Assembly (NCBI GenBank): GCA_028875655.1
Contig: JAPPCX010000121.1
Span: forward strand, 1 to 51,041
DNA: 51,041 nucleotides
Direction: 5' to 3'
DNA from: Chloroflexota bacterium
Lineage (GTDB): Bacteria > Chloroflexota > Dehalococcoidia > Lucifugimonadales > UBA3495
Of the stretch, positions 1 to 51,041 are shown piece after piece; the first letter of the stretch is position 1, and each line of letters begins with the position of its first letter. A program made the translations under genes and the position numbers. A model generated the notes under the pieces. The model was given only the letters and a program-made list of their open reading frames with translations. It was not told the origin of the DNA and ran no database searches.

Positions 1-23
1 CTGACAACGATGCGCCGAAAGGT

Positions 24-36
24 CCGCCTCTGGCGG
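24..36. repeat. Short palindrome CCGCC-TCT-GGCGG, dispersed repeat
   Basis: A 5-bp arm palindrome in the 133-base stretch downstream of the ABC operon. The complementary form CCGCCAGAGGCGG occurs at 34739-34751, and the match extends to 16 bases, so this is a dispersed element. No gene is evident in 1-133. Confidence 0.45.
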
Positions 37-133
37 AAAAATCCTGCCTCTCGCCCAACCAACCCAAACCGGACAGACCAAAGGAGCCAGCCAATCGAAA
101 CATCACTCCCACGACCAACCGCCAGGATTCGCC

Positions 134-1156
134 TCACGCCTCGTAGCAGGCTACCCAATGGGCCGGGGCTTTCTCCTCGGCCGGCGGATGCGGACTGTTC
201 GCGCACTGCTCCGTAGCCATCGGGCAGCGGTCGTAGAAACGGCACCGTTCCGGCGGGTCTATCGGCAGTGATAGATCCCCTTCGATGTTCGGGGGTTCGC
301 GCCGGCGCATGGGATCAGGACTGGGCACAGCCGACAGCAGGGCCCGGGTGTACGGATGCAGCGGGTTGCGCAGCAGTTCCTCCGTCTCCCCTATCTCCAC
401 AATCTTGCCCAGGTACATCACCGCGATCCGGTGGCACATATACCGCGCCACCGCCAGGTCGTGCGTGATGTACAGGTACGCGATTCCCAGCCGTTCCGCC
501 AGTTCCTGCATCAACGACATGATTCCCGTGCGGCTCGACACGTCCAGCATGGACGTCGGTTCGTCCGCCACTACGAACGACGGCCCGATGACCAACGCCC
601 GCGCAATCGCCACCCGCTGACGCTGCCCGCCCGAGAGTTCGTGCGGCCGGCGGAACAGGAACGCGCCGGCCGGCGTCAGCCCCACGAGGTGCAGTATTTC
701 CGAGACCCGGTCCAGGCGGCCCAGCACGTCGCCGATTCCCTGCACCGCCAGCGGCTCCGCGATGGTGTCGTACACCGTGCGTCGGGGGTTCATCGACTCA
801 TACGGGTCCTGGAAAATCATCTGTGCCTGCCGGCGAAACATCCGCAACTGCCGTCCCCTGATGTTCGATGACTCCACTGAGCCGGCCAGGTGTCCGCCTA
901 CGGCCGGCGCCGGCAACCGGTACGTGATGCTCCCCCCGGTAGGCTCCAGCAACTTGACCAGGAGCTTGCCCACGGTGGTCTTGCCGCAACCCGACTCGCC
1001 TACCAACCCCAGGCTCTCGCTGCCGCCCAGCCGGAACGACACGTCATCCACCGCATGAATGAAGCTCGTCGGCTTGCGGAACAGGCCGGCCGCGATGGGG
1101 AAACGCTTGGTCAGTCCGTCCACGGCAACCAGCGGCGCGCTATCTCGAATGCTCAC
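134..1156 (-). CDS. ABC transporter ATP-binding protein, DppF/OppF type
   Basis: Second ATPase of a peptide/nickel-type importer; it hydrolyses ATP at the inner face of the membrane as a partner of the ATPase encoded just upstream. The product is 340 residues. Walker A GESGCGKTT lies at about residues 53-61, a Q-loop in FQDP near 115, the signature LSGGQ at 174-178 and Walker B VVADEP at about 195-200. The C-terminal oligopeptide-ATPase extension has HPYTRALLSAVP and a Cys-rich tail (CRFYDRC plus two later Cys). A frame open to 1627 exists, but the GTG at 1156 is chosen because it overlaps the TGA of the preceding gene (GTGA), a translational-coupling arrangement, and everything upstream is antisense-like sequence. 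The segment between Walker A and the Q-loop is about 15 residues longer than usual. Substrate cannot be told from the ATPase. Confidence 0.93.
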   Translation of the reverse strand: MSIRDSAPLVAVDGLTKRFPIAAGLFRKPTSFIHAVDDVSFRLGGSESLGLVGESGCGKTTVGKLLVKLLEPTGGSITYRLPAPAVGGHLAGSVESSNIRGRQLRMFRRQAQMIFQDPYESMNPRRTVYDTIAEPLAVQGIGDVLGRLDRVSEILHLVGLTPAGAFLFRRPHELSGGQRQRVAIARALVIGPSFVVADEPTSMLDVSSRTGIMSLMQELAERLGIAYLYITHDLAVARYMCHRIAVMYLGKIVEIGETEELLRNPLHPYTRALLSAVPSPDPMRRREPPNIEGDLSLPIDPPERCRFYDRCPMATEQCANSPHPPAEEKAPAHWVACYEA

Positions 1157-2157
1157 TTCCCCGCCCCTGCCATATCGGTCAAAGGATGCCAGCAGGCCGC
1201 CCACCGGCTCCCCCGCCGCACCTGCGATGGAAACTCCCGCCGGCATTCCTCCGTCGCGTACGCGCACCGGGGATGGAACGGACACCCCGCCGGCGGGTTC
1301 GCCAGGTTGGGCGGCTCCCCCGGCAGCGTCTCCAGCCCATGCTTCTCCCCGCTGATGCTGGGGAACGACGACATCAACGCTGCCGTGTAAGGGTGCATGG
1401 GCGCGCCGAACACGTCGGCGGTGTCGCCCAACTCCACCAGGCGGCCGGCGTACATCACCCCGATCCGGTCGGTGACCTCCGCCACCACGCCGATGTCGTG
1501 GCTGATGTAGATCATGCTCATGTTGAGCTCCCGCTGCACCCCCTTGAGCTCCCGGAGCAGGCGGTCCTGCACGATCACGTCCAGCGCCGTGGTCGGCTCG
1601 TCGGCGATGATTACGGCCGGGTCGCACGCCAGCGCCATGGCGATCACCGCCCGCTGACGCATCCCTCCGCTGAACTCGTGGGGATACCTTTCCATCAGCT
1701 GCGGGTCTAGCCCCACCATGCGAAACAGCCGCGCCACGCGCTCTCGTGCGCCGGCGGTAGTTCCCTCTACGCCGTGCGCCTCGATGGCCTCCATCACCTG
1801 CTCCCCCACGCGGTACACCGGGTCCAGGGCGTTCATCGCCGCCTGGAACACCATGGCCATGCGCCCCCAGCGGAAGTGGCGCATTTCTTCCTCTGATAAC
1901 GGCACGAGGTCCTGCCCATCCAGCAGAATCTGTCCCGACGTCAACCGTCCGTTGTCGGGCAGCAGACGCATCAGGCAGTTGGCGACGGACGTCTTGCCGC
2001 AGCCCGACTCGCCCACCAGCCCCAGAGATTGCCCGCGCCCCAGATCGAAGCTGACTGACTGTACCGCGTGAACCGGTCCCTGCCGCGTCAGGTACGAAAG
2101 CGACAGGTCAACAACCTTGAGGATGGGTTGGCTATCTGCGGTGGGCATCCCCATCAC
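1153..2157 (-). CDS. ABC transporter ATP-binding protein, DppD/OppD type
   Basis: First ATPase of the importer, 334 residues. Walker A GESGCGKTS lies at 49-57, FQAAMNALDP (Q-loop) near 104, signature FSGGMRQR at 162-168, then the Walker B IIADEPTTALD. The family C-terminal extension carries HPYTAALMSSFP and the four-Cys pattern CPFHPRC, EEC, AAC seen in oligopeptide-type ATPases. The start is GTG at 2157, overlapping the permease stop; an ATG at 2154 is an equally plausible start. Its own stop overlaps the start of the next ATPase by four bases. Together with the second ATPase it would form the heterodimeric motor of one transporter. Confidence 0.93.
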   Translation of the reverse strand: MMGMPTADSQPILKVVDLSLSYLTRQGPVHAVQSVSFDLGRGQSLGLVGESGCGKTSVANCLMRLLPDNGRLTSGQILLDGQDLVPLSEEEMRHFRWGRMAMVFQAAMNALDPVYRVGEQVMEAIEAHGVEGTTAGARERVARLFRMVGLDPQLMERYPHEFSGGMRQRAVIAMALACDPAVIIADEPTTALDVIVQDRLLRELKGVQRELNMSMIYISHDIGVVAEVTDRIGVMYAGRLVELGDTADVFGAPMHPYTAALMSSFPSISGEKHGLETLPGEPPNLANPPAGCPFHPRCAYATEECRREFPSQVRRGSRWAACWHPLTDMAGAGK

Positions 2158-3170
2158 CCGTCATGCCGGCGCAGGCGGGGGTTCACCACCTCGTCCAGAG
2201 CGCGACCCACCAGGTAGAACGCGCTGCACAGCAGCGTGATAGACGCCCCGGCGGGTATCACCAGCCACCAGTAATTTGCGCCGCTCAGCAGGTATCCGCC
2301 CACGTTGGCGGTGTGAATCATAATGCCCCAACTCATCCTGATGTCCAGCAGGCCCAGGAACGAGAGCACCGCCTCCGCAAAGATGGCTCCCGTTACGGTG
2401 AACATCATGTACAGCAGCGACAGCGGCAACAGGTTGGGAATGATATGCACGAAGATGACGTGGAAGTGGCTCCCACCGGCCGCCCGCGCCGCCTCGATGT
2501 ACGGCTTGACCCGGATGCTCAGGGCCTGGGATTTCAGGATGATGGCCGTGCCGCCGAAACCGCCCAGCACGCCGATGATGAGCGCCAGGTAGAACAGGTT
2601 GAGGTTGAACAGCGCGCTCAGCACGATGAGCAGGGAGATTCCCGGCAACGCGATGATCAGGTCGGCCAGCCGCATCAGCAGCGAATCGACCAACCCGCCG
2701 TAGTACGCCGCCACCGCGCCCACGGTGGTGGCAATGCCCACCGTAACCAGCGCGGCGGTGATGCCCAGGATGAACTCGGACTTCGCGCTGAACAAAAGCT
2801 GACTCAGAATGTCGCGGCCCAGCGAGTCGGTGCCCAGCGGGTGCCGCCAACTCGGCGACGCCGGATGCTCAAAACTGTCGAAGGCATACCCGGTTACCGG
2901 ATCGTACACGTCGCGCTCCCACACCGTCGCCATGAGTATGGGGTGCGAGAACGCCATCAGCGCGAACAGGCCGATGATCGCCAGGGACAGCAGGCCGATC
3001 CGGCTTTCCACGAATATCGACCAGCCGCCTCGCAGCGTCCGCCACGCCAGCCGCAGGCGCACCAGCGCCAGGTCCAGCCGGCCGCGGCTCAGGTTAATCT
3101 CAGGCGCGTCTCCGAACAGGGATGATCCCTCGCCCGCCACCGGCGGCTGATGTGGCTGGTGCGTGTTCAT
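2154..3170 (-). CDS. ABC transporter permease, DppC/OppC type
   Basis: Membrane subunit of the peptide/nickel-type importer, 338 residues from the ATG at 3170. The C-subfamily hallmark HPLGTDSLGRDILSQLL precedes the binding-protein-dependent transport domain, and the cytoplasmic coupling loop follows the EAA pattern (EAARAAGG...HIIPN). About six membrane segments are visible, the first near residues 58-80. An in-frame extension to 3233 is rejected because it reads through an intergenic repeat (3180-3228). The cytoplasmic N-terminus of about 55 residues is polar, as in many DppC proteins. It is the third gene of the operon. Confidence 0.92.
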   Translation of the reverse strand: MNTHQPHQPPVAGEGSSLFGDAPEINLSRGRLDLALVRLRLAWRTLRGGWSIFVESRIGLLSLAIIGLFALMAFSHPILMATVWERDVYDPVTGYAFDSFEHPASPSWRHPLGTDSLGRDILSQLLFSAKSEFILGITAALVTVGIATTVGAVAAYYGGLVDSLLMRLADLIIALPGISLLIVLSALFNLNLFYLALIIGVLGGFGGTAIILKSQALSIRVKPYIEAARAAGGSHFHVIFVHIIPNLLPLSLLYMMFTVTGAIFAEAVLSFLGLLDIRMSWGIMIHTANVGGYLLSGANYWWLVIPAGASITLLCSAFYLVGRALDEVVNPRLRRHDG

Positions 3171-3179
3171 ATCACCAAA

Positions 3180-3228
3180 ACTGTCATTGCGAGCGCAGCG
3201 CGGCAATTTCGTCCCTGGAAGAGTAGCA
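3180..3228. repeat. Dispersed intergenic repeat of the TGTCATTGCGAGCG type
   Basis: Non-coding spacer between the two permease genes. It holds a sequence starting TGTCATTGCGAGCGCAGCG, resembling a repeat found between genes in many bacterial genomes. Only one copy is in this window, so the assignment rests on recognition, not on an internal comparison. Confidence 0.35.
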
Positions 3229-3237
3229 GCCACTCAA

Positions 3238-4389
3238 TCACTGGTAACGGATCCTCGGGTCAAGGTACACGTACAGTACGTCCACTATCACGTGGGCCAG
3301 CAGCGAGAACAGGCCGATGAATACTATCGAGCCCATCACCAGGGGCAGGTCTTCCGACCGCACCGCCTCCAGCAGCGTCATGCCGGTGCCCGGCCAGGAA
3401 AACACCGCCTCGATGATCACGCTGCCGTCGATGGCGAAAATCAGGCTGTACACCAGGCTGGTGATCACCGGCAGCAGAGCGTTGCGCGCCGCGTGTCGGT
3501 CCCGCACCACCTTTTCGGGCAGTCCCTTGGCCCGGGCCGCCATCACGTAGTCCTCGCGCATCGTCTCCAGCATGCTGTTGCGCGTCAGCAGCATCGTCCC
3601 TGCAAACGATATCAGCGTCAGCGTCGCGATGGGCAGGATCATGTGCCGCAGGATGTCCAGCGCCAGGTAGCCGACGCCCGTGAAAGCCCACGCCATGGGA
3701 ACAACCGCCGCTCCGGCCGCGATCACCAGGAACGGCGTCCGCCCCGCTCCCAGCCGACCGAGCTTCCGCGCCGCAAGCAGCGTCAGAAAGGCAAAAACGA
3801 TGAAGACCGCCGCCGTTGCCAGCATGTAACTGAACACATGGTTGGCGCTCACCTCCGCGCCCCGCCAGATCAGCGGGTCCAGGAACTTGCCGACGGGCAG
3901 CCACCCCAGCTTGAACGCGAAGATCCAGATCATCATCAGCGCGAACGCCGGCGTGAACGCCGTGAACAGCGTCGCGCCGGAGATGGTCGCCGCATACTCC
4001 AGCACGCCGCCCCGGCGCCAGGCGATAGCCTTGCCCAGGAAGAAGCCAACGTAGAAGGAGACCGCCGTTGCCGAGAGGAACAGCACCACCGTGCGCGGCA
4101 GCCGCTCCGCCAGCACCTCCAGCACCGGACGCGGATAATGGCCAAACGATATGCCGAAGTTCCCGGTGAAGGTGTTCTTCATGTGGACCAGGTACTGCTG
4201 CCACAGGGGTTTGTCCAGGCCGAAGGAGGCTTTGATCTGCTCCCGCGCCTCCGCCGGGATGTCGGGGTTGAGGGAATAGAACGTCGCGTAGTCTCCCGGT
4301 TGGGCTTGCACCAGGAAGAACGTCAGCGTGACGATCAGGAAAAGGGTCAGCACCATCTGACCCACCCGCCGGATCAAGTAGTTCGTCAT
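3238..4389 (-). CDS. ABC transporter permease, DppB/OppB type
   Basis: Other membrane subunit of the importer, 383 residues, starting with the B-subfamily N-terminus (YLIRRVGQMVLTLFLIVTL, first membrane helix). The EAA coupling loop is recognisable as ARAKGLPEKVVRDRHAARNA. At 383 residues it is somewhat longer than the usual 310-340. The surplus lies in the middle, where an additional hydrophobic stretch (LVIAAGAAVVPMAWAFTGVG) sits before the helix preceding the EAA loop. A weak Shine-Dalgarno (AGGAA) lies upstream of the ATG. It sits between the binding-protein gene (57 bp upstream) and the DppC-type gene. Confidence 0.92.
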   Translation of the reverse strand: MTNYLIRRVGQMVLTLFLIVTLTFFLVQAQPGDYATFYSLNPDIPAEAREQIKASFGLDKPLWQQYLVHMKNTFTGNFGISFGHYPRPVLEVLAERLPRTVVLFLSATAVSFYVGFFLGKAIAWRRGGVLEYAATISGATLFTAFTPAFALMMIWIFAFKLGWLPVGKFLDPLIWRGAEVSANHVFSYMLATAAVFIVFAFLTLLAARKLGRLGAGRTPFLVIAAGAAVVPMAWAFTGVGYLALDILRHMILPIATLTLISFAGTMLLTRNSMLETMREDYVMAARAKGLPEKVVRDRHAARNALLPVITSLVYSLIFAIDGSVIIEAVFSWPGTGMTLLEAVRSEDLPLVMGSIVFIGLFSLLAHVIVDVLYVYLDPRIRYQ

Positions 4390-4446
4390 CGCGGCGCGTT
4401 CCTAACGTGAACCGGGGCCGGAGACTGTCAGGAAAACGGTATCCAA

Positions 4447-6498
4447 CTACTTGAAGTGCACCAGGGCCGGCATTCCTGACGCGCTCTGGAGTCCGCCCCA
4501 GGTTTCGGTGTAAGGGTAATCAACGCGGCCACTGCGGAATGCTTCAACCAGGGGAGTATCGAACAGCACTACGTAGGGCAGGTCTTCCGCCAGAAATACC
4601 TGCATCTCAAAAACCTGTTGACGCGCCGCTTCCAGGTCCGTTTCCGCCAGCAGCTGGTCGGCCAGCCGGTCAAACTCCGGGTTGTTGTATCCGCCCGGGT
4701 TGTGGCCTTCCAATCCCGAATGACGGCTGTGGAAGAACGACTCCAGGTAGTCGGGGTATGCGGTCAACTTCCACCCCAGGATCCACATATCGAAGTCCTG
4801 CCGGGTGAACACCTTGTCCACGATCAGGTTGAATCCGGTCAGGTCGGCCCGCACGGGAATGCCAACCTCGTTCAGCCACCGCTCAATCCAGATGGCGAAG
4901 GTGGAGCGCAGCGGATCGTAGCCCGGGCTGGGCGCCAGGATTTCCATGGCCGGCATCGGCTCGCCGTTGGGCATTTTCAGCCCCTCGCCCGCCTGCTCCA
5001 CGAACCTGCCGTCCTCGCTGATGCGAGGCTCCGTCTCCCAGGTGAACCCGGCGTCTTTCATCAATTGCACGGCCTGGCTGATGCGCTCGCCCCGGCTCAA
5101 ACCCTTGCCGATCAGCGGCACGTCGGGGTTGTACCAGGCGCGGTTGCCCTCAGGCACGGTCGTGTACATGGGCAAGGCTACGCCCTGCAAAACGGTGCTG
5201 GTCAGGAACTCCTTGTCGATCAGCGTTGCCACCGCCTGCCGGAACGCCTTGTTGCCCATGGGTTCCTTGCGGAAGTTGAAACTGAGATAGCGCATGCCGT
5301 CTGAGGCGTTTTCAATTACCGCCAGCCCGTCCTCTCCCTCAATCTGTTCCTGCAATCCCCGGGAAAGGCCCAGGGGATTCAGCATGAAGTCGATGTCGCC
5401 CTTTTTCAGCGCCAGCACCGTGGCGTCCTGGCTGCCGTAGATTGAATAGATCGCGCTGTCGGCGTAGGGCCCCACCGTGTACTCCAGCGTCTTGTCGCCG
5501 CCCGGTTCGCCGTATGCCGCAAACTCGTAGGCCCCCGGCTTGGATTCGGCATACGCGCCGTTGGCGTACTGGGCCACCACGCTGTCGGTGAAGTAGTAGT
5601 CGGGGTTGAGTTCCTTTTCCGCGAACGCGCCGCGCTCCCACTTGACGAACCCGAAGCCTCCGCCGGTGGGTTCGCGCTCGGGAACGTGGGCGTACAGCGC
5701 CTTCTGCTGCTCAACAATTTCGCCGGCCTGTTTCGCCTCGGCCACGATGGGCTCCCAATAGGCTCTCGGGAAGATGGGCATGAAGGCCATTCCGAACTGC
5801 CAGCGCGCCAGGCCCGGCTCCTGCTTGAAGTAGATCTTGAGCCGGTGGGAGTCCAGCGCCTCCGCATGGTCGAAGTATTCGGGATCGACTATGGACGGCC
5901 AGTTGCCGGAAAGCTCCAGGTCAGCGACCGTATGCGCGGTGAAGACGAAATCCTCGGCGGTAACCTCGTTGCCGTCGCTCCACTTCACCCCCTGCTTCAG
6001 GGGAACCTCGGTAGTCCAGAGGGTCTCGCCGCCTACGGTTTCCTCCGCCAGGGGCGTCGGGAAATCGGACGCCAGCGACGGCACCCAGTCATAACGCTGT
6101 GCCGAGTACGAGTAGAGGGAAGGCTTGCTGCCGCCCAGCACGTACAGGTTCCAAATCGTGCCGTCCGGCCCCAGGTACGCCCAGTAGTTGGTCGTGGTCA
6201 TGTCCGCCGAAATGCCAAGTTGGTAAACGTTTTCGGTCGCATCGGTGGTTGTGGGCGCTGCCGACGTTGTTGCAGCCGGTTGCGGTGTCGCCGCGGCCGT
6301 TTGCTGGCCCGGCGTCGGATCAGGAGCCTGGCCGGATGTTTGCCCGGTTTGGGCGGATCCTCCGGGCCCGGGCGTGGCCGTGACCACTACCTCCACCTCG
6401 CGAACCACTTCTTCCCGGACCACTTCCGGGGTACATCCCAACAGCGCAAACAGGCACAAAGTCAGGATACAGACTGCTAACCATCCGGCAGGGCGCAT
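4447..6498 (-). CDS. ABC transporter solute-binding lipoprotein, family 5 (peptide/nickel type)
   Basis: Extracytoplasmic receptor of the importer, 683 residues. The ATG at 6498 is preferred over the ATG at 6504 because AGGAGG (complement of 6506-6511) is 7 nt from the former and only 1 nt from the latter. A lipoprotein signal peptide ends in LLGC, so Cys22 would be lipid-anchored. A Gln/Thr/Pro/Ala-rich tether (about residues 23-85) leads into the SBP_bac_5 domain, with recognisable segments such as LKQGVKWSDGNEVTAEDFVF, FRQAVATLIDKEFL and FDMWILGWKL. It is the first gene of the operon and is divergent from the PP2C gene. Ligand cannot be read from sequence; the operon layout fits di/oligopeptides or a similar small organic solute. 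Confidence 0.93.
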   Translation of the reverse strand: MRPAGWLAVCILTLCLFALLGCTPEVVREEVVREVEVVVTATPGPGGSAQTGQTSGQAPDPTPGQQTAAATPQPAATTSAAPTTTDATENVYQLGISADMTTTNYWAYLGPDGTIWNLYVLGGSKPSLYSYSAQRYDWVPSLASDFPTPLAEETVGGETLWTTEVPLKQGVKWSDGNEVTAEDFVFTAHTVADLELSGNWPSIVDPEYFDHAEALDSHRLKIYFKQEPGLARWQFGMAFMPIFPRAYWEPIVAEAKQAGEIVEQQKALYAHVPEREPTGGGFGFVKWERGAFAEKELNPDYYFTDSVVAQYANGAYAESKPGAYEFAAYGEPGGDKTLEYTVGPYADSAIYSIYGSQDATVLALKKGDIDFMLNPLGLSRGLQEQIEGEDGLAVIENASDGMRYLSFNFRKEPMGNKAFRQAVATLIDKEFLTSTVLQGVALPMYTTVPEGNRAWYNPDVPLIGKGLSRGERISQAVQLMKDAGFTWETEPRISEDGRFVEQAGEGLKMPNGEPMPAMEILAPSPGYDPLRSTFAIWIERWLNEVGIPVRADLTGFNLIVDKVFTRQDFDMWILGWKLTAYPDYLESFFHSRHSGLEGHNPGGYNNPEFDRLADQLLAETDLEAARQQVFEMQVFLAEDLPYVVLFDTPLVEAFRSGRVDYPYTETWGGLQSASGMPALVHFK

Positions 6499-6601
6499 AT
6501 TCATTCCTCCTGGGGCAATACTGGGAACCTATCACGACAACCCAATCGGCGCAAGAAAGCGTACTTGCGCGCGCCATTGACCTATCGTCCTCGCGCCCAT
6601 T

Positions 6602-6630
6602 CTATTTGCTATGGACGCATGGCGTATAAT
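6602..6630 (+). promoter_or_regulatory. Probable promoter of the PP2C/vWA/kinase cassette
   Basis: A perfect -10 TATAAT lies at 6625-6630. At 17-bp spacing the -35 position (6602-6607) reads CTATTT, which is poor, so an activator or alternative recognition is possible. The leader to the PP2C ATG would be about 44 nt and contains GGGAGG just before the start. Confidence 0.5.
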
Positions 6631-6680
6631 GCGAACGGGAGCGCGTAACCGCACCACGCTTCCCACGGCCGGGAGGTGAG

Positions 6681-7472
6681 ATGTTTGGCAAACACCGCTG
6701 GCGCATCGCAACGGCAACTGCTTCGGGCAGTTCGCACCTGAGGGATGCTCTCCCCAACCAGGATGCGGTGGCCTGCCGCCTGCTTGAAGTCGGCATCGGC
6801 GAAATCGTAGTGGCCGCCGTCGCCGACGGGGCCGGCTCCGCCCCCCGTTCCGACGAGGGTTCCCGTATTGCCGCGGACGCCGCCGTGGCCGCGATTGTTG
6901 ACAGCATTAACCGGCAGCCGGCGGCGGCCTTTGGCGAGCGCCTGGCCGAGTCCTTGGCGCGCCACGCCGTCAAGCAGGCCAGAATCGCGGTAGAGCGTTA
7001 CGGCCTCCGACATAACGTCCCGGTCCGGGAACTGGCTTCCACCCTCATAGTTGCCTTCGCCAGCGATGCCCTCGTAACCGCCGCGCAGGTTGGCGACGGG
7101 GCCGTAATCGCCTTCAACATTGGCAGCGGTGAGGCCAAAACCCTGTGCGCCGCTCACACCGGCGAGTACGCCAACGAGACTACCTTCATCACTTCCCACT
7201 CCGAGCCGGACCGGATAGCCGACGTGGGCCATGCCTCCGGCTATGAATACGATGCCTTGGCGCTGATCACCGACGGGTTGCAGAACCTGGCTCTCAAGAT
7301 GCCGGAGCGGGAGGCCTTCCTGGGCTTCTGGAACCCGATGCTGAACGACCTGGCCCACACCGATGAACCGGAAGCCGTTCCCGAAAGGCTGCACGCCTTC
7401 ATCAGCGGCGAGCGGGTGCAGTCCCGCACCAGCGACGACGTGACCATCGCCATTGCTGTCCGCGCTGGCTGA
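6681..7472 (+). CDS. PP2C-family Ser/Thr protein phosphatase
   Basis: Predicted cytoplasmic metal-dependent phosphatase, 263 residues, no signal peptide. The PP2C metal-site residues are present in order: NQD (Asp28), ADGAGS (Asp49-Gly50), QVGDG (Asp139), LITDG (Asp198) and TSDD (252-253). This short form with ADGAGSA is the type found beside vWA proteins and kinases in TerY-P-like operons (family knowledge). GGGAGG lies 4-5 nt before the ATG. It is the first gene of a same-strand run with two vWA genes, a TM2 protein and a kinase, so its natural target is probably the kinase or the vWA proteins (inference). Confidence 0.88.
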   Translation: MFGKHRWRIATATASGSSHLRDALPNQDAVACRLLEVGIGEIVVAAVADGAGSAPRSDEGSRIAADAAVAAIVDSINRQPAAAFGERLAESLARHAVKQARIAVERYGLRHNVPVRELASTLIVAFASDALVTAAQVGDGAVIAFNIGSGEAKTLCAAHTGEYANETTFITSHSEPDRIADVGHASGYEYDALALITDGLQNLALKMPEREAFLGFWNPMLNDLAHTDEPEAVPERLHAFISGERVQSRTSDDVTIAIAVRAG

Positions 7473-7491
7473 AACCGGGAGAAAATCAGCA

Positions 7492-8388
7492 ATGACCATC
7501 CGCGACACCATCGGCGTGTACGACCAGTCGGAATTCGCCGACAACCCTGAAGCGCGATGCTCCATCGTCCTGATTCTCGACGTGTCCGAATCCATGGCCG
7601 GCGCCAAGATCGACACCGTGAACCGGGCTCTGGTCAAGTTCCGCGACATCATAAGGGAAGACTCCGTTACCGCCTTGCGGGCCGACGTAGCGTTAGTCGA
7701 GTTCAACCACGAAGCCCGGGTGGCGCTCGACTTTACCAACGGCACGGATTTCGAGGCGCCGGTCCTCTCAGTAGCCGGCGGAACGAATTACTCACAGTCC
7801 GTCAACATGGCGCTGGACCTCATCGAGGCGCGTAAGCGGAGCTACCGGGACGGCGGCATCGCCTATTACCGCAGCCTGGCCTATTTCCTCACCGACGGCA
7901 TTCCGACCGACGACGATGCCGATAGTTTGGCCCGGACGGCCCGGCGCCTGATCGCCGCCGAGGAAAATCGCAGCGTTGCATTCTTCTCTTTTATGATAAG
8001 CGACGGCGGCGGCATTCCCGACTTTTTGATTGATGCCGACACAGTTGAACAGTTTTTGAGGGTGGTCGGCCTCAGCTACGCGGAATTGTCTGCGGCGGGC
8101 GCATTTGGGGACGGTACAGAGGGCGCGAGGGGTCTCAATTTGGGCCGGGTCGCCGAACTTGCCGATACCGGCGTGCCGGAACTCATGGAGCGGTGCGTCA
8201 GCGCCGGCGTCATGCGCACCGCGGTGGGCGAACTCACCAGGCTGGCGCCCCGTCCCCCGGTCGAATTGACCGACATGGCGCAACTGGACGGCTCCATTCA
8301 ATGGCTGTCCCGATCAGTGGCCGCCGTGTCCCAGTCCCAGCCCGGCGAGAGCATCCGCCTGCCCCGGCCTGATTACCTGAATTTCTAA
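7492..8388 (+). CDS. vWA-domain protein, TerY-like, with a large C-terminal-half insertion
   Basis: 298 residues from the ATG at 7492 (GGGAG upstream); the upstream extension of the frame reads into the PP2C gene and is rejected. A full MIDAS metal site is visible: DVSES (DxSxS), the Thr of GGTNYS and the Asp of LTDG. It is a close paralogue of the next gene: the first ~165 residues and the last ~45 (ending GSIQWLSRSVAAVSQSQ...) align well. Between the strand FFSFMI and LAPR this copy carries about 80 extra residues that the other lacks, and the frame stays open through them. Role by context: a metal-dependent scaffold or adaptor for the phosphatase/kinase pair. The insertion could form a separate binding module. 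Confidence 0.85.
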   Translation: MTIRDTIGVYDQSEFADNPEARCSIVLILDVSESMAGAKIDTVNRALVKFRDIIREDSVTALRADVALVEFNHEARVALDFTNGTDFEAPVLSVAGGTNYSQSVNMALDLIEARKRSYRDGGIAYYRSLAYFLTDGIPTDDDADSLARTARRLIAAEENRSVAFFSFMISDGGGIPDFLIDADTVEQFLRVVGLSYAELSAAGAFGDGTEGARGLNLGRVAELADTGVPELMERCVSAGVMRTAVGELTRLAPRPPVELTDMAQLDGSIQWLSRSVAAVSQSQPGESIRLPRPDYLNF

Positions 8389-8420
8389 GCCCTGAATTTC
8401 AATGATAAGGAGGACCAGCA

Positions 8421-9116
8421 ATGAGCATACAAGACACCGTAGGCGTATATGACCAAGCCGAATTCGCCGAAAACCCTGAGGCCCGGTGTTCCATCGTCCT
8501 GATCCTGGATGTGTCCGGCTCCATGGGCGGCCTCAAAATGCAGACCGTGAACCAGGCCCTGGTCAAGTTCGGTGAGATCATCAAGGAGGACTCGGTGACC
8601 GCGCTGCGGGCCGACGTGGCCATCATCGAGTTCGACCACGATGCCCGGGTGGTGCAGGACTTCACCAACGGCACCGACTTTGAGCCGCCCACGCTGTCCG
8701 TCAAAGGAGGCACCAACTACTCCAAGGCCGTCAACCTGGCCCTGGACATTACCGAAGCTCGCAAACAGAGCTACCGGGACGGCGGCATCGCCTATTACCG
8801 CAGCCTGGCCTACTTCCTCAGCGACGGCTACCCGGAACACGACGACGCCGGCGAACTGACCAAAGCCGCAGACCGCCTGAAAGCGGCGGAGGAGAGCCGC
8901 GGCATCGCCTTCTTCTGCTTCGGCATCGGATCGCCGGACCTGCCGGTCGATATGTCGGCCCTCAACGAGCTGGCGCCCAGGGCAGCCATCGAGCTGACCA
9001 ACATGGAACAGCTGGAGGGTTCCATTCAGTGGCTGTCCCGCTCCGTGGCCGCCGTGTCCCAGTCCCAGCCCGGCGAGGCCATCCGCCTGCCAGAACCGGA
9101 CTACCTGGATTTTTAG
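8421..9116 (+). CDS. vWA-domain protein, TerY-like (compact paralogue)
   Basis: 231 residues, with AAGGAGG about 7 nt before the ATG. MIDAS residues are intact: DVSGS, Thr in GGTNYS and Asp in LSDG. It is the size of typical TerY proteins and is the likely ancestral form of the tandem pair, the upstream copy being the expanded one. The conserved tail SIQWLSRSVAAVSQSQPGE is nearly identical in both, suggesting a shared partner. It lies 32 bp after the first vWA gene and is probably co-transcribed. TerY-like proteins are known from tellurite/stress (Ter) systems, but no terD/terC-type gene is present here. Confidence 0.88.
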   Translation: MSIQDTVGVYDQAEFAENPEARCSIVLILDVSGSMGGLKMQTVNQALVKFGEIIKEDSVTALRADVAIIEFDHDARVVQDFTNGTDFEPPTLSVKGGTNYSKAVNLALDITEARKQSYRDGGIAYYRSLAYFLSDGYPEHDDAGELTKAADRLKAAEESRGIAFFCFGIGSPDLPVDMSALNELAPRAAIELTNMEQLEGSIQWLSRSVAAVSQSQPGEAIRLPEPDYLDF

Positions 9117-9167
9117 GCAACTGACAGTACGCGCGCGATAACGGCGGCGTCTCAAGGAGGGCAAGCG

Positions 9168-9260
9168 ATGTCTTGTTTTGTCATGCTGACGCAAGCAGCA
9201 AGCGGCGCAGCTAAAGCAGTCCGTCTTCTTGAAGCTGCGACATCCAACAAGCATGAGTGA
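9168..9260 (+). CDS. Possible small protein, 30 residues
   Basis: Reading frame starting MSCFVMLTQAASGAAKAV and ending ...TSNKHE. It is preceded by one of the best Shine-Dalgarno sequences in the window (AAGGAGG, 7 nt before the ATG). It sits alone in the 200-bp gap between the second vWA gene and the TM2 gene and has no recognisable domain. It could be a genuine small protein, a leader peptide controlling the downstream genes, or the stub of a decayed gene whose ribosome binding site survives. Confidence 0.4.
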   Translation: MSCFVMLTQAASGAAKAVRLLEAATSNKHE

Positions 9261-9316
9261 ACGCTGGGATCCGGAGACCATTTAATTTCTTGAACCGGTA
9301 GGCAAGGGTGTCGGCA

Positions 9317-9958
9317 ATGTTCCCAGCAGGTCCAAAGAATAGAACAACCGCCGCTCATCTGGCGATGTTTGTGGGTTGGATCGGGCTTCATAAGTTTTAT
9401 CTTGGCTACCGGAATGTCGGATTGACCCACATTGCCCTGACCGTGGTTGGGCTGGTGGTATTTCTTGCCATGTGGACCGCGGGCGACCGGGGCAGCGTCA
9501 TCGTAGTTCAGGTAGCGGCGTGGGTAGCCATCCTTCTCGGCTACTTCTACGTCCGGAGGTTCCATTTTGGCGACGCCGTGGCCGAGATAATAAGCCCCGG
9601 CCGGCTGTTGCTCTGGCCCTGGCGATTGATCCGTTACACCTTCGGCCTGGCCGGGGCAGGAGCTAACATGATGGAGGAAGAAGCGCATCAGCAGCGATGG
9701 CGCCGTCGCAGACGACGAGATGACGACGATGGCGGCTGTCTCTCAGCGGGATGTATCGTGATGGCGTTGGGGATACTCCTGTCACTGGCCGTTGTGGCGG
9801 CGATCTTGTTCTTGTACTACCTTATATTCTCCTTGATTGGCTTCATTGCCCTCGCCGCCTCCGTTGCGATTGAGGCGATTGAAGGCGTCATCTACTTGCG
9901 CAAGACCGACACGGAATTTCAGAATGAATACGTCGTTGGTCAGAGACTGTGGTTCTAG
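9317..9958 (+). CDS. TM2-domain membrane protein with the domain split by an insertion
   Basis: 213 residues from the ATG at 9317 (AAGGG upstream; a GTG at 9308 is an alternative). The N-terminal part has the TM2 signature WIGLHKFYLGYRNVGLTHIA (about 21-40). The usual C-terminal end of a TM2 domain, EGVIYLRKTDTEFQNEY, appears only near residues 189-205. In ordinary TM2 proteins these parts are a few tens of residues apart; here about 140 residues intervene, with extra membrane segments and a charged linker (RRRRRRDDDD). It is located between the vWA genes and the kinase, so it may be the membrane partner of the cassette (inference). Confidence 0.75.
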   Translation: MFPAGPKNRTTAAHLAMFVGWIGLHKFYLGYRNVGLTHIALTVVGLVVFLAMWTAGDRGSVIVVQVAAWVAILLGYFYVRRFHFGDAVAEIISPGRLLLWPWRLIRYTFGLAGAGANMMEEEAHQQRWRRRRRRDDDDGGCLSAGCIVMALGILLSLAVVAAILFLYYLIFSLIGFIALAASVAIEAIEGVIYLRKTDTEFQNEYVVGQRLWF

Positions 9959-9970
9959 CCAGGGCATCCC

Positions 9971-12379
9971 ATGACTTCCCCGACAAATCCGCTCGCCGGT
10001 CGCCGCTTTGAAGACGAAAGCGGCAACCCCATCGTGCCGGGCCAAAAGCTGGGCGAAGGCGGCGAGGGGGTGGTGCACCTGGTGGACGGGGACCCCGGCT
10101 CGGTAGTGAAAATCTGGCATCCGGGCCGGACGCCCCAGGACGCCGACGCCAAAATCAGCCACCTGGTGAGCAACCCGGTGACGCCTGGGCTGGGCGTCAC
10201 CTGGCACATCACCTGGCCTCAGCACGAAGTCCGGGAGAGCGGAATCATCGTCGGCTATACCATGCCCACGCTCAACCCCGGCGAATCCTGGGAACCCATT
10301 GTTGAATACTACAACCGACGGGCGGCGCAGGGCACCGGGGCCGCGCAAGCCCGCGAGATCCAGATTGACGACCGGGTGCGCATGGCGCGCAACCTGGCCC
10401 TGGGCTTTCGCGCCGTTCACGACGCCGGCTACGTCATCGGCGACGTCAACGAGAAGAACGTTGAGGTCAACCGGCAGAACGACATCGCCATGGTGGACTG
10501 CGATTCCTACGGGTTCACCGACTCCGCCACCGGACGCACCTTTTCCAACGGCATGGGGCGCCCCGAGTTCCAGGCCCCGGAGGTCCAGGGCGACTACGCC
10601 AACCGCACCCAAAACCATGACCGTTTCGGCCTGGCCGTGGTCATCTTCCACCTGCTCACGGGCTACCATCCCTACACCGTCACCAATCGGCCCAACGTCA
10701 CGCTGCCCGGCGACCGGATCAGCGCCTGGCTGTTTCCGCCGGCAGATCCCGGCCTCAACGCCCCCAGCTCCTACAACGACGCCTGGGATGGGTTGACTGC
10801 CAAGCAGAAGCAGCTGTTTCTGCGCTGCTTCGACCGGGCGCACAAAGATGATCCTCGGCCCACGCCGGAGGAGTGGGTGGAAGCCCTGCTGGAATTGCCG
10901 TCAGTCCCCGCGCCGGCACCGTCACCATCACGGACTCCATCGCCTTCACCGGCCCCGGGGCCGCAGCCGCGGCGCTATTACAGGCCCCCCGGCGCCTCAG
11001 GCGAGAACTGGCTCTATTGGGGGCTGGCGGTGGCCGGCTACGGGGCGCTGATGCCCCTCATGCTATTCAGCCAGTTTCGGCCTTTCTGGTGGCTGTCGCT
11101 GATCCTGGTGGCGGGGGCGTTATTCTATCTTCCGGTTCGGAGGCTGCTCGAATCTCCCATCACCAGGACACGCTGGATCGTGATCGTCGTCGCGTCGTTG
11201 TTCAGCGTCTGGTTCTTGATGGGATTGGTCGGAGCGGCCATATCGGTCTGGCCCTGGTGGTTGTGGCTGGGGTTAGGCATCGGCGCGGCGTTTATCCTGG
11301 GGGTTCCGGCCAGGGGGTGGTTACTCGGACTGATCCGCAGTCCCAACGCCCTGCAACGCTGGATTGCCATCGGCGGGGTGTCTCTGCTCGGCCTCTTCGT
11401 CCTGGTCGGCATGGGGTCTGCGGTCTTCAGGGAATGGGAGGGTTGGCGTTTTGAAAGGCAGTTCCAAGAGGCGAGCAACGCTGCCACCGCCATCCCCGTT
11501 GTCGCCGTGGTAGAACCCACTGACACGCCCGTGCCCACCGACACCCCGTTGCCGCCGCCAACGGATACCCCCACGCTTACGGCCACACCTCCGCCAACTC
11601 CTACCCAAACTCCGGCGCCAACGGCTACTCCAATACCGACACCCGTTCTGGTCGTTGCGCCGCCTACTCCGGTTCCCGTTTTGACCGTGCTGCCGGCAAC
11701 GGCAAATCCAGGGCAAACCGTTACCGTGAAGTTGACCGGATTCCCCCCGTACACGCTGGTGCACGACGTTAGCATCCAGGGCCTTGATATTCTGGGAGAT
11801 CGGACTATCAATACCGACGCGAACGGCGACGCCCTGATTGATGACATCGAAGTTCCGCTCATCATGGACGCCGGCTTTTACGGTGTCTCAGCTACCGTAG
11901 GCGGCATGTCCGCCGTGGTTGGCGATCTGGCGGTCATCGCTATCCCGCCCACCCCAACACCTCCGCCCTACCCCGACCCGGTATTGCTGGCGCAGCGTGG
12001 CGCGCCGCCCGGCCACCTATCCCGCGCGCCAGGCGTCGGTCAATACGTCTCCGGTTGCTTCGTAGGCGACCAAGCCCGGCAGCAATACTGGGTGTACCTG
12101 GCCGACCGGCCCAGCGATACGTTGGAAGGCGCGAGCCACACGATACTGCTGGATTTCAGCAAAACTATCCCCAGGGAAGAACTGCGGGAAGTCTTTCCTG
12201 GGGAGTGCTATTACGTAGGCCCCGTAACCTATCAGACTGACGAATCCGTGGGCCGCTGTCCCGGCACTGTGTACGATACGGCTTGCAGCAGCGACGATAT
12301 GCATTCCACCAGCTTCCGAGTGTACGTCACCGAAGGGACGTTGCGCGAGATTACCGAAGTGCCCCGGTTCGGCAACTGA
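9971..12379 (+). CDS. Transmembrane Ser/Thr protein-kinase-like protein with Thr/Pro-rich ectodomain
   Basis: 802 residues. The N-terminal cytoplasmic kinase domain (about 20-310) has GEGGEGVV (Gly-rich loop, 28-35), Lys47 in VVKIW, catalytic loop GDVNEKN (Asp158, Asn163), metal-binding VDCDS (Asp176), APEV (202-205) and DRFGLAVVIFHLLTG. The GDxNxxN and DCDS forms match the atypical kinases associated with TerY/PP2C partners rather than classical HRD/DFG kinases. After a Pro/Ser linker come about five membrane helices (roughly 347-366, 372-390, 402-425, 428-446, 464-485). These place the C-terminus outside: a Thr/Pro repeat tether (about 515-570), an Ig-like module beginning NPGQTVTVKLTGFPPY, a second Pro stretch and a terminal domain with four Cys. 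Likely role: sensing outside and phosphorylating inside, opposed by the PP2C enzyme. Confidence 0.87.
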   Translation: MTSPTNPLAGRRFEDESGNPIVPGQKLGEGGEGVVHLVDGDPGSVVKIWHPGRTPQDADAKISHLVSNPVTPGLGVTWHITWPQHEVRESGIIVGYTMPTLNPGESWEPIVEYYNRRAAQGTGAAQAREIQIDDRVRMARNLALGFRAVHDAGYVIGDVNEKNVEVNRQNDIAMVDCDSYGFTDSATGRTFSNGMGRPEFQAPEVQGDYANRTQNHDRFGLAVVIFHLLTGYHPYTVTNRPNVTLPGDRISAWLFPPADPGLNAPSSYNDAWDGLTAKQKQLFLRCFDRAHKDDPRPTPEEWVEALLELPSVPAPAPSPSRTPSPSPAPGPQPRRYYRPPGASGENWLYWGLAVAGYGALMPLMLFSQFRPFWWLSLILVAGALFYLPVRRLLESPITRTRWIVIVVASLFSVWFLMGLVGAAISVWPWWLWLGLGIGAAFILGVPARGWLLGLIRSPNALQRWIAIGGVSLLGLFVLVGMGSAVFREWEGWRFERQFQEASNAATAIPVVAVVEPTDTPVPTDTPLPPPTDTPTLTATPPPTPTQTPAPTATPIPTPVLVVAPPTPVPVLTVLPATANPGQTVTVKLTGFPPYTLVHDVSIQGLDILGDRTINTDANGDALIDDIEVPLIMDAGFYGVSATVGGMSAVVGDLAVIAIPPTPTPPPYPDPVLLAQRGAPPGHLSRAPGVGQYVSGCFVGDQARQQYWVYLADRPSDTLEGASHTILLDFSKTIPREELREVFPGECYYVGPVTYQTDESVGRCPGTVYDTACSSDDMHSTSFRVYVTEGTLREITEVPRFGN

Positions 12380-12385
12380 CCTGCG

Positions 12386-13315
12386 CTAGACGGGACCGCC
12401 GCCGGCATAGGGTTTGAGAGCGGCGTAGATCACATCGTTGATGGGAGTGGAAACGCCGGCGGACTCGCCGGCCCGAACCACGGCGCCGTTCAGGGTTTCC
12501 AGCTCCATGGGCCGGCCGGCCATCAGGTCGGCGTGCATGGAGGAACGCATGGCGGCCCCGCCCTCTTCGATGTAATGCAGGGTATCCGGCACGATGCCCT
12601 GGGCCAGATCAACGCCGGCGGCGCGGCCGGTCCGCTCGATCTCCTCCATACAGCCGACGATGATCTTGCGCCATTCGGGTCGGGGTAGCAGGTCGTTGAT
12701 GTACTCACGAGCCAGCGAGGTGGTTCCGGCCATGGTGGCGATGAACAGGAACTTGGTCCAAAGCGTGACAGCAATATCCTCGGAGGCTTCGGCGGGCACG
12801 CCGGCGGCTCGGAAAGCGGCGCAGATTTCCGTCGCGCGTTGGCTGTGAGAGGGATCGGCGCCGCGCACGGGGCCGGTGACGATGCGAACAACTTGGCCGG
12901 ATTGACGAACGACGCCGAGACCGGTGCGACTGGCCTCTATGTAAGCTGCGCCGGGCAGCACCGTAGCGTCGGGAAAGGCGTCCAGCAAGGGTTGGTAGGA
13001 ATCGATACCGTTCTGCAGGCAGAGGACGGCGGTGTCCGGGCCGACCATGGGAGCCATTGCCGGCACGGCGTCGGCGTTGTGGTAGGTCTTGGTGGTGAGC
13101 AGGACCAGGTCCACGGAGCCGACCTCTGCCGGGTCGTCGGTGGCAGAGCAGGACACTACGAACTCGCCGGCCTCGGTTTGCATCCGCAAGCCATCCCTGC
13201 GGATCGTGTCCAGATGCTCACCACGGGCAATGAGGGTTACCTCGTGGCCATCGCGGGCCAGCATGCCGCCGAAGTATCCGCCGATGCTGCCGGCTCCCAT
13301 AACTGCTGCTTTCAT
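12386..13315 (-). CDS. Ketopantoate reductase family (ApbA/PanE-like) oxidoreductase
   Basis: 309 residues from the ATG at 13315 (a TTG at 13327 is an alternative; no clear Shine-Dalgarno). The N-terminal Rossmann motif GAGSIGGYFGGML and the C-terminal helical domain identify the family, which reduces 2-dehydropantoate with NADPH in pantothenate synthesis. The catalytic-Lys helix is present (LWTKFLFIATMAG), but the substrate-binding Asn expected four residues after the Lys is Ile. It may therefore act on another 2-keto acid. The gene ends 6 bp from the converging kinase gene. Confidence 0.8.
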   Translation of the reverse strand: MKAAVMGAGSIGGYFGGMLARDGHEVTLIARGEHLDTIRRDGLRMQTEAGEFVVSCSATDDPAEVGSVDLVLLTTKTYHNADAVPAMAPMVGPDTAVLCLQNGIDSYQPLLDAFPDATVLPGAAYIEASRTGLGVVRQSGQVVRIVTGPVRGADPSHSQRATEICAAFRAAGVPAEASEDIAVTLWTKFLFIATMAGTTSLAREYINDLLPRPEWRKIIVGCMEEIERTGRAAGVDLAQGIVPDTLHYIEEGGAAMRSSMHADLMAGRPMELETLNGAVVRAGESAGVSTPINDVIYAALKPYAGGGPV

Positions 13316-13330
13316 GCGGTTATCCAATGC

Positions 13331-13381
13331 TTCTGAATCTTGAAAATCCCAAAATCCCGCAAATCCTGATTCTGACGAATC
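13331..13381. repeat. Dispersed repeat abutting the galU stop codon (family C)
   Basis: Spacer between galU and the ketopantoate reductase gene. It consists of AATCC-type units ending in AAATCCTGATTCTGACGA directly against the galU stop (complement of 13380-13382). The same end sequence abuts stop codons at 23010 and 46382 and, inverted, at 46266. Confidence 0.6.
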
Positions 13382-14252
13382 ACAGCCGCGCAGCCAATTC
13401 CTTGATCAACTCGGCGGCATCATCCCGCGTATCCTCCCGTTGCAAGGCGTGCTCCAGCGAGGCCCGCAGCAGACCCATGGGGTTGCCGCCGTCGTAGCGG
13501 ATGCCCGCGAACTCGCAGGCGTACAGCGGCGTATCTTCCATCAGCAGGGCCAGGCCGTCGGTGAGCTGGATTTCGTTGCGGGCCCCGGGCGGTGTGCGTT
13601 CCAGGTAGTCGAAAACGGCGGCGGGCAGCAGGTAGCGTCCCACGATGGACAGGTTGGACGGCGCGGTTCCCGGCGGCGGCTTTTCCACCAACGCACGCAC
13701 CCGATGCCCTCCGCCCCCCACCGATTCAGCGTCCACCACGCCATAGTTATGCACCAACTCCCAGGGCACACGCTCCACGGCGACGGCCGCCGCGTCGCCG
13801 GCATCGGCCATCCCCGCCATCATTTGAGACAGGACGCCGGGGCTGTGGGCGATGATGTCGTCGGGCAGGATTACGGCGAACGGTTCGTCGCCCACAGCAT
13901 CGCGGGCGGTGAGCACGGCGTGGCCCAAACCCAGCGGCGCTTCCTGGATGACGAAGGACACGTCAGCCAGACGCGCGCCGGACTGCACCTTCTCCAGCAG
14001 CGCTTTGTCGTCGGCCAGCCGTTCCTCCAGGTCGGGCCGGGGCCGGAAATAGTCGGCGATGCCCTCTTTGCCAGGAGAGGTGACAATGATCACGTCAGTG
14101 ATGCCGGCTTCTGCGGCCTCGGCCACCACGTATTGCAGCATCGGCCGGTCGAGGATGGGCAGCAACTCCTTGGGCACCGAGCGGGTGACGGGCAGGAAAC
14201 GGGTGCCGAGGCCGGCGGCGGGAATTACGGCTTTATGAATGGCGGCAAGCAT
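13380..14252 (-). CDS. galU: UTP--glucose-1-phosphate uridylyltransferase
   Basis: Makes UDP-glucose from UTP and glucose-1-phosphate for cell-envelope and glycan synthesis, in the cytoplasm. The 290-residue length is usual for GalU. The nucleotidyltransferase signature AVIPAAGLGTRFLPVTRSVP, with KELLPILDRPMLQYV following, is present near the N-terminus, and later segments (QEAPLGLGHAV, LVEKPPP, GRYLLP, EIQLTDGL) match the family. There is no Shine-Dalgarno before the ATG, and a TATCAT hexamer lies only 8 nt upstream (14260-14265), so a leaderless transcript is possible. Otherwise it could be read through from the acyl-CoA-dehydrogenase-like gene, which ends 24 bp upstream. Confidence 0.94.
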   Translation of the reverse strand: MLAAIHKAVIPAAGLGTRFLPVTRSVPKELLPILDRPMLQYVVAEAAEAGITDVIIVTSPGKEGIADYFRPRPDLEERLADDKALLEKVQSGARLADVSFVIQEAPLGLGHAVLTARDAVGDEPFAVILPDDIIAHSPGVLSQMMAGMADAGDAAAVAVERVPWELVHNYGVVDAESVGGGGHRVRALVEKPPPGTAPSNLSIVGRYLLPAAVFDYLERTPPGARNEIQLTDGLALLMEDTPLYACEFAGIRYDGGNPMGLLRASLEHALQREDTRDDAAELIKELAARL

Positions 14253-14276
14253 GGCAGGGATGATAGCACGACGGCA

Positions 14277-15461
14277 TCATTCCATCACCCGCGCGTCCGG
14301 CAAGCCCAGCAGGAATTGACCGTGGTTCTCGTAGGCGGTGTCGCTGACCATCTGGTGCTGCGCGGCGGCGTGGATGTCGCGGAGGCACTGTTGCAGGATG
14401 TTGCCGGCGAACAGCGCCTCGCCTCCCCCGTATCGGAACGCTTGCGACGCCACCTCGGCGGCAACGTCCGTGGTGTAAGTGGCGACGGAGCGCATCTGCG
14501 CCTGCAATGGCGGTGGCGGGGTCTGTCCATCGCAGACGCATTCCCAAGCCTCTCCCAGGATTTCCACGTTGAGGACGCGGGCGGCCCGCAGTTGCATGTC
14601 GCACTCACCCAACACCCGCTGAAATGTTGGGCGGTTGGCCACCAGGTTGGCCGAGTTGTACCCGCGAATCTTGGACGCCGCCAGCTCGGTGACCGCGTCC
14701 AGCGCCCGGCGTCCCACGCCCAGGGCAAAGGCCGAATGCTCGTTGGTGACGAAACCGGGCCGCCCCAAACGGTACAGTCCGCCGCCGCGACGCGGTTCCA
14801 CCGACGTGGCATCCCAGGCGAACCCATACGGCACGAACAGGCCATCCACCGAAAAATCGCAGCTGCCCGTCCCCCGTAGGCCCATCACCTGCCAGTTGTC
14901 ATGTACCTTGACCTTGTGCCGCGGCATCGCTACCCGCAACTGACGCGGGTATCCGTCGATCCCACCGTCCACCCGCGCGCCGGCCGAGACCCACTCGGCA
15001 TGCCGTATCCCGCTGCCAAACTGCCAACGTCCGGTCAGACGGTAGCCGCCATCAACGGGTGTTGCGATGCCTGACGGCGCGGCGGCGCCCGCGACTTTGG
15101 GAGGCCGCCCGCCCGAGAAAATTTCCTCTATTGAGTCATCGGGGAGAAACGCCCCCAAACTGCCCAGGCTGGCCGCGCCGATCATCAGACACCAGCCGGA
15201 CGCCGGGTCGATGCGGCTGACCGCCTCCAGCACGTCCAGCTGGGTGACCGGGTCGGCTTCGGCTCCGCCCAGCACATGAGGCAGCTTGAGCCGGAGCAAC
15301 CCCGACTCGTAAAGGGCTTCTACGGACGCCTGCGGCAGGGTTTCAGACTCTTCGCCAGCTTGGGCATTGGCTTCCAGGGTGGCCCGGACGCTTTCCACCG
15401 CATCCATCAGCACGCGGCGTTTCGCTGCGGTATCGATAGGGAAAGAAATCGGGGCTGGCAT
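14277..15461 (-). CDS. Acyl-CoA dehydrogenase superfamily flavoprotein (HsaA/DszC-like)
   Basis: 394 residues, with GGGAG 9 nt before the ATG. The domain order is N-terminal helices, a middle beta domain (RLTGRWQFGSGIRHAEW, then VMGLRGTGSCDFSVDGLFVP) and C-terminal helices. The pattern GRWQFGSGxxHAxW and the acyl-CoA-dehydrogenase C-2 style C-terminus resemble flavin-dependent monooxygenases (HsaA, DszC, HpaB-like oxygenase components) more than true dehydrogenases, and no catalytic Glu of the classical type was identified. The substrate is unknown; no reductase partner gene lies adjacent. Confidence 0.82.
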   Translation of the reverse strand: MPAPISFPIDTAAKRRVLMDAVESVRATLEANAQAGEESETLPQASVEALYESGLLRLKLPHVLGGAEADPVTQLDVLEAVSRIDPASGWCLMIGAASLGSLGAFLPDDSIEEIFSGGRPPKVAGAAAPSGIATPVDGGYRLTGRWQFGSGIRHAEWVSAGARVDGGIDGYPRQLRVAMPRHKVKVHDNWQVMGLRGTGSCDFSVDGLFVPYGFAWDATSVEPRRGGGLYRLGRPGFVTNEHSAFALGVGRRALDAVTELAASKIRGYNSANLVANRPTFQRVLGECDMQLRAARVLNVEILGEAWECVCDGQTPPPPLQAQMRSVATYTTDVAAEVASQAFRYGGGEALFAGNILQQCLRDIHAAAQHQMVSDTAYENHGQFLLGLPDARVME

Positions 15462-15545
15462 CGCTGGTCTCTCCCGCGCTTATTTTGTGTCTGGTGGTGT
15501 ATTCCGGCCTGGCTGCGTCAACCGCAGCCTGATTCGTCAGGAACC

Positions 15546-17159
15546 CTAACGGTAACCCGTAGGTGGGGTTACATCGTGAAAAATGGAGTATTGCGAGATC
15601 AGTGCGTCCTCGTCCTCAACCTTGCCCCACAGCATTACTGTGTACACGCCACTGCCGTTTTTTCGGAGAACATCGCTGAGGTCCGCCCGCACGGCAAACG
15701 ATGCTCCGGTGGAGTTTACTTCCTTTGCCGTAATCCAGGGAACATAAATTACCTGTGGCGACCGCTGTTCGCTGGAATTGTATGCTTCCTGCCAAAGCCG
15801 ATGAGCTTCGTTAGGAGATCGCGCTGCCGGCGCATCAGTCGGAACATCGTAGGGGTTGGGGCAGGGATTGTAGGTAATGCTGAACTCGTGTGTGTTGTAG
15901 CGCCAGCCTCCAGTCAGGGGCTTTCGCAAGCCGGCTACCGGCCGTCCGTTATCGTAGCAGTAGGTTCGCGCTACCTGTCCGCGCGTTAGCGTGTGGGGCG
16001 GTGGATCATAATAGATCATCTGGCCCGTATCGGCGTTGAATCGTGCGCCATTCCTGGTTTTGCCTGAAAAGGATAAGACTCCATCCACGATTGACGGCAA
16101 ACGATCATATTCAACGTAGTCGCCCTCAAAGTGCTGGTACATTAGCGTGTTGTATTTATCCCAGGCAAGGCCGATGTTGACCTTCTTGTGGCTAAGATCA
16201 AGCAGGTTGCGACGATGGCCGGGGCTTCTCATCCATCCAGCCATCGTCTCGTCAATTTCGCGTCTGATAGTATCCTTTGCGGCGTAGCCGTCAGAGGCTT
16301 TGATGCAGTAATCCAGCCCACTCCCATTTTCGCCGTTAGACTGGTAGCCGCCGGCCAGGCTGTAGCGCATATAAGGCTTCAAGCCATCAACGCCCCAGTG
16401 GGATGAAAAACAGTTGTCCAGCGCGGCTTCAGCGTGCAGCTGGGCGGCGATGTTGTCGCCCAGGACAACCGCGCCAACTCCCGCCTTCTTGCGCTCGGCA
16501 TTGATAAGGGAGAGCATATAGCGCTTTTCTTCAAGGTGCCGCAAATCCGGGGATATGGCGAGCGCCGGCTGCGGAGTGGCGGTTGGAACGGGAGTTTGGG
16601 TTGGTAAAGGTGTAGCGGTCGGCATCGGAGAGCCGGTCGGCGTTGGTTGCGGCGTTGCAAGGGTTGAAGCCATCGCCGCTGCCACCAACTCAGGGAACAC
16701 GCCCCCGCAGTAACGTTCTACCAGCGTCCGAACATCCGCCACAGTCTGGCGTCCTTCCTCAATGGCGGAATTAGCAGCCCAGAACCGATGCTCCCTGTCC
16801 CGTCCCGAATACTGCCCGTCGCATTCGGCAAAAGCGTTGACCACAATTTCCCGTTCGGTGGGCGGAATTGTCGTGGGAGTTGGCGTCGGATGCGGTGTCA
16901 CTGTTGACGTTGGTGTTGGAGGTGGGGCCGGCGTATCGGTCGGGTAAGGTGTCGTCGTCGGCAGTGGCGTTTCAGTGGGAGGCGGCTCCGGTGTGGGAGT
17001 CAGGGTTGGCGACGGTTCCGGCGCGGGGGTTGTGGGGGTTGCGGAACGTACGGATACTTCCACATCCACTGGGTTGCGGTCCAAGTACAGCATGGCCGCG
17101 TACACAACGCCGCCTCCCACGATGGCGGCAATCACTATGACGACCAGTGTACGCGCCAT
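15546..17159 (-). CDS. Membrane-anchored CAP/SCP (PR-1-like) domain protein
   Basis: 537 residues. The ATG at 17159 gives an N-terminal membrane anchor (MARTLVVIVIAAIVGGGVVY); the open frame upstream to 17501 is antisense to the neighbouring oxidoreductase and is rejected. Two Thr/Pro-rich tethers (about 40-105 and 185-225) flank a small Cys-containing segment. The CAP domain follows: LINAERKKAGV, then an LHAEAALDNC stretch, NGENG and GWMRSPGHRRNLLD. CAP domains occur in secreted bacterial proteins of mostly unknown function. The tether style (TPTPEPPPTETP) is typical of Chloroflexota surface proteins. The start lies 2 bp after the stop of the LLM gene, so the two are probably co-transcribed. 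Confidence 0.85.
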   Translation of the reverse strand: MARTLVVIVIAAIVGGGVVYAAMLYLDRNPVDVEVSVRSATPTTPAPEPSPTLTPTPEPPPTETPLPTTTPYPTDTPAPPPTPTSTVTPHPTPTPTTIPPTEREIVVNAFAECDGQYSGRDREHRFWAANSAIEEGRQTVADVRTLVERYCGGVFPELVAAAMASTLATPQPTPTGSPMPTATPLPTQTPVPTATPQPALAISPDLRHLEEKRYMLSLINAERKKAGVGAVVLGDNIAAQLHAEAALDNCFSSHWGVDGLKPYMRYSLAGGYQSNGENGSGLDYCIKASDGYAAKDTIRREIDETMAGWMRSPGHRRNLLDLSHKKVNIGLAWDKYNTLMYQHFEGDYVEYDRLPSIVDGVLSFSGKTRNGARFNADTGQMIYYDPPPHTLTRGQVARTYCYDNGRPVAGLRKPLTGGWRYNTHEFSITYNPCPNPYDVPTDAPAARSPNEAHRLWQEAYNSSEQRSPQVIYVPWITAKEVNSTGASFAVRADLSDVLRKNGSGVYTVMLWGKVEDEDALISQYSIFHDVTPPTGYR

Positions 17160-17161
17160 TC

Positions 17162-18085
17162 CTACGAGCCGGCATCTACCCTGGGCAGTACTTCCTGCGT
17201 CAGCACGTCGATGGTGTCCAGCAGTTGTTGCAGGCTGCCGCACTCGTGGCAGTTGAGCTGGAACTCCTCCAGCTCGGCCTCCTGCCGGTAGCGGTTCATG
17301 TCCGACGCAATCTGCTCCGGCGTCCCCAGGCCCGGCGGCCGGTCGCTCCCCGGGGCGGAGACTCCGGTTATGCCGCTTACTATGATCCGGAAACTCATGC
17401 GGGTGCGCGGCGGCGTTTCGCGTCCGATCTCTGCTGAGTAATCGCGCAGGTACGCCTGGTTGCTGATCAGGTCGGCCAAGGGCGTGGGCGTGGGCTGCCA
17501 CACTTCGGCGAAACGGGCCGCCCGCCGCAGGGAGGCGTGGCTGGACCCGCCCACCCAGATGGGCGGGTGAGGCTGCTGCACCGGCTTGGGGCTGACGTGC
17601 ATATCGTCAAAGGAGAAAAACCGCCCGTGAAAGCTCACCGGGTCGGGTTCCCAGCACGCTTTCCAGAGCCGCAGGTACTCATTGGTGCGCGCGCCACGCT
17701 CCCCGTGGGGCACTCCCAGCGCGGCGTACTCGGCCTCGTTCCAGCCGGCTCCGACGCCGACGATGGCCCTGCCGTCGGAAAGCTGGTCCAGGGTCGCCAC
17801 CATCTTGGCGGTAACGACGGGGTTGCGATAGGGCATGATGAGCACCGAGGTGCCCAACCGAATCCGGTCGGTGCGCGCTGCTACGTAGGCTAGGGTCATC
17901 AGTGGATCGTACACGTTGCGCCACGGCTCGCTGCGCGGCGAATCGTCAACGATCACGTGGTCGTTCACGAACAGGGCGTCGAACCCGGCGTCTTCGGCTT
18001 TGAGGGCGGTTTCCAGAATGGCTTTCGTGGAAGCCGGGAAACCCAGGTAGTCGGCGTTGGGGAGTCGGAAGGAACACTGAACCAT
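17162..18085 (-). CDS. LLM-class (luciferase-like) flavin/F420-dependent oxidoreductase
   Basis: 307 residues from the ATG at 18085, where AAGGTG is 8 nt upstream; an upstream in-frame extension lacks support. The protein is a TIM-barrel luciferase-like enzyme: FRLPNADYLGF at the N-terminus, DALFVNDH, IRLGTSVLIMPYRNPV, GRAIVGVGAGWNEAEY and HPPIWVGGSSHASLRRAA. The GWNxxEY and IWVGG segments are family hallmarks of F420- or FMN-dependent members. The substrate is unknown. It is divergent from the acylase gene across an 82-bp spacer. Confidence 0.88.
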   Translation of the reverse strand: MVQCSFRLPNADYLGFPASTKAILETALKAEDAGFDALFVNDHVIVDDSPRSEPWRNVYDPLMTLAYVAARTDRIRLGTSVLIMPYRNPVVTAKMVATLDQLSDGRAIVGVGAGWNEAEYAALGVPHGERGARTNEYLRLWKACWEPDPVSFHGRFFSFDDMHVSPKPVQQPHPPIWVGGSSHASLRRAARFAEVWQPTPTPLADLISNQAYLRDYSAEIGRETPPRTRMSFRIIVSGITGVSAPGSDRPPGLGTPEQIASDMNRYRQEAELEEFQLNCHECGSLQQLLDTIDVLTQEVLPRVDAGS

Positions 18086-18103
18086 GAGACGGCACCTTGA
18101 GGG

Positions 18104-18135
18104 TTGTACTGCGTCGGGCGCAATCATATTGTACT
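18104..18135. promoter_or_regulatory. Direct repeat TTGTACT in a divergent promoter region
   Basis: The 82 bp between the LLM and acylase starts contain TTGTACT at 18104-18110 and again at 18129-18135, 25 bp apart. This could be a regulator site or overlapping promoter elements; no convincing -35/-10 pair was found. Suggestive only. Confidence 0.25.
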
Positions 18136-18167
18136 ATGGCTGCAAACCAACGGGAGCTACCCTAAAC

Positions 18168-20525
18168 ATGACTGCAACCGCCATTGGCGCCGCCAACATC
18201 ACCGCCGCCGAGCTTTCGGCTGCCGTCCCTGCCATGGACGGCGAACTACGTCTGATCGGCCTTCACGACACCGTTGAGGTGTGGCGGGACAACCTGGGCA
18301 TCCCTCACGTCCGAGCCGTCAACGAGCATGACGCCTGGTTCGCTCAGGGATTCGTCACCGCCCAGGATCGCCTGTGGGCCATGGAGTACGACCGCCGCCG
18401 CGCCGTGGGGCGCTGGGCTGAAGCCGCCGGCGAGTCTGCCGTGGGCCAGGACATGCAGATCCGTCGCCACCGGCTGGAGGACGCCGCCCGCGCCGACTAT
18501 GCAGCCGCCGGCCCTCGCGCCCGCGCCATGCTCGATGCCTACGCCGCCGGCGTCAACGCCTTCATCAACAGCGACGCGCCTCTGCCCGTGGAGTACGCCA
18601 TCACCGGCATTGATCCCGAACCGTGGGAGCCGTGGCACGGCCTGGCCATCTACAAGGTGCGCCACATCTTCATGGGCGTCTTCGAGAGCAAGGCGTGGCG
18701 CGCCCGTTTGGTCAAAGAGTTGGGACCGGAACGCGCGGCGGAGCTGTTCCCGTCCTATCCGCCGGGCCAACCCGTGATCATCCCCACTGGCGCGGACTAC
18801 GATGGCCCGGTGGAAGTGGGGCTGCAGCAGATGCTCCAAGCCGCCGCCGACCTGAACCTTATCGGCGAGACCGATAGTGGCTCAAATTCCTGGGTCATCT
18901 CCGGTTCCCGCACCGCCACCGGCAAGCCCATCCTGGCCGGCGACAGCCATCGCGGACTCGACACCCCCAGCGTGTATTACCAGAACCATATCGCTTGCGA
19001 TACGTTCGACGTCATCGGCGTCTCCTTTGCCGGCCTGCCAGGATTCCCGCACTTTGGACATAATGGACACGTCGCCTGGTGCGTAACCCACACCGCCGCC
19101 GATTACCAAGACCTCTACATCGAGCGATTTAACGATGCCGACGCCTCCCTCTACCAGCGCGATGAGGACTGGTACAACGCCGATGTGCGCGACGAGGTTA
19201 TCAAGGTGCGCGACGGGGATGCTGTTAACATCCGTACCTGGGCCACCCATCATGGCCCCGTGGTCGGGGGCGACCCGCTGTCCGGCTACGCTCTCGCCCT
19301 CCGTTACACTGCTGGCGACGGTGGCGACCCGTGGGCCGACATCCTCTGTTCCATGCTGGACGCCCGCACCGTCCCCGAACTGGCCGACGCTATGAACGGG
19401 TGGGTTGATCCCGTCAACAACTTCGTCATGGCCGACTCCGCAGGCAACATCGGTTATCAGTGTCGCGGTGAAATCCCCCGGCGTCCCGGCGACGCGCCGG
19501 CCCCTCTGCCCTTCGCCGGCTGGGACGGTGCACATGAGTGGCAGGGCAGCATCCCATTCGCCGACCTGCCCCGCAACATCAACCCGCCCGAGGGTTACAT
19601 CGCCACTGCCAACAACCGCCCGGTTGCTGCTGACTACCCCTACTACATCTCAATGGACTTCGCCCCGGGCTACCGCGCTATGCGCGTCACACATGGCATC
19701 AAGTCCATCGGGAACCCGTCCGCCAACGACATGGGCCGCATCCACGCCGAGCGTATTTCTTTGCCAGCACGAACCTACGTGGCCGCCCTGTCGAAACTCA
19801 TGCAACTCTCCGGCACTCGTACCGCAGCCGCCCTGAGGCGCTTGCGCGCCTGGACCGGCTCCATGGACCCCGACGCCGTGGAACCCACAATCTACAGTGC
19901 CATGCGGGATGCGTTGATGTGGCGGCTGCTCAAGCACAATCTGGGCGAACGGCTGGCCGCGCTGGCCTGGGATCCCGTGGATCGTGGGCGCGGAGTGTTC
20001 TTCAACCGCTTTCGCAATTTGGTCACCGACGCCATTGCCGCCAACGATGCCGCGCTGCTCCCGGCCGGCGAAACCTGGCAATCCATGTTGAGCGCGGCGC
20101 TGGATGAAGCGGTCCATACCCTAACCCACAAGCTGGGACGAAATATTGAAAACTGGACCTGGAACAGCGTCCACCGCACGCGCCCGCAGCATCCGCTGTC
20201 CCTCGCGGTTCCCCGGCTTTCTCCGATCCTCGACCCGCCGCGCATAGCAACCGGCGGCGATGGCGACACCCCCTGGGCTGGACCCTACGCTCCGGCCGAC
20301 TTTGCCGCTTTGGGCGGCATGTCGGTATTCCGCTACGCCTACGACACGGCCGACTGGGAACGCTCACTGTGGGCCGTTCCCCTGGGTTCGTCAGGCCACC
20401 CCGGTAGCCCTCATTACGCCGACCAAGCCAAAATGTGGGGTCAAGTGAGAATGGCCCCCATGATGTACGGCTGGGAGCGAATCGCCGCCCACGCGGAGAC
20501 GGAGCAGGCGCTGCGCCCCTCGTAG
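18168..20525 (+). CDS. Penicillin acylase family Ntn hydrolase
   Basis: 785 residues from the ATG at 18168 (GGGAG upstream). Members are made as one chain and self-cleave so that a Ser becomes the N-terminus of the beta subunit and the nucleophile. That site is seen as GSNSWVISG, giving Ser239, preceded by an alpha-type segment (IPHVRAVNEHDAWFAQGFVTAQDRLWAMEYDRR) and followed by GDSHRGLDTPSVYYQNH and GHNGHVAWCVTHT. Substrates in the family are amides: penicillins, acyl-homoserine lactones and other acyl amino acids. No signal peptide is visible, unlike secreted PGA/PvdQ enzymes, so cytoplasmic action is likely. It ends 7 bp from the converging cupin gene. Confidence 0.9.
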   Translation: MTATAIGAANITAAELSAAVPAMDGELRLIGLHDTVEVWRDNLGIPHVRAVNEHDAWFAQGFVTAQDRLWAMEYDRRRAVGRWAEAAGESAVGQDMQIRRHRLEDAARADYAAAGPRARAMLDAYAAGVNAFINSDAPLPVEYAITGIDPEPWEPWHGLAIYKVRHIFMGVFESKAWRARLVKELGPERAAELFPSYPPGQPVIIPTGADYDGPVEVGLQQMLQAAADLNLIGETDSGSNSWVISGSRTATGKPILAGDSHRGLDTPSVYYQNHIACDTFDVIGVSFAGLPGFPHFGHNGHVAWCVTHTAADYQDLYIERFNDADASLYQRDEDWYNADVRDEVIKVRDGDAVNIRTWATHHGPVVGGDPLSGYALALRYTAGDGGDPWADILCSMLDARTVPELADAMNGWVDPVNNFVMADSAGNIGYQCRGEIPRRPGDAPAPLPFAGWDGAHEWQGSIPFADLPRNINPPEGYIATANNRPVAADYPYYISMDFAPGYRAMRVTHGIKSIGNPSANDMGRIHAERISLPARTYVAALSKLMQLSGTRTAAALRRLRAWTGSMDPDAVEPTIYSAMRDALMWRLLKHNLGERLAALAWDPVDRGRGVFFNRFRNLVTDAIAANDAALLPAGETWQSMLSAALDEAVHTLTHKLGRNIENWTWNSVHRTRPQHPLSLAVPRLSPILDPPRIATGGDGDTPWAGPYAPADFAALGGMSVFRYAYDTADWERSLWAVPLGSSGHPGSPHYADQAKMWGQVRMAPMMYGWERIAAHAETEQALRPS

Positions 20526-20532
20526 CGTTGGA

Positions 20533-20865
20533 TCAGTCATCCAGCAGGATGTACACCGCGCCCGACGGGCTCAGGTCGTGGTGCGAGTGGCCCTTCCCGG
20601 TGACGTCCTCCATCAATCGGATGTCTCCCGCTCGCAGCACCCGTTTCGACCCATCGCTGGCGCCGATCTCCACCTCGCCGGACAGGTGGATGATCAACCG
20701 GCGCTCCGGCAATGGATGAAAGTCCATCTGGCGCGACCCGTCAAACTCCTGCACCCTCACCTCGGACACGCTGATCAGCGCCCCCAACTCGGGGTGCTCT
20801 TCCAGATTCAGATCTTCGATGTGACTCTCGCCGTCGGCGTCCGAAAATACGCGATATATTGCCAT
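20533..20865 (-). CDS. Cupin-domain protein
   Basis: 110 residues, with GAGGGG just before the ATG. One short beta-barrel: DFHPLPERRLIIHLSGEVEI, then the turn GDIRLMED and the late His cluster GHSHHD. The usual first metal motif (GxHxH) is not evident, so metal binding is doubtful. It lies 32 bp after the stop of the LLM gene on the same strand, suggesting a shared transcript and possibly a small-molecule-binding role beside that oxidoreductase (inference). Confidence 0.7.
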   Translation of the reverse strand: MAIYRVFSDADGESHIEDLNLEEHPELGALISVSEVRVQEFDGSRQMDFHPLPERRLIIHLSGEVEIGASDGSKRVLRAGDIRLMEDVTGKGHSHHDLSPSGAVYILLDD

Positions 20866-20897
20866 TCCGTCCCCTCTTCATTTCTGTGATTGATGCG

Positions 20898-21905
20898 CTA
20901 GTCCTCTCGTAAGTGCGGCGCCACCCGTTCGGCGAACAGCTCCAGGTTGGCAATCCCATCGGCCAGCGGCATCCCCGGCCACATCATCCGGAAGCAGCCG
21001 TGGGACATCCCCAGCTCCCGGTAACGGGATAGCTCCTCAACTACTTCATCGGGGCTCCCGATCACGAAGCGGTCCCGCGCCAGATCCTCAAACGGTTCCC
21101 GGAAGTTCTCCTCGCCCGGCAACGCCTTGTCCTGTCCCCACTGGGCATATGCTTCGTACTTCCCGCCCAGGTATGGCGAGGCGCTGGCAAACGCCTCCTC
21201 ATGCGTCCGGCCCACGAACACTTCCCTGCCCAGCGGCAGGCGCTCCGGCGCGTCCGAGCCGGCCGCGCCGGCGGCCTCGTGGTACATCTCCACCTGCTGG
21301 CTGATAGTATCGAACTTGGCGTGCGGATTCACGTACCAGGTGTAACCCAGCCGAGCCGCCCGCGTGATGGCCGCGTCGCTGTTGGCCGCCACCCACACCG
21401 GCGGAGGCTGCTGCACCGGCCGCAGCATCAATTGGGCATCGCGCAGCTGGAAGTATTGGCCGTCATAGTTAACCCGTTCGCCGGACCACAGCAGGCGCAT
21501 GGCCTCCAAACATTCCAGGTAGCGGCTGACACGGGTGCGGCGCGGAACGCCGAAGTTGTCGTACTCCTCATCCCGGTAGCCGAGCGCCGCCGACAGCGTG
21601 AAGTTGCCGCCGGTGATCACGTCCATGGTCGCCACCCGTTCCGCCAGATCGACGGGATGATGCAATGGCACCAGCATGGTCGCCACCAGGCCCATGCCCC
21701 GCGCTTCGGCGGATATGCGCGCCAGCAGCGGCATCGTCTGCAACTGCTGATACGGGTCGGTCAGGTAATGCTGGCCCTGATACACCATGTCGAAGCCCAG
21801 GTCCCGTGCCGCGCCCACGTAGGAGCAGATGTCGGCGAAGGCCTGCTGCATGTCCGCGCCGGCCGGCTGCTGCGCGATAGCGGAAAGGGAAACTCCAAAC
21901 TTCAT
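20898..21905 (-). CDS. LLM-class (luciferase-like) flavin-dependent oxidoreductase
   Basis: 335 residues, AGAGG 8 nt before the ATG. Bacterial-luciferase-like TIM barrel: GFDMVYQGQHYLTDPYQQL, VPLHHPVDLAERVATMD, LSAALGYRDEEYDNFG and PPPVWVAANSDAAITRAARLG. It is distinct from the other LLM enzyme in the window: longer, with a YRDEEY in place of GWNEAEY. Such enzymes oxidise or monooxygenate organic substrates with FMNH2 or F420H2. The substrate is unknown; it is probably co-transcribed with the cupin gene. Confidence 0.88.
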   Translation of the reverse strand: MKFGVSLSAIAQQPAGADMQQAFADICSYVGAARDLGFDMVYQGQHYLTDPYQQLQTMPLLARISAEARGMGLVATMLVPLHHPVDLAERVATMDVITGGNFTLSAALGYRDEEYDNFGVPRRTRVSRYLECLEAMRLLWSGERVNYDGQYFQLRDAQLMLRPVQQPPPVWVAANSDAAITRAARLGYTWYVNPHAKFDTISQQVEMYHEAAGAAGSDAPERLPLGREVFVGRTHEEAFASASPYLGGKYEAYAQWGQDKALPGEENFREPFEDLARDRFVIGSPDEVVEELSRYRELGMSHGCFRMMWPGMPLADGIANLELFAERVAPHLRED

Positions 21906-21930
21906 AGTGATGCCTCTTAATTTGTAAAAC

Positions 21931-22007
21931 CGTCATTCCCGTGCAGGCGGGAATCCAGGAACTTGCTACATACAGCGATCTGGATTACGGCCAAAGTCGG
22001 AATGACG
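21931..22007. repeat. Palindromic dispersed repeat CGTCATTCC...GGAATGACG (family A)
   Basis: Begins CGTCATTCCCG-TGCAGG-CGGGAATCC and ends CGGAATGACGG, so the element is bracketed by inverted copies of the same 9-mer. Related copies lie at 27017-27046, 35228-35254, 48478-48532, 48829-48856 and 48881-48909. It fills the spacer between the LLM and CinA-C-type genes. Confidence 0.65.
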
Positions 22008-22012
22008 GGGAG

Positions 22013-22483
22013 TTACCCGGTCAGGTGATTGCCCAGCAAGTCGATGGCGGACTGTACTGCGCCGTGCTTGGTGGCGTCGCGGTCGCCGCCAACGCGTATC
22101 TCGATGGCCGCGTCCTCGCCGTCCTTCACGGCCAGCCCGATCCAGAACGTGCCGATGGGCAGCCCGCTGCGTCCCGCCGCCGGCCCGGTTACGCCGGTGG
22201 TGGACAGCGCGTAGTCGGTGCCGGTCAGTTCCAGCGCGCCCCGGGCCATGGCAATCGCCATCTCGCGGCTCACGCTGCCGGCCGTCTCGTAGAGTTCGTC
22301 GGGCACTCCCAGTATTTTCTCCTTCAAGCCGCCGGTGTATGCCACCACGCCACCGGGAAAGAACCGGGACGCGCCCGGTATGGTGCCCAAGGTGTAACCC
22401 AGCAACCCGTTGGTGCAGGCTTCGGCCACCGACACCGTCTGTCCCCGCTCCAGCAGAATCTCCGCAACCTGTCTGACTTCCAC
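22013..22483 (-). CDS. CinA C-terminal / PncC-like domain protein
   Basis: 156 residues. The GTG at 22483 is chosen because a perfect AGGAGG sits 7 nt upstream; the frame open to 22516 has no such support. The fold family includes nicotinamide-mononucleotide amidohydrolase (PncC), a pyridine nucleotide recycling enzyme. Recognisable segments are VAEACTNGLLG, GASRFFPGGVVAYTGGLKEKILGV, STTGVTGPAAG and GTFWIGLAV. The family motif is usually AESCTGG; here the Ser is Ala22 and the first Gly is Asn. Deamidase activity is therefore in doubt. Confidence 0.8.
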   Translation of the reverse strand: MEVRQVAEILLERGQTVSVAEACTNGLLGYTLGTIPGASRFFPGGVVAYTGGLKEKILGVPDELYETAGSVSREMAIAMARGALELTGTDYALSTTGVTGPAAGRSGLPIGTFWIGLAVKDGEDAAIEIRVGGDRDATKHGAVQSAIDLLGNHLTG

Positions 22484-22551
22484 GATTTCGCCTCCTGATG
22501 CTCCCTCTCCCGTCAAGGGAGAGGGTTGGGGTGAGGGTGATGGTCGATTAG

Positions 22552-22878
22552 CTAAACGTCCATCATCTTGTCCGGCGTCATCAGCTCCATGAACTCGATG
22601 CGGTTACTCTCCACCAGAGGCCGGATCTCCGCTCCGATTGCCAACGCATCCTGCGGCAGTGAATGTCCGCCGCGCATCGGCGACATCAGCGCCTCGTCGG
22701 TCCACTCCAGCACTACCTCGCCGGGTTCGCCCGGCACGGTCCCGCCGTTGAAATAGACCTTGAACTCGCTACGCTGGCCGGCGTCGTGGTAAATCTGCGC
22801 CTGCTTCTGCAACAGGCTCGCCACTCGCCGCGCATCGCTGGGTTGCTTGGTCTTGAAAATTCTCCGCAGTACGTACAT
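22552..22878 (-). CDS. Hypothetical protein, 108 residues
   Basis: The ATG at 22878 has AAGGAG 8 nt upstream, so the gene is likely real. No family recognised. It starts MYVLRRIFKTKQ, has an amphipathic helix (ARRVASLLQKQAQIYHDAG), a strand-rich centre with RSEFKVYFNGG and ends acidic. The size and the strand-helix pattern would fit a ferredoxin-like dimeric alpha/beta-barrel fold (NIPSNAP/EthD-like), but that is a guess. It has no membrane segment or signal peptide. Confidence 0.65.
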   Translation of the reverse strand: MYVLRRIFKTKQPSDARRVASLLQKQAQIYHDAGQRSEFKVYFNGGTVPGEPGEVVLEWTDEALMSPMRGGHSLPQDALAIGAEIRPLVESNRIEFMELMTPDKMMDV

Positions 22879-22959
22879 ACCTCATGCTCCTTGGTATTGA
22901 ATGCCATCCAGAATTGCAAACGCCAATATCATACCGGATTTTCCCCACAGTTCCGCCCA

Positions 22960-23006
22960 TCAATCCTGCAAATCCGATAATCCCGTCAATCCTGATTCTG
23001 ACGATT
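22960..23006. repeat. Dispersed repeat abutting the tlyA stop codon (family C)
   Basis: AATCCTGCAAATCC...CCGTCAATCCTGATTCTGACGA, ending four bases before the complement of the tlyA stop codon. Same orientation relative to the gene as the copies beside galU and the formate dehydrogenase gene. Confidence 0.6.
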
Positions 23007-23009
23007 CCC

Positions 23010-23786
23010 TCACTTCTTCCGCAGCAAGGCCAAAAACTCCCGGTTGCCGGCGTCGCCCGTAATCGGAGATTCGATGGTGTCCAGCAGGGCCACGTTGTGC
23101 CGCGCTGTCAACCAATCCTGTACTCGCGCCAGGATGTCCGCACGCAGAGCGTCGTCGCGCACCACACCCCCCTTGCCCACCTCGCCCCGTCGCGCCTCAA
23201 ACTGCGGCTTGATGAGCGCGATCCCAAAACCACCATCTTTCAGCCAACCCAACGGTTCCGGCAACGCCATGGTCAGCGATATAAACGATACGTCCGCCGC
23301 CAGCAGGTCCACGCTCTCGGGCAGGTCAAAGGGATAACGCACGTTCACCTTTTCCATACACGACACACGCGGATCGCTGCGCAGCCGGTAGTGGAGTTGC
23401 CCGTAGCCCACGTCCACGGCGTACACGCGGCCGGCGCCCCTTTGCAGCAGGCAGTCGGTGAACCCGCCGGTGGACGCCCCCACGTCCAGCGCGGTGATGC
23501 CGGCCAGCTCAATTCCGTATTCCGCCGTCCACGTATCCAGCGCGTGGGCCAGCTTGACGCCGCCCCGACTGACATACGGCAGGCGTTGGCGCACTTCCAG
23601 CGGGGTATCGGGATGCAGGAACGATCCGGCTTTCTGCACCGGCCCGGCGGGCGCGACGACCGCCCCCGCCATGATGAGCGCCTGGGCCTCTTCCCTGCTC
23701 TCCACCAACCCCCGTTCCACCAGCAGCACGTCCGCCCGCTGGCGGCCGGCTCGTCGTTTGGTTCCCGGTCGATCCGGCGCAGGCAT
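23010..23786 (-). CDS. tlyA: TlyA family rRNA (cytidine-2'-O)-methyltransferase
   Basis: 258 residues from the ATG at 23786 (a TTG at 23792 also opens the frame). The N-terminal S4 RNA-binding domain (RADVLLVERGLVESREEAQ) is followed by an FtsJ-like methyltransferase: YVSRGGVKLAHAL (Lys), LDVGASTGGFTDCLL (SAM motif I), LLAADVSFISL (Asp), ALIKPQFEA (Lys). TlyA methylates ribose in 16S and 23S rRNA and is the determinant of capreomycin susceptibility in mycobacteria. It is often annotated as hemolysin A, which is misleading. It lies 10 bp downstream of the crotonase gene. Confidence 0.93.
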   Translation of the reverse strand: MPAPDRPGTKRRAGRQRADVLLVERGLVESREEAQALIMAGAVVAPAGPVQKAGSFLHPDTPLEVRQRLPYVSRGGVKLAHALDTWTAEYGIELAGITALDVGASTGGFTDCLLQRGAGRVYAVDVGYGQLHYRLRSDPRVSCMEKVNVRYPFDLPESVDLLAADVSFISLTMALPEPLGWLKDGGFGIALIKPQFEARRGEVGKGGVVRDDALRADILARVQDWLTARHNVALLDTIESPITGDAGNREFLALLRKK

Positions 23787-23796
23787 GGGCAAGCGC

Positions 23797-24636
23797 CTAT
23801 TCCCCGATGAACTGGGGCCGCCGCTTTTCCAGAAACGCCCGGAACCCCTCGTGATAGTCCCGCGTGTCGAACTGGGTCAACGGCAAGTCGGCTTCTTCCG
23901 GCGTCAGGTCCAGCGACGGCTTGGCCAGCACCTGGTTCAGGGTCTTCTTGTTCACCGCGTGGGATAGCGGCGCCAGGTTCGCGATGTCCGAGGCAAGTTT
24001 GTAGGTGACCTCTTCCAGCTGATCCGACGGAACCACCTGGTTGACCAGGCCGATCCGCAGCGCCTCGTCCGCATCCAGTAATCTCCCGGACAACAGGATG
24101 TAGAGAGCGTTGCCCTTGCCCACCAGGTTCACCAGCCCGTACATCTCACGGTGACCGATGGTGATGCCCAACCGAGCCACCGGAATGCCCAGCCGGCTGC
24201 CCTCGGCGGCGATGCGCAGGTCGGTAGCCACCGCGAGCTCGCACCCGCCGCCGGCGGCAAACCCGCGAATCATGGAGATCACCGGCGTTCCAATCACAGC
24301 CACCGTCTCCAGCAGCCCGTCCACTGCGCGGTTGTAAATGCGGCCCTTGGTTGAATCGCTGCGGTATTCATCGAAATCACCGATGTCGGCGCCCGCCGAG
24401 AACGCTTCGCCGCCCGCGCCGGTTATGACCACGCACCGCACGTTGCGGTCGGCGTCCAACGCCCGCATCAACTCGGCCAGCTGACCCCACATAGCGAAGG
24501 AAATCGCGTTGCGCTGGGCCGGGCGGTTGATGGTGACGGTGGCGATGGCGTCGTCGCGCCGCAGCAGGATGCAACCCTCCGGGTCAATGGGTTCACCTGC
24601 AACTGCGTCCGGCGTGGCGATTGCGGCGTTGGTCAT
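23797..24636 (-). CDS. Enoyl-CoA hydratase/isomerase (crotonase) family protein
   Basis: 279 residues from the ATG at 24636 (AGGAG upstream; an in-frame extension to 24672 is unsupported). The crotonase fold is clear: oxyanion-hole segments AFSAGADIGDFDEY and GFAAGGGCELAVATDLRIA. The first Glu of the hydratase pair (GGGCELA) is present, but the second, normally in a GxPE motif, is replaced (LGIPVARLG). Canonical syn-hydration is thus doubtful; an isomerase, decarboxylase or thioesterase-like role is possible. It forms a unit with tlyA. Confidence 0.85.
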   Translation of the reverse strand: MTNAAIATPDAVAGEPIDPEGCILLRRDDAIATVTINRPAQRNAISFAMWGQLAELMRALDADRNVRCVVITGAGGEAFSAGADIGDFDEYRSDSTKGRIYNRAVDGLLETVAVIGTPVISMIRGFAAGGGCELAVATDLRIAAEGSRLGIPVARLGITIGHREMYGLVNLVGKGNALYILLSGRLLDADEALRIGLVNQVVPSDQLEEVTYKLASDIANLAPLSHAVNKKTLNQVLAKPSLDLTPEEADLPLTQFDTRDYHEGFRAFLEKRRPQFIGE

Positions 24637-24697
24637 CGAGAGTCGCTCCTGTGGAAAATCGCCGGCAAGCATAACACAGCGCTTGCCTCACGCACGT

Positions 24698-24726
24698 TTG
24701 ACACGAGCCGCATTACGTTTCAGACT
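24698..24726 (+). promoter_or_regulatory. Possible promoter of sthA
   Basis: A consensus -35 TTGACA at 24698-24703 and, after 17 bp, CAGACT at 24721-24726 as a weak -10. The distance to the GTG start at 24769 leaves a leader of about 36 nt containing GGAGG. Confidence 0.45.
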
Positions 24727-24768
24727 AGCGCCGTTCCGGCAACACTACCCTAACGATGGAGGTTTGCG

Positions 24769-26172
24769 GTGCCTACCTATGACTATGACCTGATCGTCAT
24801 CGGTTCGGGGCCGGCCGGCCAGAGGGCTGCAATCCAGGCAGCGAAACTCGACAAGAGTGTGGCCGCACTGGAAAGGCTGCCCATGCTCGGCGGCGTCGAC
24901 GTCAACACCGGCACAGCCAGCAAAACCCTTAGAGAGGCCGTGCTGCACCTGACTGGGTTCCGCGAACGCAACATTTACGGCGATTCCTATTCGGTCAAAC
25001 AGGACATCACCATGAGCGATCTCATGGTACGTACCGGGTACGTGATGCAGCAGCAGGTCGATATGCTCCGCGTACACTTTCTCCGCAACCAGGTGGAGAC
25101 GATCTACGCGGAGGGTTCGTTCGTTGACCCCCACACTATACGCCTCTCATTCACCGATAGCCGGTTGAACCGCGACATCACTGCGGAAAAGGTGATCATC
25201 GCCTGCGGGTCCTTTTCAACCACTCCGCCCATCGTTCACGTGGACGGCCGGCTGATCTTCGTCAGCGATGACGTGCTGAACCTGCCCGACATCCCGCGCA
25301 CGCTGACCGTCGTGGGCGGCGGCGCCATCGGCCTGGAATATTGCAGCACCTTCGCCGCGTTGGGTTCGCGGGTCACTCTGGTGGACCGGAACCCCCGCCT
25401 ACTGCAATTCGCCGACGATGAAGTTGTGGATACCCTGGTCTATCACTTGCGGCAAAACGGCGTAACGCTGCGCCTGAACGAAAACGTCAACGACATCGAG
25501 TACATGCGAGACCATCGCGGCGACCGGGTCCGCGTGCTGCTCGAAAGCGGCAAACAGATCGTCAGCGACGCCGTCATGTATTGCGTAGGACGCACCGGCA
25601 ACACCGCCGCCCTCAATCTGGAGGCGGCCGGCATTCAATCCGACGCCCGCGGCCGCATCAGCGTGGACAAGGACTACCAGACCTGCGTGGAAGGCATCTA
25701 CGCGGTCGGCGGAGTCATAGGCTTCCCCGACCTCACCTCCACCTCGCGGATGCAGGGTCGGCTCGCCGCCTGCCACGCCTTTGGCGAGCCGATTAATCGC
25801 TTCGACGGCCTCCTGCCCTACACCGTCAGAACGATTCCGGAGGTAGCCATGGTTGGCAAGACGGAATCGGAGCTTACTGACGCCGGGGTGTCCTACGAAG
25901 TGGGCAAGGCTAACTATCAGGAGACCATGAGCAGCGTCATGCAGGGCGACAACGCCGGCCTGTTGAAGCTCCTCTTCGACACGGAATCCAGGAAACTGCT
26001 CGGCGTCCACATTCTCGGTGAGGACGCATCGGAGTTGATCCACATTGGACAGGCGGTCATGGCCCATGGCGGAACGGTTGACTACTTCACCGAGGTCGTA
26101 ATCAGCTATCCCTCCCTCGCCGAGTGCTACGCCACCGCCGCCCTGAACGGCATCAATCGCTTGGAAGCGTGA
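24769..26172 (+). CDS. sthA: Soluble pyridine nucleotide transhydrogenase (Si-specific)
   Basis: FAD enzyme that exchanges hydride between NADPH and NAD+ to balance the two pools; cytoplasmic. 467 residues, GTG start with GGAGG upstream. The FAD motif VIGSGPAGQRAAIQAAKL, the central NAD(P) motif VVGGGAIGLEYCSTFAALG and the C-terminal dimerisation domain (PYTVRTIPEVAMVGKTE) are in order. In place of the redox-active CxxxxC of the disulfide reductases it has GVDVNTGTASKTLREA. This absence defines SthA within the flavoprotein disulfide reductase family. Confidence 0.93.
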   Translation: MPTYDYDLIVIGSGPAGQRAAIQAAKLDKSVAALERLPMLGGVDVNTGTASKTLREAVLHLTGFRERNIYGDSYSVKQDITMSDLMVRTGYVMQQQVDMLRVHFLRNQVETIYAEGSFVDPHTIRLSFTDSRLNRDITAEKVIIACGSFSTTPPIVHVDGRLIFVSDDVLNLPDIPRTLTVVGGGAIGLEYCSTFAALGSRVTLVDRNPRLLQFADDEVVDTLVYHLRQNGVTLRLNENVNDIEYMRDHRGDRVRVLLESGKQIVSDAVMYCVGRTGNTAALNLEAAGIQSDARGRISVDKDYQTCVEGIYAVGGVIGFPDLTSTSRMQGRLAACHAFGEPINRFDGLLPYTVRTIPEVAMVGKTESELTDAGVSYEVGKANYQETMSSVMQGDNAGLLKLLFDTESRKLLGVHILGEDASELIHIGQAVMAHGGTVDYFTEVVISYPSLAECYATAALNGINRLEA

Positions 26173-26225
26173 CGTGCCGCAGCCCTACGGCAACATAAGG
26201 GTGTGTGAAAGGCCAGCAGGCGCGC

Positions 26226-26253
26226 TTGTCGCGGCTCCCGTTGCTTGTATAAT
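26226..26253 (+). promoter_or_regulatory. Promoter of the CoA-transferase genes
   Basis: -35 TTGTCG (26226-26231), 16-bp spacer, perfect -10 TATAAT (26248-26253). Transcription would start near 26260, about 40 nt before the ATG at 26301. Confidence 0.6.
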
Positions 26254-26300
26254 GGCCGGCGTTGGCTGGGGCCGACCAATTTGAGCTGGGAGCCATCCCG

Positions 26301-26999
26301 ATGAAGAACAAGGTCTATCCCGATTTCGATTCTGCCGTTGCCGATATGAAGAAAGGCATGACGTTCATGTCGCCGGGTTTCGGCAACGTGGGCCTGGCCC
26401 GCAACTTGTTGGCCGCCGTGCATCGTCTGGGCGTCAAAGAGTTGACGGGTATTTCCAACAACGCCGGCAGCCTGGACGACCGTGTCGATGTGGGCACCTT
26501 GATCGAAGCCGGGCAGATCAAAAAAATGATCTGCGCTTTCACCGCTCCCACCCATCCGTCCCAAATCACCCCGTTCGTGCAGATGTACAATGACGATCTG
26601 CTCGACGCCGAGCTGGTTCCCCAGGGCACTTTGGCCGAGCGGATGCGCGCGGCGGCTGCCGGCATCGGCGCGTTCTACACCCCCGCCAGCGTGGGAACCG
26701 AGCTTGCCGAGGGCAAGGAGCACCGGGAGATCAACGGACGTACCTACGTGCTGGAATATCCGCTGCCCGCTGATTTCGCGCTCATCCGCGCCTACCGCGC
26801 CGACACCTTCGGCAACCTGCAATTCCGCCTCACCCAGCGCAACTTCAACCCGATAATGGCAATGGCCGCTGACATAACCGTCGTGGAGGTCGAGGATAGC
26901 ATAGTGGAGCCCGGCGAAATTGACCCCGATTGCGTTCACGTCCCCGGCGTGTACGTTGACCGCCTGGTCAAGATACCCGAAGACGGCATCTGGGACTAG
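26301..26999 (+). CDS. 3-oxoacid CoA-transferase family, subunit A
   Basis: 232 residues from the ATG at 26301 (GGGAG upstream). Family I CoA-transferase alpha chain: the phosphate-loop-like segment SPGFGNVGLARNLL, then GISNNAG and the later PLPADFALIRAYRADTFGN segment. It works as a heteromer with subunit B, 113 bp downstream, transferring CoA between a dicarboxylate such as succinate and a 3-oxo acid or other acyl acceptor; specificity is not evident. The 113-bp gap is unusually wide for such a pair and is filled by two repeat elements. Confidence 0.9.
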   Translation: MKNKVYPDFDSAVADMKKGMTFMSPGFGNVGLARNLLAAVHRLGVKELTGISNNAGSLDDRVDVGTLIEAGQIKKMICAFTAPTHPSQITPFVQMYNDDLLDAELVPQGTLAERMRAAAAGIGAFYTPASVGTELAEGKEHREINGRTYVLEYPLPADFALIRAYRADTFGNLQFRLTQRNFNPIMAMAADITVVEVEDSIVEPGEIDPDCVHVPGVYVDRLVKIPEDGIWD

Positions 27000-27016
27000 G
27001 ACCCGCTGGCAGCTGC

Positions 27017-27092
27017 CGTCATTCCGGCGAAAGCCGGAATCCAGGAAGGATAATCGAGCAATCCTCGCTTATCCTGTCCATCCACGCCAAAA
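27017..27092. repeat. Two dispersed repeats between CoA-transferase subunit genes (families A and B)
   Basis: 27017-27046 is a palindromic CGTCATTCCGGC-GAAA-GCCGGAATCC element (family A). 27068-27092 is a TTATCCTGTCCATCCACGCC element (family B) lying in the sense orientation just upstream of the subunit B ribosome binding site. Confidence 0.6.
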
Positions 27093-27112
27093 CACCTGAA
27101 AGGAGTGGACAA

Positions 27113-27802
27113 ATGACCACCGCTGACAAGCCCCGTCTCTCCCGACAAGCCATGTGTGACCGCTTGGCCATGGAGTTTCAGGACGGCTGGATCGTGAACC
27201 TGGGCGTCGGAATGCCCACGCTGTGCTCCAACTACCTTGAGTGTGAGCCGGACAAGGAAATCATCTTCCACTCGGAAAACGGCGTGATCGGGTTCGGCCC
27301 GCTGGCCCCCGCCGGCGAAGAGGATAGACACCTGGTCAACGCCGGCGGCCAGAACGTTGTCGCGCTGCCCGGCATGGCCATCGTCCACCACGCCGATTCC
27401 TTCGGGCTGATTCGCAAGGGCATGGTGGATGTCACTGTGATGGGCGCCTACGAGGTGTCGGAGAACGGCGACTTCGCCAACTGGCGCATACCAGTGCGCA
27501 AGGGCGGCGGCATCGGCGGGGCCATGGACCTGGCAGCGTGCGCCAAGCGGGTGTTCATCGCCATGGAGCACAACCAGCGCAACGGCGCGCCCCGCGTCCT
27601 GAAGAGCTGCAACCTACCCATCACGGCGCCCGGCGTGGTCAAGCTGCTGGCCACCGACCTGGGCCTGTTCGAGATCACCGAGGCGGGATTCGTCCTGAAA
27701 GAACACGCCCCCGGCTGGTCCCCCGAGGACATCCAGGAGCAGACTGAGGCGGAACTGATCATCGCCGACGACCTACGTGAGATACGAGTACGGCCGGAGT
27801 AA
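27113..27802 (+). CDS. 3-oxoacid CoA-transferase family, subunit B
   Basis: 229 residues, AAGGAG 8 nt before the ATG. Beta chain with the active-site Glu in HSENGVIGFGP, preceded by NLGVGMPTLCSNYL and followed by GGQNVVALPGMAIVHHADSFGLIRKG. The Glu forms the enzyme-CoA thioester in this family. GKGG-type loop KGGGIGGAMDLA and the C-terminal lobe (SCNLPITAPGVVKLLATDL) are intact. Partner is subunit A. Confidence 0.92.
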   Translation: MTTADKPRLSRQAMCDRLAMEFQDGWIVNLGVGMPTLCSNYLECEPDKEIIFHSENGVIGFGPLAPAGEEDRHLVNAGGQNVVALPGMAIVHHADSFGLIRKGMVDVTVMGAYEVSENGDFANWRIPVRKGGGIGGAMDLAACAKRVFIAMEHNQRNGAPRVLKSCNLPITAPGVVKLLATDLGLFEITEAGFVLKEHAPGWSPEDIQEQTEAELIIADDLREIRVRPE

Positions 27803-27821
27803 CTTCCAACGGCATATAGCG

Positions 27822-27860
27822 AAGCAAATGGGCAGCACATTTCGCGCCGCCCACTTGCTT
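27822..27860. terminator. Bidirectional stem-loop terminator
   Basis: Arms AAGCAAATGGGC (27822-27833) and GCCCACTTGCTT (27849-27860) form a 12-bp stem with one mismatch and a 15-nt loop. Short A and T runs flank it. It lies between converging genes (ends at 27802 and 27904), as expected for a shared terminator. Confidence 0.6.
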
Positions 27861-27903
27861 ATTTGTCCACCGCCTTTGGCGAGTCCCATCGTCCAAAAAT
27901 AGG

Positions 27904-28656
27904 CTACCCAAAATACCCCTGCCCTCCGTTCACGTGCAGGGTCTGGCCGGTTACGAAGCCGCCGTCATCCGTGCACAGGAAGGTGACCGCCGATGCGATC
28001 TCTTCGGGCTTGCCCTGCCTGCCAAGCGGGATGCCCGAAGAGTCGGGGACCCGACCGGCGTACCACTCGGGGTTGGCCCGGGACGTGTCGATGCTGCCGG
28101 GCGCAATCACGTTGACCCGGATGTTGTGGGGCGCGAATTCCGATGCTAGGGCCCGGGCCATCCCCACCAGGCCCATCTTGGCCGCCGACACATGCGCCCG
28201 CTGCGCCGTGCCGCGGAACGCGCCGTCGCCCGTCAAAAAGACTATGCGCCCGAAGTTGTTGTCCACCATCTGCTGGATGACGCCGCGTGTCGTGTAAAAA
28301 GAGCCGTCCAGCACCACACCGCGCACGTGCTCCCAGTCTTCCAGGGTCAACTCGGTGAACGGCTTGTGTGGACGGATGGCCGCGTTGTTAATCAGGATGT
28401 CAATGCGGCCGAACGTGGACATCGCCGCGTCAATCATGGCGTCCACCTGCTCTTTCTGCGACACATCGGCCAGCACTGGCAGCGCCTTGACGCCCAGTTC
28501 CTCAACCGCCGCCGCGGTGGCCTCCGCCTCATCCCGGTTGCTGCGGGCGTTAACCACGATGTTCGCTCCCTCTGATGCCATCATCAACGCCGTCGCGCGG
28601 CCAATGTTGCGGCCCGATCCGGTGATCAACGCTACTCTGCCGTCCAGCTTGCCCAT
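27904..28656 (-). CDS. SDR-family oxidoreductase with altered active-site motif
   Basis: 250 residues. The cofactor motif TGSGRNIGRA, NNAA and the C-terminal LCTDDGGFVTGQTLHVNGG are typical of classical short-chain dehydrogenases. The usual catalytic Ser and the Tyr of YxxxK are absent: the aligned region reads FLTGDGAF and AHVSAAKMG, with Val in the Tyr position and only the Lys kept. A preceding His and the AAK form resemble 2,4-dienoyl-CoA reductases, which also lack the standard YxxxK Tyr. A CoA-linked substrate is therefore possible (inference). It is divergent from the lipoprotein gene. Confidence 0.85.
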   Translation of the reverse strand: MGKLDGRVALITGSGRNIGRATALMMASEGANIVVNARSNRDEAEATAAAVEELGVKALPVLADVSQKEQVDAMIDAAMSTFGRIDILINNAAIRPHKPFTELTLEDWEHVRGVVLDGSFYTTRGVIQQMVDNNFGRIVFLTGDGAFRGTAQRAHVSAAKMGLVGMARALASEFAPHNIRVNVIAPGSIDTSRANPEWYAGRVPDSSGIPLGRQGKPEEIASAVTFLCTDDGGFVTGQTLHVNGGQGYFG

Positions 28657-28701
28657 GTTTCCGTCTCCTCACATTCCAGAATCCTGTGGTTGAATGCGGG
28701 C

Positions 28702-28734
28702 ATTATAGCGTACCACTCGAACTGCCCCTATACT
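28702..28734. promoter_or_regulatory. Divergent promoters for SDR (minus) and metallopeptidase lipoprotein (plus)
   Basis: On the minus strand TATAAT occupies 28707-28702, about 45 nt from the SDR start. On the plus strand TATACT at 28729-28734 lies 7 nt from the ATG at 28741, which would give a leaderless or nearly leaderless transcript. -35 elements are not convincing for either. Confidence 0.4.
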
Positions 28735-28740
28735 GTCCTC

Positions 28741-30597
28741 ATGCGTTACATTTTGCCCGTCCTCGCCGTGCTGCTGATCAGCCTGGCGCTTGCCTGCGGC
28801 GACGAGACATCAACCAACCCCGATGCCCAGGCGACCATAGACGCGGCGATTGCCCGGATCAATGTTACCCTGGCGGCGCAAGTGGATGAAACGACGCCGA
28901 CGCCGACTGCAACGCCCACCGCCACTCCCGCAGCTGACGCGCCAACCCCGTCCCCTACTGTAGTACCCACGCTGCCCCCGACACCGGAACCTGAGCCGCA
29001 GCGGTCTCCTACTGCCACTGCCGGGCCACCCCCGGACGCTCTGACCCGGGTGCGTAACTGGGATTACGCACTGCAGAACGTTCCTGAATCGGTGGCCCGA
29101 ATTGCCGCCATCCCCTGGATTACTGACGGGCTGGAAGAAGGCAACGAATTTAACGCTGCCGAGCGGTTGGTCAATATCGCAATTGACGCGCCGGAAGCTT
29201 TGGATGTATTGCTCAATGCAGACTCCATAAGCGAGCGGCTGTCTCCTTTACACCTGCCGGCTGCTTTGTCCTTACAACGAATGGCGCAGAACCGACCTGA
29301 CCGTTTGGCCCAACTCACCAGAGCCGGATGGTTCCGCGACGGATTGACTGAGGCTGAGGCCGCCATCGTAGCCGCGCTTTACGAACGCTCCAGGTTTCAG
29401 TCGCCCGAATTCGACAGCATAGTGAGCGATCCCGGCATACTTGCCGTTGAAATAGCCTCCGCCAGGAACCGCGCCGGCGAGATCGTTCCCATCGCCGTCA
29501 TACGATCCGGAAGCCCTCCGGCTGACTCGCCGGTCATCACCGTCACTCAACTTGCGGTACCCCTCCTGGAAGAGATGTTTGACGCGCCTTTTCCCACGCC
29601 GGCTATCGTCATACATGTCACGCAATACGTAGCCGGTACGGCTGCCGGCACCAATCACCAGACCCACGTTACCTTGAAACCCGAACTGGATACCAATGAA
29701 GAGCCGGATTTCGGATACCATGCCATTTTCCACGAGATCGCGCACTACTATCTGTACGCCCGCCCCACATGGTACGCCGAAGGCGCCGCCGACTTCGCGG
29801 CGTCCTATGCGCGACATATCACTGCCGGCGCTCCAATCGAAGCCACCAACAGCCCATGCGCCGTGACAACCTCGCTTCGTGACCTGGAACTGCTGTTGCC
29901 CACCGATGCCGGAGATGTCGGAGCCGGCGTGAACCCTGACCTGTGGCAGTGCAATTACTCATTAGGCGAGCGGCTGATGCTTGCCCTCTACAACCAACTC
30001 GGAGCGGAACGGTTCCTGCAGGGCTGGCGTGAGCTGTACCACACTGTGGCGCGGCAGCCATCGTATCCCTCCCAGTACGACTTTCAGAACGAGGTCGAAC
30101 TGCGGGTGGCCTGGCTGCGCGCCGGAGGCCGGTTGATGCAGCCGGAGTTGGAACATATTTGGGACCAATGGTATCGTGGCACGGCCAGCCCGAACGTCGC
30201 AGCAGTGCCGGACTCTACGGCGCCGAACCCCGACCTACCCTCGGTTAGCGGACGCATCGACCGCGCGTATCTGACGCTGACGCTGGCGGGTTCCCCGACA
30301 GGCAGCTTTTCGGATCGCGACGTTTCCGGCTGGGTGTACCTGGCTTTGGAATACTCTCACGGGGTCGTAGGCAATCCCCGGCAACTTACCCTGGAGGTCG
30401 TTGAGCATTTCCAGGATGGGTTCGCCTACTCCCGTCGCAACGTCACCATCGATTTTGAGCCGCAGTATTCCGGGGGCACTCAGTGGATTTCCCTGGGCCC
30501 ATCGCCACCCAACCGCTGGGCTCCCGGTCGCTATTGGGCCTACGTGTATGAGTCAGGGCGCAAAGTGGCCGAGGTGGAGTTCGAAGTAACGCCGTAA
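28741..30597 (+). CDS. Lipoprotein with HExxH zinc-metallopeptidase-like domain
   Basis: 618 residues from the ATG at 28741, giving a clean lipoprotein signal (MRYILPVLAVLLISLALAC, Cys19); an upstream Met at 28690 would ruin it. After a Thr/Pro/Glu tether (about 50-100) come a helical segment and a peptidase-like region with HEIAH (331-335), then WYAEGAADF (Glu347), the pattern of zinc peptidases in which two His and a downstream Glu bind the metal. The C-terminal ~130 residues look like a beta-sandwich. Likely an extracytoplasmic, membrane-tethered peptidase of unknown substrate. Confidence 0.8.
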   Translation: MRYILPVLAVLLISLALACGDETSTNPDAQATIDAAIARINVTLAAQVDETTPTPTATPTATPAADAPTPSPTVVPTLPPTPEPEPQRSPTATAGPPPDALTRVRNWDYALQNVPESVARIAAIPWITDGLEEGNEFNAAERLVNIAIDAPEALDVLLNADSISERLSPLHLPAALSLQRMAQNRPDRLAQLTRAGWFRDGLTEAEAAIVAALYERSRFQSPEFDSIVSDPGILAVEIASARNRAGEIVPIAVIRSGSPPADSPVITVTQLAVPLLEEMFDAPFPTPAIVIHVTQYVAGTAAGTNHQTHVTLKPELDTNEEPDFGYHAIFHEIAHYYLYARPTWYAEGAADFAASYARHITAGAPIEATNSPCAVTTSLRDLELLLPTDAGDVGAGVNPDLWQCNYSLGERLMLALYNQLGAERFLQGWRELYHTVARQPSYPSQYDFQNEVELRVAWLRAGGRLMQPELEHIWDQWYRGTASPNVAAVPDSTAPNPDLPSVSGRIDRAYLTLTLAGSPTGSFSDRDVSGWVYLALEYSHGVVGNPRQLTLEVVEHFQDGFAYSRRNVTIDFEPQYSGGTQWISLGPSPPNRWAPGRYWAYVYESGRKVAEVEFEVTP

Positions 30598-30628
30598 GGG
30601 ACGGCTGATTACGGGTCGAAAGGGTCCT

Positions 30629-31756
30629 TCAGGCGAGCAACCGATTCAACCCTGCGTGGCGCGCCGGGTCCAGGTCGCGCCCGGCGAGGGCCGGGTGATC
30701 AGGGCCGTAGCGGTGGCAGCGGAAGGTGGCGTTGGTGTATTCCATACCGGCCCCTCCGCCGGCCGCATTACTGTACATGAAGAACGGGTTGATGTATTCC
30801 CAAACTATTTCGCCCCTGGGAGTCACCTCGAACATACGGCCCGGCGCGCCCTCACAGATCAGTGTGTTGCCGTTGGGCTGCCGTTCGGCGCTGCTGATGT
30901 TGTAGCTGTAGAACGATATGGGCGGCGCGCCCAGGTATTGCCAGTGAATCTCGTTGGTTTCGGGATCAACTTCGACGATGCGGGAATGGCTGGCGCCGCG
31001 GCGATGGCTGCCGTTGTCGAAAATAAGTACGCGGCCACTGTCCAGCCAGGTAGGATGGTGCTGCTGGTAGAGTTCGCCGGGCCCCCACTTCCACTTGAAC
31101 GCTCCGGAGGCGCGGTCAACGATGCCCACGGTGCTGGTAAGACGGAAGCTGACCAGGAGATCGCCATCGGGGGTAACGTTGAGGCAATTCTGGTGGGTCC
31201 ATTCGCGACGTGGTTCCATGTGGGAGATAATGTCCTCGGATAGGTCCAGGTGTTCCCAGGAACGCCATTCCCAGACGGTGGCTCCGTCGGGAGTAATCTC
31301 GCGGACAACGTCGCCCAGCATACCCGGAGCGAAATCAACGTCGTATCCGCCCTGCACCTGATCCGGCAGGCCGTTGGGGAGAGGTTCCCAGAGCAACGCC
31401 AAAGTGTTGCCGTTGGGCAGGCGTTCGTAGTCGTGATGCAGCGCGTTGTCCCGGTAAGCCCACACCAGGTTGCTGTCCCAATCCAGCTCGATGATGCTGG
31501 CCGACGAGCCGCCCACGGTTTCGATGCCGCCGGCATCCTGGGGCGGCATGGTCCGGCAGAGCAGGTTGCCGTTGTCCAGCAGGTAGGCGTAATGGATGCC
31601 TTCCCCGGAGTGCCAGCGATGGACGACGTTGCCGCGCATGTCAATCAGGTAGGCATCGTGCCCGCCGCGGGTGGTGGAGAACAGCGTATAGCCCCGTTGA
31701 CAAGCTGCCGGCGTGTAGTGAATCAACCCCACCGGATGATGAATAGACCAGCCCAT
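30629..31756 (-). CDS. Arylsulfotransferase (ASST)-like beta-propeller protein
   Basis: 375 residues from the ATG at 31756 (GGAGG 8 nt upstream); the frame continues to 31930 without a better start. Repeated propeller blades of the ASST/PQQ type: GHDAYLIDMRGNVVHRWHSG, LHHDYERLPNGNTLALLWE, HQNCLNVTPDGDLLVSFR, RMFEVTPRGEIVWEYINP. No signal peptide was found, whereas true ASSTs are periplasmic, so the sulfotransferase function is uncertain and a generic propeller role is possible. Confidence 0.8.
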   Translation of the reverse strand: MGWSIHHPVGLIHYTPAACQRGYTLFSTTRGGHDAYLIDMRGNVVHRWHSGEGIHYAYLLDNGNLLCRTMPPQDAGGIETVGGSSASIIELDWDSNLVWAYRDNALHHDYERLPNGNTLALLWEPLPNGLPDQVQGGYDVDFAPGMLGDVVREITPDGATVWEWRSWEHLDLSEDIISHMEPRREWTHQNCLNVTPDGDLLVSFRLTSTVGIVDRASGAFKWKWGPGELYQQHHPTWLDSGRVLIFDNGSHRRGASHSRIVEVDPETNEIHWQYLGAPPISFYSYNISSAERQPNGNTLICEGAPGRMFEVTPRGEIVWEYINPFFMYSNAAGGGAGMEYTNATFRCHRYGPDHPALAGRDLDPARHAGLNRLLA

Positions 31757-31786
31757 GAAAATGTCCTCCGTACTGATGGTTGGCGG

Positions 31787-31795
31787 ATTATAGCA
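31787..31795 (-). promoter_or_regulatory. Extended -10 promoter of the ASST-like gene
   Basis: On the minus strand TGCTATAAT (TGn plus TATAAT, 31795-31787) lies about 30 nt upstream of the ATG at 31756. No -35 match, as is common for extended -10 promoters. Confidence 0.5.
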
Positions 31796-31853
31796 GGGGG
31801 TGGTCCGGGCGCCCGCATACCGGCGGCGACGGTGGTGTGCTATCTTGCGCGGC

Positions 31854-32750
31854 GTGTGGATTTTCCTGGCCATTTGCAGCGCAGCCTCGCTGGGACTCGC
31901 GAACATCGCCCACAAGCGGCTGCTGGACAACTACCTGGACGGCGTCGGCGTGCTGGGCGCCGGTTCGATTTTGACCCGCCTGACCTTCGGCGCGATTGTC
32001 CTGGCGGTGGTGGGCTGGCCTACGGATGCGCCGTTGCAGGCGGTGAGTATGGGACTGCTGTCGGGAGTGTGCCTGGGGGCTGGCCTGCTGTTCCTGTTCC
32101 TGGGATTGAAACTGGGGGAGGCCTCGCGGGCGGTGGCGGTGAGCCAGACCAATCCCATCCTGGTGGCGCTGCTGGTGCTGGCGATACTGGGGGAGCACGT
32201 TGGCCCGTGGCAATGGACGGCCATCGCGCTGGTGGTATGCGGCGCGATCCTGGTTTCCGTGGAGGGATTGGGGAGGCGGCTGTTCCGGCTTACGCCGGGG
32301 CTGACCGCGTTGGTCGCCAGTTCGGTGGGACTGGGCCTGTCTTTCTTCCTGGCGAAGCTGGTGCTGGACGAGCTGACGCCGTGGGAGGTGTTCATGCTGC
32401 AGGAGCTGGGGATGGCGCCGGTGTTCTGCGTGTTCGGCCAACCGTCCAACTGGCGCAAGCTGTACGCCGGGCTGCGCTCCAAGCCGGCGCTGGCAACGTT
32501 CCTGATCGGCGAAGCGCTGCTGCCACAACTGGCGATAGCGCTGTTCCTGTGGTCGTTCGCTTACGGGCCGGTGTCGCTGGCGTCGGCGATCCTGGCGACG
32601 CGGCCGATGTTCGTATTCATCGCGGGGTCGCTGCTGAGCTGGCGCAGGTTGGGCCTGCTGCAGGAGTCGCTGGGAACGTCGGCGCTGGTGGCCAAGTTCA
32701 TCGCGATTGTGATGATCGTTGCCGGGACCACGCTGCTGGCGGTGGCCTGA
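31854..32750 (+). CDS. EamA/DMT-family transporter
   Basis: 298 residues from the GTG at 31854, which begins directly in the first membrane helix (WIFLAICSAASLGLANIA). The frame opens earlier at 31800, but that part is Arg-rich and antisense-like. About ten hydrophobic helices in two repeats are visible, e.g. GLLSGVCLGAGLLFLFLGL and ATFLIGEALLPQLAIALFL. EamA proteins export or import small metabolites (amino acids, nucleotide sugars, drugs); substrate unknown. No strong Shine-Dalgarno. Confidence 0.85.
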   Translation: MWIFLAICSAASLGLANIAHKRLLDNYLDGVGVLGAGSILTRLTFGAIVLAVVGWPTDAPLQAVSMGLLSGVCLGAGLLFLFLGLKLGEASRAVAVSQTNPILVALLVLAILGEHVGPWQWTAIALVVCGAILVSVEGLGRRLFRLTPGLTALVASSVGLGLSFFLAKLVLDELTPWEVFMLQELGMAPVFCVFGQPSNWRKLYAGLRSKPALATFLIGEALLPQLAIALFLWSFAYGPVSLASAILATRPMFVFIAGSLLSWRRLGLLQESLGTSALVAKFIAIVMIVAGTTLLAVA

Positions 32751-32754
32751 TGGC

Positions 32755-32781
32755 GGTTCGACAGGCTCGCCATGAGCGGGA
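32755..32781. repeat. Dispersed repeat GGTTCGACAGGCTCGCCATG (family D)
   Basis: Directly downstream of the transporter gene. A second copy, GGTTTGACAGGCTCACCATG, is at 34924-34950 in the same orientation. Both continue with AGCGGG. Confidence 0.6.
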
Positions 32782-32814
32782 GGCAGCCGGCTTTGGGCGG
32801 GCGCCCGCCGGCGG

Positions 32815-33429
32815 CTACAGCGAAACTGACTCCGCCGGGCGGCTGCGGAACTTGAGGCTCCAGAAGTGGACCACGCCGACGATGACGAACAGCCCGACGC
32901 AGTACCAGACGATGCCCCACGAAGCGTCGAACAGGGCCCGGGCCAGGACGATTGAAGAGACATAGACGAAGGCCAGCGTCCACGTCGTGCTGCGGGTGCG
33001 CCAGAGGATGGCCAACGCGGGCAGGGCGATGAGCAGGACCGGGCCGGTGAGGACGGCGGCGGTAACGCCCACTGCCGTGGCCGCGCCACGGCCGCCTCGG
33101 AACCGCAGCCAGACCGGCCAGACGTGTCCGGCGATGGCGGCGGCTCCGCTCAGCAATCCGAGGCCGGACACGGTGTCCCAGGAGCCGGCGAGGACGTTGA
33201 AGAACACCACCGCGACAGCGCCTTTGGCGATGTCCAGCGTGCCGACGAACACTCCCCAACGGGAGCCGAGCAGGCGTCCGATGTTGGCCGCGCCGGCGTT
33301 GCCATCGCCGGCTGATCTGATGTCAGCGAACGCGCCGCCGACCCTTTGCGCGACGAGATAAGCGGTCGGCAGGCTGCCCAGCAGGTAACCGAGTCCGCCG
33401 GCGGCGGACCACGCCAGCAGCCAGAGCAT
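32815..33429 (-). CDS. plsY: Acyl-phosphate glycerol-3-phosphate acyltransferase
   Basis: Integral membrane enzyme that acylates glycerol-3-phosphate from acyl-phosphate, the first step of phospholipid synthesis. 204 residues, usual length. The three PlsY motifs are present: GSLPTAYLVAQRVGG, then SAGDGNAGAANIGRLLG, then FRGGRGAATAVGV. About five membrane helices. It lies 14 bp downstream of ilvE on the same strand. Confidence 0.93.
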   Translation of the reverse strand: MLWLLAWSAAGGLGYLLGSLPTAYLVAQRVGGAFADIRSAGDGNAGAANIGRLLGSRWGVFVGTLDIAKGAVAVVFFNVLAGSWDTVSGLGLLSGAAAIAGHVWPVWLRFRGGRGAATAVGVTAAVLTGPVLLIALPALAILWRTRSTTWTLAFVYVSSIVLARALFDASWGIVWYCVGLFVIVGVVHFWSLKFRSRPAESVSL

Positions 33430-33443
33430 GTGTCACCATTCCG

Positions 33444-34424
33444 TCAGGCCGGTACCAGGCTCCCGGTCTTTACCTGGGTGCACCAGTGCCGGTATTTGGG
33501 GTTGTTGCCCACCACGATGTCGAAGTAGAGGCGCTGCAATTCGCTGGAGATGGGGCCCGGCTGCCCGTCGGCGATGGGCCGGCAGTCCAGCTCCACCACC
33601 GGCGTGAGGTGGGCGGCGGTGCCGCTGAGGAAGACCTCATCGGCGAGGTACAGCTCACTGCGGTCGATGGTGCGCATGTCGATGTCCAGGCCCAACTCGG
33701 TGCGGGCGAGTTGCATCACGGTGTCCCGGGTGATGCCGCCCAGGGCGTTGTCCTCCAGGCCCGGGGTGTAGATGCGCCCGTCCTTGACCATGAACAGGTT
33801 TTCGCCGGAACCCTCAGAGACATGGCCGTCGTGGTTGAGCAGGATGGCCTCGTCAAAGCCGCTGAGGGTGGCCTCGGTCTTGGCGAGGATGCTGTTGACG
33901 TAGATGCCGCAGGCCTTGATGCGAGCGGGGATCATGGGGTCGTCAACGCGCCGCCACGAGGAGGTGCAGCAGCGCAGGCGGTCGCTGCCCAGGTAGTTTC
34001 CGAAGGGAACGGTGATGAGGGTGAAGTCGGCCGCCAGTTCCTGGAGCTTGAGGTTGGCGACGAGTTCCTCGCTCTTGTAGGCGAGCGGGCGGATGTAGAT
34101 GTCGGAATCGTGCCGGTTCTGCTTGACCAGCTCCACGGTGATGTCGCAGAGTTCGTCGGCGGTGTAGGGAATGTCCAGCATGAGGATGCGGCAGCCGTCG
34201 AGCAGGCGGACGTAGTGCTCGCGCATGCGGAAGATGTTGATGGCTTCCTGCTCGGCGTTCCAGTTGCCGCGGATGCCCTCGAAAACGCCGGTGCCGTAGT
34301 GGAGAGCGTGGGTCATTACGCTTACTTTGGCCTCGCTTACGGGAACGAACCGGCCACGGAAGAAGACCTGGAGTTCGTCGGCGTTGAAGGAAGCCTGGCC
34401 GTTGTTGGCGCCGTTGGTAGTCAC
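33444..34424 (-). CDS. ilvE: Branched-chain amino acid aminotransferase
   Basis: PLP enzyme that transaminates Leu, Ile and Val; 326 residues from the GTG at 34424, with AAGGGGG 8 nt upstream (the open frame to 34487 is not supported). Family IV features are clear: ALHYGTGVFEGIRG, IYIRPLAY, KACGIYVNSILAKTEA (PLP-Lys region), GFDEAILL, VSEGSGENLFMVKDG, GITRDTVMQLA. Its promoter lies inside the 3' end of the preceding small gene. Confidence 0.93.
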   Translation of the reverse strand: MTTNGANNGQASFNADELQVFFRGRFVPVSEAKVSVMTHALHYGTGVFEGIRGNWNAEQEAINIFRMREHYVRLLDGCRILMLDIPYTADELCDITVELVKQNRHDSDIYIRPLAYKSEELVANLKLQELAADFTLITVPFGNYLGSDRLRCCTSSWRRVDDPMIPARIKACGIYVNSILAKTEATLSGFDEAILLNHDGHVSEGSGENLFMVKDGRIYTPGLEDNALGGITRDTVMQLARTELGLDIDMRTIDRSELYLADEVFLSGTAAHLTPVVELDCRPIADGQPGPISSELQRLYFDIVVGNNPKYRHWCTQVKTGSLVPA

Positions 34425-34435
34425 GTAATGCCCCC

Positions 34436-34699
34436 TTATGAGCAAAGATTGCCGGGTATTATAGCGTTGGGCGCAAAAAGTTGGCAATCTTGGAAGTAGC
34501 GGCGGAGGCGCATGAAGGTGGAGAGGCGGAAGCCGGCTTTGGCGACGCGCTGGATGACGTCGTGGGGCTCCGGGGGTTCGGTGGGATCCCAGTCGTCGCT
34601 GACGGCTTGGGCGATGCGGCGCATCTTGATGATGGCGAGTTCGGGGGCGAACCGGCGGTTGAGGGCGTTGATGCGGCGGCGGATTTGGGAGATGGTCAT
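34436..34699 (-). CDS. Hypothetical protein, 87 residues
   Basis: A strong GGAGG 7 nt before the ATG argues that it is expressed. Basic, helical N-terminus (MTISQIRRRINALNRRFAPE), an acidic/Pro centre (DDWDPTEPPEPHD), and a basic C-terminal helix. No family recognised; it has no membrane segment. The last part overlaps the ilvE promoter. Confidence 0.6.
   Translation of the reverse strand: MTISQIRRRINALNRRFAPELAIIKMRRIAQAVSDDWDPTEPPEPHDVIQRVAKAGFRLSTFMRLRRYFQDCQLFAPNAIIPGNLCS
34458..34487 (-). promoter_or_regulatory. Promoter of ilvE-plsY
   Basis: Minus strand: -35 TTGCCA (34487-34482), 18-bp spacer, -10 TATAAT (34463-34458). Transcription would begin about 27 nt before the ilvE GTG start. 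Confidence 0.6.
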
Positions 34700-35274
34700 G
34701 GGATTACCTCCGAGAGGGAGTTATTGGCATGGATGAAACCGCCAGAGGCGGACCTACGGCAGGATGGACGGGATTATGGGATTTCCCGCTTATTTCCGCT
34801 CATTTCGGTTCGTTTGAGTAGGGCGTTGGGGTAGGTTATCGCGGTGAATGGGGGACGATTGGGCGGGTGTTGGGGGTGATATTGGTGTTTTCGGCGGGCA
34901 TTTGAGAGGGTTTTGGGGGTGGTGGTTTGACAGGCTCACCATGAGCGGGTCGTGGCTGCATGAGCGGGAGTTGGGCGATTGGATGGTTTAGTTAATGGTA
35001 CGGATGGATGGAGGCTAGGGACAAGGGGGAAAGCGTCACTTATGGGGTGCAAATTGGACCGGGGACAACCTGGACATCCTACTTTTTCAAAAATTTGGCA
35101 AAATCGGCATGCCGGCTGCGTCTCGCGGTTTGGCTTGGCTTTGGTATAAAAGCGGCGTTGCACGGAGCGGCGGCGGCTCGCCTGTTGTGACTCAACACGC
35201 CGTCGCTCCAACTTCATACTGAAGGCTGGGTTCCTGCTTTCGCGGGAATGACGGAACCAAAGAGGGAATACAAA
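34700..35274. other. Gene-poor stretch with repeats
   Basis: 575 bases with no supported gene. It holds the CCGCCAGAGGCGG palindrome (34739-34751), a GT-rich, strand-skewed section (about 34800-34925), a family D repeat (34924-34950) and a family A repeat (35228-35254) just before the coiled-coil gene. A 30-codon frame at 34729-34821 has a GGGAG upstream but overlaps the palindrome and is not believed. Confidence 0.6.
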
Positions 35275-35967
35275 ATGCCGGAACAATTTTCCAACGAACT
35301 GACGCAACGATTGCGCAAGGCCGAAGAAGCCGCGGCATACGTCGAGAGGCTGGAATCCCTGGCTTCCGAGGCGCCCGCACTGCGGGAACAGGTGAGCATA
35401 CTGCAACGGATGGAGGAGCGGGAGCGCCACCGGGAGGACGGGCTGGAACGGGCGCGTTTCGCGCTGGAAGCGGCGAACCGGGCGCAGCAGAACCTGCCCG
35501 AGATCGTGGCCGGCGCGGCCAACCTGGTGAACCGGATGGCGGAGACGCTGCGGGAAGTGGATACCTTGCGCCGGGAAGCCACCGCCGCCCTGAGCGTGGT
35601 TGACCGCATGGACTACGAGGACGAGCTGGACCAGATACCGGAACCCCAGGAAGGCGAGCAGGACGGCGGATTCGCCCGGGACCCGCAGTCCAGCCGGATG
35701 ATCATCGCGTCGCGTCACGGCAGCACGCGGGTGCGGCAGATGATTGAGGCGATGTGCCCCGGGTTTGAGGTGTTCGCGGGCTGCGATCTGGACGCCGTTC
35801 CCATGCGGCGGGAACTGACGACGATGATCATGGCGCAGCTGGCTGCGGAGGTTGAAGCGAGCCGGCCGCAGCAGCGCCGGCCGGCTCCGCCGCCACCGCC
35901 GCAGATGTCGGAAGCGACGGGGGCGCCCGCGACTCCGGTTGTGCAGGAATCGGGGGCTGAGGGCTAG
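35275..35967 (+). CDS. Coiled-coil protein of unknown function
   Basis: 230 residues from the ATG at 35275 (GAGGG upstream; the open frame from 35248 starts in a repeat). Residues about 5-115 are a heptad-rich coiled coil (LRKAEEAAAYVERLESL, then QVSILQRMEERERHRE). A compact segment follows (MIIASRHGSTRVRQMIEAMC, then GFEVFAGCDLDAVPMRRELT) and a Pro/Ala-rich tail. No signal peptide or membrane segment. It ends 19 bp before the first FtsX-type permease gene and is probably in the same transcript, so it might be a cytoplasmic adaptor of those permeases (inference). Confidence 0.7.
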   Translation: MPEQFSNELTQRLRKAEEAAAYVERLESLASEAPALREQVSILQRMEERERHREDGLERARFALEAANRAQQNLPEIVAGAANLVNRMAETLREVDTLRREATAALSVVDRMDYEDELDQIPEPQEGEQDGGFARDPQSSRMIIASRHGSTRVRQMIEAMCPGFEVFAGCDLDAVPMRRELTTMIMAQLAAEVEASRPQQRRPAPPPPPQMSEATGAPATPVVQESGAEG

Positions 35968-35986
35968 GATATGGTATCCTGCCGGG

Positions 35987-38900
35987 ATGCAAAACTTTGG
36001 CTTGCTGCTATGGCTGCTGCCCCGGCGGATGCGTTCGGCGTGGGGGCTGCTGGCCGTCACCGCGTTCGGCGTGCTGGCGGCGGTCACGATCATGGCCCTG
36101 GGCGCGATGTATTCGCAAGCCCTGGCGGAAGCGGGCCTGCGGCACTCCCTGGCGGTGACGTCTCCGACCATCATAAACACGCAGGTGGTGGTGCGAAACC
36201 GTCCGATGGGGCCGGAGGATTACGCGGCCCTGCGCACCGATATTGAGGGGATTGTCCAGGAGGACGTGGGCTATCTGCTCAGGGACGTACACCGCTACGC
36301 CAAGATGCTGCCCAGCCTGCCGCTGACGCAGGTGGGAGCGCCGTATGGCGTGAACGACGCTCCGCTGGGCCGGCCCTTTTTTGTAACGGGATTTACCGAA
36401 CACTCGCGCCTGACGGAAGGACGCTGGCCGTCGGATGCGGTGACCATGGATGCCGGCGGCTGTCCGCATCTGGACCCGCCCGGGTGCCCCAGGATCGAGG
36501 GCGTGATGGGGGTGGATACCGCGCGCCTGCTGGGTTGGGGAGTGGGCAAGGAGACCTGGTTGGTGGTGTTCGAGGGCGATGACCCAGAGCCCGCCGAGTA
36601 CATCGCGGTAACCATCGTGGGCATCGCGGAAGCCATCGACCCGCGAGCCGAGTACTGGATGGGGTCGTCCGATTACTTTCGGTTCAGCGACTGGGAAGGC
36701 CGGCCGGTGGCGCCGATATACGTGTCGGAAGGCGCATACTTCAACGGCATAGGGGAACCGTATCCGACGCTGGTGGGCGACTACGGATGGTTCCTGTACA
36801 TCGTTCCCGACCTTATCACCTCCGATACGGTGCAGCAGACGCGGGATGACCTGACGGCGCTGGAAACGGACATCAATAGTCAATACCCGCGTTCGTACAT
36901 CCTGACCGGCCTGGAAAACAGCCGGGGCACCGGTTTGCTGGCCACCTACCAGCGAGAGCTGACCCTGGCCCGGGCGCCGTTGTTCCTGTTCATCTCGCTG
37001 GTGGTGGTGGTGATCCTGTATTTCCTGGCGCTGGCGGTCAGCCTGCTGGCGGGCGCGCGGTCGGCTGAATCTTCGATGATGCGGAGCCGGGGCGCCAGCG
37101 TGGGCCAAATCAGCGGGATGCTGGCGGTTGGCGAAGGTCTGATCGTGGTGGCGGCGACGGCCATTGGGCCGCTGCTGGCGTGGGGAATCGGCAGCCTGTT
37201 CCTGGTGGGTTCCATCAACCCGGCCGACCGGGCCGGCGTGGGCGACACGCCCCTGGACGTAAGTTTGTCCTGGCAGATGTACGCCATGGGCGCGCTGGGG
37301 GGACTGTTGAGCCTGGCGGTGCTCACGGTGGCGGGAGGGAACCTGGCCCGGCTGGGCATCCTGGACTTCCTGCGGGCGCGGGCCCGGCCGCCGTCGGCTC
37401 CGTGGCTGCAACGGTATTACATCGACGTGCTGGCGGTGGTGGCGCTGGGCGTGTTGATCTGGCAGATCCGGCAACGGGGCGGGTTTGTGGAAGGCAGCCT
37501 GACCGGGCGCGGGCCGTCGCTGGACCCGTCGCTGCTGGTAGCACCGTCGGCGGCGTTGCTGACGCTGGCGTTCCTGATGCTGCGCGCGCTGCCCTGGTTA
37601 ATGAAGGCCACGGCGTGGGCCGGCCAGCGAGCGGCTCCGGCGTGGGCCGCGCTGTCGCTGCGACGCATGGCCCGGCACCCGCTGCCCTACGCATCGCTGA
37701 CGGTGGTGGTGACGCTGGCGGCGGCCCTGGGGGTATTCGCCGGGTCGTTCCAGACTACGCTGGCCCGCAGCGAAGCGGACCAAGCCAGCCATCGGATCGG
37801 TGGCGACATGGTCCTGGGCGGCGCCCGGTTCCTGGGCAGGGCGGAAACCGAACGAGTGGACCGGCTGCTAGCCATCGACGGCGTGAATGCGGTGGCGCCG
37901 GTGATCCGCGAGTCGGTGGGTTTTCTGGACGGAGGGACGCAACGCGGGATCGTGATGGGGGTTGACCCGATCACAATGCCGGCCACGACCTGGTGGCGCG
38001 AGGACTTCGCGGAAGGGGAGCCGGTCCCGCTGGACACGCTGCTGGCCCCGCTGCGCCGCACACTGACGCCGGAAGCGGCGGGAGTGGCGCTGCCGCCGGG
38101 CACCGAGCGGGTTGGCATCTGGGCGCGACGGGACGACGGGGAAAACGTGGGCGCGGGTGTGCCGCTGCCCAGCTACCGGCTGTGGGCGCGCATCGGCAAC
38201 GAGCAGGGAATGTATCGCAACCTGGAGATGGGAGTGCTCGCGCCGCAGTTCGGGAGAGGGGAACCGTGGCAATACCTTTCCGCGCCATTGGCGACGGAAC
38301 ATCAAACCCTGTCGGATGAGGAACGGTGGCGGGTGGTCTCGGTGCATATATCCGGCGACACTTTCTCGCGGACGCCGCCGGGGGGACTGTCATTCGACGA
38401 CATCACGGCGCACGGGCCGAGCCTGCCCGAAGGCGAGGTGGTGGTGGAAGGGTTCGAGGAAGTAGGCCCCTGGACGGCACTGCCCCAGGGTGGGAACGTG
38501 GCTGACCGCACGGAGCGCACACCCGAGGCGGCCCGCAGCGGCGATGCGGGTCTGTGGATCAGGTGGGAAGAACCGCTGGGCCGCTCGCCCCGGGGCATCA
38601 TAATACCGCCGGGCCAGTTGCCGTTGCCGGCGTTGGCCGGCCCCCAGTTCGAGGTGGGCCAACGGGTGCGGATCACGGTTGACGGCTACGTGGTACCCAC
38701 GCGGGTTACGGGCACGGTGAATCACTTCCCAACGCTGGATAACGGGCGTCCGTTCGTGGTGGTGTCGGTACATGAGCTGCGGGCCTGGCTGGACCAGGCG
38801 CCGGGAGCCAGTCCGATCACGCCCGACGAGTGGTGGTTCAACATATCAGATGACCCCGGCCTGGACCGGGAGGCGGTGGCCGTCGCGATACAGGACGTAG

Positions 38901-39397
38901 GGTATCGACTATCGTTCCTGCGCGACCGGGTGGCGGAGGTTGACCTGGCCACGAGGAACCCGTTGGCCGGCGGAGCCTGGGACGCGCTGGCCGGGATCGG
39001 GCTGGCGACGCTGGCCCTGGCCGTGGGGCTGGCGCTTTGCGCGCACGCGGCAGTAGCGGTGCGCGAGCAGCGGGTGGACCTGTCGGTGGGGGCGGCTCTA
39101 GGGCTGCCGCTCTGGCAGCGTTTGGCCGGGCTGGCGCTGGAACGCGCCATAGTCGGAGCGCTGGGCATCGTCATCGGAGGGCTGGCCGGCTGGGCGCTGG
39201 CCCGGTGGACGCTGGGTGAACTGGCCGGAAACGTCGCCGGCGGAGAAGTGACGCCGCCGCTGGTGTTCATTGCGCAGGGGCCATGGCTGGCAGCGACCTT
39301 CATTTGCCTGGCGATAGCGGCGGCGGCGGCGATGGCGCTGGGCGGGATGACGGCCAGCCGGCTGCATCCGCCGGAAGTGTTGCGGGAGACGGGGTGA
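35987..39397 (+). CDS. FtsX/MacB-type ABC transporter permease, large
   Basis: 1136 residues from the ATG at 35987; the open frame upstream overlaps the coiled-coil gene and is not used. One N-terminal helix (about 18-40) is followed by a large extracytoplasmic domain of nearly 290 residues. Then comes an FtsX core (helices near 331-355, 374-408, 428-452), further helices (477-496, 512-535, 568-588), a second large outside domain of about 400 residues, and a C-terminal FtsX core (about 996-1024, 1047-1075, 1097-1120). This duplicated layout is seen in LolC/E- or MacB-related exporters that extract or move lipids, lipoproteins or peptides. No ATPase domain is present. Confidence 0.85.
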   Translation: MQNFGLLLWLLPRRMRSAWGLLAVTAFGVLAAVTIMALGAMYSQALAEAGLRHSLAVTSPTIINTQVVVRNRPMGPEDYAALRTDIEGIVQEDVGYLLRDVHRYAKMLPSLPLTQVGAPYGVNDAPLGRPFFVTGFTEHSRLTEGRWPSDAVTMDAGGCPHLDPPGCPRIEGVMGVDTARLLGWGVGKETWLVVFEGDDPEPAEYIAVTIVGIAEAIDPRAEYWMGSSDYFRFSDWEGRPVAPIYVSEGAYFNGIGEPYPTLVGDYGWFLYIVPDLITSDTVQQTRDDLTALETDINSQYPRSYILTGLENSRGTGLLATYQRELTLARAPLFLFISLVVVVILYFLALAVSLLAGARSAESSMMRSRGASVGQISGMLAVGEGLIVVAATAIGPLLAWGIGSLFLVGSINPADRAGVGDTPLDVSLSWQMYAMGALGGLLSLAVLTVAGGNLARLGILDFLRARARPPSAPWLQRYYIDVLAVVALGVLIWQIRQRGGFVEGSLTGRGPSLDPSLLVAPSAALLTLAFLMLRALPWLMKATAWAGQRAAPAWAALSLRRMARHPLPYASLTVVVTLAAALGVFAGSFQTTLARSEADQASHRIGGDMVLGGARFLGRAETERVDRLLAIDGVNAVAPVIRESVGFLDGGTQRGIVMGVDPITMPATTWWREDFAEGEPVPLDTLLAPLRRTLTPEAAGVALPPGTERVGIWARRDDGENVGAGVPLPSYRLWARIGNEQGMYRNLEMGVLAPQFGRGEPWQYLSAPLATEHQTLSDEERWRVVSVHISGDTFSRTPPGGLSFDDITAHGPSLPEGEVVVEGFEEVGPWTALPQGGNVADRTERTPEAARSGDAGLWIRWEEPLGRSPRGIIIPPGQLPLPALAGPQFEVGQRVRITVDGYVVPTRVTGTVNHFPTLDNGRPFVVVSVHELRAWLDQAPGASPITPDEWWFNISDDPGLDREAVAVAIQDVGYRLSFLRDRVAEVDLATRNPLAGGAWDALAGIGLATLALAVGLALCAHAAVAVREQRVDLSVGAALGLPLWQRLAGLALERAIVGALGIVIGGLAGWALARWTLGELAGNVAGGEVTPPLVFIAQGPWLAATFICLAIAAAAAMALGGMTASRLHPPEVLRETG

Positions 39398-42300
39398 TGG
39401 CCGCTATCCTCAACCTGGGCTACGTTCTGGCGCGGAGGCGGCTGATGTCGTCTTTCCGGATCGAGCTGACGGTGCTGCTGGGGGTCACACTGGCGGTGGT
39501 GCTGCTGTCCAGCGCGGTGGTGTTCAACGACCTGCTGGCCGAGACCGCGCTGCGCCGAACGCTGGCCGAGGCGGATTCGGGCGACGTGAACATCTGGGTA
39601 CGCGTGTTCAATGACCTGGACGACCCGCGGGTGGCGACGGCGGCCAGCGACCGGTACCGGAACGCCCAGCGATTCGTTGACGAGCGCGTGCTTCCGGCCC
39701 TGGGCGGCGCCATCGGCGAGGCGTCCTTCCAGGTGGAAACGGCGACGTTCTACTTCACCGGTCGGCCCAACCTGGACCTGCCCAACGACGTCCGGCCACG
39801 GGGACGACTGCAATACCTGTCGGAGGTGCAGGAAGGGAAGGCGCGCCTGGTCGAGGGTCGCTGGCCGGGCATCGCCGGCGACGGCGGGTACGACGACAGC
39901 ACCGGGGCAACGGACGACGTTGTGATAGAGGTGGCCATTGACCCGACGGGCTTTGAGTTCCTGGGCATTCCGCTGGGCGAGGGGTTCAGCATCGTCCCCG
40001 CCACGGGCGGCGACGGGCAACCCTCCACGCGGGTGGTGGTGGTTGGAGTGATTGAGCCGGTGGACCGGGAGGAAGAATTCTGGTACCGGCGCGACAAACT
40101 GCTTTCCTATCACGATGACGACTGGACGCTGGTGCCGCTGTTCGCGTCGGAAGAGGCCTTGCGCCAACAGGTTGGACGGCGCTATCCCGGCATTTACACC
40201 AGTTCGGCGTGGTTCCTGCAGGTTGACCGCACCGGCCTGCCGGCGAAGCAGGTTGATGAGTTCCAGCTTGCGCTGAGGCAGATGCGCCGGGAGGTGGCGA
40301 ACCAACTGCCCAATGGCAGTACGTCCACCGGGCTGGCGAGGATTCTGGAAGACCACGAAGAGCGGTTGCTGCTGGCGCGGATTCCACTGTTTCTGATGGT
40401 GTTTCTGGTCACCGGGATCCTGGCCTATTACCTGACAATCACGGCTGGCATGGTGATCCGGGCGCGGGCCGCGGAAATCGCGATGCTCAAGAGCCGGGGC
40501 GCGACCACGTTTCAGATTGGCGTGCTGACGCTGGTGGAAGGGCTGCTGCTGGCCGTGCCGGCGGTGATCGTCGGGGTGCTGCTGTCGCCGCTGCTGGCCA
40601 AGGGATTGGGCGGGCTGGTATTCGACGCCGCCGCGATTGGGCAGGAGGCCAGCAGCGCGCCGGTGTCGCTGTCCTGGCAGGCGTTCGGCATGGGCGCAGC
40701 CGGCGCGGCGTTGGCGGTGCTGGTGCTGTCGTTGGCGACGCTGGCGGCGGCGGGCAAGGGCATCGTCGAGTTTCGCCAGGCCGGGGCCAGGCCGGCGCAG
40801 ACGCCCTTTGTCCACAGGTATTACCTGGACCTGCTGGCCCTGGTGGTCATCGCCTTTCTGTGGTGGCAGATCTCCAATCGCGGCACGGTGCTGACCCGGA
40901 GCCTGGGCGGGCGCGACCTGGAGATCGATTTTGCCCTGCTGCTGGGCCCGGTGCTGGGCCTGATTGCCCTGGGCCTCCTGGTGATGCGATTCTTCCCGCT
41001 GGCGATGGGGTTGCTGTCCCGAGTAGTGGGGCCGGTGGGTCCCGGCTGGCTGGTGCAGGGCCTGCGGCACATCGCGCGGGATCCCATCGCCCCTGGGAGC
41101 CTGGTGGCACTGCTCATGCTGGCGACGGCGCTGGGCGTGGTGGGCAGCGCGTTTTCGGCTACGTTGAACCGCAGCCTGGATGACCGGGTGCGGTACGAGA
41201 CCGGAGCGGATATACGCATCCAGCACGACGCGGGACGCATACCGCGGGCCTATTCCGGCGCTTCCCGAGCGGTTCCCGACTCCGCCGAGGTGATGCGAAC
41301 GGAGGGAAGCCTGTTGACCGAAGGGTTCGGTTCGCAGCGCGTTTCGGTGCTGGCGGTTGAGTCGGAGCGGCTGGCGGAAGTAGCCTGGTGGCGGGAGGAT
41401 TTCGGCGAGGGCAACACGCTGGCCGAGCTGATGGCGGCGATTGAGCCGGACCGGGACGTGGCCGATGGGCTGCCGCTCCCGGAAGGTACCAGCGGTCTCT
41501 CCCTGTGGGCGCGCACGGGGGACTTGCAGAGCCGGCTGGTGAGCGTGTCGGCCCGCGTGCGCGACGGCGCCGGGCGCAACTATGACGTACCGCTGGGCGA
41601 CGTCGCCGGACGGGAGTGGGTACGGCTGGAGAGCGACCTTGCCCTGCGGTTGGGCAGGACGGGGCGCCCCACCGATAACGAGGAACGGCCGCGCATCGAC
41701 CAGCCGCCCCATACGTTGATCAACCTGCAGATAGTGGGGCGCACCGGCGGTGATCGTCCGGGCGTCCTGTTCATCGAAGAGTTGAGCGCGCAAACACCCG
41801 GGGGAGAAGTAGTGATTGCTCCGTTCGACACGGCGGACGGCTGGGGCGTGATCGAGGACTACGTGCGGCCCGGTCTGTATTCCCTAGAGACCAGCCGGAA
41901 CGTATCTCGTACCGGAGCTGGCGGCTCGACGGTTTTCAGTTGGGCGCCAGGAGGCATCGGAGCGCCCGGCCTGAAGCCCGGCGGCCCCACGGAGCCGTTG
42001 CCGGTGGTGGTGAGCCCCGGGATCCTGGAAGCCGCCGGGGCCGAGGTCGGAGACCGCATCAGCCTGGGCATGTCCACGTTTGCGCTGCCCGTGGAGATTG
42101 TGGAGGTGACCGACTTCTTCCCGACCGTTGACCCCCGCGAGCAGCCCTTCGTGGTCGCCGACCTGGGCGAGTTCGTGGAATACTCGAACCGGCACGGCCG
42201 GCGCATTTTTGGTGGCGCGGGCGAGCTTTGGGTTGACCGGGACAGTCTTCCGGGCGATTTGACCGGCGCGATGGCGGAGGCCGCCGCAGCCGACGAATTA

Positions 42301-42816
42301 ATCCGGGACATCGGGATAACCAGCGGCGGGGTGATGGTGGCCGAAGAGGAGATCGAGCTGCGAGGGCAGCAGCCATTGGCCAACGCCGGCTGGGGCGGTT
42401 TGCTGGTCATAATGTTCCTGGCCCTGGCGCTGGCCAGCGCTTCCGGCATCGCCCTGTTCTGTTGGTTGGATACTCGCGAGCGTCAGACCGAGTTCGCCCT
42501 GTTGCGCACCCTGGGCAGCAGCCGGGGGCAGCTCAACGCCGTGGTGTGGTTCAACCTGGCCATCGTGGTGATCGCCGGTGTGGCCGTCGGAACGTGGGCG
42601 GGCGCGCAGATCGGGGCGGCCCTTTTGCCGGTGCTGGAGGTCGCCGAGGGCGGCGTGCGCGCTACGCCACCGCTAACCTTTGAAACGGACTGGCGGATGC
42701 TGGCGTTGGCTTACGCCGTGCTGGCAGTGGTGAGCGTAGTGACCGTGTTCTGGCTGGCCTACGTGACGGGACGGCTGGAGGTACAGCGGGTGCTGCGGGC
42801 CGGCGAGGGAGGCTGA
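39397..42816 (+). CDS. FtsX/MacB-type ABC transporter permease, large (second)
   Basis: 1139 residues from the ATG at 39397, overlapping the previous stop by one base (TGATG), so the pair is translationally coupled. Same architecture as its neighbour: N-terminal helix (VLLGVTLAVVLLSSAVVF), outside domain, FtsX core from about residue 329 (PLFLMVFLVTGILAYYLTI), extra helices, second outside domain and C-terminal FtsX core (LLVIMFLALALASASGIALF, then LALAYAVLAVVSVVTVFW). The two proteins are diverged paralogues and probably form a heterodimer with an ATPase encoded elsewhere. Confidence 0.85.
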   Translation: MAAILNLGYVLARRRLMSSFRIELTVLLGVTLAVVLLSSAVVFNDLLAETALRRTLAEADSGDVNIWVRVFNDLDDPRVATAASDRYRNAQRFVDERVLPALGGAIGEASFQVETATFYFTGRPNLDLPNDVRPRGRLQYLSEVQEGKARLVEGRWPGIAGDGGYDDSTGATDDVVIEVAIDPTGFEFLGIPLGEGFSIVPATGGDGQPSTRVVVVGVIEPVDREEEFWYRRDKLLSYHDDDWTLVPLFASEEALRQQVGRRYPGIYTSSAWFLQVDRTGLPAKQVDEFQLALRQMRREVANQLPNGSTSTGLARILEDHEERLLLARIPLFLMVFLVTGILAYYLTITAGMVIRARAAEIAMLKSRGATTFQIGVLTLVEGLLLAVPAVIVGVLLSPLLAKGLGGLVFDAAAIGQEASSAPVSLSWQAFGMGAAGAALAVLVLSLATLAAAGKGIVEFRQAGARPAQTPFVHRYYLDLLALVVIAFLWWQISNRGTVLTRSLGGRDLEIDFALLLGPVLGLIALGLLVMRFFPLAMGLLSRVVGPVGPGWLVQGLRHIARDPIAPGSLVALLMLATALGVVGSAFSATLNRSLDDRVRYETGADIRIQHDAGRIPRAYSGASRAVPDSAEVMRTEGSLLTEGFGSQRVSVLAVESERLAEVAWWREDFGEGNTLAELMAAIEPDRDVADGLPLPEGTSGLSLWARTGDLQSRLVSVSARVRDGAGRNYDVPLGDVAGREWVRLESDLALRLGRTGRPTDNEERPRIDQPPHTLINLQIVGRTGGDRPGVLFIEELSAQTPGGEVVIAPFDTADGWGVIEDYVRPGLYSLETSRNVSRTGAGGSTVFSWAPGGIGAPGLKPGGPTEPLPVVVSPGILEAAGAEVGDRISLGMSTFALPVEIVEVTDFFPTVDPREQPFVVADLGEFVEYSNRHGRRIFGGAGELWVDRDSLPGDLTGAMAEAAAADELIRDIGITSGGVMVAEEEIELRGQQPLANAGWGGLLVIMFLALALASASGIALFCWLDTRERQTEFALLRTLGSSRGQLNAVVWFNLAIVVIAGVAVGTWAGAQIGAALLPVLEVAEGGVRATPPLTFETDWRMLALAYAVLAVVSVVTVFWLAYVTGRLEVQRVLRAGEGG

Positions 42817-42833
42817 CGCCGGCCCGCTTGCAA

Positions 42834-43319
42834 CTACCCGTGGTCTGCCCCGTTTCGCTGGCGCAACTCGGCGATAGCGCTGGTTAGTTCTGCAATCGTG
42901 GCTAGCATTGCCTGTCTCTCCTGGGCAGACTGCTGCCGTTCCTCACGCAGTTCGTTCATCAGCTGTTCGATGCGTTCGTCGGCACGCTTGCGTTCTTGGT
43001 CGGCACGCTTACGTTCTTGGTCGGCACGTTCTCGTTCTCGTCTGAGCATGATTGCGTTGATACCTCCCGTCAGCGTGGTTGCACCCAGCCAAGCCGCTGT
43101 GCAGCGTGACATGATGTCAACGTCGATGAAACTCGCAACGATGTTGGGGTTGCACAGTCCACTGGCTGCATTATCAACCGTGCAGGGCACCTTGGTAAAG
43201 TACCACACCAGCCAGGTGAATCCGGCGAGTAAGGCTCCCAATAGGACTGGGCCGCGCCAGAAATCGGCATCGTAACCCAACGTGTCCCAGAAGAGACTGC
43301 CGACGCGTAGTATCGACAT
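42834..43319 (-). CDS. Membrane protein with cytoplasmic coiled coil
   Basis: 161 residues. Two membrane segments (PVLLGALLAGFTWLVWYF and TAAWLGATTLTGGINAIML) flank a short loop with two Cys, then a charged helix with near-identical heptad triplets (RADQERK repeated) runs to the C-terminus. The ATG at 43319 directly follows the TAG of the CitE-like gene with no gap, so its translation is likely coupled to it. No family recognised. It is reminiscent of small phage or membrane coiled-coil proteins, but nothing else here is phage-like. Confidence 0.7.
   Translation of the reverse strand: MSILRVGSLFWDTLGYDADFWRGPVLLGALLAGFTWLVWYFTKVPCTVDNAASGLCNPNIVASFIDVDIMSRCTAAWLGATTLTGGINAIMLRRERERADQERKRADQERKRADERIEQLMNELREERQQSAQERQAMLATIAELTSAIAELRQRNGADHG
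42979..43041. repeat. 21-bp tandem repeat inside a coiled-coil gene
   Basis: Units TCGGCACGCTTGCGTTCTTGG (42979-42999), nearly identical at 43000-43020, and a degenerate third at 43021-43041. They encode the repeated heptad RADQERK on the minus strand. Confidence 0.8.
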
Positions 43320-44219
43320 CTACACCAACCCAAGGCTCCGGCACATTTCGAGCATGGCTTTGGCGGTTTCCTCGTGGGCTACGTCCACCATGTCGCCGGC
43401 GTAGGTTACGGCGGCAGTGCCCTGGCGGCGGCTCTCGTCCATGGCGTCCAGCAGGCCCTGCCAGAAGGCGATTTCCTCGGGCGTGGGCGTAAAAATCTCG
43501 TTGACGATGGGCACGTGGGATGGGTGAATCAGGTGCATCCCGGTGTAGCCCAGCGCTTTCAGGTTGTTGGCCCAGTACCGTAGCCCGTCCAGGTCGCGGA
43601 TGTCGAACCAGCCGCCGCTGATGGGCCATTGGATGCCGGCGGCGCGGCTATCGATGAGCACCTTGCTGCGCAGGTACAGCGTCTCCGCGCCCTCCAGAGT
43701 CCAGCGGTAGCCGACGCTGCGGGCCGTGTCGCCGCCCTTGCCGCCGCTGCCGCCCATGTGGGCCACGCGATCCGACGCCATGGCGATGTCGTAGGCGGTG
43801 CGGATGCCGGCCGCCGTTTCCAGGCCGGGGTCGATGCAGACGGTGTTCAACTCCATGCCGGCCTTGCGCTCGAAATAGCGCAGCAGGACGTCCGCCTCCA
43901 CCACGTCGGCCGGCGATTCCACCTTGGGCAGCAGGATGCCGTACAAACCCGGGCGCGTAACCGCTTCCAGGTCGAAGCCGGTCAACCCCGTTTCCAGGCG
44001 GTTGACCCGCACGAACAGGGTCATCCCCCGCTCGGACAGTTCGTCGATCATCCTGGCGACCAAGGGGCGGGCGGCGTCCTTGTCGTACTCGGGCACCGAG
44101 TCCTCCAGGTCCAGGATGAGAGCATCCGGCCCGTACTGGGGAGCCTTGCGCATCCAGTCCTCCTTGTTGCCGGGAACGAACATGACGGAGCGCAGGGGTC
44201 TGGTGGTAATGCGTGGCAT
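43320..44219 (-). CDS. HpcH/HpaI aldolase / CitE-like CoA-ester lyase
   Basis: 299 residues from the ATG at 44219, with AGGAGG 9 nt upstream. TIM-barrel lyase of the CitE/malyl-CoA lyase type: RSVMFVPGNKEDWM, ALILDLEDSVP (metal-binding acidic residues), LFVRVNR (substrate Arg), ILLPKVESPADV (Glu). These enzymes cleave or form malyl-CoA, citramalyl-CoA or citryl groups, with Mg2+. It is downstream of a CaiB/BaiF CoA-transferase on the same strand, a pairing that would let a free acid be activated and then cleaved (inference). Confidence 0.87.
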   Translation of the reverse strand: MPRITTRPLRSVMFVPGNKEDWMRKAPQYGPDALILDLEDSVPEYDKDAARPLVARMIDELSERGMTLFVRVNRLETGLTGFDLEAVTRPGLYGILLPKVESPADVVEADVLLRYFERKAGMELNTVCIDPGLETAAGIRTAYDIAMASDRVAHMGGSGGKGGDTARSVGYRWTLEGAETLYLRSKVLIDSRAAGIQWPISGGWFDIRDLDGLRYWANNLKALGYTGMHLIHPSHVPIVNEIFTPTPEEIAFWQGLLDAMDESRRQGTAAVTYAGDMVDVAHEETAKAMLEMCRSLGLV

Positions 44220-44248
44220 GGGGAGGTTCCTCCTGAACCGGTTTTGAA

Positions 44249-44290
44249 TTTGCATGGATGAGCAGGATAAACAGGATATTTTGAATGAGA
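44249..44290. repeat. Dispersed repeat upstream of the CitE-like gene (family B)
   Basis: Sense orientation (minus strand) reads TATCCTGTTTATCCTGCTC ATCCATGC, with a 9-nt periodicity, about 30 nt from the ATG at 44219. Related copies: 27068-27092, 47705-47742, 48326-48366. Confidence 0.6.
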
Positions 44291-44331
44291 TATGAATGTC
44301 CTGACTATCCTGTATATCAATACAAAAATAG

Positions 44332-45573
44332 TCAGATTACGTTGTCGGCGCGCAGTGTTGCCAAACCCGCCGCATCTACTCCGCACAGCGTTCCCAGCAC
44401 CTCGGCATTGTGCTGGCCGAGGGCGGGAGCACCGGCGACATCGGGCAGGGGTTGGCCGTCGAACAGGACGGGGAAGCCGGCTACCACTTCGTCAATTTCG
44501 CCTTCGCCGTCTTCGTTCGTGAAGGCGGCGTTGCGCATGGGACGCAGGGCGCCCCGGTCGCGGAAGTGGGGGTCGGCGAGAATTTCCAGCACGGTTCGGA
44601 CCGGGGCGCAGGGTACGTCGCCGGCGGACAGGCATTCCAGGGCCTCGGCGCGGGTCATTCTGCCGATGCGTTGTTGCACTTCGGCGCGGGCGGGTTCGGC
44701 GTTTTCGGAACGGACCTGGTAGCGGGCGAATCGTTCGTCCTCGATCAGTTCCGGAGTGCCGATGGCGTTGCAGAGGCGACGCCACTGGTCGTCGCTGGCC
44801 GCCGTGATGATGATGGCGCCGTCGCTGGCCTGATACTGGCCGGTGGGCCCGCTGCGGCTGTTGTTGCCGGTGCGCAACGGGATGCCGGCGGCCATATCTT
44901 CTTCGAGGTTCTCCATGAGCATGAGCGAGGTCAGGGTGTCCATCATGGACACGTCGAGGTACGTGCCTTGGCCGGTCCGTTCCTTTTCGCGCAGAGCGGC
45001 CAGGATGCTGGTGGCAGCGAACATGGGTGTGACCAGGTCGCCGATGTAGAACCCGACGCGGGTGGGCGGACCGTCGGGTTCACCGTTGATGTCCATGAGG
45101 CCGCTCATGCCCTGGATTTGCGGGTCGTGGGCCGGCTGGTGAGCATACGGCCCGGTCTGGCCGTAGCCGGAGATGCTGGCGTAGATGACGCCGGGGTTGA
45201 CCGCCGCCACGTTGTCATAGCCCAGGCCCAGCCGGGTCATAGAGCCCGGGGCGAGGTTCTCCAGCACGATGTCGGACTGCCGGGCCATTTCCAGGAACAG
45301 CTCGCGGCCTTTATCGGTGCGCAGGTTCAGGGTAACGCTCTTGACGCCCTGGCTGCGCTTGAGGAAACGAGTGGCGATGTGCTGCTCGGAACGCTGCTCG
45401 GAGTGGATGCCGTCGGGTCCGGCGAAGGGGCCGTTGCCGCGTACCGGGTCGCCCCGGCCGGGTATCTCCACCTTGATGACCTCGGCGCCCAAGCGGGCCA
45501 GCGTCATGCTTAAAAACGGCCCGGCCAAGAACACCGTAACGGCCAAGACGCGCAAATCGGAAAGGGGCTGCAT
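44332..45573 (-). CDS. CaiB/BaiF family (class III) CoA-transferase
   Basis: 413 residues from the ATG at 45573 (GGGAG upstream; frame open to 45597). Class III fold: DLRVLAVTVFLAGPFLSMTLARLGAEVIKVE at the N-terminus, GYGQTGPYAHQPAHDPQIQG, and the nucleophilic-Asp region RVGFYIGDL, which aligns with the GD of formyl-CoA transferase. These enzymes move CoA between acids such as formate/oxalate, carnitine, succinate/malate or aromatic acids through an aspartyl-CoA thioester. The partner lyase gene lies 112 bp downstream. Specificity not determined from sequence. Confidence 0.9.
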   Translation of the reverse strand: MQPLSDLRVLAVTVFLAGPFLSMTLARLGAEVIKVEIPGRGDPVRGNGPFAGPDGIHSEQRSEQHIATRFLKRSQGVKSVTLNLRTDKGRELFLEMARQSDIVLENLAPGSMTRLGLGYDNVAAVNPGVIYASISGYGQTGPYAHQPAHDPQIQGMSGLMDINGEPDGPPTRVGFYIGDLVTPMFAATSILAALREKERTGQGTYLDVSMMDTLTSLMLMENLEEDMAAGIPLRTGNNSRSGPTGQYQASDGAIIITAASDDQWRRLCNAIGTPELIEDERFARYQVRSENAEPARAEVQQRIGRMTRAEALECLSAGDVPCAPVRTVLEILADPHFRDRGALRPMRNAAFTNEDGEGEIDEVVAGFPVLFDGQPLPDVAGAPALGQHNAEVLGTLCGVDAAGLATLRADNVI

Positions 45574-45662
45574 AGGAATCTCCCTGCGCCGCTGCAATTG
45601 GAAAGCACCGGAGCAACAATCAACTTGAACTCGAAGCCGAAGTGTAACACGCGCCCCCTGTG

Positions 45663-45668
45663 TATAAT
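45663..45668 (+). promoter_or_regulatory. -10 element for the DUF2277 gene
   Basis: Perfect TATAAT, no clear -35 at 16-18 bp. Leader of about 48 nt with AGGAG at 45714, rather far (about 12 nt) from the ATG at 45723. Confidence 0.4.
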
Positions 45669-45722
45669 CGCGGTGTCAACCAACGGAACTTTACCTGACA
45701 CCCCAGGAGTTACCAGCCTGCC

Positions 45723-45932
45723 ATGTGCCGCAGCATTAAAACCCTACGCCGCGCCGATGAGTCGGCCTCTGATGAGGAGGTGCGGGCGGCGGCGTTGCAA
45801 TTCGTCCGCAAGATCAGCGGCTACCGTCAGCCGTCACGGGCCAACGCGTCGGCGTTCGACCTGGCGGTGGACGAGGTGGCGCAGGCCGCTCGCGTCCTGC
45901 TGGACTCGTTGCACACGCCCGCGTCCCGGTGA
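45723..45932 (+). CDS. DUF2277 family protein
   Basis: 69 residues. Matches the conserved small family starting MCRSIKTLRRADE with the shared block ALQFVRKISGYRQPS and a helical C-terminus. The function of DUF2277 is not known. Next gene starts 4 bp after the stop, so the two are co-transcribed. It lies on the plus strand, divergent from the CoA-transferase. Confidence 0.85.
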   Translation: MCRSIKTLRRADESASDEEVRAAALQFVRKISGYRQPSRANASAFDLAVDEVAQAARVLLDSLHTPASR

Positions 45933-45936
45933 GGCG

Positions 45937-46266
45937 ATGCTGAACCTGACGCCGGCAGAGGCGAGCCGCATCTGCATGGACGAGTGCCGCGCCATGTGCT
46001 GCCGCGGCCCGTTAATCCTGCGGCTGGAACCGGATGAAATCGCCGGTTTTTATCGAGCGGCGGACCGCCTGGGTGTAACCGCCAGCATCGCGGCAACTGC
46101 GGACGGCGGCGGCAATTTGCTGTTCCTGGACCATCCGGGCGAATGCTGCCCGATGCTGGATCGGACCACCTTCGCCTGCCGCATCTACGCGGAGCGGCCC
46201 CGGGTGTGCCGGGAGTTTCCGCGCAAGCCGGAGCCGGGGTGCGCCATTTCCGAGTGGATTGTCTGA
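45937..46266 (+). CDS. YkgJ-type Cys-cluster protein (zinc or iron binding)
   Basis: 109 residues from the ATG at 45937; the frame is open upstream but overlaps the DUF2277 gene. The Cys pattern of the CxxxCxxxCC family is complete: C13, C17, C21-C22, then ECC, FAC and RPRVCREFP. Such proteins bind a metal (Zn or an Fe-S cluster has been proposed) and have no established reaction. Translation is probably coupled to the DUF2277 gene. Confidence 0.8.
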   Translation: MLNLTPAEASRICMDECRAMCCRGPLILRLEPDEIAGFYRAADRLGVTASIAATADGGGNLLFLDHPGECCPMLDRTTFACRIYAERPRVCREFPRKPEPGCAISEWIV

Positions 46267-46380
46267 ATCAGGATTTGCAGGATTTGGGGATTTTCAGGAT
46301 TGAGTTGATGACGACAATGTGACGACAATCCTTGAAATCCCCTGAAATCCAATAATCCCGTGAACCCCGATTCTGACAGT
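46265..46380. repeat. Inverted pair of family C repeats between converging genes
   Basis: Left copy: TGAATCAGGATTTGCAGG..., in which the TGA is the stop of the Cys-cluster gene. Right copy, inverted: AATCCTTGAAATCC...ATTCTGACAG, touching the formate dehydrogenase stop (complement of 46382-46384). The pair could form a long imperfect hairpin that ends both transcripts. Confidence 0.6.
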
Positions 46381-46381
46381 T

Positions 46382-47599
46382 TTAGCTGGCGGTGAAGCGG
46401 GCGGCTTCTTCGGAGCCGCCGGTGGCGTCGCCCTCGCTGTAGGAGTGGGCGCCGGTGCCGGCTAACGCGCCGCCCTGGACGATGAGGTATTCCTCGCGGA
46501 TGGGGCGGCCGTCGAACCAGCATTCCAGGATTTCGCGGACGCCGGCGGCGTAACGGGCTTGGGCGGATAGGGACGTGCCGGACGTGTGGGGAGTCATGGC
46601 GTGGTTGGGCATGGAACGCCAGGGGTGATCGTTGGGCGCCGGCTGGGGGAACCAGACGTCGCCGGCGTAGCCGGCCAGCTGGCCGCTCTCCAGGGCGCGG
46701 ACGATGGCGTCCTGGTTGCAGATCTTGCCCCGGGCGGTGTTGACGATGTACGAGCCGCGCTTCATTTTGCCGATGAGCTCGTCGTTGAACATGTCCTCGG
46801 TTTCGGGGTGCAGCGGACAGTGAATGCTGACCACGTCGCAGACGCTGACCAGGGATTCGACGGTGGGGTGGAAGGTCGCGCCCAGCTCCGCCTCCACATC
46901 GGCGGGGAGCCGATGGCGGTCGGTGTAGTGCAGATTCACGTCAAAGGGCTTCATGCGCTTGAGGACGGCCAGGCCGATGCGTCCGGCGGCGACCACGCCA
47001 ACGTCCATGCCCTCGATGTCGTAGGAACGGGAGGCGGCGTCGGCGATGTTCCAGCCGCCGCGCATGACCCAACCGTACTGCGGGATGTAGTCGCGGACCA
47101 ACGCGAGCATCTGCATGACGGCGTGCTCGGCGACGCTGATGCTGTTGCACCAGGTGACCTCAGCCACCGTGATGCCCCGGTTGATGGCGGCCTGGAGGTC
47201 AACGTGGTCGGAACCGATGCCGGCGGTGATGGCCATCTTCAGATTGGGAGCTTTTTCGATGCGCTCCGCGGTGAGGTAGGCCGGCCAGAAGGGCTGCGAG
47301 ATCACCACGTCGGCGTCAACCAGCTCGCGCTCGAACACCGAATCAGGGCCGTCCTTGTCGGAGGTGACGATGAATTCGTGGCCGCGGGACTTGAGAAACG
47401 GAGCGAGTCCGAGTCCGCCGGACACGGAACCCAGCAGATGGCCGGGGGTGAAATCGACAGAAGACGGGGAGGGCAAGGTTTGACCGTCGGGATATTGGCT
47501 CAGGGCGGGGATTCCCTGGCGCGCGTAGTCCGGCGGGAAGCCCGCTACCGGATCGTCGTAGAGAACGCACACAATCTTCTGCCCGGAACCGGAACTCAT
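46382..47599 (-). CDS. fdh: NAD-dependent formate dehydrogenase
   Basis: Oxidises formate to CO2 with NAD+, without metal cofactor; soluble cytoplasmic. 405 residues from the ATG at 47599 (AGGAGG 6 nt upstream; a TTG at 47605 is too close). Family hallmarks: FWPAYLTAERI, AITAGIGSDHVDL, WCNSISVAEHAVM (Asn152), VVAAGRIGLAVLKRMKPFDV, YTDRHRLP (Asp227, fixing NAD over NADP), NTARGK (Arg290), GDVWFPQPAP (Asp314, Gln319), HTSGTS (His338, Ser340). All catalytic residues known from the Pseudomonas and yeast enzymes are kept. Downstream C-terminal AHSYSEG also matches. The neighbouring class III CoA-transferase makes formyl-CoA metabolism conceivable but unproven. Confidence 0.95.
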   Translation of the reverse strand: MSSGSGQKIVCVLYDDPVAGFPPDYARQGIPALSQYPDGQTLPSPSSVDFTPGHLLGSVSGGLGLAPFLKSRGHEFIVTSDKDGPDSVFERELVDADVVISQPFWPAYLTAERIEKAPNLKMAITAGIGSDHVDLQAAINRGITVAEVTWCNSISVAEHAVMQMLALVRDYIPQYGWVMRGGWNIADAASRSYDIEGMDVGVVAAGRIGLAVLKRMKPFDVNLHYTDRHRLPADVEAELGATFHPTVESLVSVCDVVSIHCPLHPETEDMFNDELIGKMKRGSYIVNTARGKICNQDAIVRALESGQLAGYAGDVWFPQPAPNDHPWRSMPNHAMTPHTSGTSLSAQARYAAGVREILECWFDGRPIREEYLIVQGGALAGTGAHSYSEGDATGGSEEAARFTAS

Positions 47600-47704
47600 G
47601 GCCAACCTCCTCGGCGTATTCTATACACCCCTGTTTTGAAAGTTGGCTTACTGTAACGCCGGGGAAAGGTGAGCGCAATGATTTGGTGAATTGGGGCGCG
47701 TTTC

Positions 47705-47742
47705 TTTGCATGGATGGACAGGATTTACAGGGATTTTGAATG
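47705..47742. repeat. Dispersed repeat ending a gene (family B)
   Basis: GCATGGATGGACAGGATTTACAGG... overlaps the last codons of the helical protein gene; the repeat itself provides its TAA stop. Lies about 105 nt upstream of the formate dehydrogenase start, in the sense orientation relative to it. Confidence 0.6.
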
Positions 47743-48294
47743 TGGTGGTTGGGGGTGATGGTTGATGAGGCAGCCGGGGCAGCCGATGGGATGGTTATGA
47801 TAGGCGGTGTCCAAGGGGACGTTCAAAAGCTGGCGGAGTTCGCCCATGTTGGCGACGACGGGGCTGGGTTCAGGGTCGGGCAGCAGGGTTGGATCGGCGA
47901 GGAGTTGCTCGAAGGACGGTGTTGGCGGAGTAAGTAATATGGCAGTGGCGACGGCGTCGTGGAGGCGTGCCACCCGGCGCTTGAACCGGCGCAACAGGCA
48001 GCGGGCGGCCTGGGGCGTGGCGTCGCGCAATAGGGCCGGCAAGCGGTACACGTCGCGGAAGGCGCGCCATTGGGTATGAGCGAGGCGGAGCTCGAAGACC
48101 AGTTCGGCCAGGGCCGTGGACAGGCGCTTGCGGCTGTGATGGCCGTGATGCCGATGGACGGCGGCGGCAGTGGCGGCGTGGCTGGCGGAGCGGGCCAACG
48201 CTGCGGCGGCCCGGGCGAAGTCACCGGCGGCGAGATTGCCGGGGACGAAGTTCAGGTAATGCTGGCTGCGTTCCAGGTGGTGGGTTGAGTTCAC
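47725..48294 (-). CDS. Helical protein, possibly HEPN-like
   Basis: 189 residues from the GTG at 48294, supported by AAGGAG 9 nt upstream; the longer open frame to 48615 reads through repeats. The centre is a bundle of Ala/Leu/His-rich helices (NLAAGDFARAAAALARSASH, then LSTALAELVFELRLAHT) and resembles HEPN-type domains, though the RxxxxH-type RNase motif was not found with confidence. The C-terminus is Pro-rich and terminates inside a repeat. Function unknown; the helical fold assignment is a guess. Confidence 0.5.
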   Translation of the reverse strand: MNSTHHLERSQHYLNFVPGNLAAGDFARAAAALARSASHAATAAAVHRHHGHHSRKRLSTALAELVFELRLAHTQWRAFRDVYRLPALLRDATPQAARCLLRRFKRRVARLHDAVATAILLTPPTPSFEQLLADPTLLPDPEPSPVVANMGELRQLLNVPLDTAYHNHPIGCPGCLINHHPQPPHSKSL

Positions 48295-49049
48295 GGGCGA
48301 TGGCTCCTTGGGTCGGGGGTTTGGTTTTGCATGGATGGACAGGATGAAGGGGATATTTTTGATTGATGTAGTGGTGTTTGCCAGAGGTGATGGTTTCGCG
48401 GTGGTCGTTGTCAGCCCGACGGCCGGCGGGGTTACGCATGGATTTTTGCTCCTCAATTCAGCGGACGGCGGCATTCTGGATTCCCACCTAGATTCCCGCC
48501 CCGTATCTAGTACGGGGTGACGTTCTTTCGCGGGAATGACGGAGGCATTACGGGAATGACGAATTAAAGCCGGACGCTCAGCGTGTGAGCAGGCGCTGGC
48601 TCCCGTTTCGACCACGCCGGTTAGATGTTGGCCGGACGCTGGTCATAGCGGGGGCGGGTATGCGATTTTTGGTCTGACGGGTTGGCCGTGTACGACCGGG
48701 TAGCGGTATCACCTCTGGCAAGACGGTGGGATTGGTTGGTATTTGATGTGCACGATACTATTATTGAACATTAGTACGGTATTTGTCAACGGGGCGGCGT
48801 CATCGGTCAGAGCCTTGTCAAAATTAATCCGTCATTCCCGCGTAGGTGGGGATCCAAAAGATGGTGGTACTCAGGATGTCCTGGATTCCGGCTTTCGCCG
48901 GAATGACGGTTTGGGATGGAGGGCCATTATCCGAGACTTTGAAAAAGCCCTAGTGATCGGTGGGGAGGGAATTTTTGCCGAGATGGAGGGGATTTAAGGG
49001 ATGCCCACACGGGGGAACGTTTAACGGAGGCGGGAAGCGCGAGTTGTCT
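48295..49049. other. 755-base gene-poor stretch with repeats
   Basis: No supported gene. Contains a family B repeat (48326-48366), several family A palindromes (48478-48532, 48829-48856, 48881-48909), a hairpin CCCCGTA-TCTAG-TACGGGG (48499-48517) and an AT-rich patch near 48745-48785. This is the most repeat-dense part of the window and marks the start of the region next to the disrupted helicase. Confidence 0.65.
48499..48517. repeat. Perfect 7-bp hairpin within a family A repeat
   Basis: CCCCGTA (48499-48505), loop TCTAG, TACGGGG (48511-48517). No T-run follows, so it is not a normal terminator. Confidence 0.6.
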
Positions 49050-49733
49050 TCACAGGACCGGATCTACGAGCAGCACGTGGACTTGGGCGGTATCGGCGCG
49101 TTTTTCGTCGAGGACGCCGATGCGGTGGCCGACTACCGCCGCCTCGGTGGGCTGCTGGAAAATTATGGACAGGATGTCGGCGCTTTCCCGAGCGCGCTGA
49201 ATGTCCCGCTCATTGATGCTGCTTGATGCTTCGATGGCGACCCAGATCGCTGATCCATCGTTTTTGCGCTCGGCTCGCAGGATAACGTCGGTGGCTTCCA
49301 AGGGGCTGTCCTGATCGTCGGTAATCAAGCCGTCTGCCAGGGCCGTGTCCATGCGCTCCAACAGTTCCGGCAGTGGTTCCAGCAATTGGCTTTGCATGAT
49401 CCGGGCGCGCCGCAGCCCCAGGGCCTGGCTGACCCGCGACCGGACTCGGCGGTGCAACCGCGTTTCCAACGCAACGCCCTTGAGGTGGCCCACTTCAATG
49501 ACCAGTTGTTTAACGGCTTCGACTAGCTCGGCAACGGTTTTTTCCAAGTTGGCCAGCCGGTCTTCAACACCGGCCAGCCGGTTCTCCACGGCTTCCATCC
49601 GCGCTGGCAAGCCGAGAAACTCCTGCGTCAACGCCGAGCGCAGGAATAACTCCCGGGCCGCCGGGTTAGCCTGCAGCTCGGCCATCATGCGAGCGACGAG
49701 GGATTCGGGGTCAATTTGTGATTCGGTGGTCAT
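49050..49733 (-). CDS. Coiled-coil protein with possible PD-(D/E)XK-type C-terminal domain
   Basis: 227 residues. N-terminal helix, then a heptad-rich coiled coil (AVENRLAGVEDRLANLEKTV), then an alpha/beta domain with DVILRAERKNDGSAIWVAIE and ASSSINERDIQRA. The order Asp...Glu in strands followed by helix recalls restriction-endonuclease-like folds common after such coiled coils, but the Lys is not evident, so catalysis is unproven. No Shine-Dalgarno; a TATAAT on the minus strand (49768-49763) lies about 30 nt upstream. It shares its strand with the helicase gene 52 bp upstream. Confidence 0.6.
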   Translation of the reverse strand: MTTESQIDPESLVARMMAELQANPAARELFLRSALTQEFLGLPARMEAVENRLAGVEDRLANLEKTVAELVEAVKQLVIEVGHLKGVALETRLHRRVRSRVSQALGLRRARIMQSQLLEPLPELLERMDTALADGLITDDQDSPLEATDVILRAERKNDGSAIWVAIEASSSINERDIQRARESADILSIIFQQPTEAAVVGHRIGVLDEKRADTAQVHVLLVDPVL

Positions 49734-49762
49734 GGGGCAGTAACGTCGGAGGTGTTCGTACC

Positions 49763-49768
49763 ATTATA
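49763..49768 (-). promoter_or_regulatory. -10 element for the coiled-coil gene
   Basis: TATAAT on the minus strand about 30 nt from the ATG at 49733. A possible -35 TTGAGG (49789-49784) is only 15 bp away, so weak. It allows expression independent of the damaged helicase gene. Confidence 0.4.
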
Positions 49769-49785
49769 ACGTCTTGGTAACCACC

Positions 49786-50990
49786 TCAAATTGTGACCAT
49801 TCGCCCGTTGTGGAATTTGGTGTCAGGGCCGTTCTTCACCATTGTCAGAAGTTCTCTCGCCAGTTCAATGCCTCGCACCTTATCGATGTCGGAGTTGCTG
49901 ATGTTGTATGATTTTGCCGGTTCGATGCAATTTTGGCACCCCAATCGGCAATCGCAGTTCTCGGCGATTTCAATTCCTTTCGCCAGCGCGGTTTGCCACA
50001 CTTCGAACAGCTTTTTGGCGACACCGATGCCGCCCGAGTAATTTTCGTAGTAGTAAGCGGAAGGTTCGTCGTTGGGTTTTGAGTAAGTGCTGGTGTCAAA
50101 GCGGTCGGCCGGGATCACGAACATGGCTCCCACGCGGAGCATATGTTCGAGGGCTCCAATACCAGCAACGGCGTCATCGCTACGTGGGACGCTGATCCAG
50201 AAGGTATGGAGGTTGTTCTGCGATTGCGCGTCGGGATTGCCTCCTGCTCCCCTTTCTTCACCAGTGTTTTCATCCACCAGCTTGTAGCCGGTGAAGTTCA
50301 TTATCACGTCGGACACGCCATAATATACCCCGACGTCGCCGTAGCCATAGCCTTCGAATATATCCCTTTGCGTCATGACCGTGTAGAACCCGGCATCCGT
50401 CCTCAGGTTTGGTTCGGCCTCAGCCAGTACAACAGCGTCCTCTTCGTGGGAATGGACGCGGTATCGGTGGCCGAAGAACGTGAAAATGGCGCCAATGTAG
50501 GCTTCGCGAAAACGCCGTAAGGCTGAAATTTGCCCCACTTCCTCATTACCGCGCTTTAGGACAAAAGACCGGCCAATCCCGCCGCGCATATTCAGTCGGT
50601 GATGAGGCCGGTAATTAGGAGGAACTTTTCCGGTGTCTTTTCGTGCCGCTTGGTAGAATGCGCCCCCCAAGATACTCTCCTCAGATGGATAGACTTCTCC
50701 ACCCGTTTCAGCGGCAAGGGGAGCTAAGTGGTTGTCAATCAGCTCCTCATTGGATGGGTCGATGACCAGCTCGTCAAAAGGCTTATCCAAGAAGGCATCC
50801 AAATTGCCTACGAAAAAGCGGTCGATCGGATCGTTCATTGAGTAGAACAATACGAAAGCGTCCTTGTCCCAGCCGCGCCCGGCACGCCCGATTTGCTGCC
50901 ATGCAGACATGATGCTGGCTGGGAATCCGGCCAGTATCACTCCGTCCAGTCCACCTATGTCGAGACCGAGTTCCAATGCGTTGGTAGTAA
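49786..50990 (-). pseudogene. C-terminal fragment of MrfA/YprA-like DEAD-box DNA helicase, truncated
   Basis: About 400 codons. The frame begins inside helicase motif V (TTNALELGLDIGG) and has motif VI QQIGRAGRG, then a DUF1998-type region with four Cys (CDCRLGCQNC). MrfA of Bacillus subtilis repairs mitomycin C damage with a Zn-binding C-terminal domain of this kind (established family knowledge). The N-terminal ATPase motifs are missing: upstream of codon ACT the frame meets a stop (complement of 50995-50997), and the sequence there looks like an insertion-sequence end. A TTG at 50976 is not a credible start. The rest of the gene may lie beyond the window edge on the far side of the element. 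Confidence 0.75.
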
Positions 50991-51041
50991 GAGCCTATCC
51001 TAAAAACTGTTGGAAACTTGCAGTGGTGCTGTGGGAAGGGA
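50991..51041. mobile_element. Possible end of an insertion sequence (IS5-like)
   Basis: Begins GAGCCTATCCTAAAAACTG right after TAA (50988-50990). If TAA is a 3-bp target duplication (TNA type, used by some IS5-related elements) the interrupted codon would read xTT-ACT-ACC-AAC, restoring a normal motif V such as VTTNALELG. Only 51 bases are visible, with no transposase. Confidence 0.4.

Follow-up and report, generated by a model that had tools for sequence, protein, structure and literature searches.

The window, a stretch of 51,041 nucleotides from a Chloroflexota bacterium, contains a cassette of five forward-strand genes, which encode a PP2C-type phosphatase, two vWA proteins (vWA1 and vWA2), a TM2-domain membrane protein and a Ser/Thr kinase, in that order. 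The three core proteins are homologous to YegL (vWA), PphC (phosphatase) and YegI (kinase) of E. coli (BLASTP of the relatives' proteins; alignment A1). Judged by its sequence, the cassette is a YegL-PphC-YegI triad and not a novel membrane departure from the TerY-P system. It probably works as a reversible Ser/Thr phosphorylation switch in which the kinase acts on itself and on the vWA proteins, the phosphatase resets it, vWA2 is the core copy and the TM2 protein is an accessory. The window corresponds to contig C95 in a genome of 3.4 Mb, and its closest named relatives are MAGs of the Chloroflexota/Dehalococcoidia, some of which may come from sponges.

The intergenic spacings across the cassette are, from 5' to 3', 19, 32, 191 and 12 nt, and opposite-strand genes border it on both sides. 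From their sequence we take these to encode a peptide-transporter binding protein (4447-6504) and an ApbA-like reductase (12386-13327). An earlier note on this DNA had described a same-strand series of PP2C, vWA, vWA, TM2 and kinase genes behind one TATAAT. Pfam matches and coordinates place all five genes as described. The TATAAT is also present, and relatives have a similar -10-like box, unchanged in the closest one (TATAAT in L075) and degenerate in two others (TATAGT in L076, TATACT in L074), but a consensus scan found no -35 element that would complete a sigma-70 pair with it. The five genes may be co-transcribed. A gene for a CAP-domain protein (PF00188) with a long Thr/Pro-rich linker lies at 15546-17501 on the reverse strand, and its true start is probably downstream of the listed one.

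Table 1. Features of the cassette, with positions in the window.
Feature	Position	Strand	Evidence or remark
TATAAT -10-like box	6625-6630	+	upstream of cassette
PP2C-type Ser/Thr phosphatase, 263 aa, PphC (YegK) homologue	6681-7472	+	PF13672
vWA1, YegL-like	7492-8388	+	PF00092, 1.6e-9
vWA2, YegL-like, slow-evolving copy	8421-9116	+	PF00092, 6e-13
Gap, 191 nt, with 30-codon frame at 9168-9260	9117-9307	.	vWA3 position in relatives
TM2-domain membrane protein, 216 aa	9308-9958	+	PF05154, 2e-9
Kinase, whole gene	9971-12379	+	Pkinase, 4.5e-8 (Pfam)
Cytoplasmic kinase domain, YegI kind, residues 1-311	9971-10903	+	alignments A1, A2; AlphaFold2
Five predicted transmembrane helices, residues 348-482	11012-11416	+	hydrophobicity scan; AlphaFold2
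Predicted extracytoplasmic all-beta domain, residues about 570-655, after Pro/Thr linker	11678-11935	+	AlphaFold2
C-terminal cysteine-containing domain of kinase	11939-12376	+	alignment A3; relatives' sequences

The yegL, pphC and yegI genes lie side by side in E. coli K-12. YegI is reported to be an inner-membrane Ser/Thr kinase that phosphorylates itself and from which PphC removes the phosphate (PMC13232886). The window likewise encodes a YegI-like kinase, a PphC-like PP2C and a YegL-like vWA together, and its kinase is predicted to lie in the membrane, with five helices. The two kinases share the GDVN/DxDS style of motif, and the vWA proteins share NPExRC, the MIDAS and a C-terminal WLSxS...VSxS motif. 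Unlike the E. coli locus, the window cassette begins with the PP2C gene and has a second vWA gene and a TM2 gene in addition, and its kinase differs from YegI in the five helices, a large predicted outside region and the lack of CPWC after the kinase domain. The triad is also found in cyanobacterial, proteobacterial and planctomycete loci (L079-L152), where the kinase domain is usually followed by at least one hydrophobic stretch; these loci differ from the window in their vWA-PP2C-kinase order, usually single vWA gene, CxxC that is mostly present and lack of TM2. The sequence suggests that the window kinase may also autophosphorylate and be dephosphorylated by its PP2C.

The kinase family was surveyed in 80 named loci from Cyanobacteriota, Pseudomonadota, Planctomycetota, Verrucomicrobiota, Armatimonadota, Chloroflexota and others, and neighbours were counted in those 70 for which 3 kb or more of upstream sequence was available. 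The earlier note's reading depended on the genes staying together in relatives. The vWA, PP2C and kinase genes do so, since both partners lie beside the kinase in 61/70 loci; the TM2 gene does not beyond the genus. Behind the kinase domain, 76 of the 80 kinases have one or more hydrophobic stretches, a count that is an upper estimate because the simple hydrophobicity scan counts some Pro/Ala-rich stretches. With YegI also reported from the inner membrane, a membrane kinase is the usual form of this family, so the special membrane sensor version that had been proposed is not a novelty. For this location of YegI, PMC13232886 cites Rajagopalan and Dworkin 2020. Outside the lineage, most family members have about one helix in the kinase tail. 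The closest relatives have the PP2C gene first and one to three vWA genes, and their kinases have five helices except in L077 and L170 (one helix). CxxC after the kinase domain is missing from the window and its closest relatives and present in 72 of the 80 family tails. The features particular to this lineage are the leading position of the PP2C gene, the presence of one to three vWA paralogues, a kinase with five helices and no CxxC, exchangeable predicted-outside ends and TM2.

TerY-P triads also bring together a vWA protein, a PP2C and a Ser/Thr kinase, and CoCoNuT type III-A operons are reported to carry duplicated vWA genes too (PMC11090510). In the strict form of TerY-P a zinc ribbon is fused to the C-terminus of the kinase and the vWA protein is of the TerY kind. 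The window differs in both respects: no zinc-ribbon-like motif is present, with no CxxC after the kinase domain, and its vWA is nearer to YegL than to TerY. Plasmid proteins annotated as TerY-C match vWA2 at 26-30% identity (E 1e-7 to 4e-12) and the L032 protein that corresponds to vWA2 is 36% identical to YegL (E 3.6e-37), E-values that are not directly comparable because the former are database-wide and the latter comes from a small database. No restriction or ter genes adjoin the cassette, and the whole genome has no match to the terD family (PF02342), in agreement with the earlier remark that ter genes are missing. The description "TerY-P-like" fits in the broad sense of a triad kept across phyla; the closest family is YegL/PphC/YegI instead of TerY. 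Pfam found no PASTA repeats in the kinase, and the full-length Stk1 model of NCBIfam scores 17.8 against a cut-off of 450.

The PP2C protein matches PP2C_2 (PF13672) with an E-value of 7e-41 in Pfam, and its counterparts in L032-L035 match both the window protein and E. coli pphC by BLASTP. The metal-site motifs NQDA, DGAG, GDG, TDG and SDD can be read in its sequence, and the enzyme appears intact. The kinase also reads as catalytically intact. Its Lys47, Asp158, Asn163 and Asp176 are kept and are invariant or nearly so in the family alignments, and its kinase domain is modelled by AlphaFold2 with a pLDDT of about 90 and matches protein-kinase folds in the PDB. It departs from the Hanks motifs in having GDVN for HRD, DCD for DFG and an invariant Lys61.

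Behind the kinase domain the hydrophobicity scan predicts helices at residues 348-366, 371-389, 402-420, 426-444 and 464-482, and AlphaFold2 likewise builds five helices in residues 346-505, the number given in the earlier note. The arginine-rich loops between the helices fall on the predicted inside, and in this topology the C-terminal region would lie outside the membrane. The strands of the all-beta domain form a block with a pLDDT of about 76-90. An outside domain had been claimed before; its fold is now predicted, and its outside location is a topology prediction. Stretches resembling this domain are found by BLASTP in large ORFs near the L034 and L035 cassettes. The last domain of the kinase is of two types, one in the window, L073, L075, L076, L171 and L172 and the other in L074, L077 and L170, and these types do not track kinase-domain similarity. 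An OB-fold, suggested by eye for this cysteine domain, was dropped because the model was unusable (pLDDT 37). Another family of the order has a YegI-like kinase (L039:7545-10775) that is 33% identical to the window kinase in the kinase domain and 57% identical in the helix region (residues 346-507), which suggests domain exchange.

The MIDAS (DxSxS..T..D) is intact in both vWA1, which is longer by about 66 residues, and vWA2, which has the C-terminal serine motif WLSRSVAAVSQS. Across 100 vWA proteins, the positions of Ser206, Ser208, Ser213 and Ser215 hold Ser or Thr in 96-100%, and the MIDAS is intact in 94. vWA2 and its L075 counterpart are 99% identical with a dN/dS of 0.027. For the same pair of loci dN/dS is about 0.03 for vWA2, 0.12 for the kinase domain, 0.25 for TM2 and 0.32 (0.32-0.33) for vWA1. 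Every gene of the cassette is under purifying selection, which is strongest on vWA2.

In a tree of vWA proteins vWA1, vWA2 and vWA3 form separate lines, with good support for the first two and moderate support for vWA3. Where the window has the 191-nt gap, the relatives L032/L075 and L076 hold a vWA3 gene, which was probably lost from the window. No similarity to vWA3 was detected in the gap, so it is synteny and the tree that point to the loss. The 30-codon frame in the gap is preceded by a Shine-Dalgarno-like GGAGGG and had been counted among the genes of the series. It finds no support, having no homologue in the syntenic relative L032 and lying at the vWA3 site. A dispersed-repeat origin of gap and frame was rejected because neither has copies elsewhere in the genome. 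In L074 a vWA3-type protein (L074:6347-7132) with a broken MIDAS (DSYAG) lies beside the intact vWA2 of the same cassette.

The TM2 protein contains a basic/acidic stretch and further hydrophobic helices in addition to its TM2 domain, and relatives suggest that it starts at the ATG at 9317. It is present at full length in 5 of the 14 genus genomes, always within this cassette and nowhere else in those genomes; its full-length homologues are found only in G138, G126, G499 and G504. The gene always lies between the vWA genes and the kinase gene, with one extra ORF before the kinase in G504. This ORF (L169:6213-7040, reverse strand) encodes an unrelated protein of 275 aa whose N-terminal residues are similar to those encoded at the start of the kinase gene. 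Between the window and L075, dS is 1.25 for TM2 and 0.26-0.51 for the neighbouring genes, a difference that hints at recombination. The otherwise similar cassettes of L073 and L077 have no TM2 gene, so the core function does not need it. A conserved partnership outside the genus was rejected, since the 393 genomes of the class gave just generic TM2 matches. The TM2 protein is a genus-limited accessory and not a core part, and its inclusion in the proposed sensor version is not upheld.

In the phosphorylation switch that we favour, the kinase would be anchored in the membrane, its catalytic domain facing the cytoplasm and a probable sensor domain facing outward. It would phosphorylate itself and the vWA proteins, and PP2C would take the phosphates off again. 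The vWA proteins would be metal-dependent binding or adaptor parts that relay the state of the switch to targets, with the phosphate probably carried by the serine cluster in their C-terminal segment. The motif conserved over 100 vWA proteins is a predicted phosphosite, although these serines could be structural instead, and no vWA protein of this family is known to be phosphorylated. vWA2 would be the core copy, with vWA1, and vWA3 in relatives, as diverging paralogues that add specificity, and the TM2 protein may be an accessory membrane partner at genus level. No signal, ligand or output gene for the cassette was found in this analysis. The little-studied triad spans many phyla and is represented in E. 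coli K-12. Natural tests are available in this lineage, which has a frozen and a drifting vWA copy and a membrane partner found only in the cassette. More speculatively, and with little expectation that it is right, TM2 and the five-helix kinase might form a membrane complex whose outside end is swapped from allele to allele, with a frozen vWA2 as the core and fast-evolving vWA paralogues as exchangeable subunits that confer specificity or act as decoys; if true, this would be a genus-level surface-signalling module.

The cassette could instead be an anti-phage defence, in which a TerY-P-type triad senses infection and uses phosphorylation to switch a lethal or blocking response. Reports describe TerY-P triads that defend on their own against T7-like phages (PMC7699616) and TerY-P triads that accompany CoCoNuT restriction systems (PMC11090510), and the fast change of the vWA copies and predicted-outside ends would suit this role, as would a kinase present in 11 of the 14 genus genomes at differing locations. 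We nevertheless consider it rather unlikely. vWA1, vWA2, PP2C and TM2 have no match in PADLOC 2.0.0, which may not model every TerY-P variant, and the only models that the kinase matches are those that include a kinase, with the match confined to its kinase domain. The kinase lacks the TerY-P zinc ribbon and has extra domains predicted outside the cell. No nuclease or other effector gene adjoins the cassette, its immediate neighbours being transporter and reductase genes.

These neighbours favour neither defence nor a role in envelope regulation, where the outside domains would attach to material of the wall or surface layer and the switch would tune surface-protein or wall synthesis in the manner of a PASTA kinase. 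We regard the envelope role as quite unlikely, as no PASTA or other known wall-binding domain was detected and the single helix of most kinase tails elsewhere does not suit it. It would account for the predicted outside all-beta and cysteine domains and for the similar stretches in large ORFs near two cassettes. Genes for collagen-repeat and TIG-domain proteins lie 2-6 kb downstream in L074, with related ORFs near the L077 cassette, but none of this type was found beside the window cassette. That the kinase is silent, a membrane scaffold on which vWA binds metal and partners without phosphotransfer, is hardly credible to us. The atypical motifs in place of HRD and DFG are what such a scaffold might show, but the four residues listed above are conserved family-wide, the homologue YegI is reported to be active (PMC13232886) and an intact PP2C is retained next door.

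The gene that adjoins the cassette varies: it encodes the binding protein in the window, L075 and L076, is glyA-like in L073, L074, L169 and L170, and encodes a glutamine synthetase in L077. No kinase of this kind was found at the search threshold in three of the 14 genus genomes, one of which is 86% complete. With its differing sites and patchy presence the cassette behaves like an accessory unit that retains its own set of genes. Fixed linkage to the binding-protein gene was rejected because G134 and G142 have this gene without an adjoining cassette; G130, G505 and G500 give weak matches to it only. G501 and G503 have a more distant triad (kinase 40% identical) near the same transporter genes. 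Probable exported surface-protein genes lie on the opposite strand near two of the cassettes (L074:11710-16927 and L077:13043-16871). In the window genome the search detected a single kinase of the YegI-like family. G134 and G142 contain a second, more distant vWA-PP2C-kinase triad (L043, L044) with four CxxC motifs in the kinase tail.
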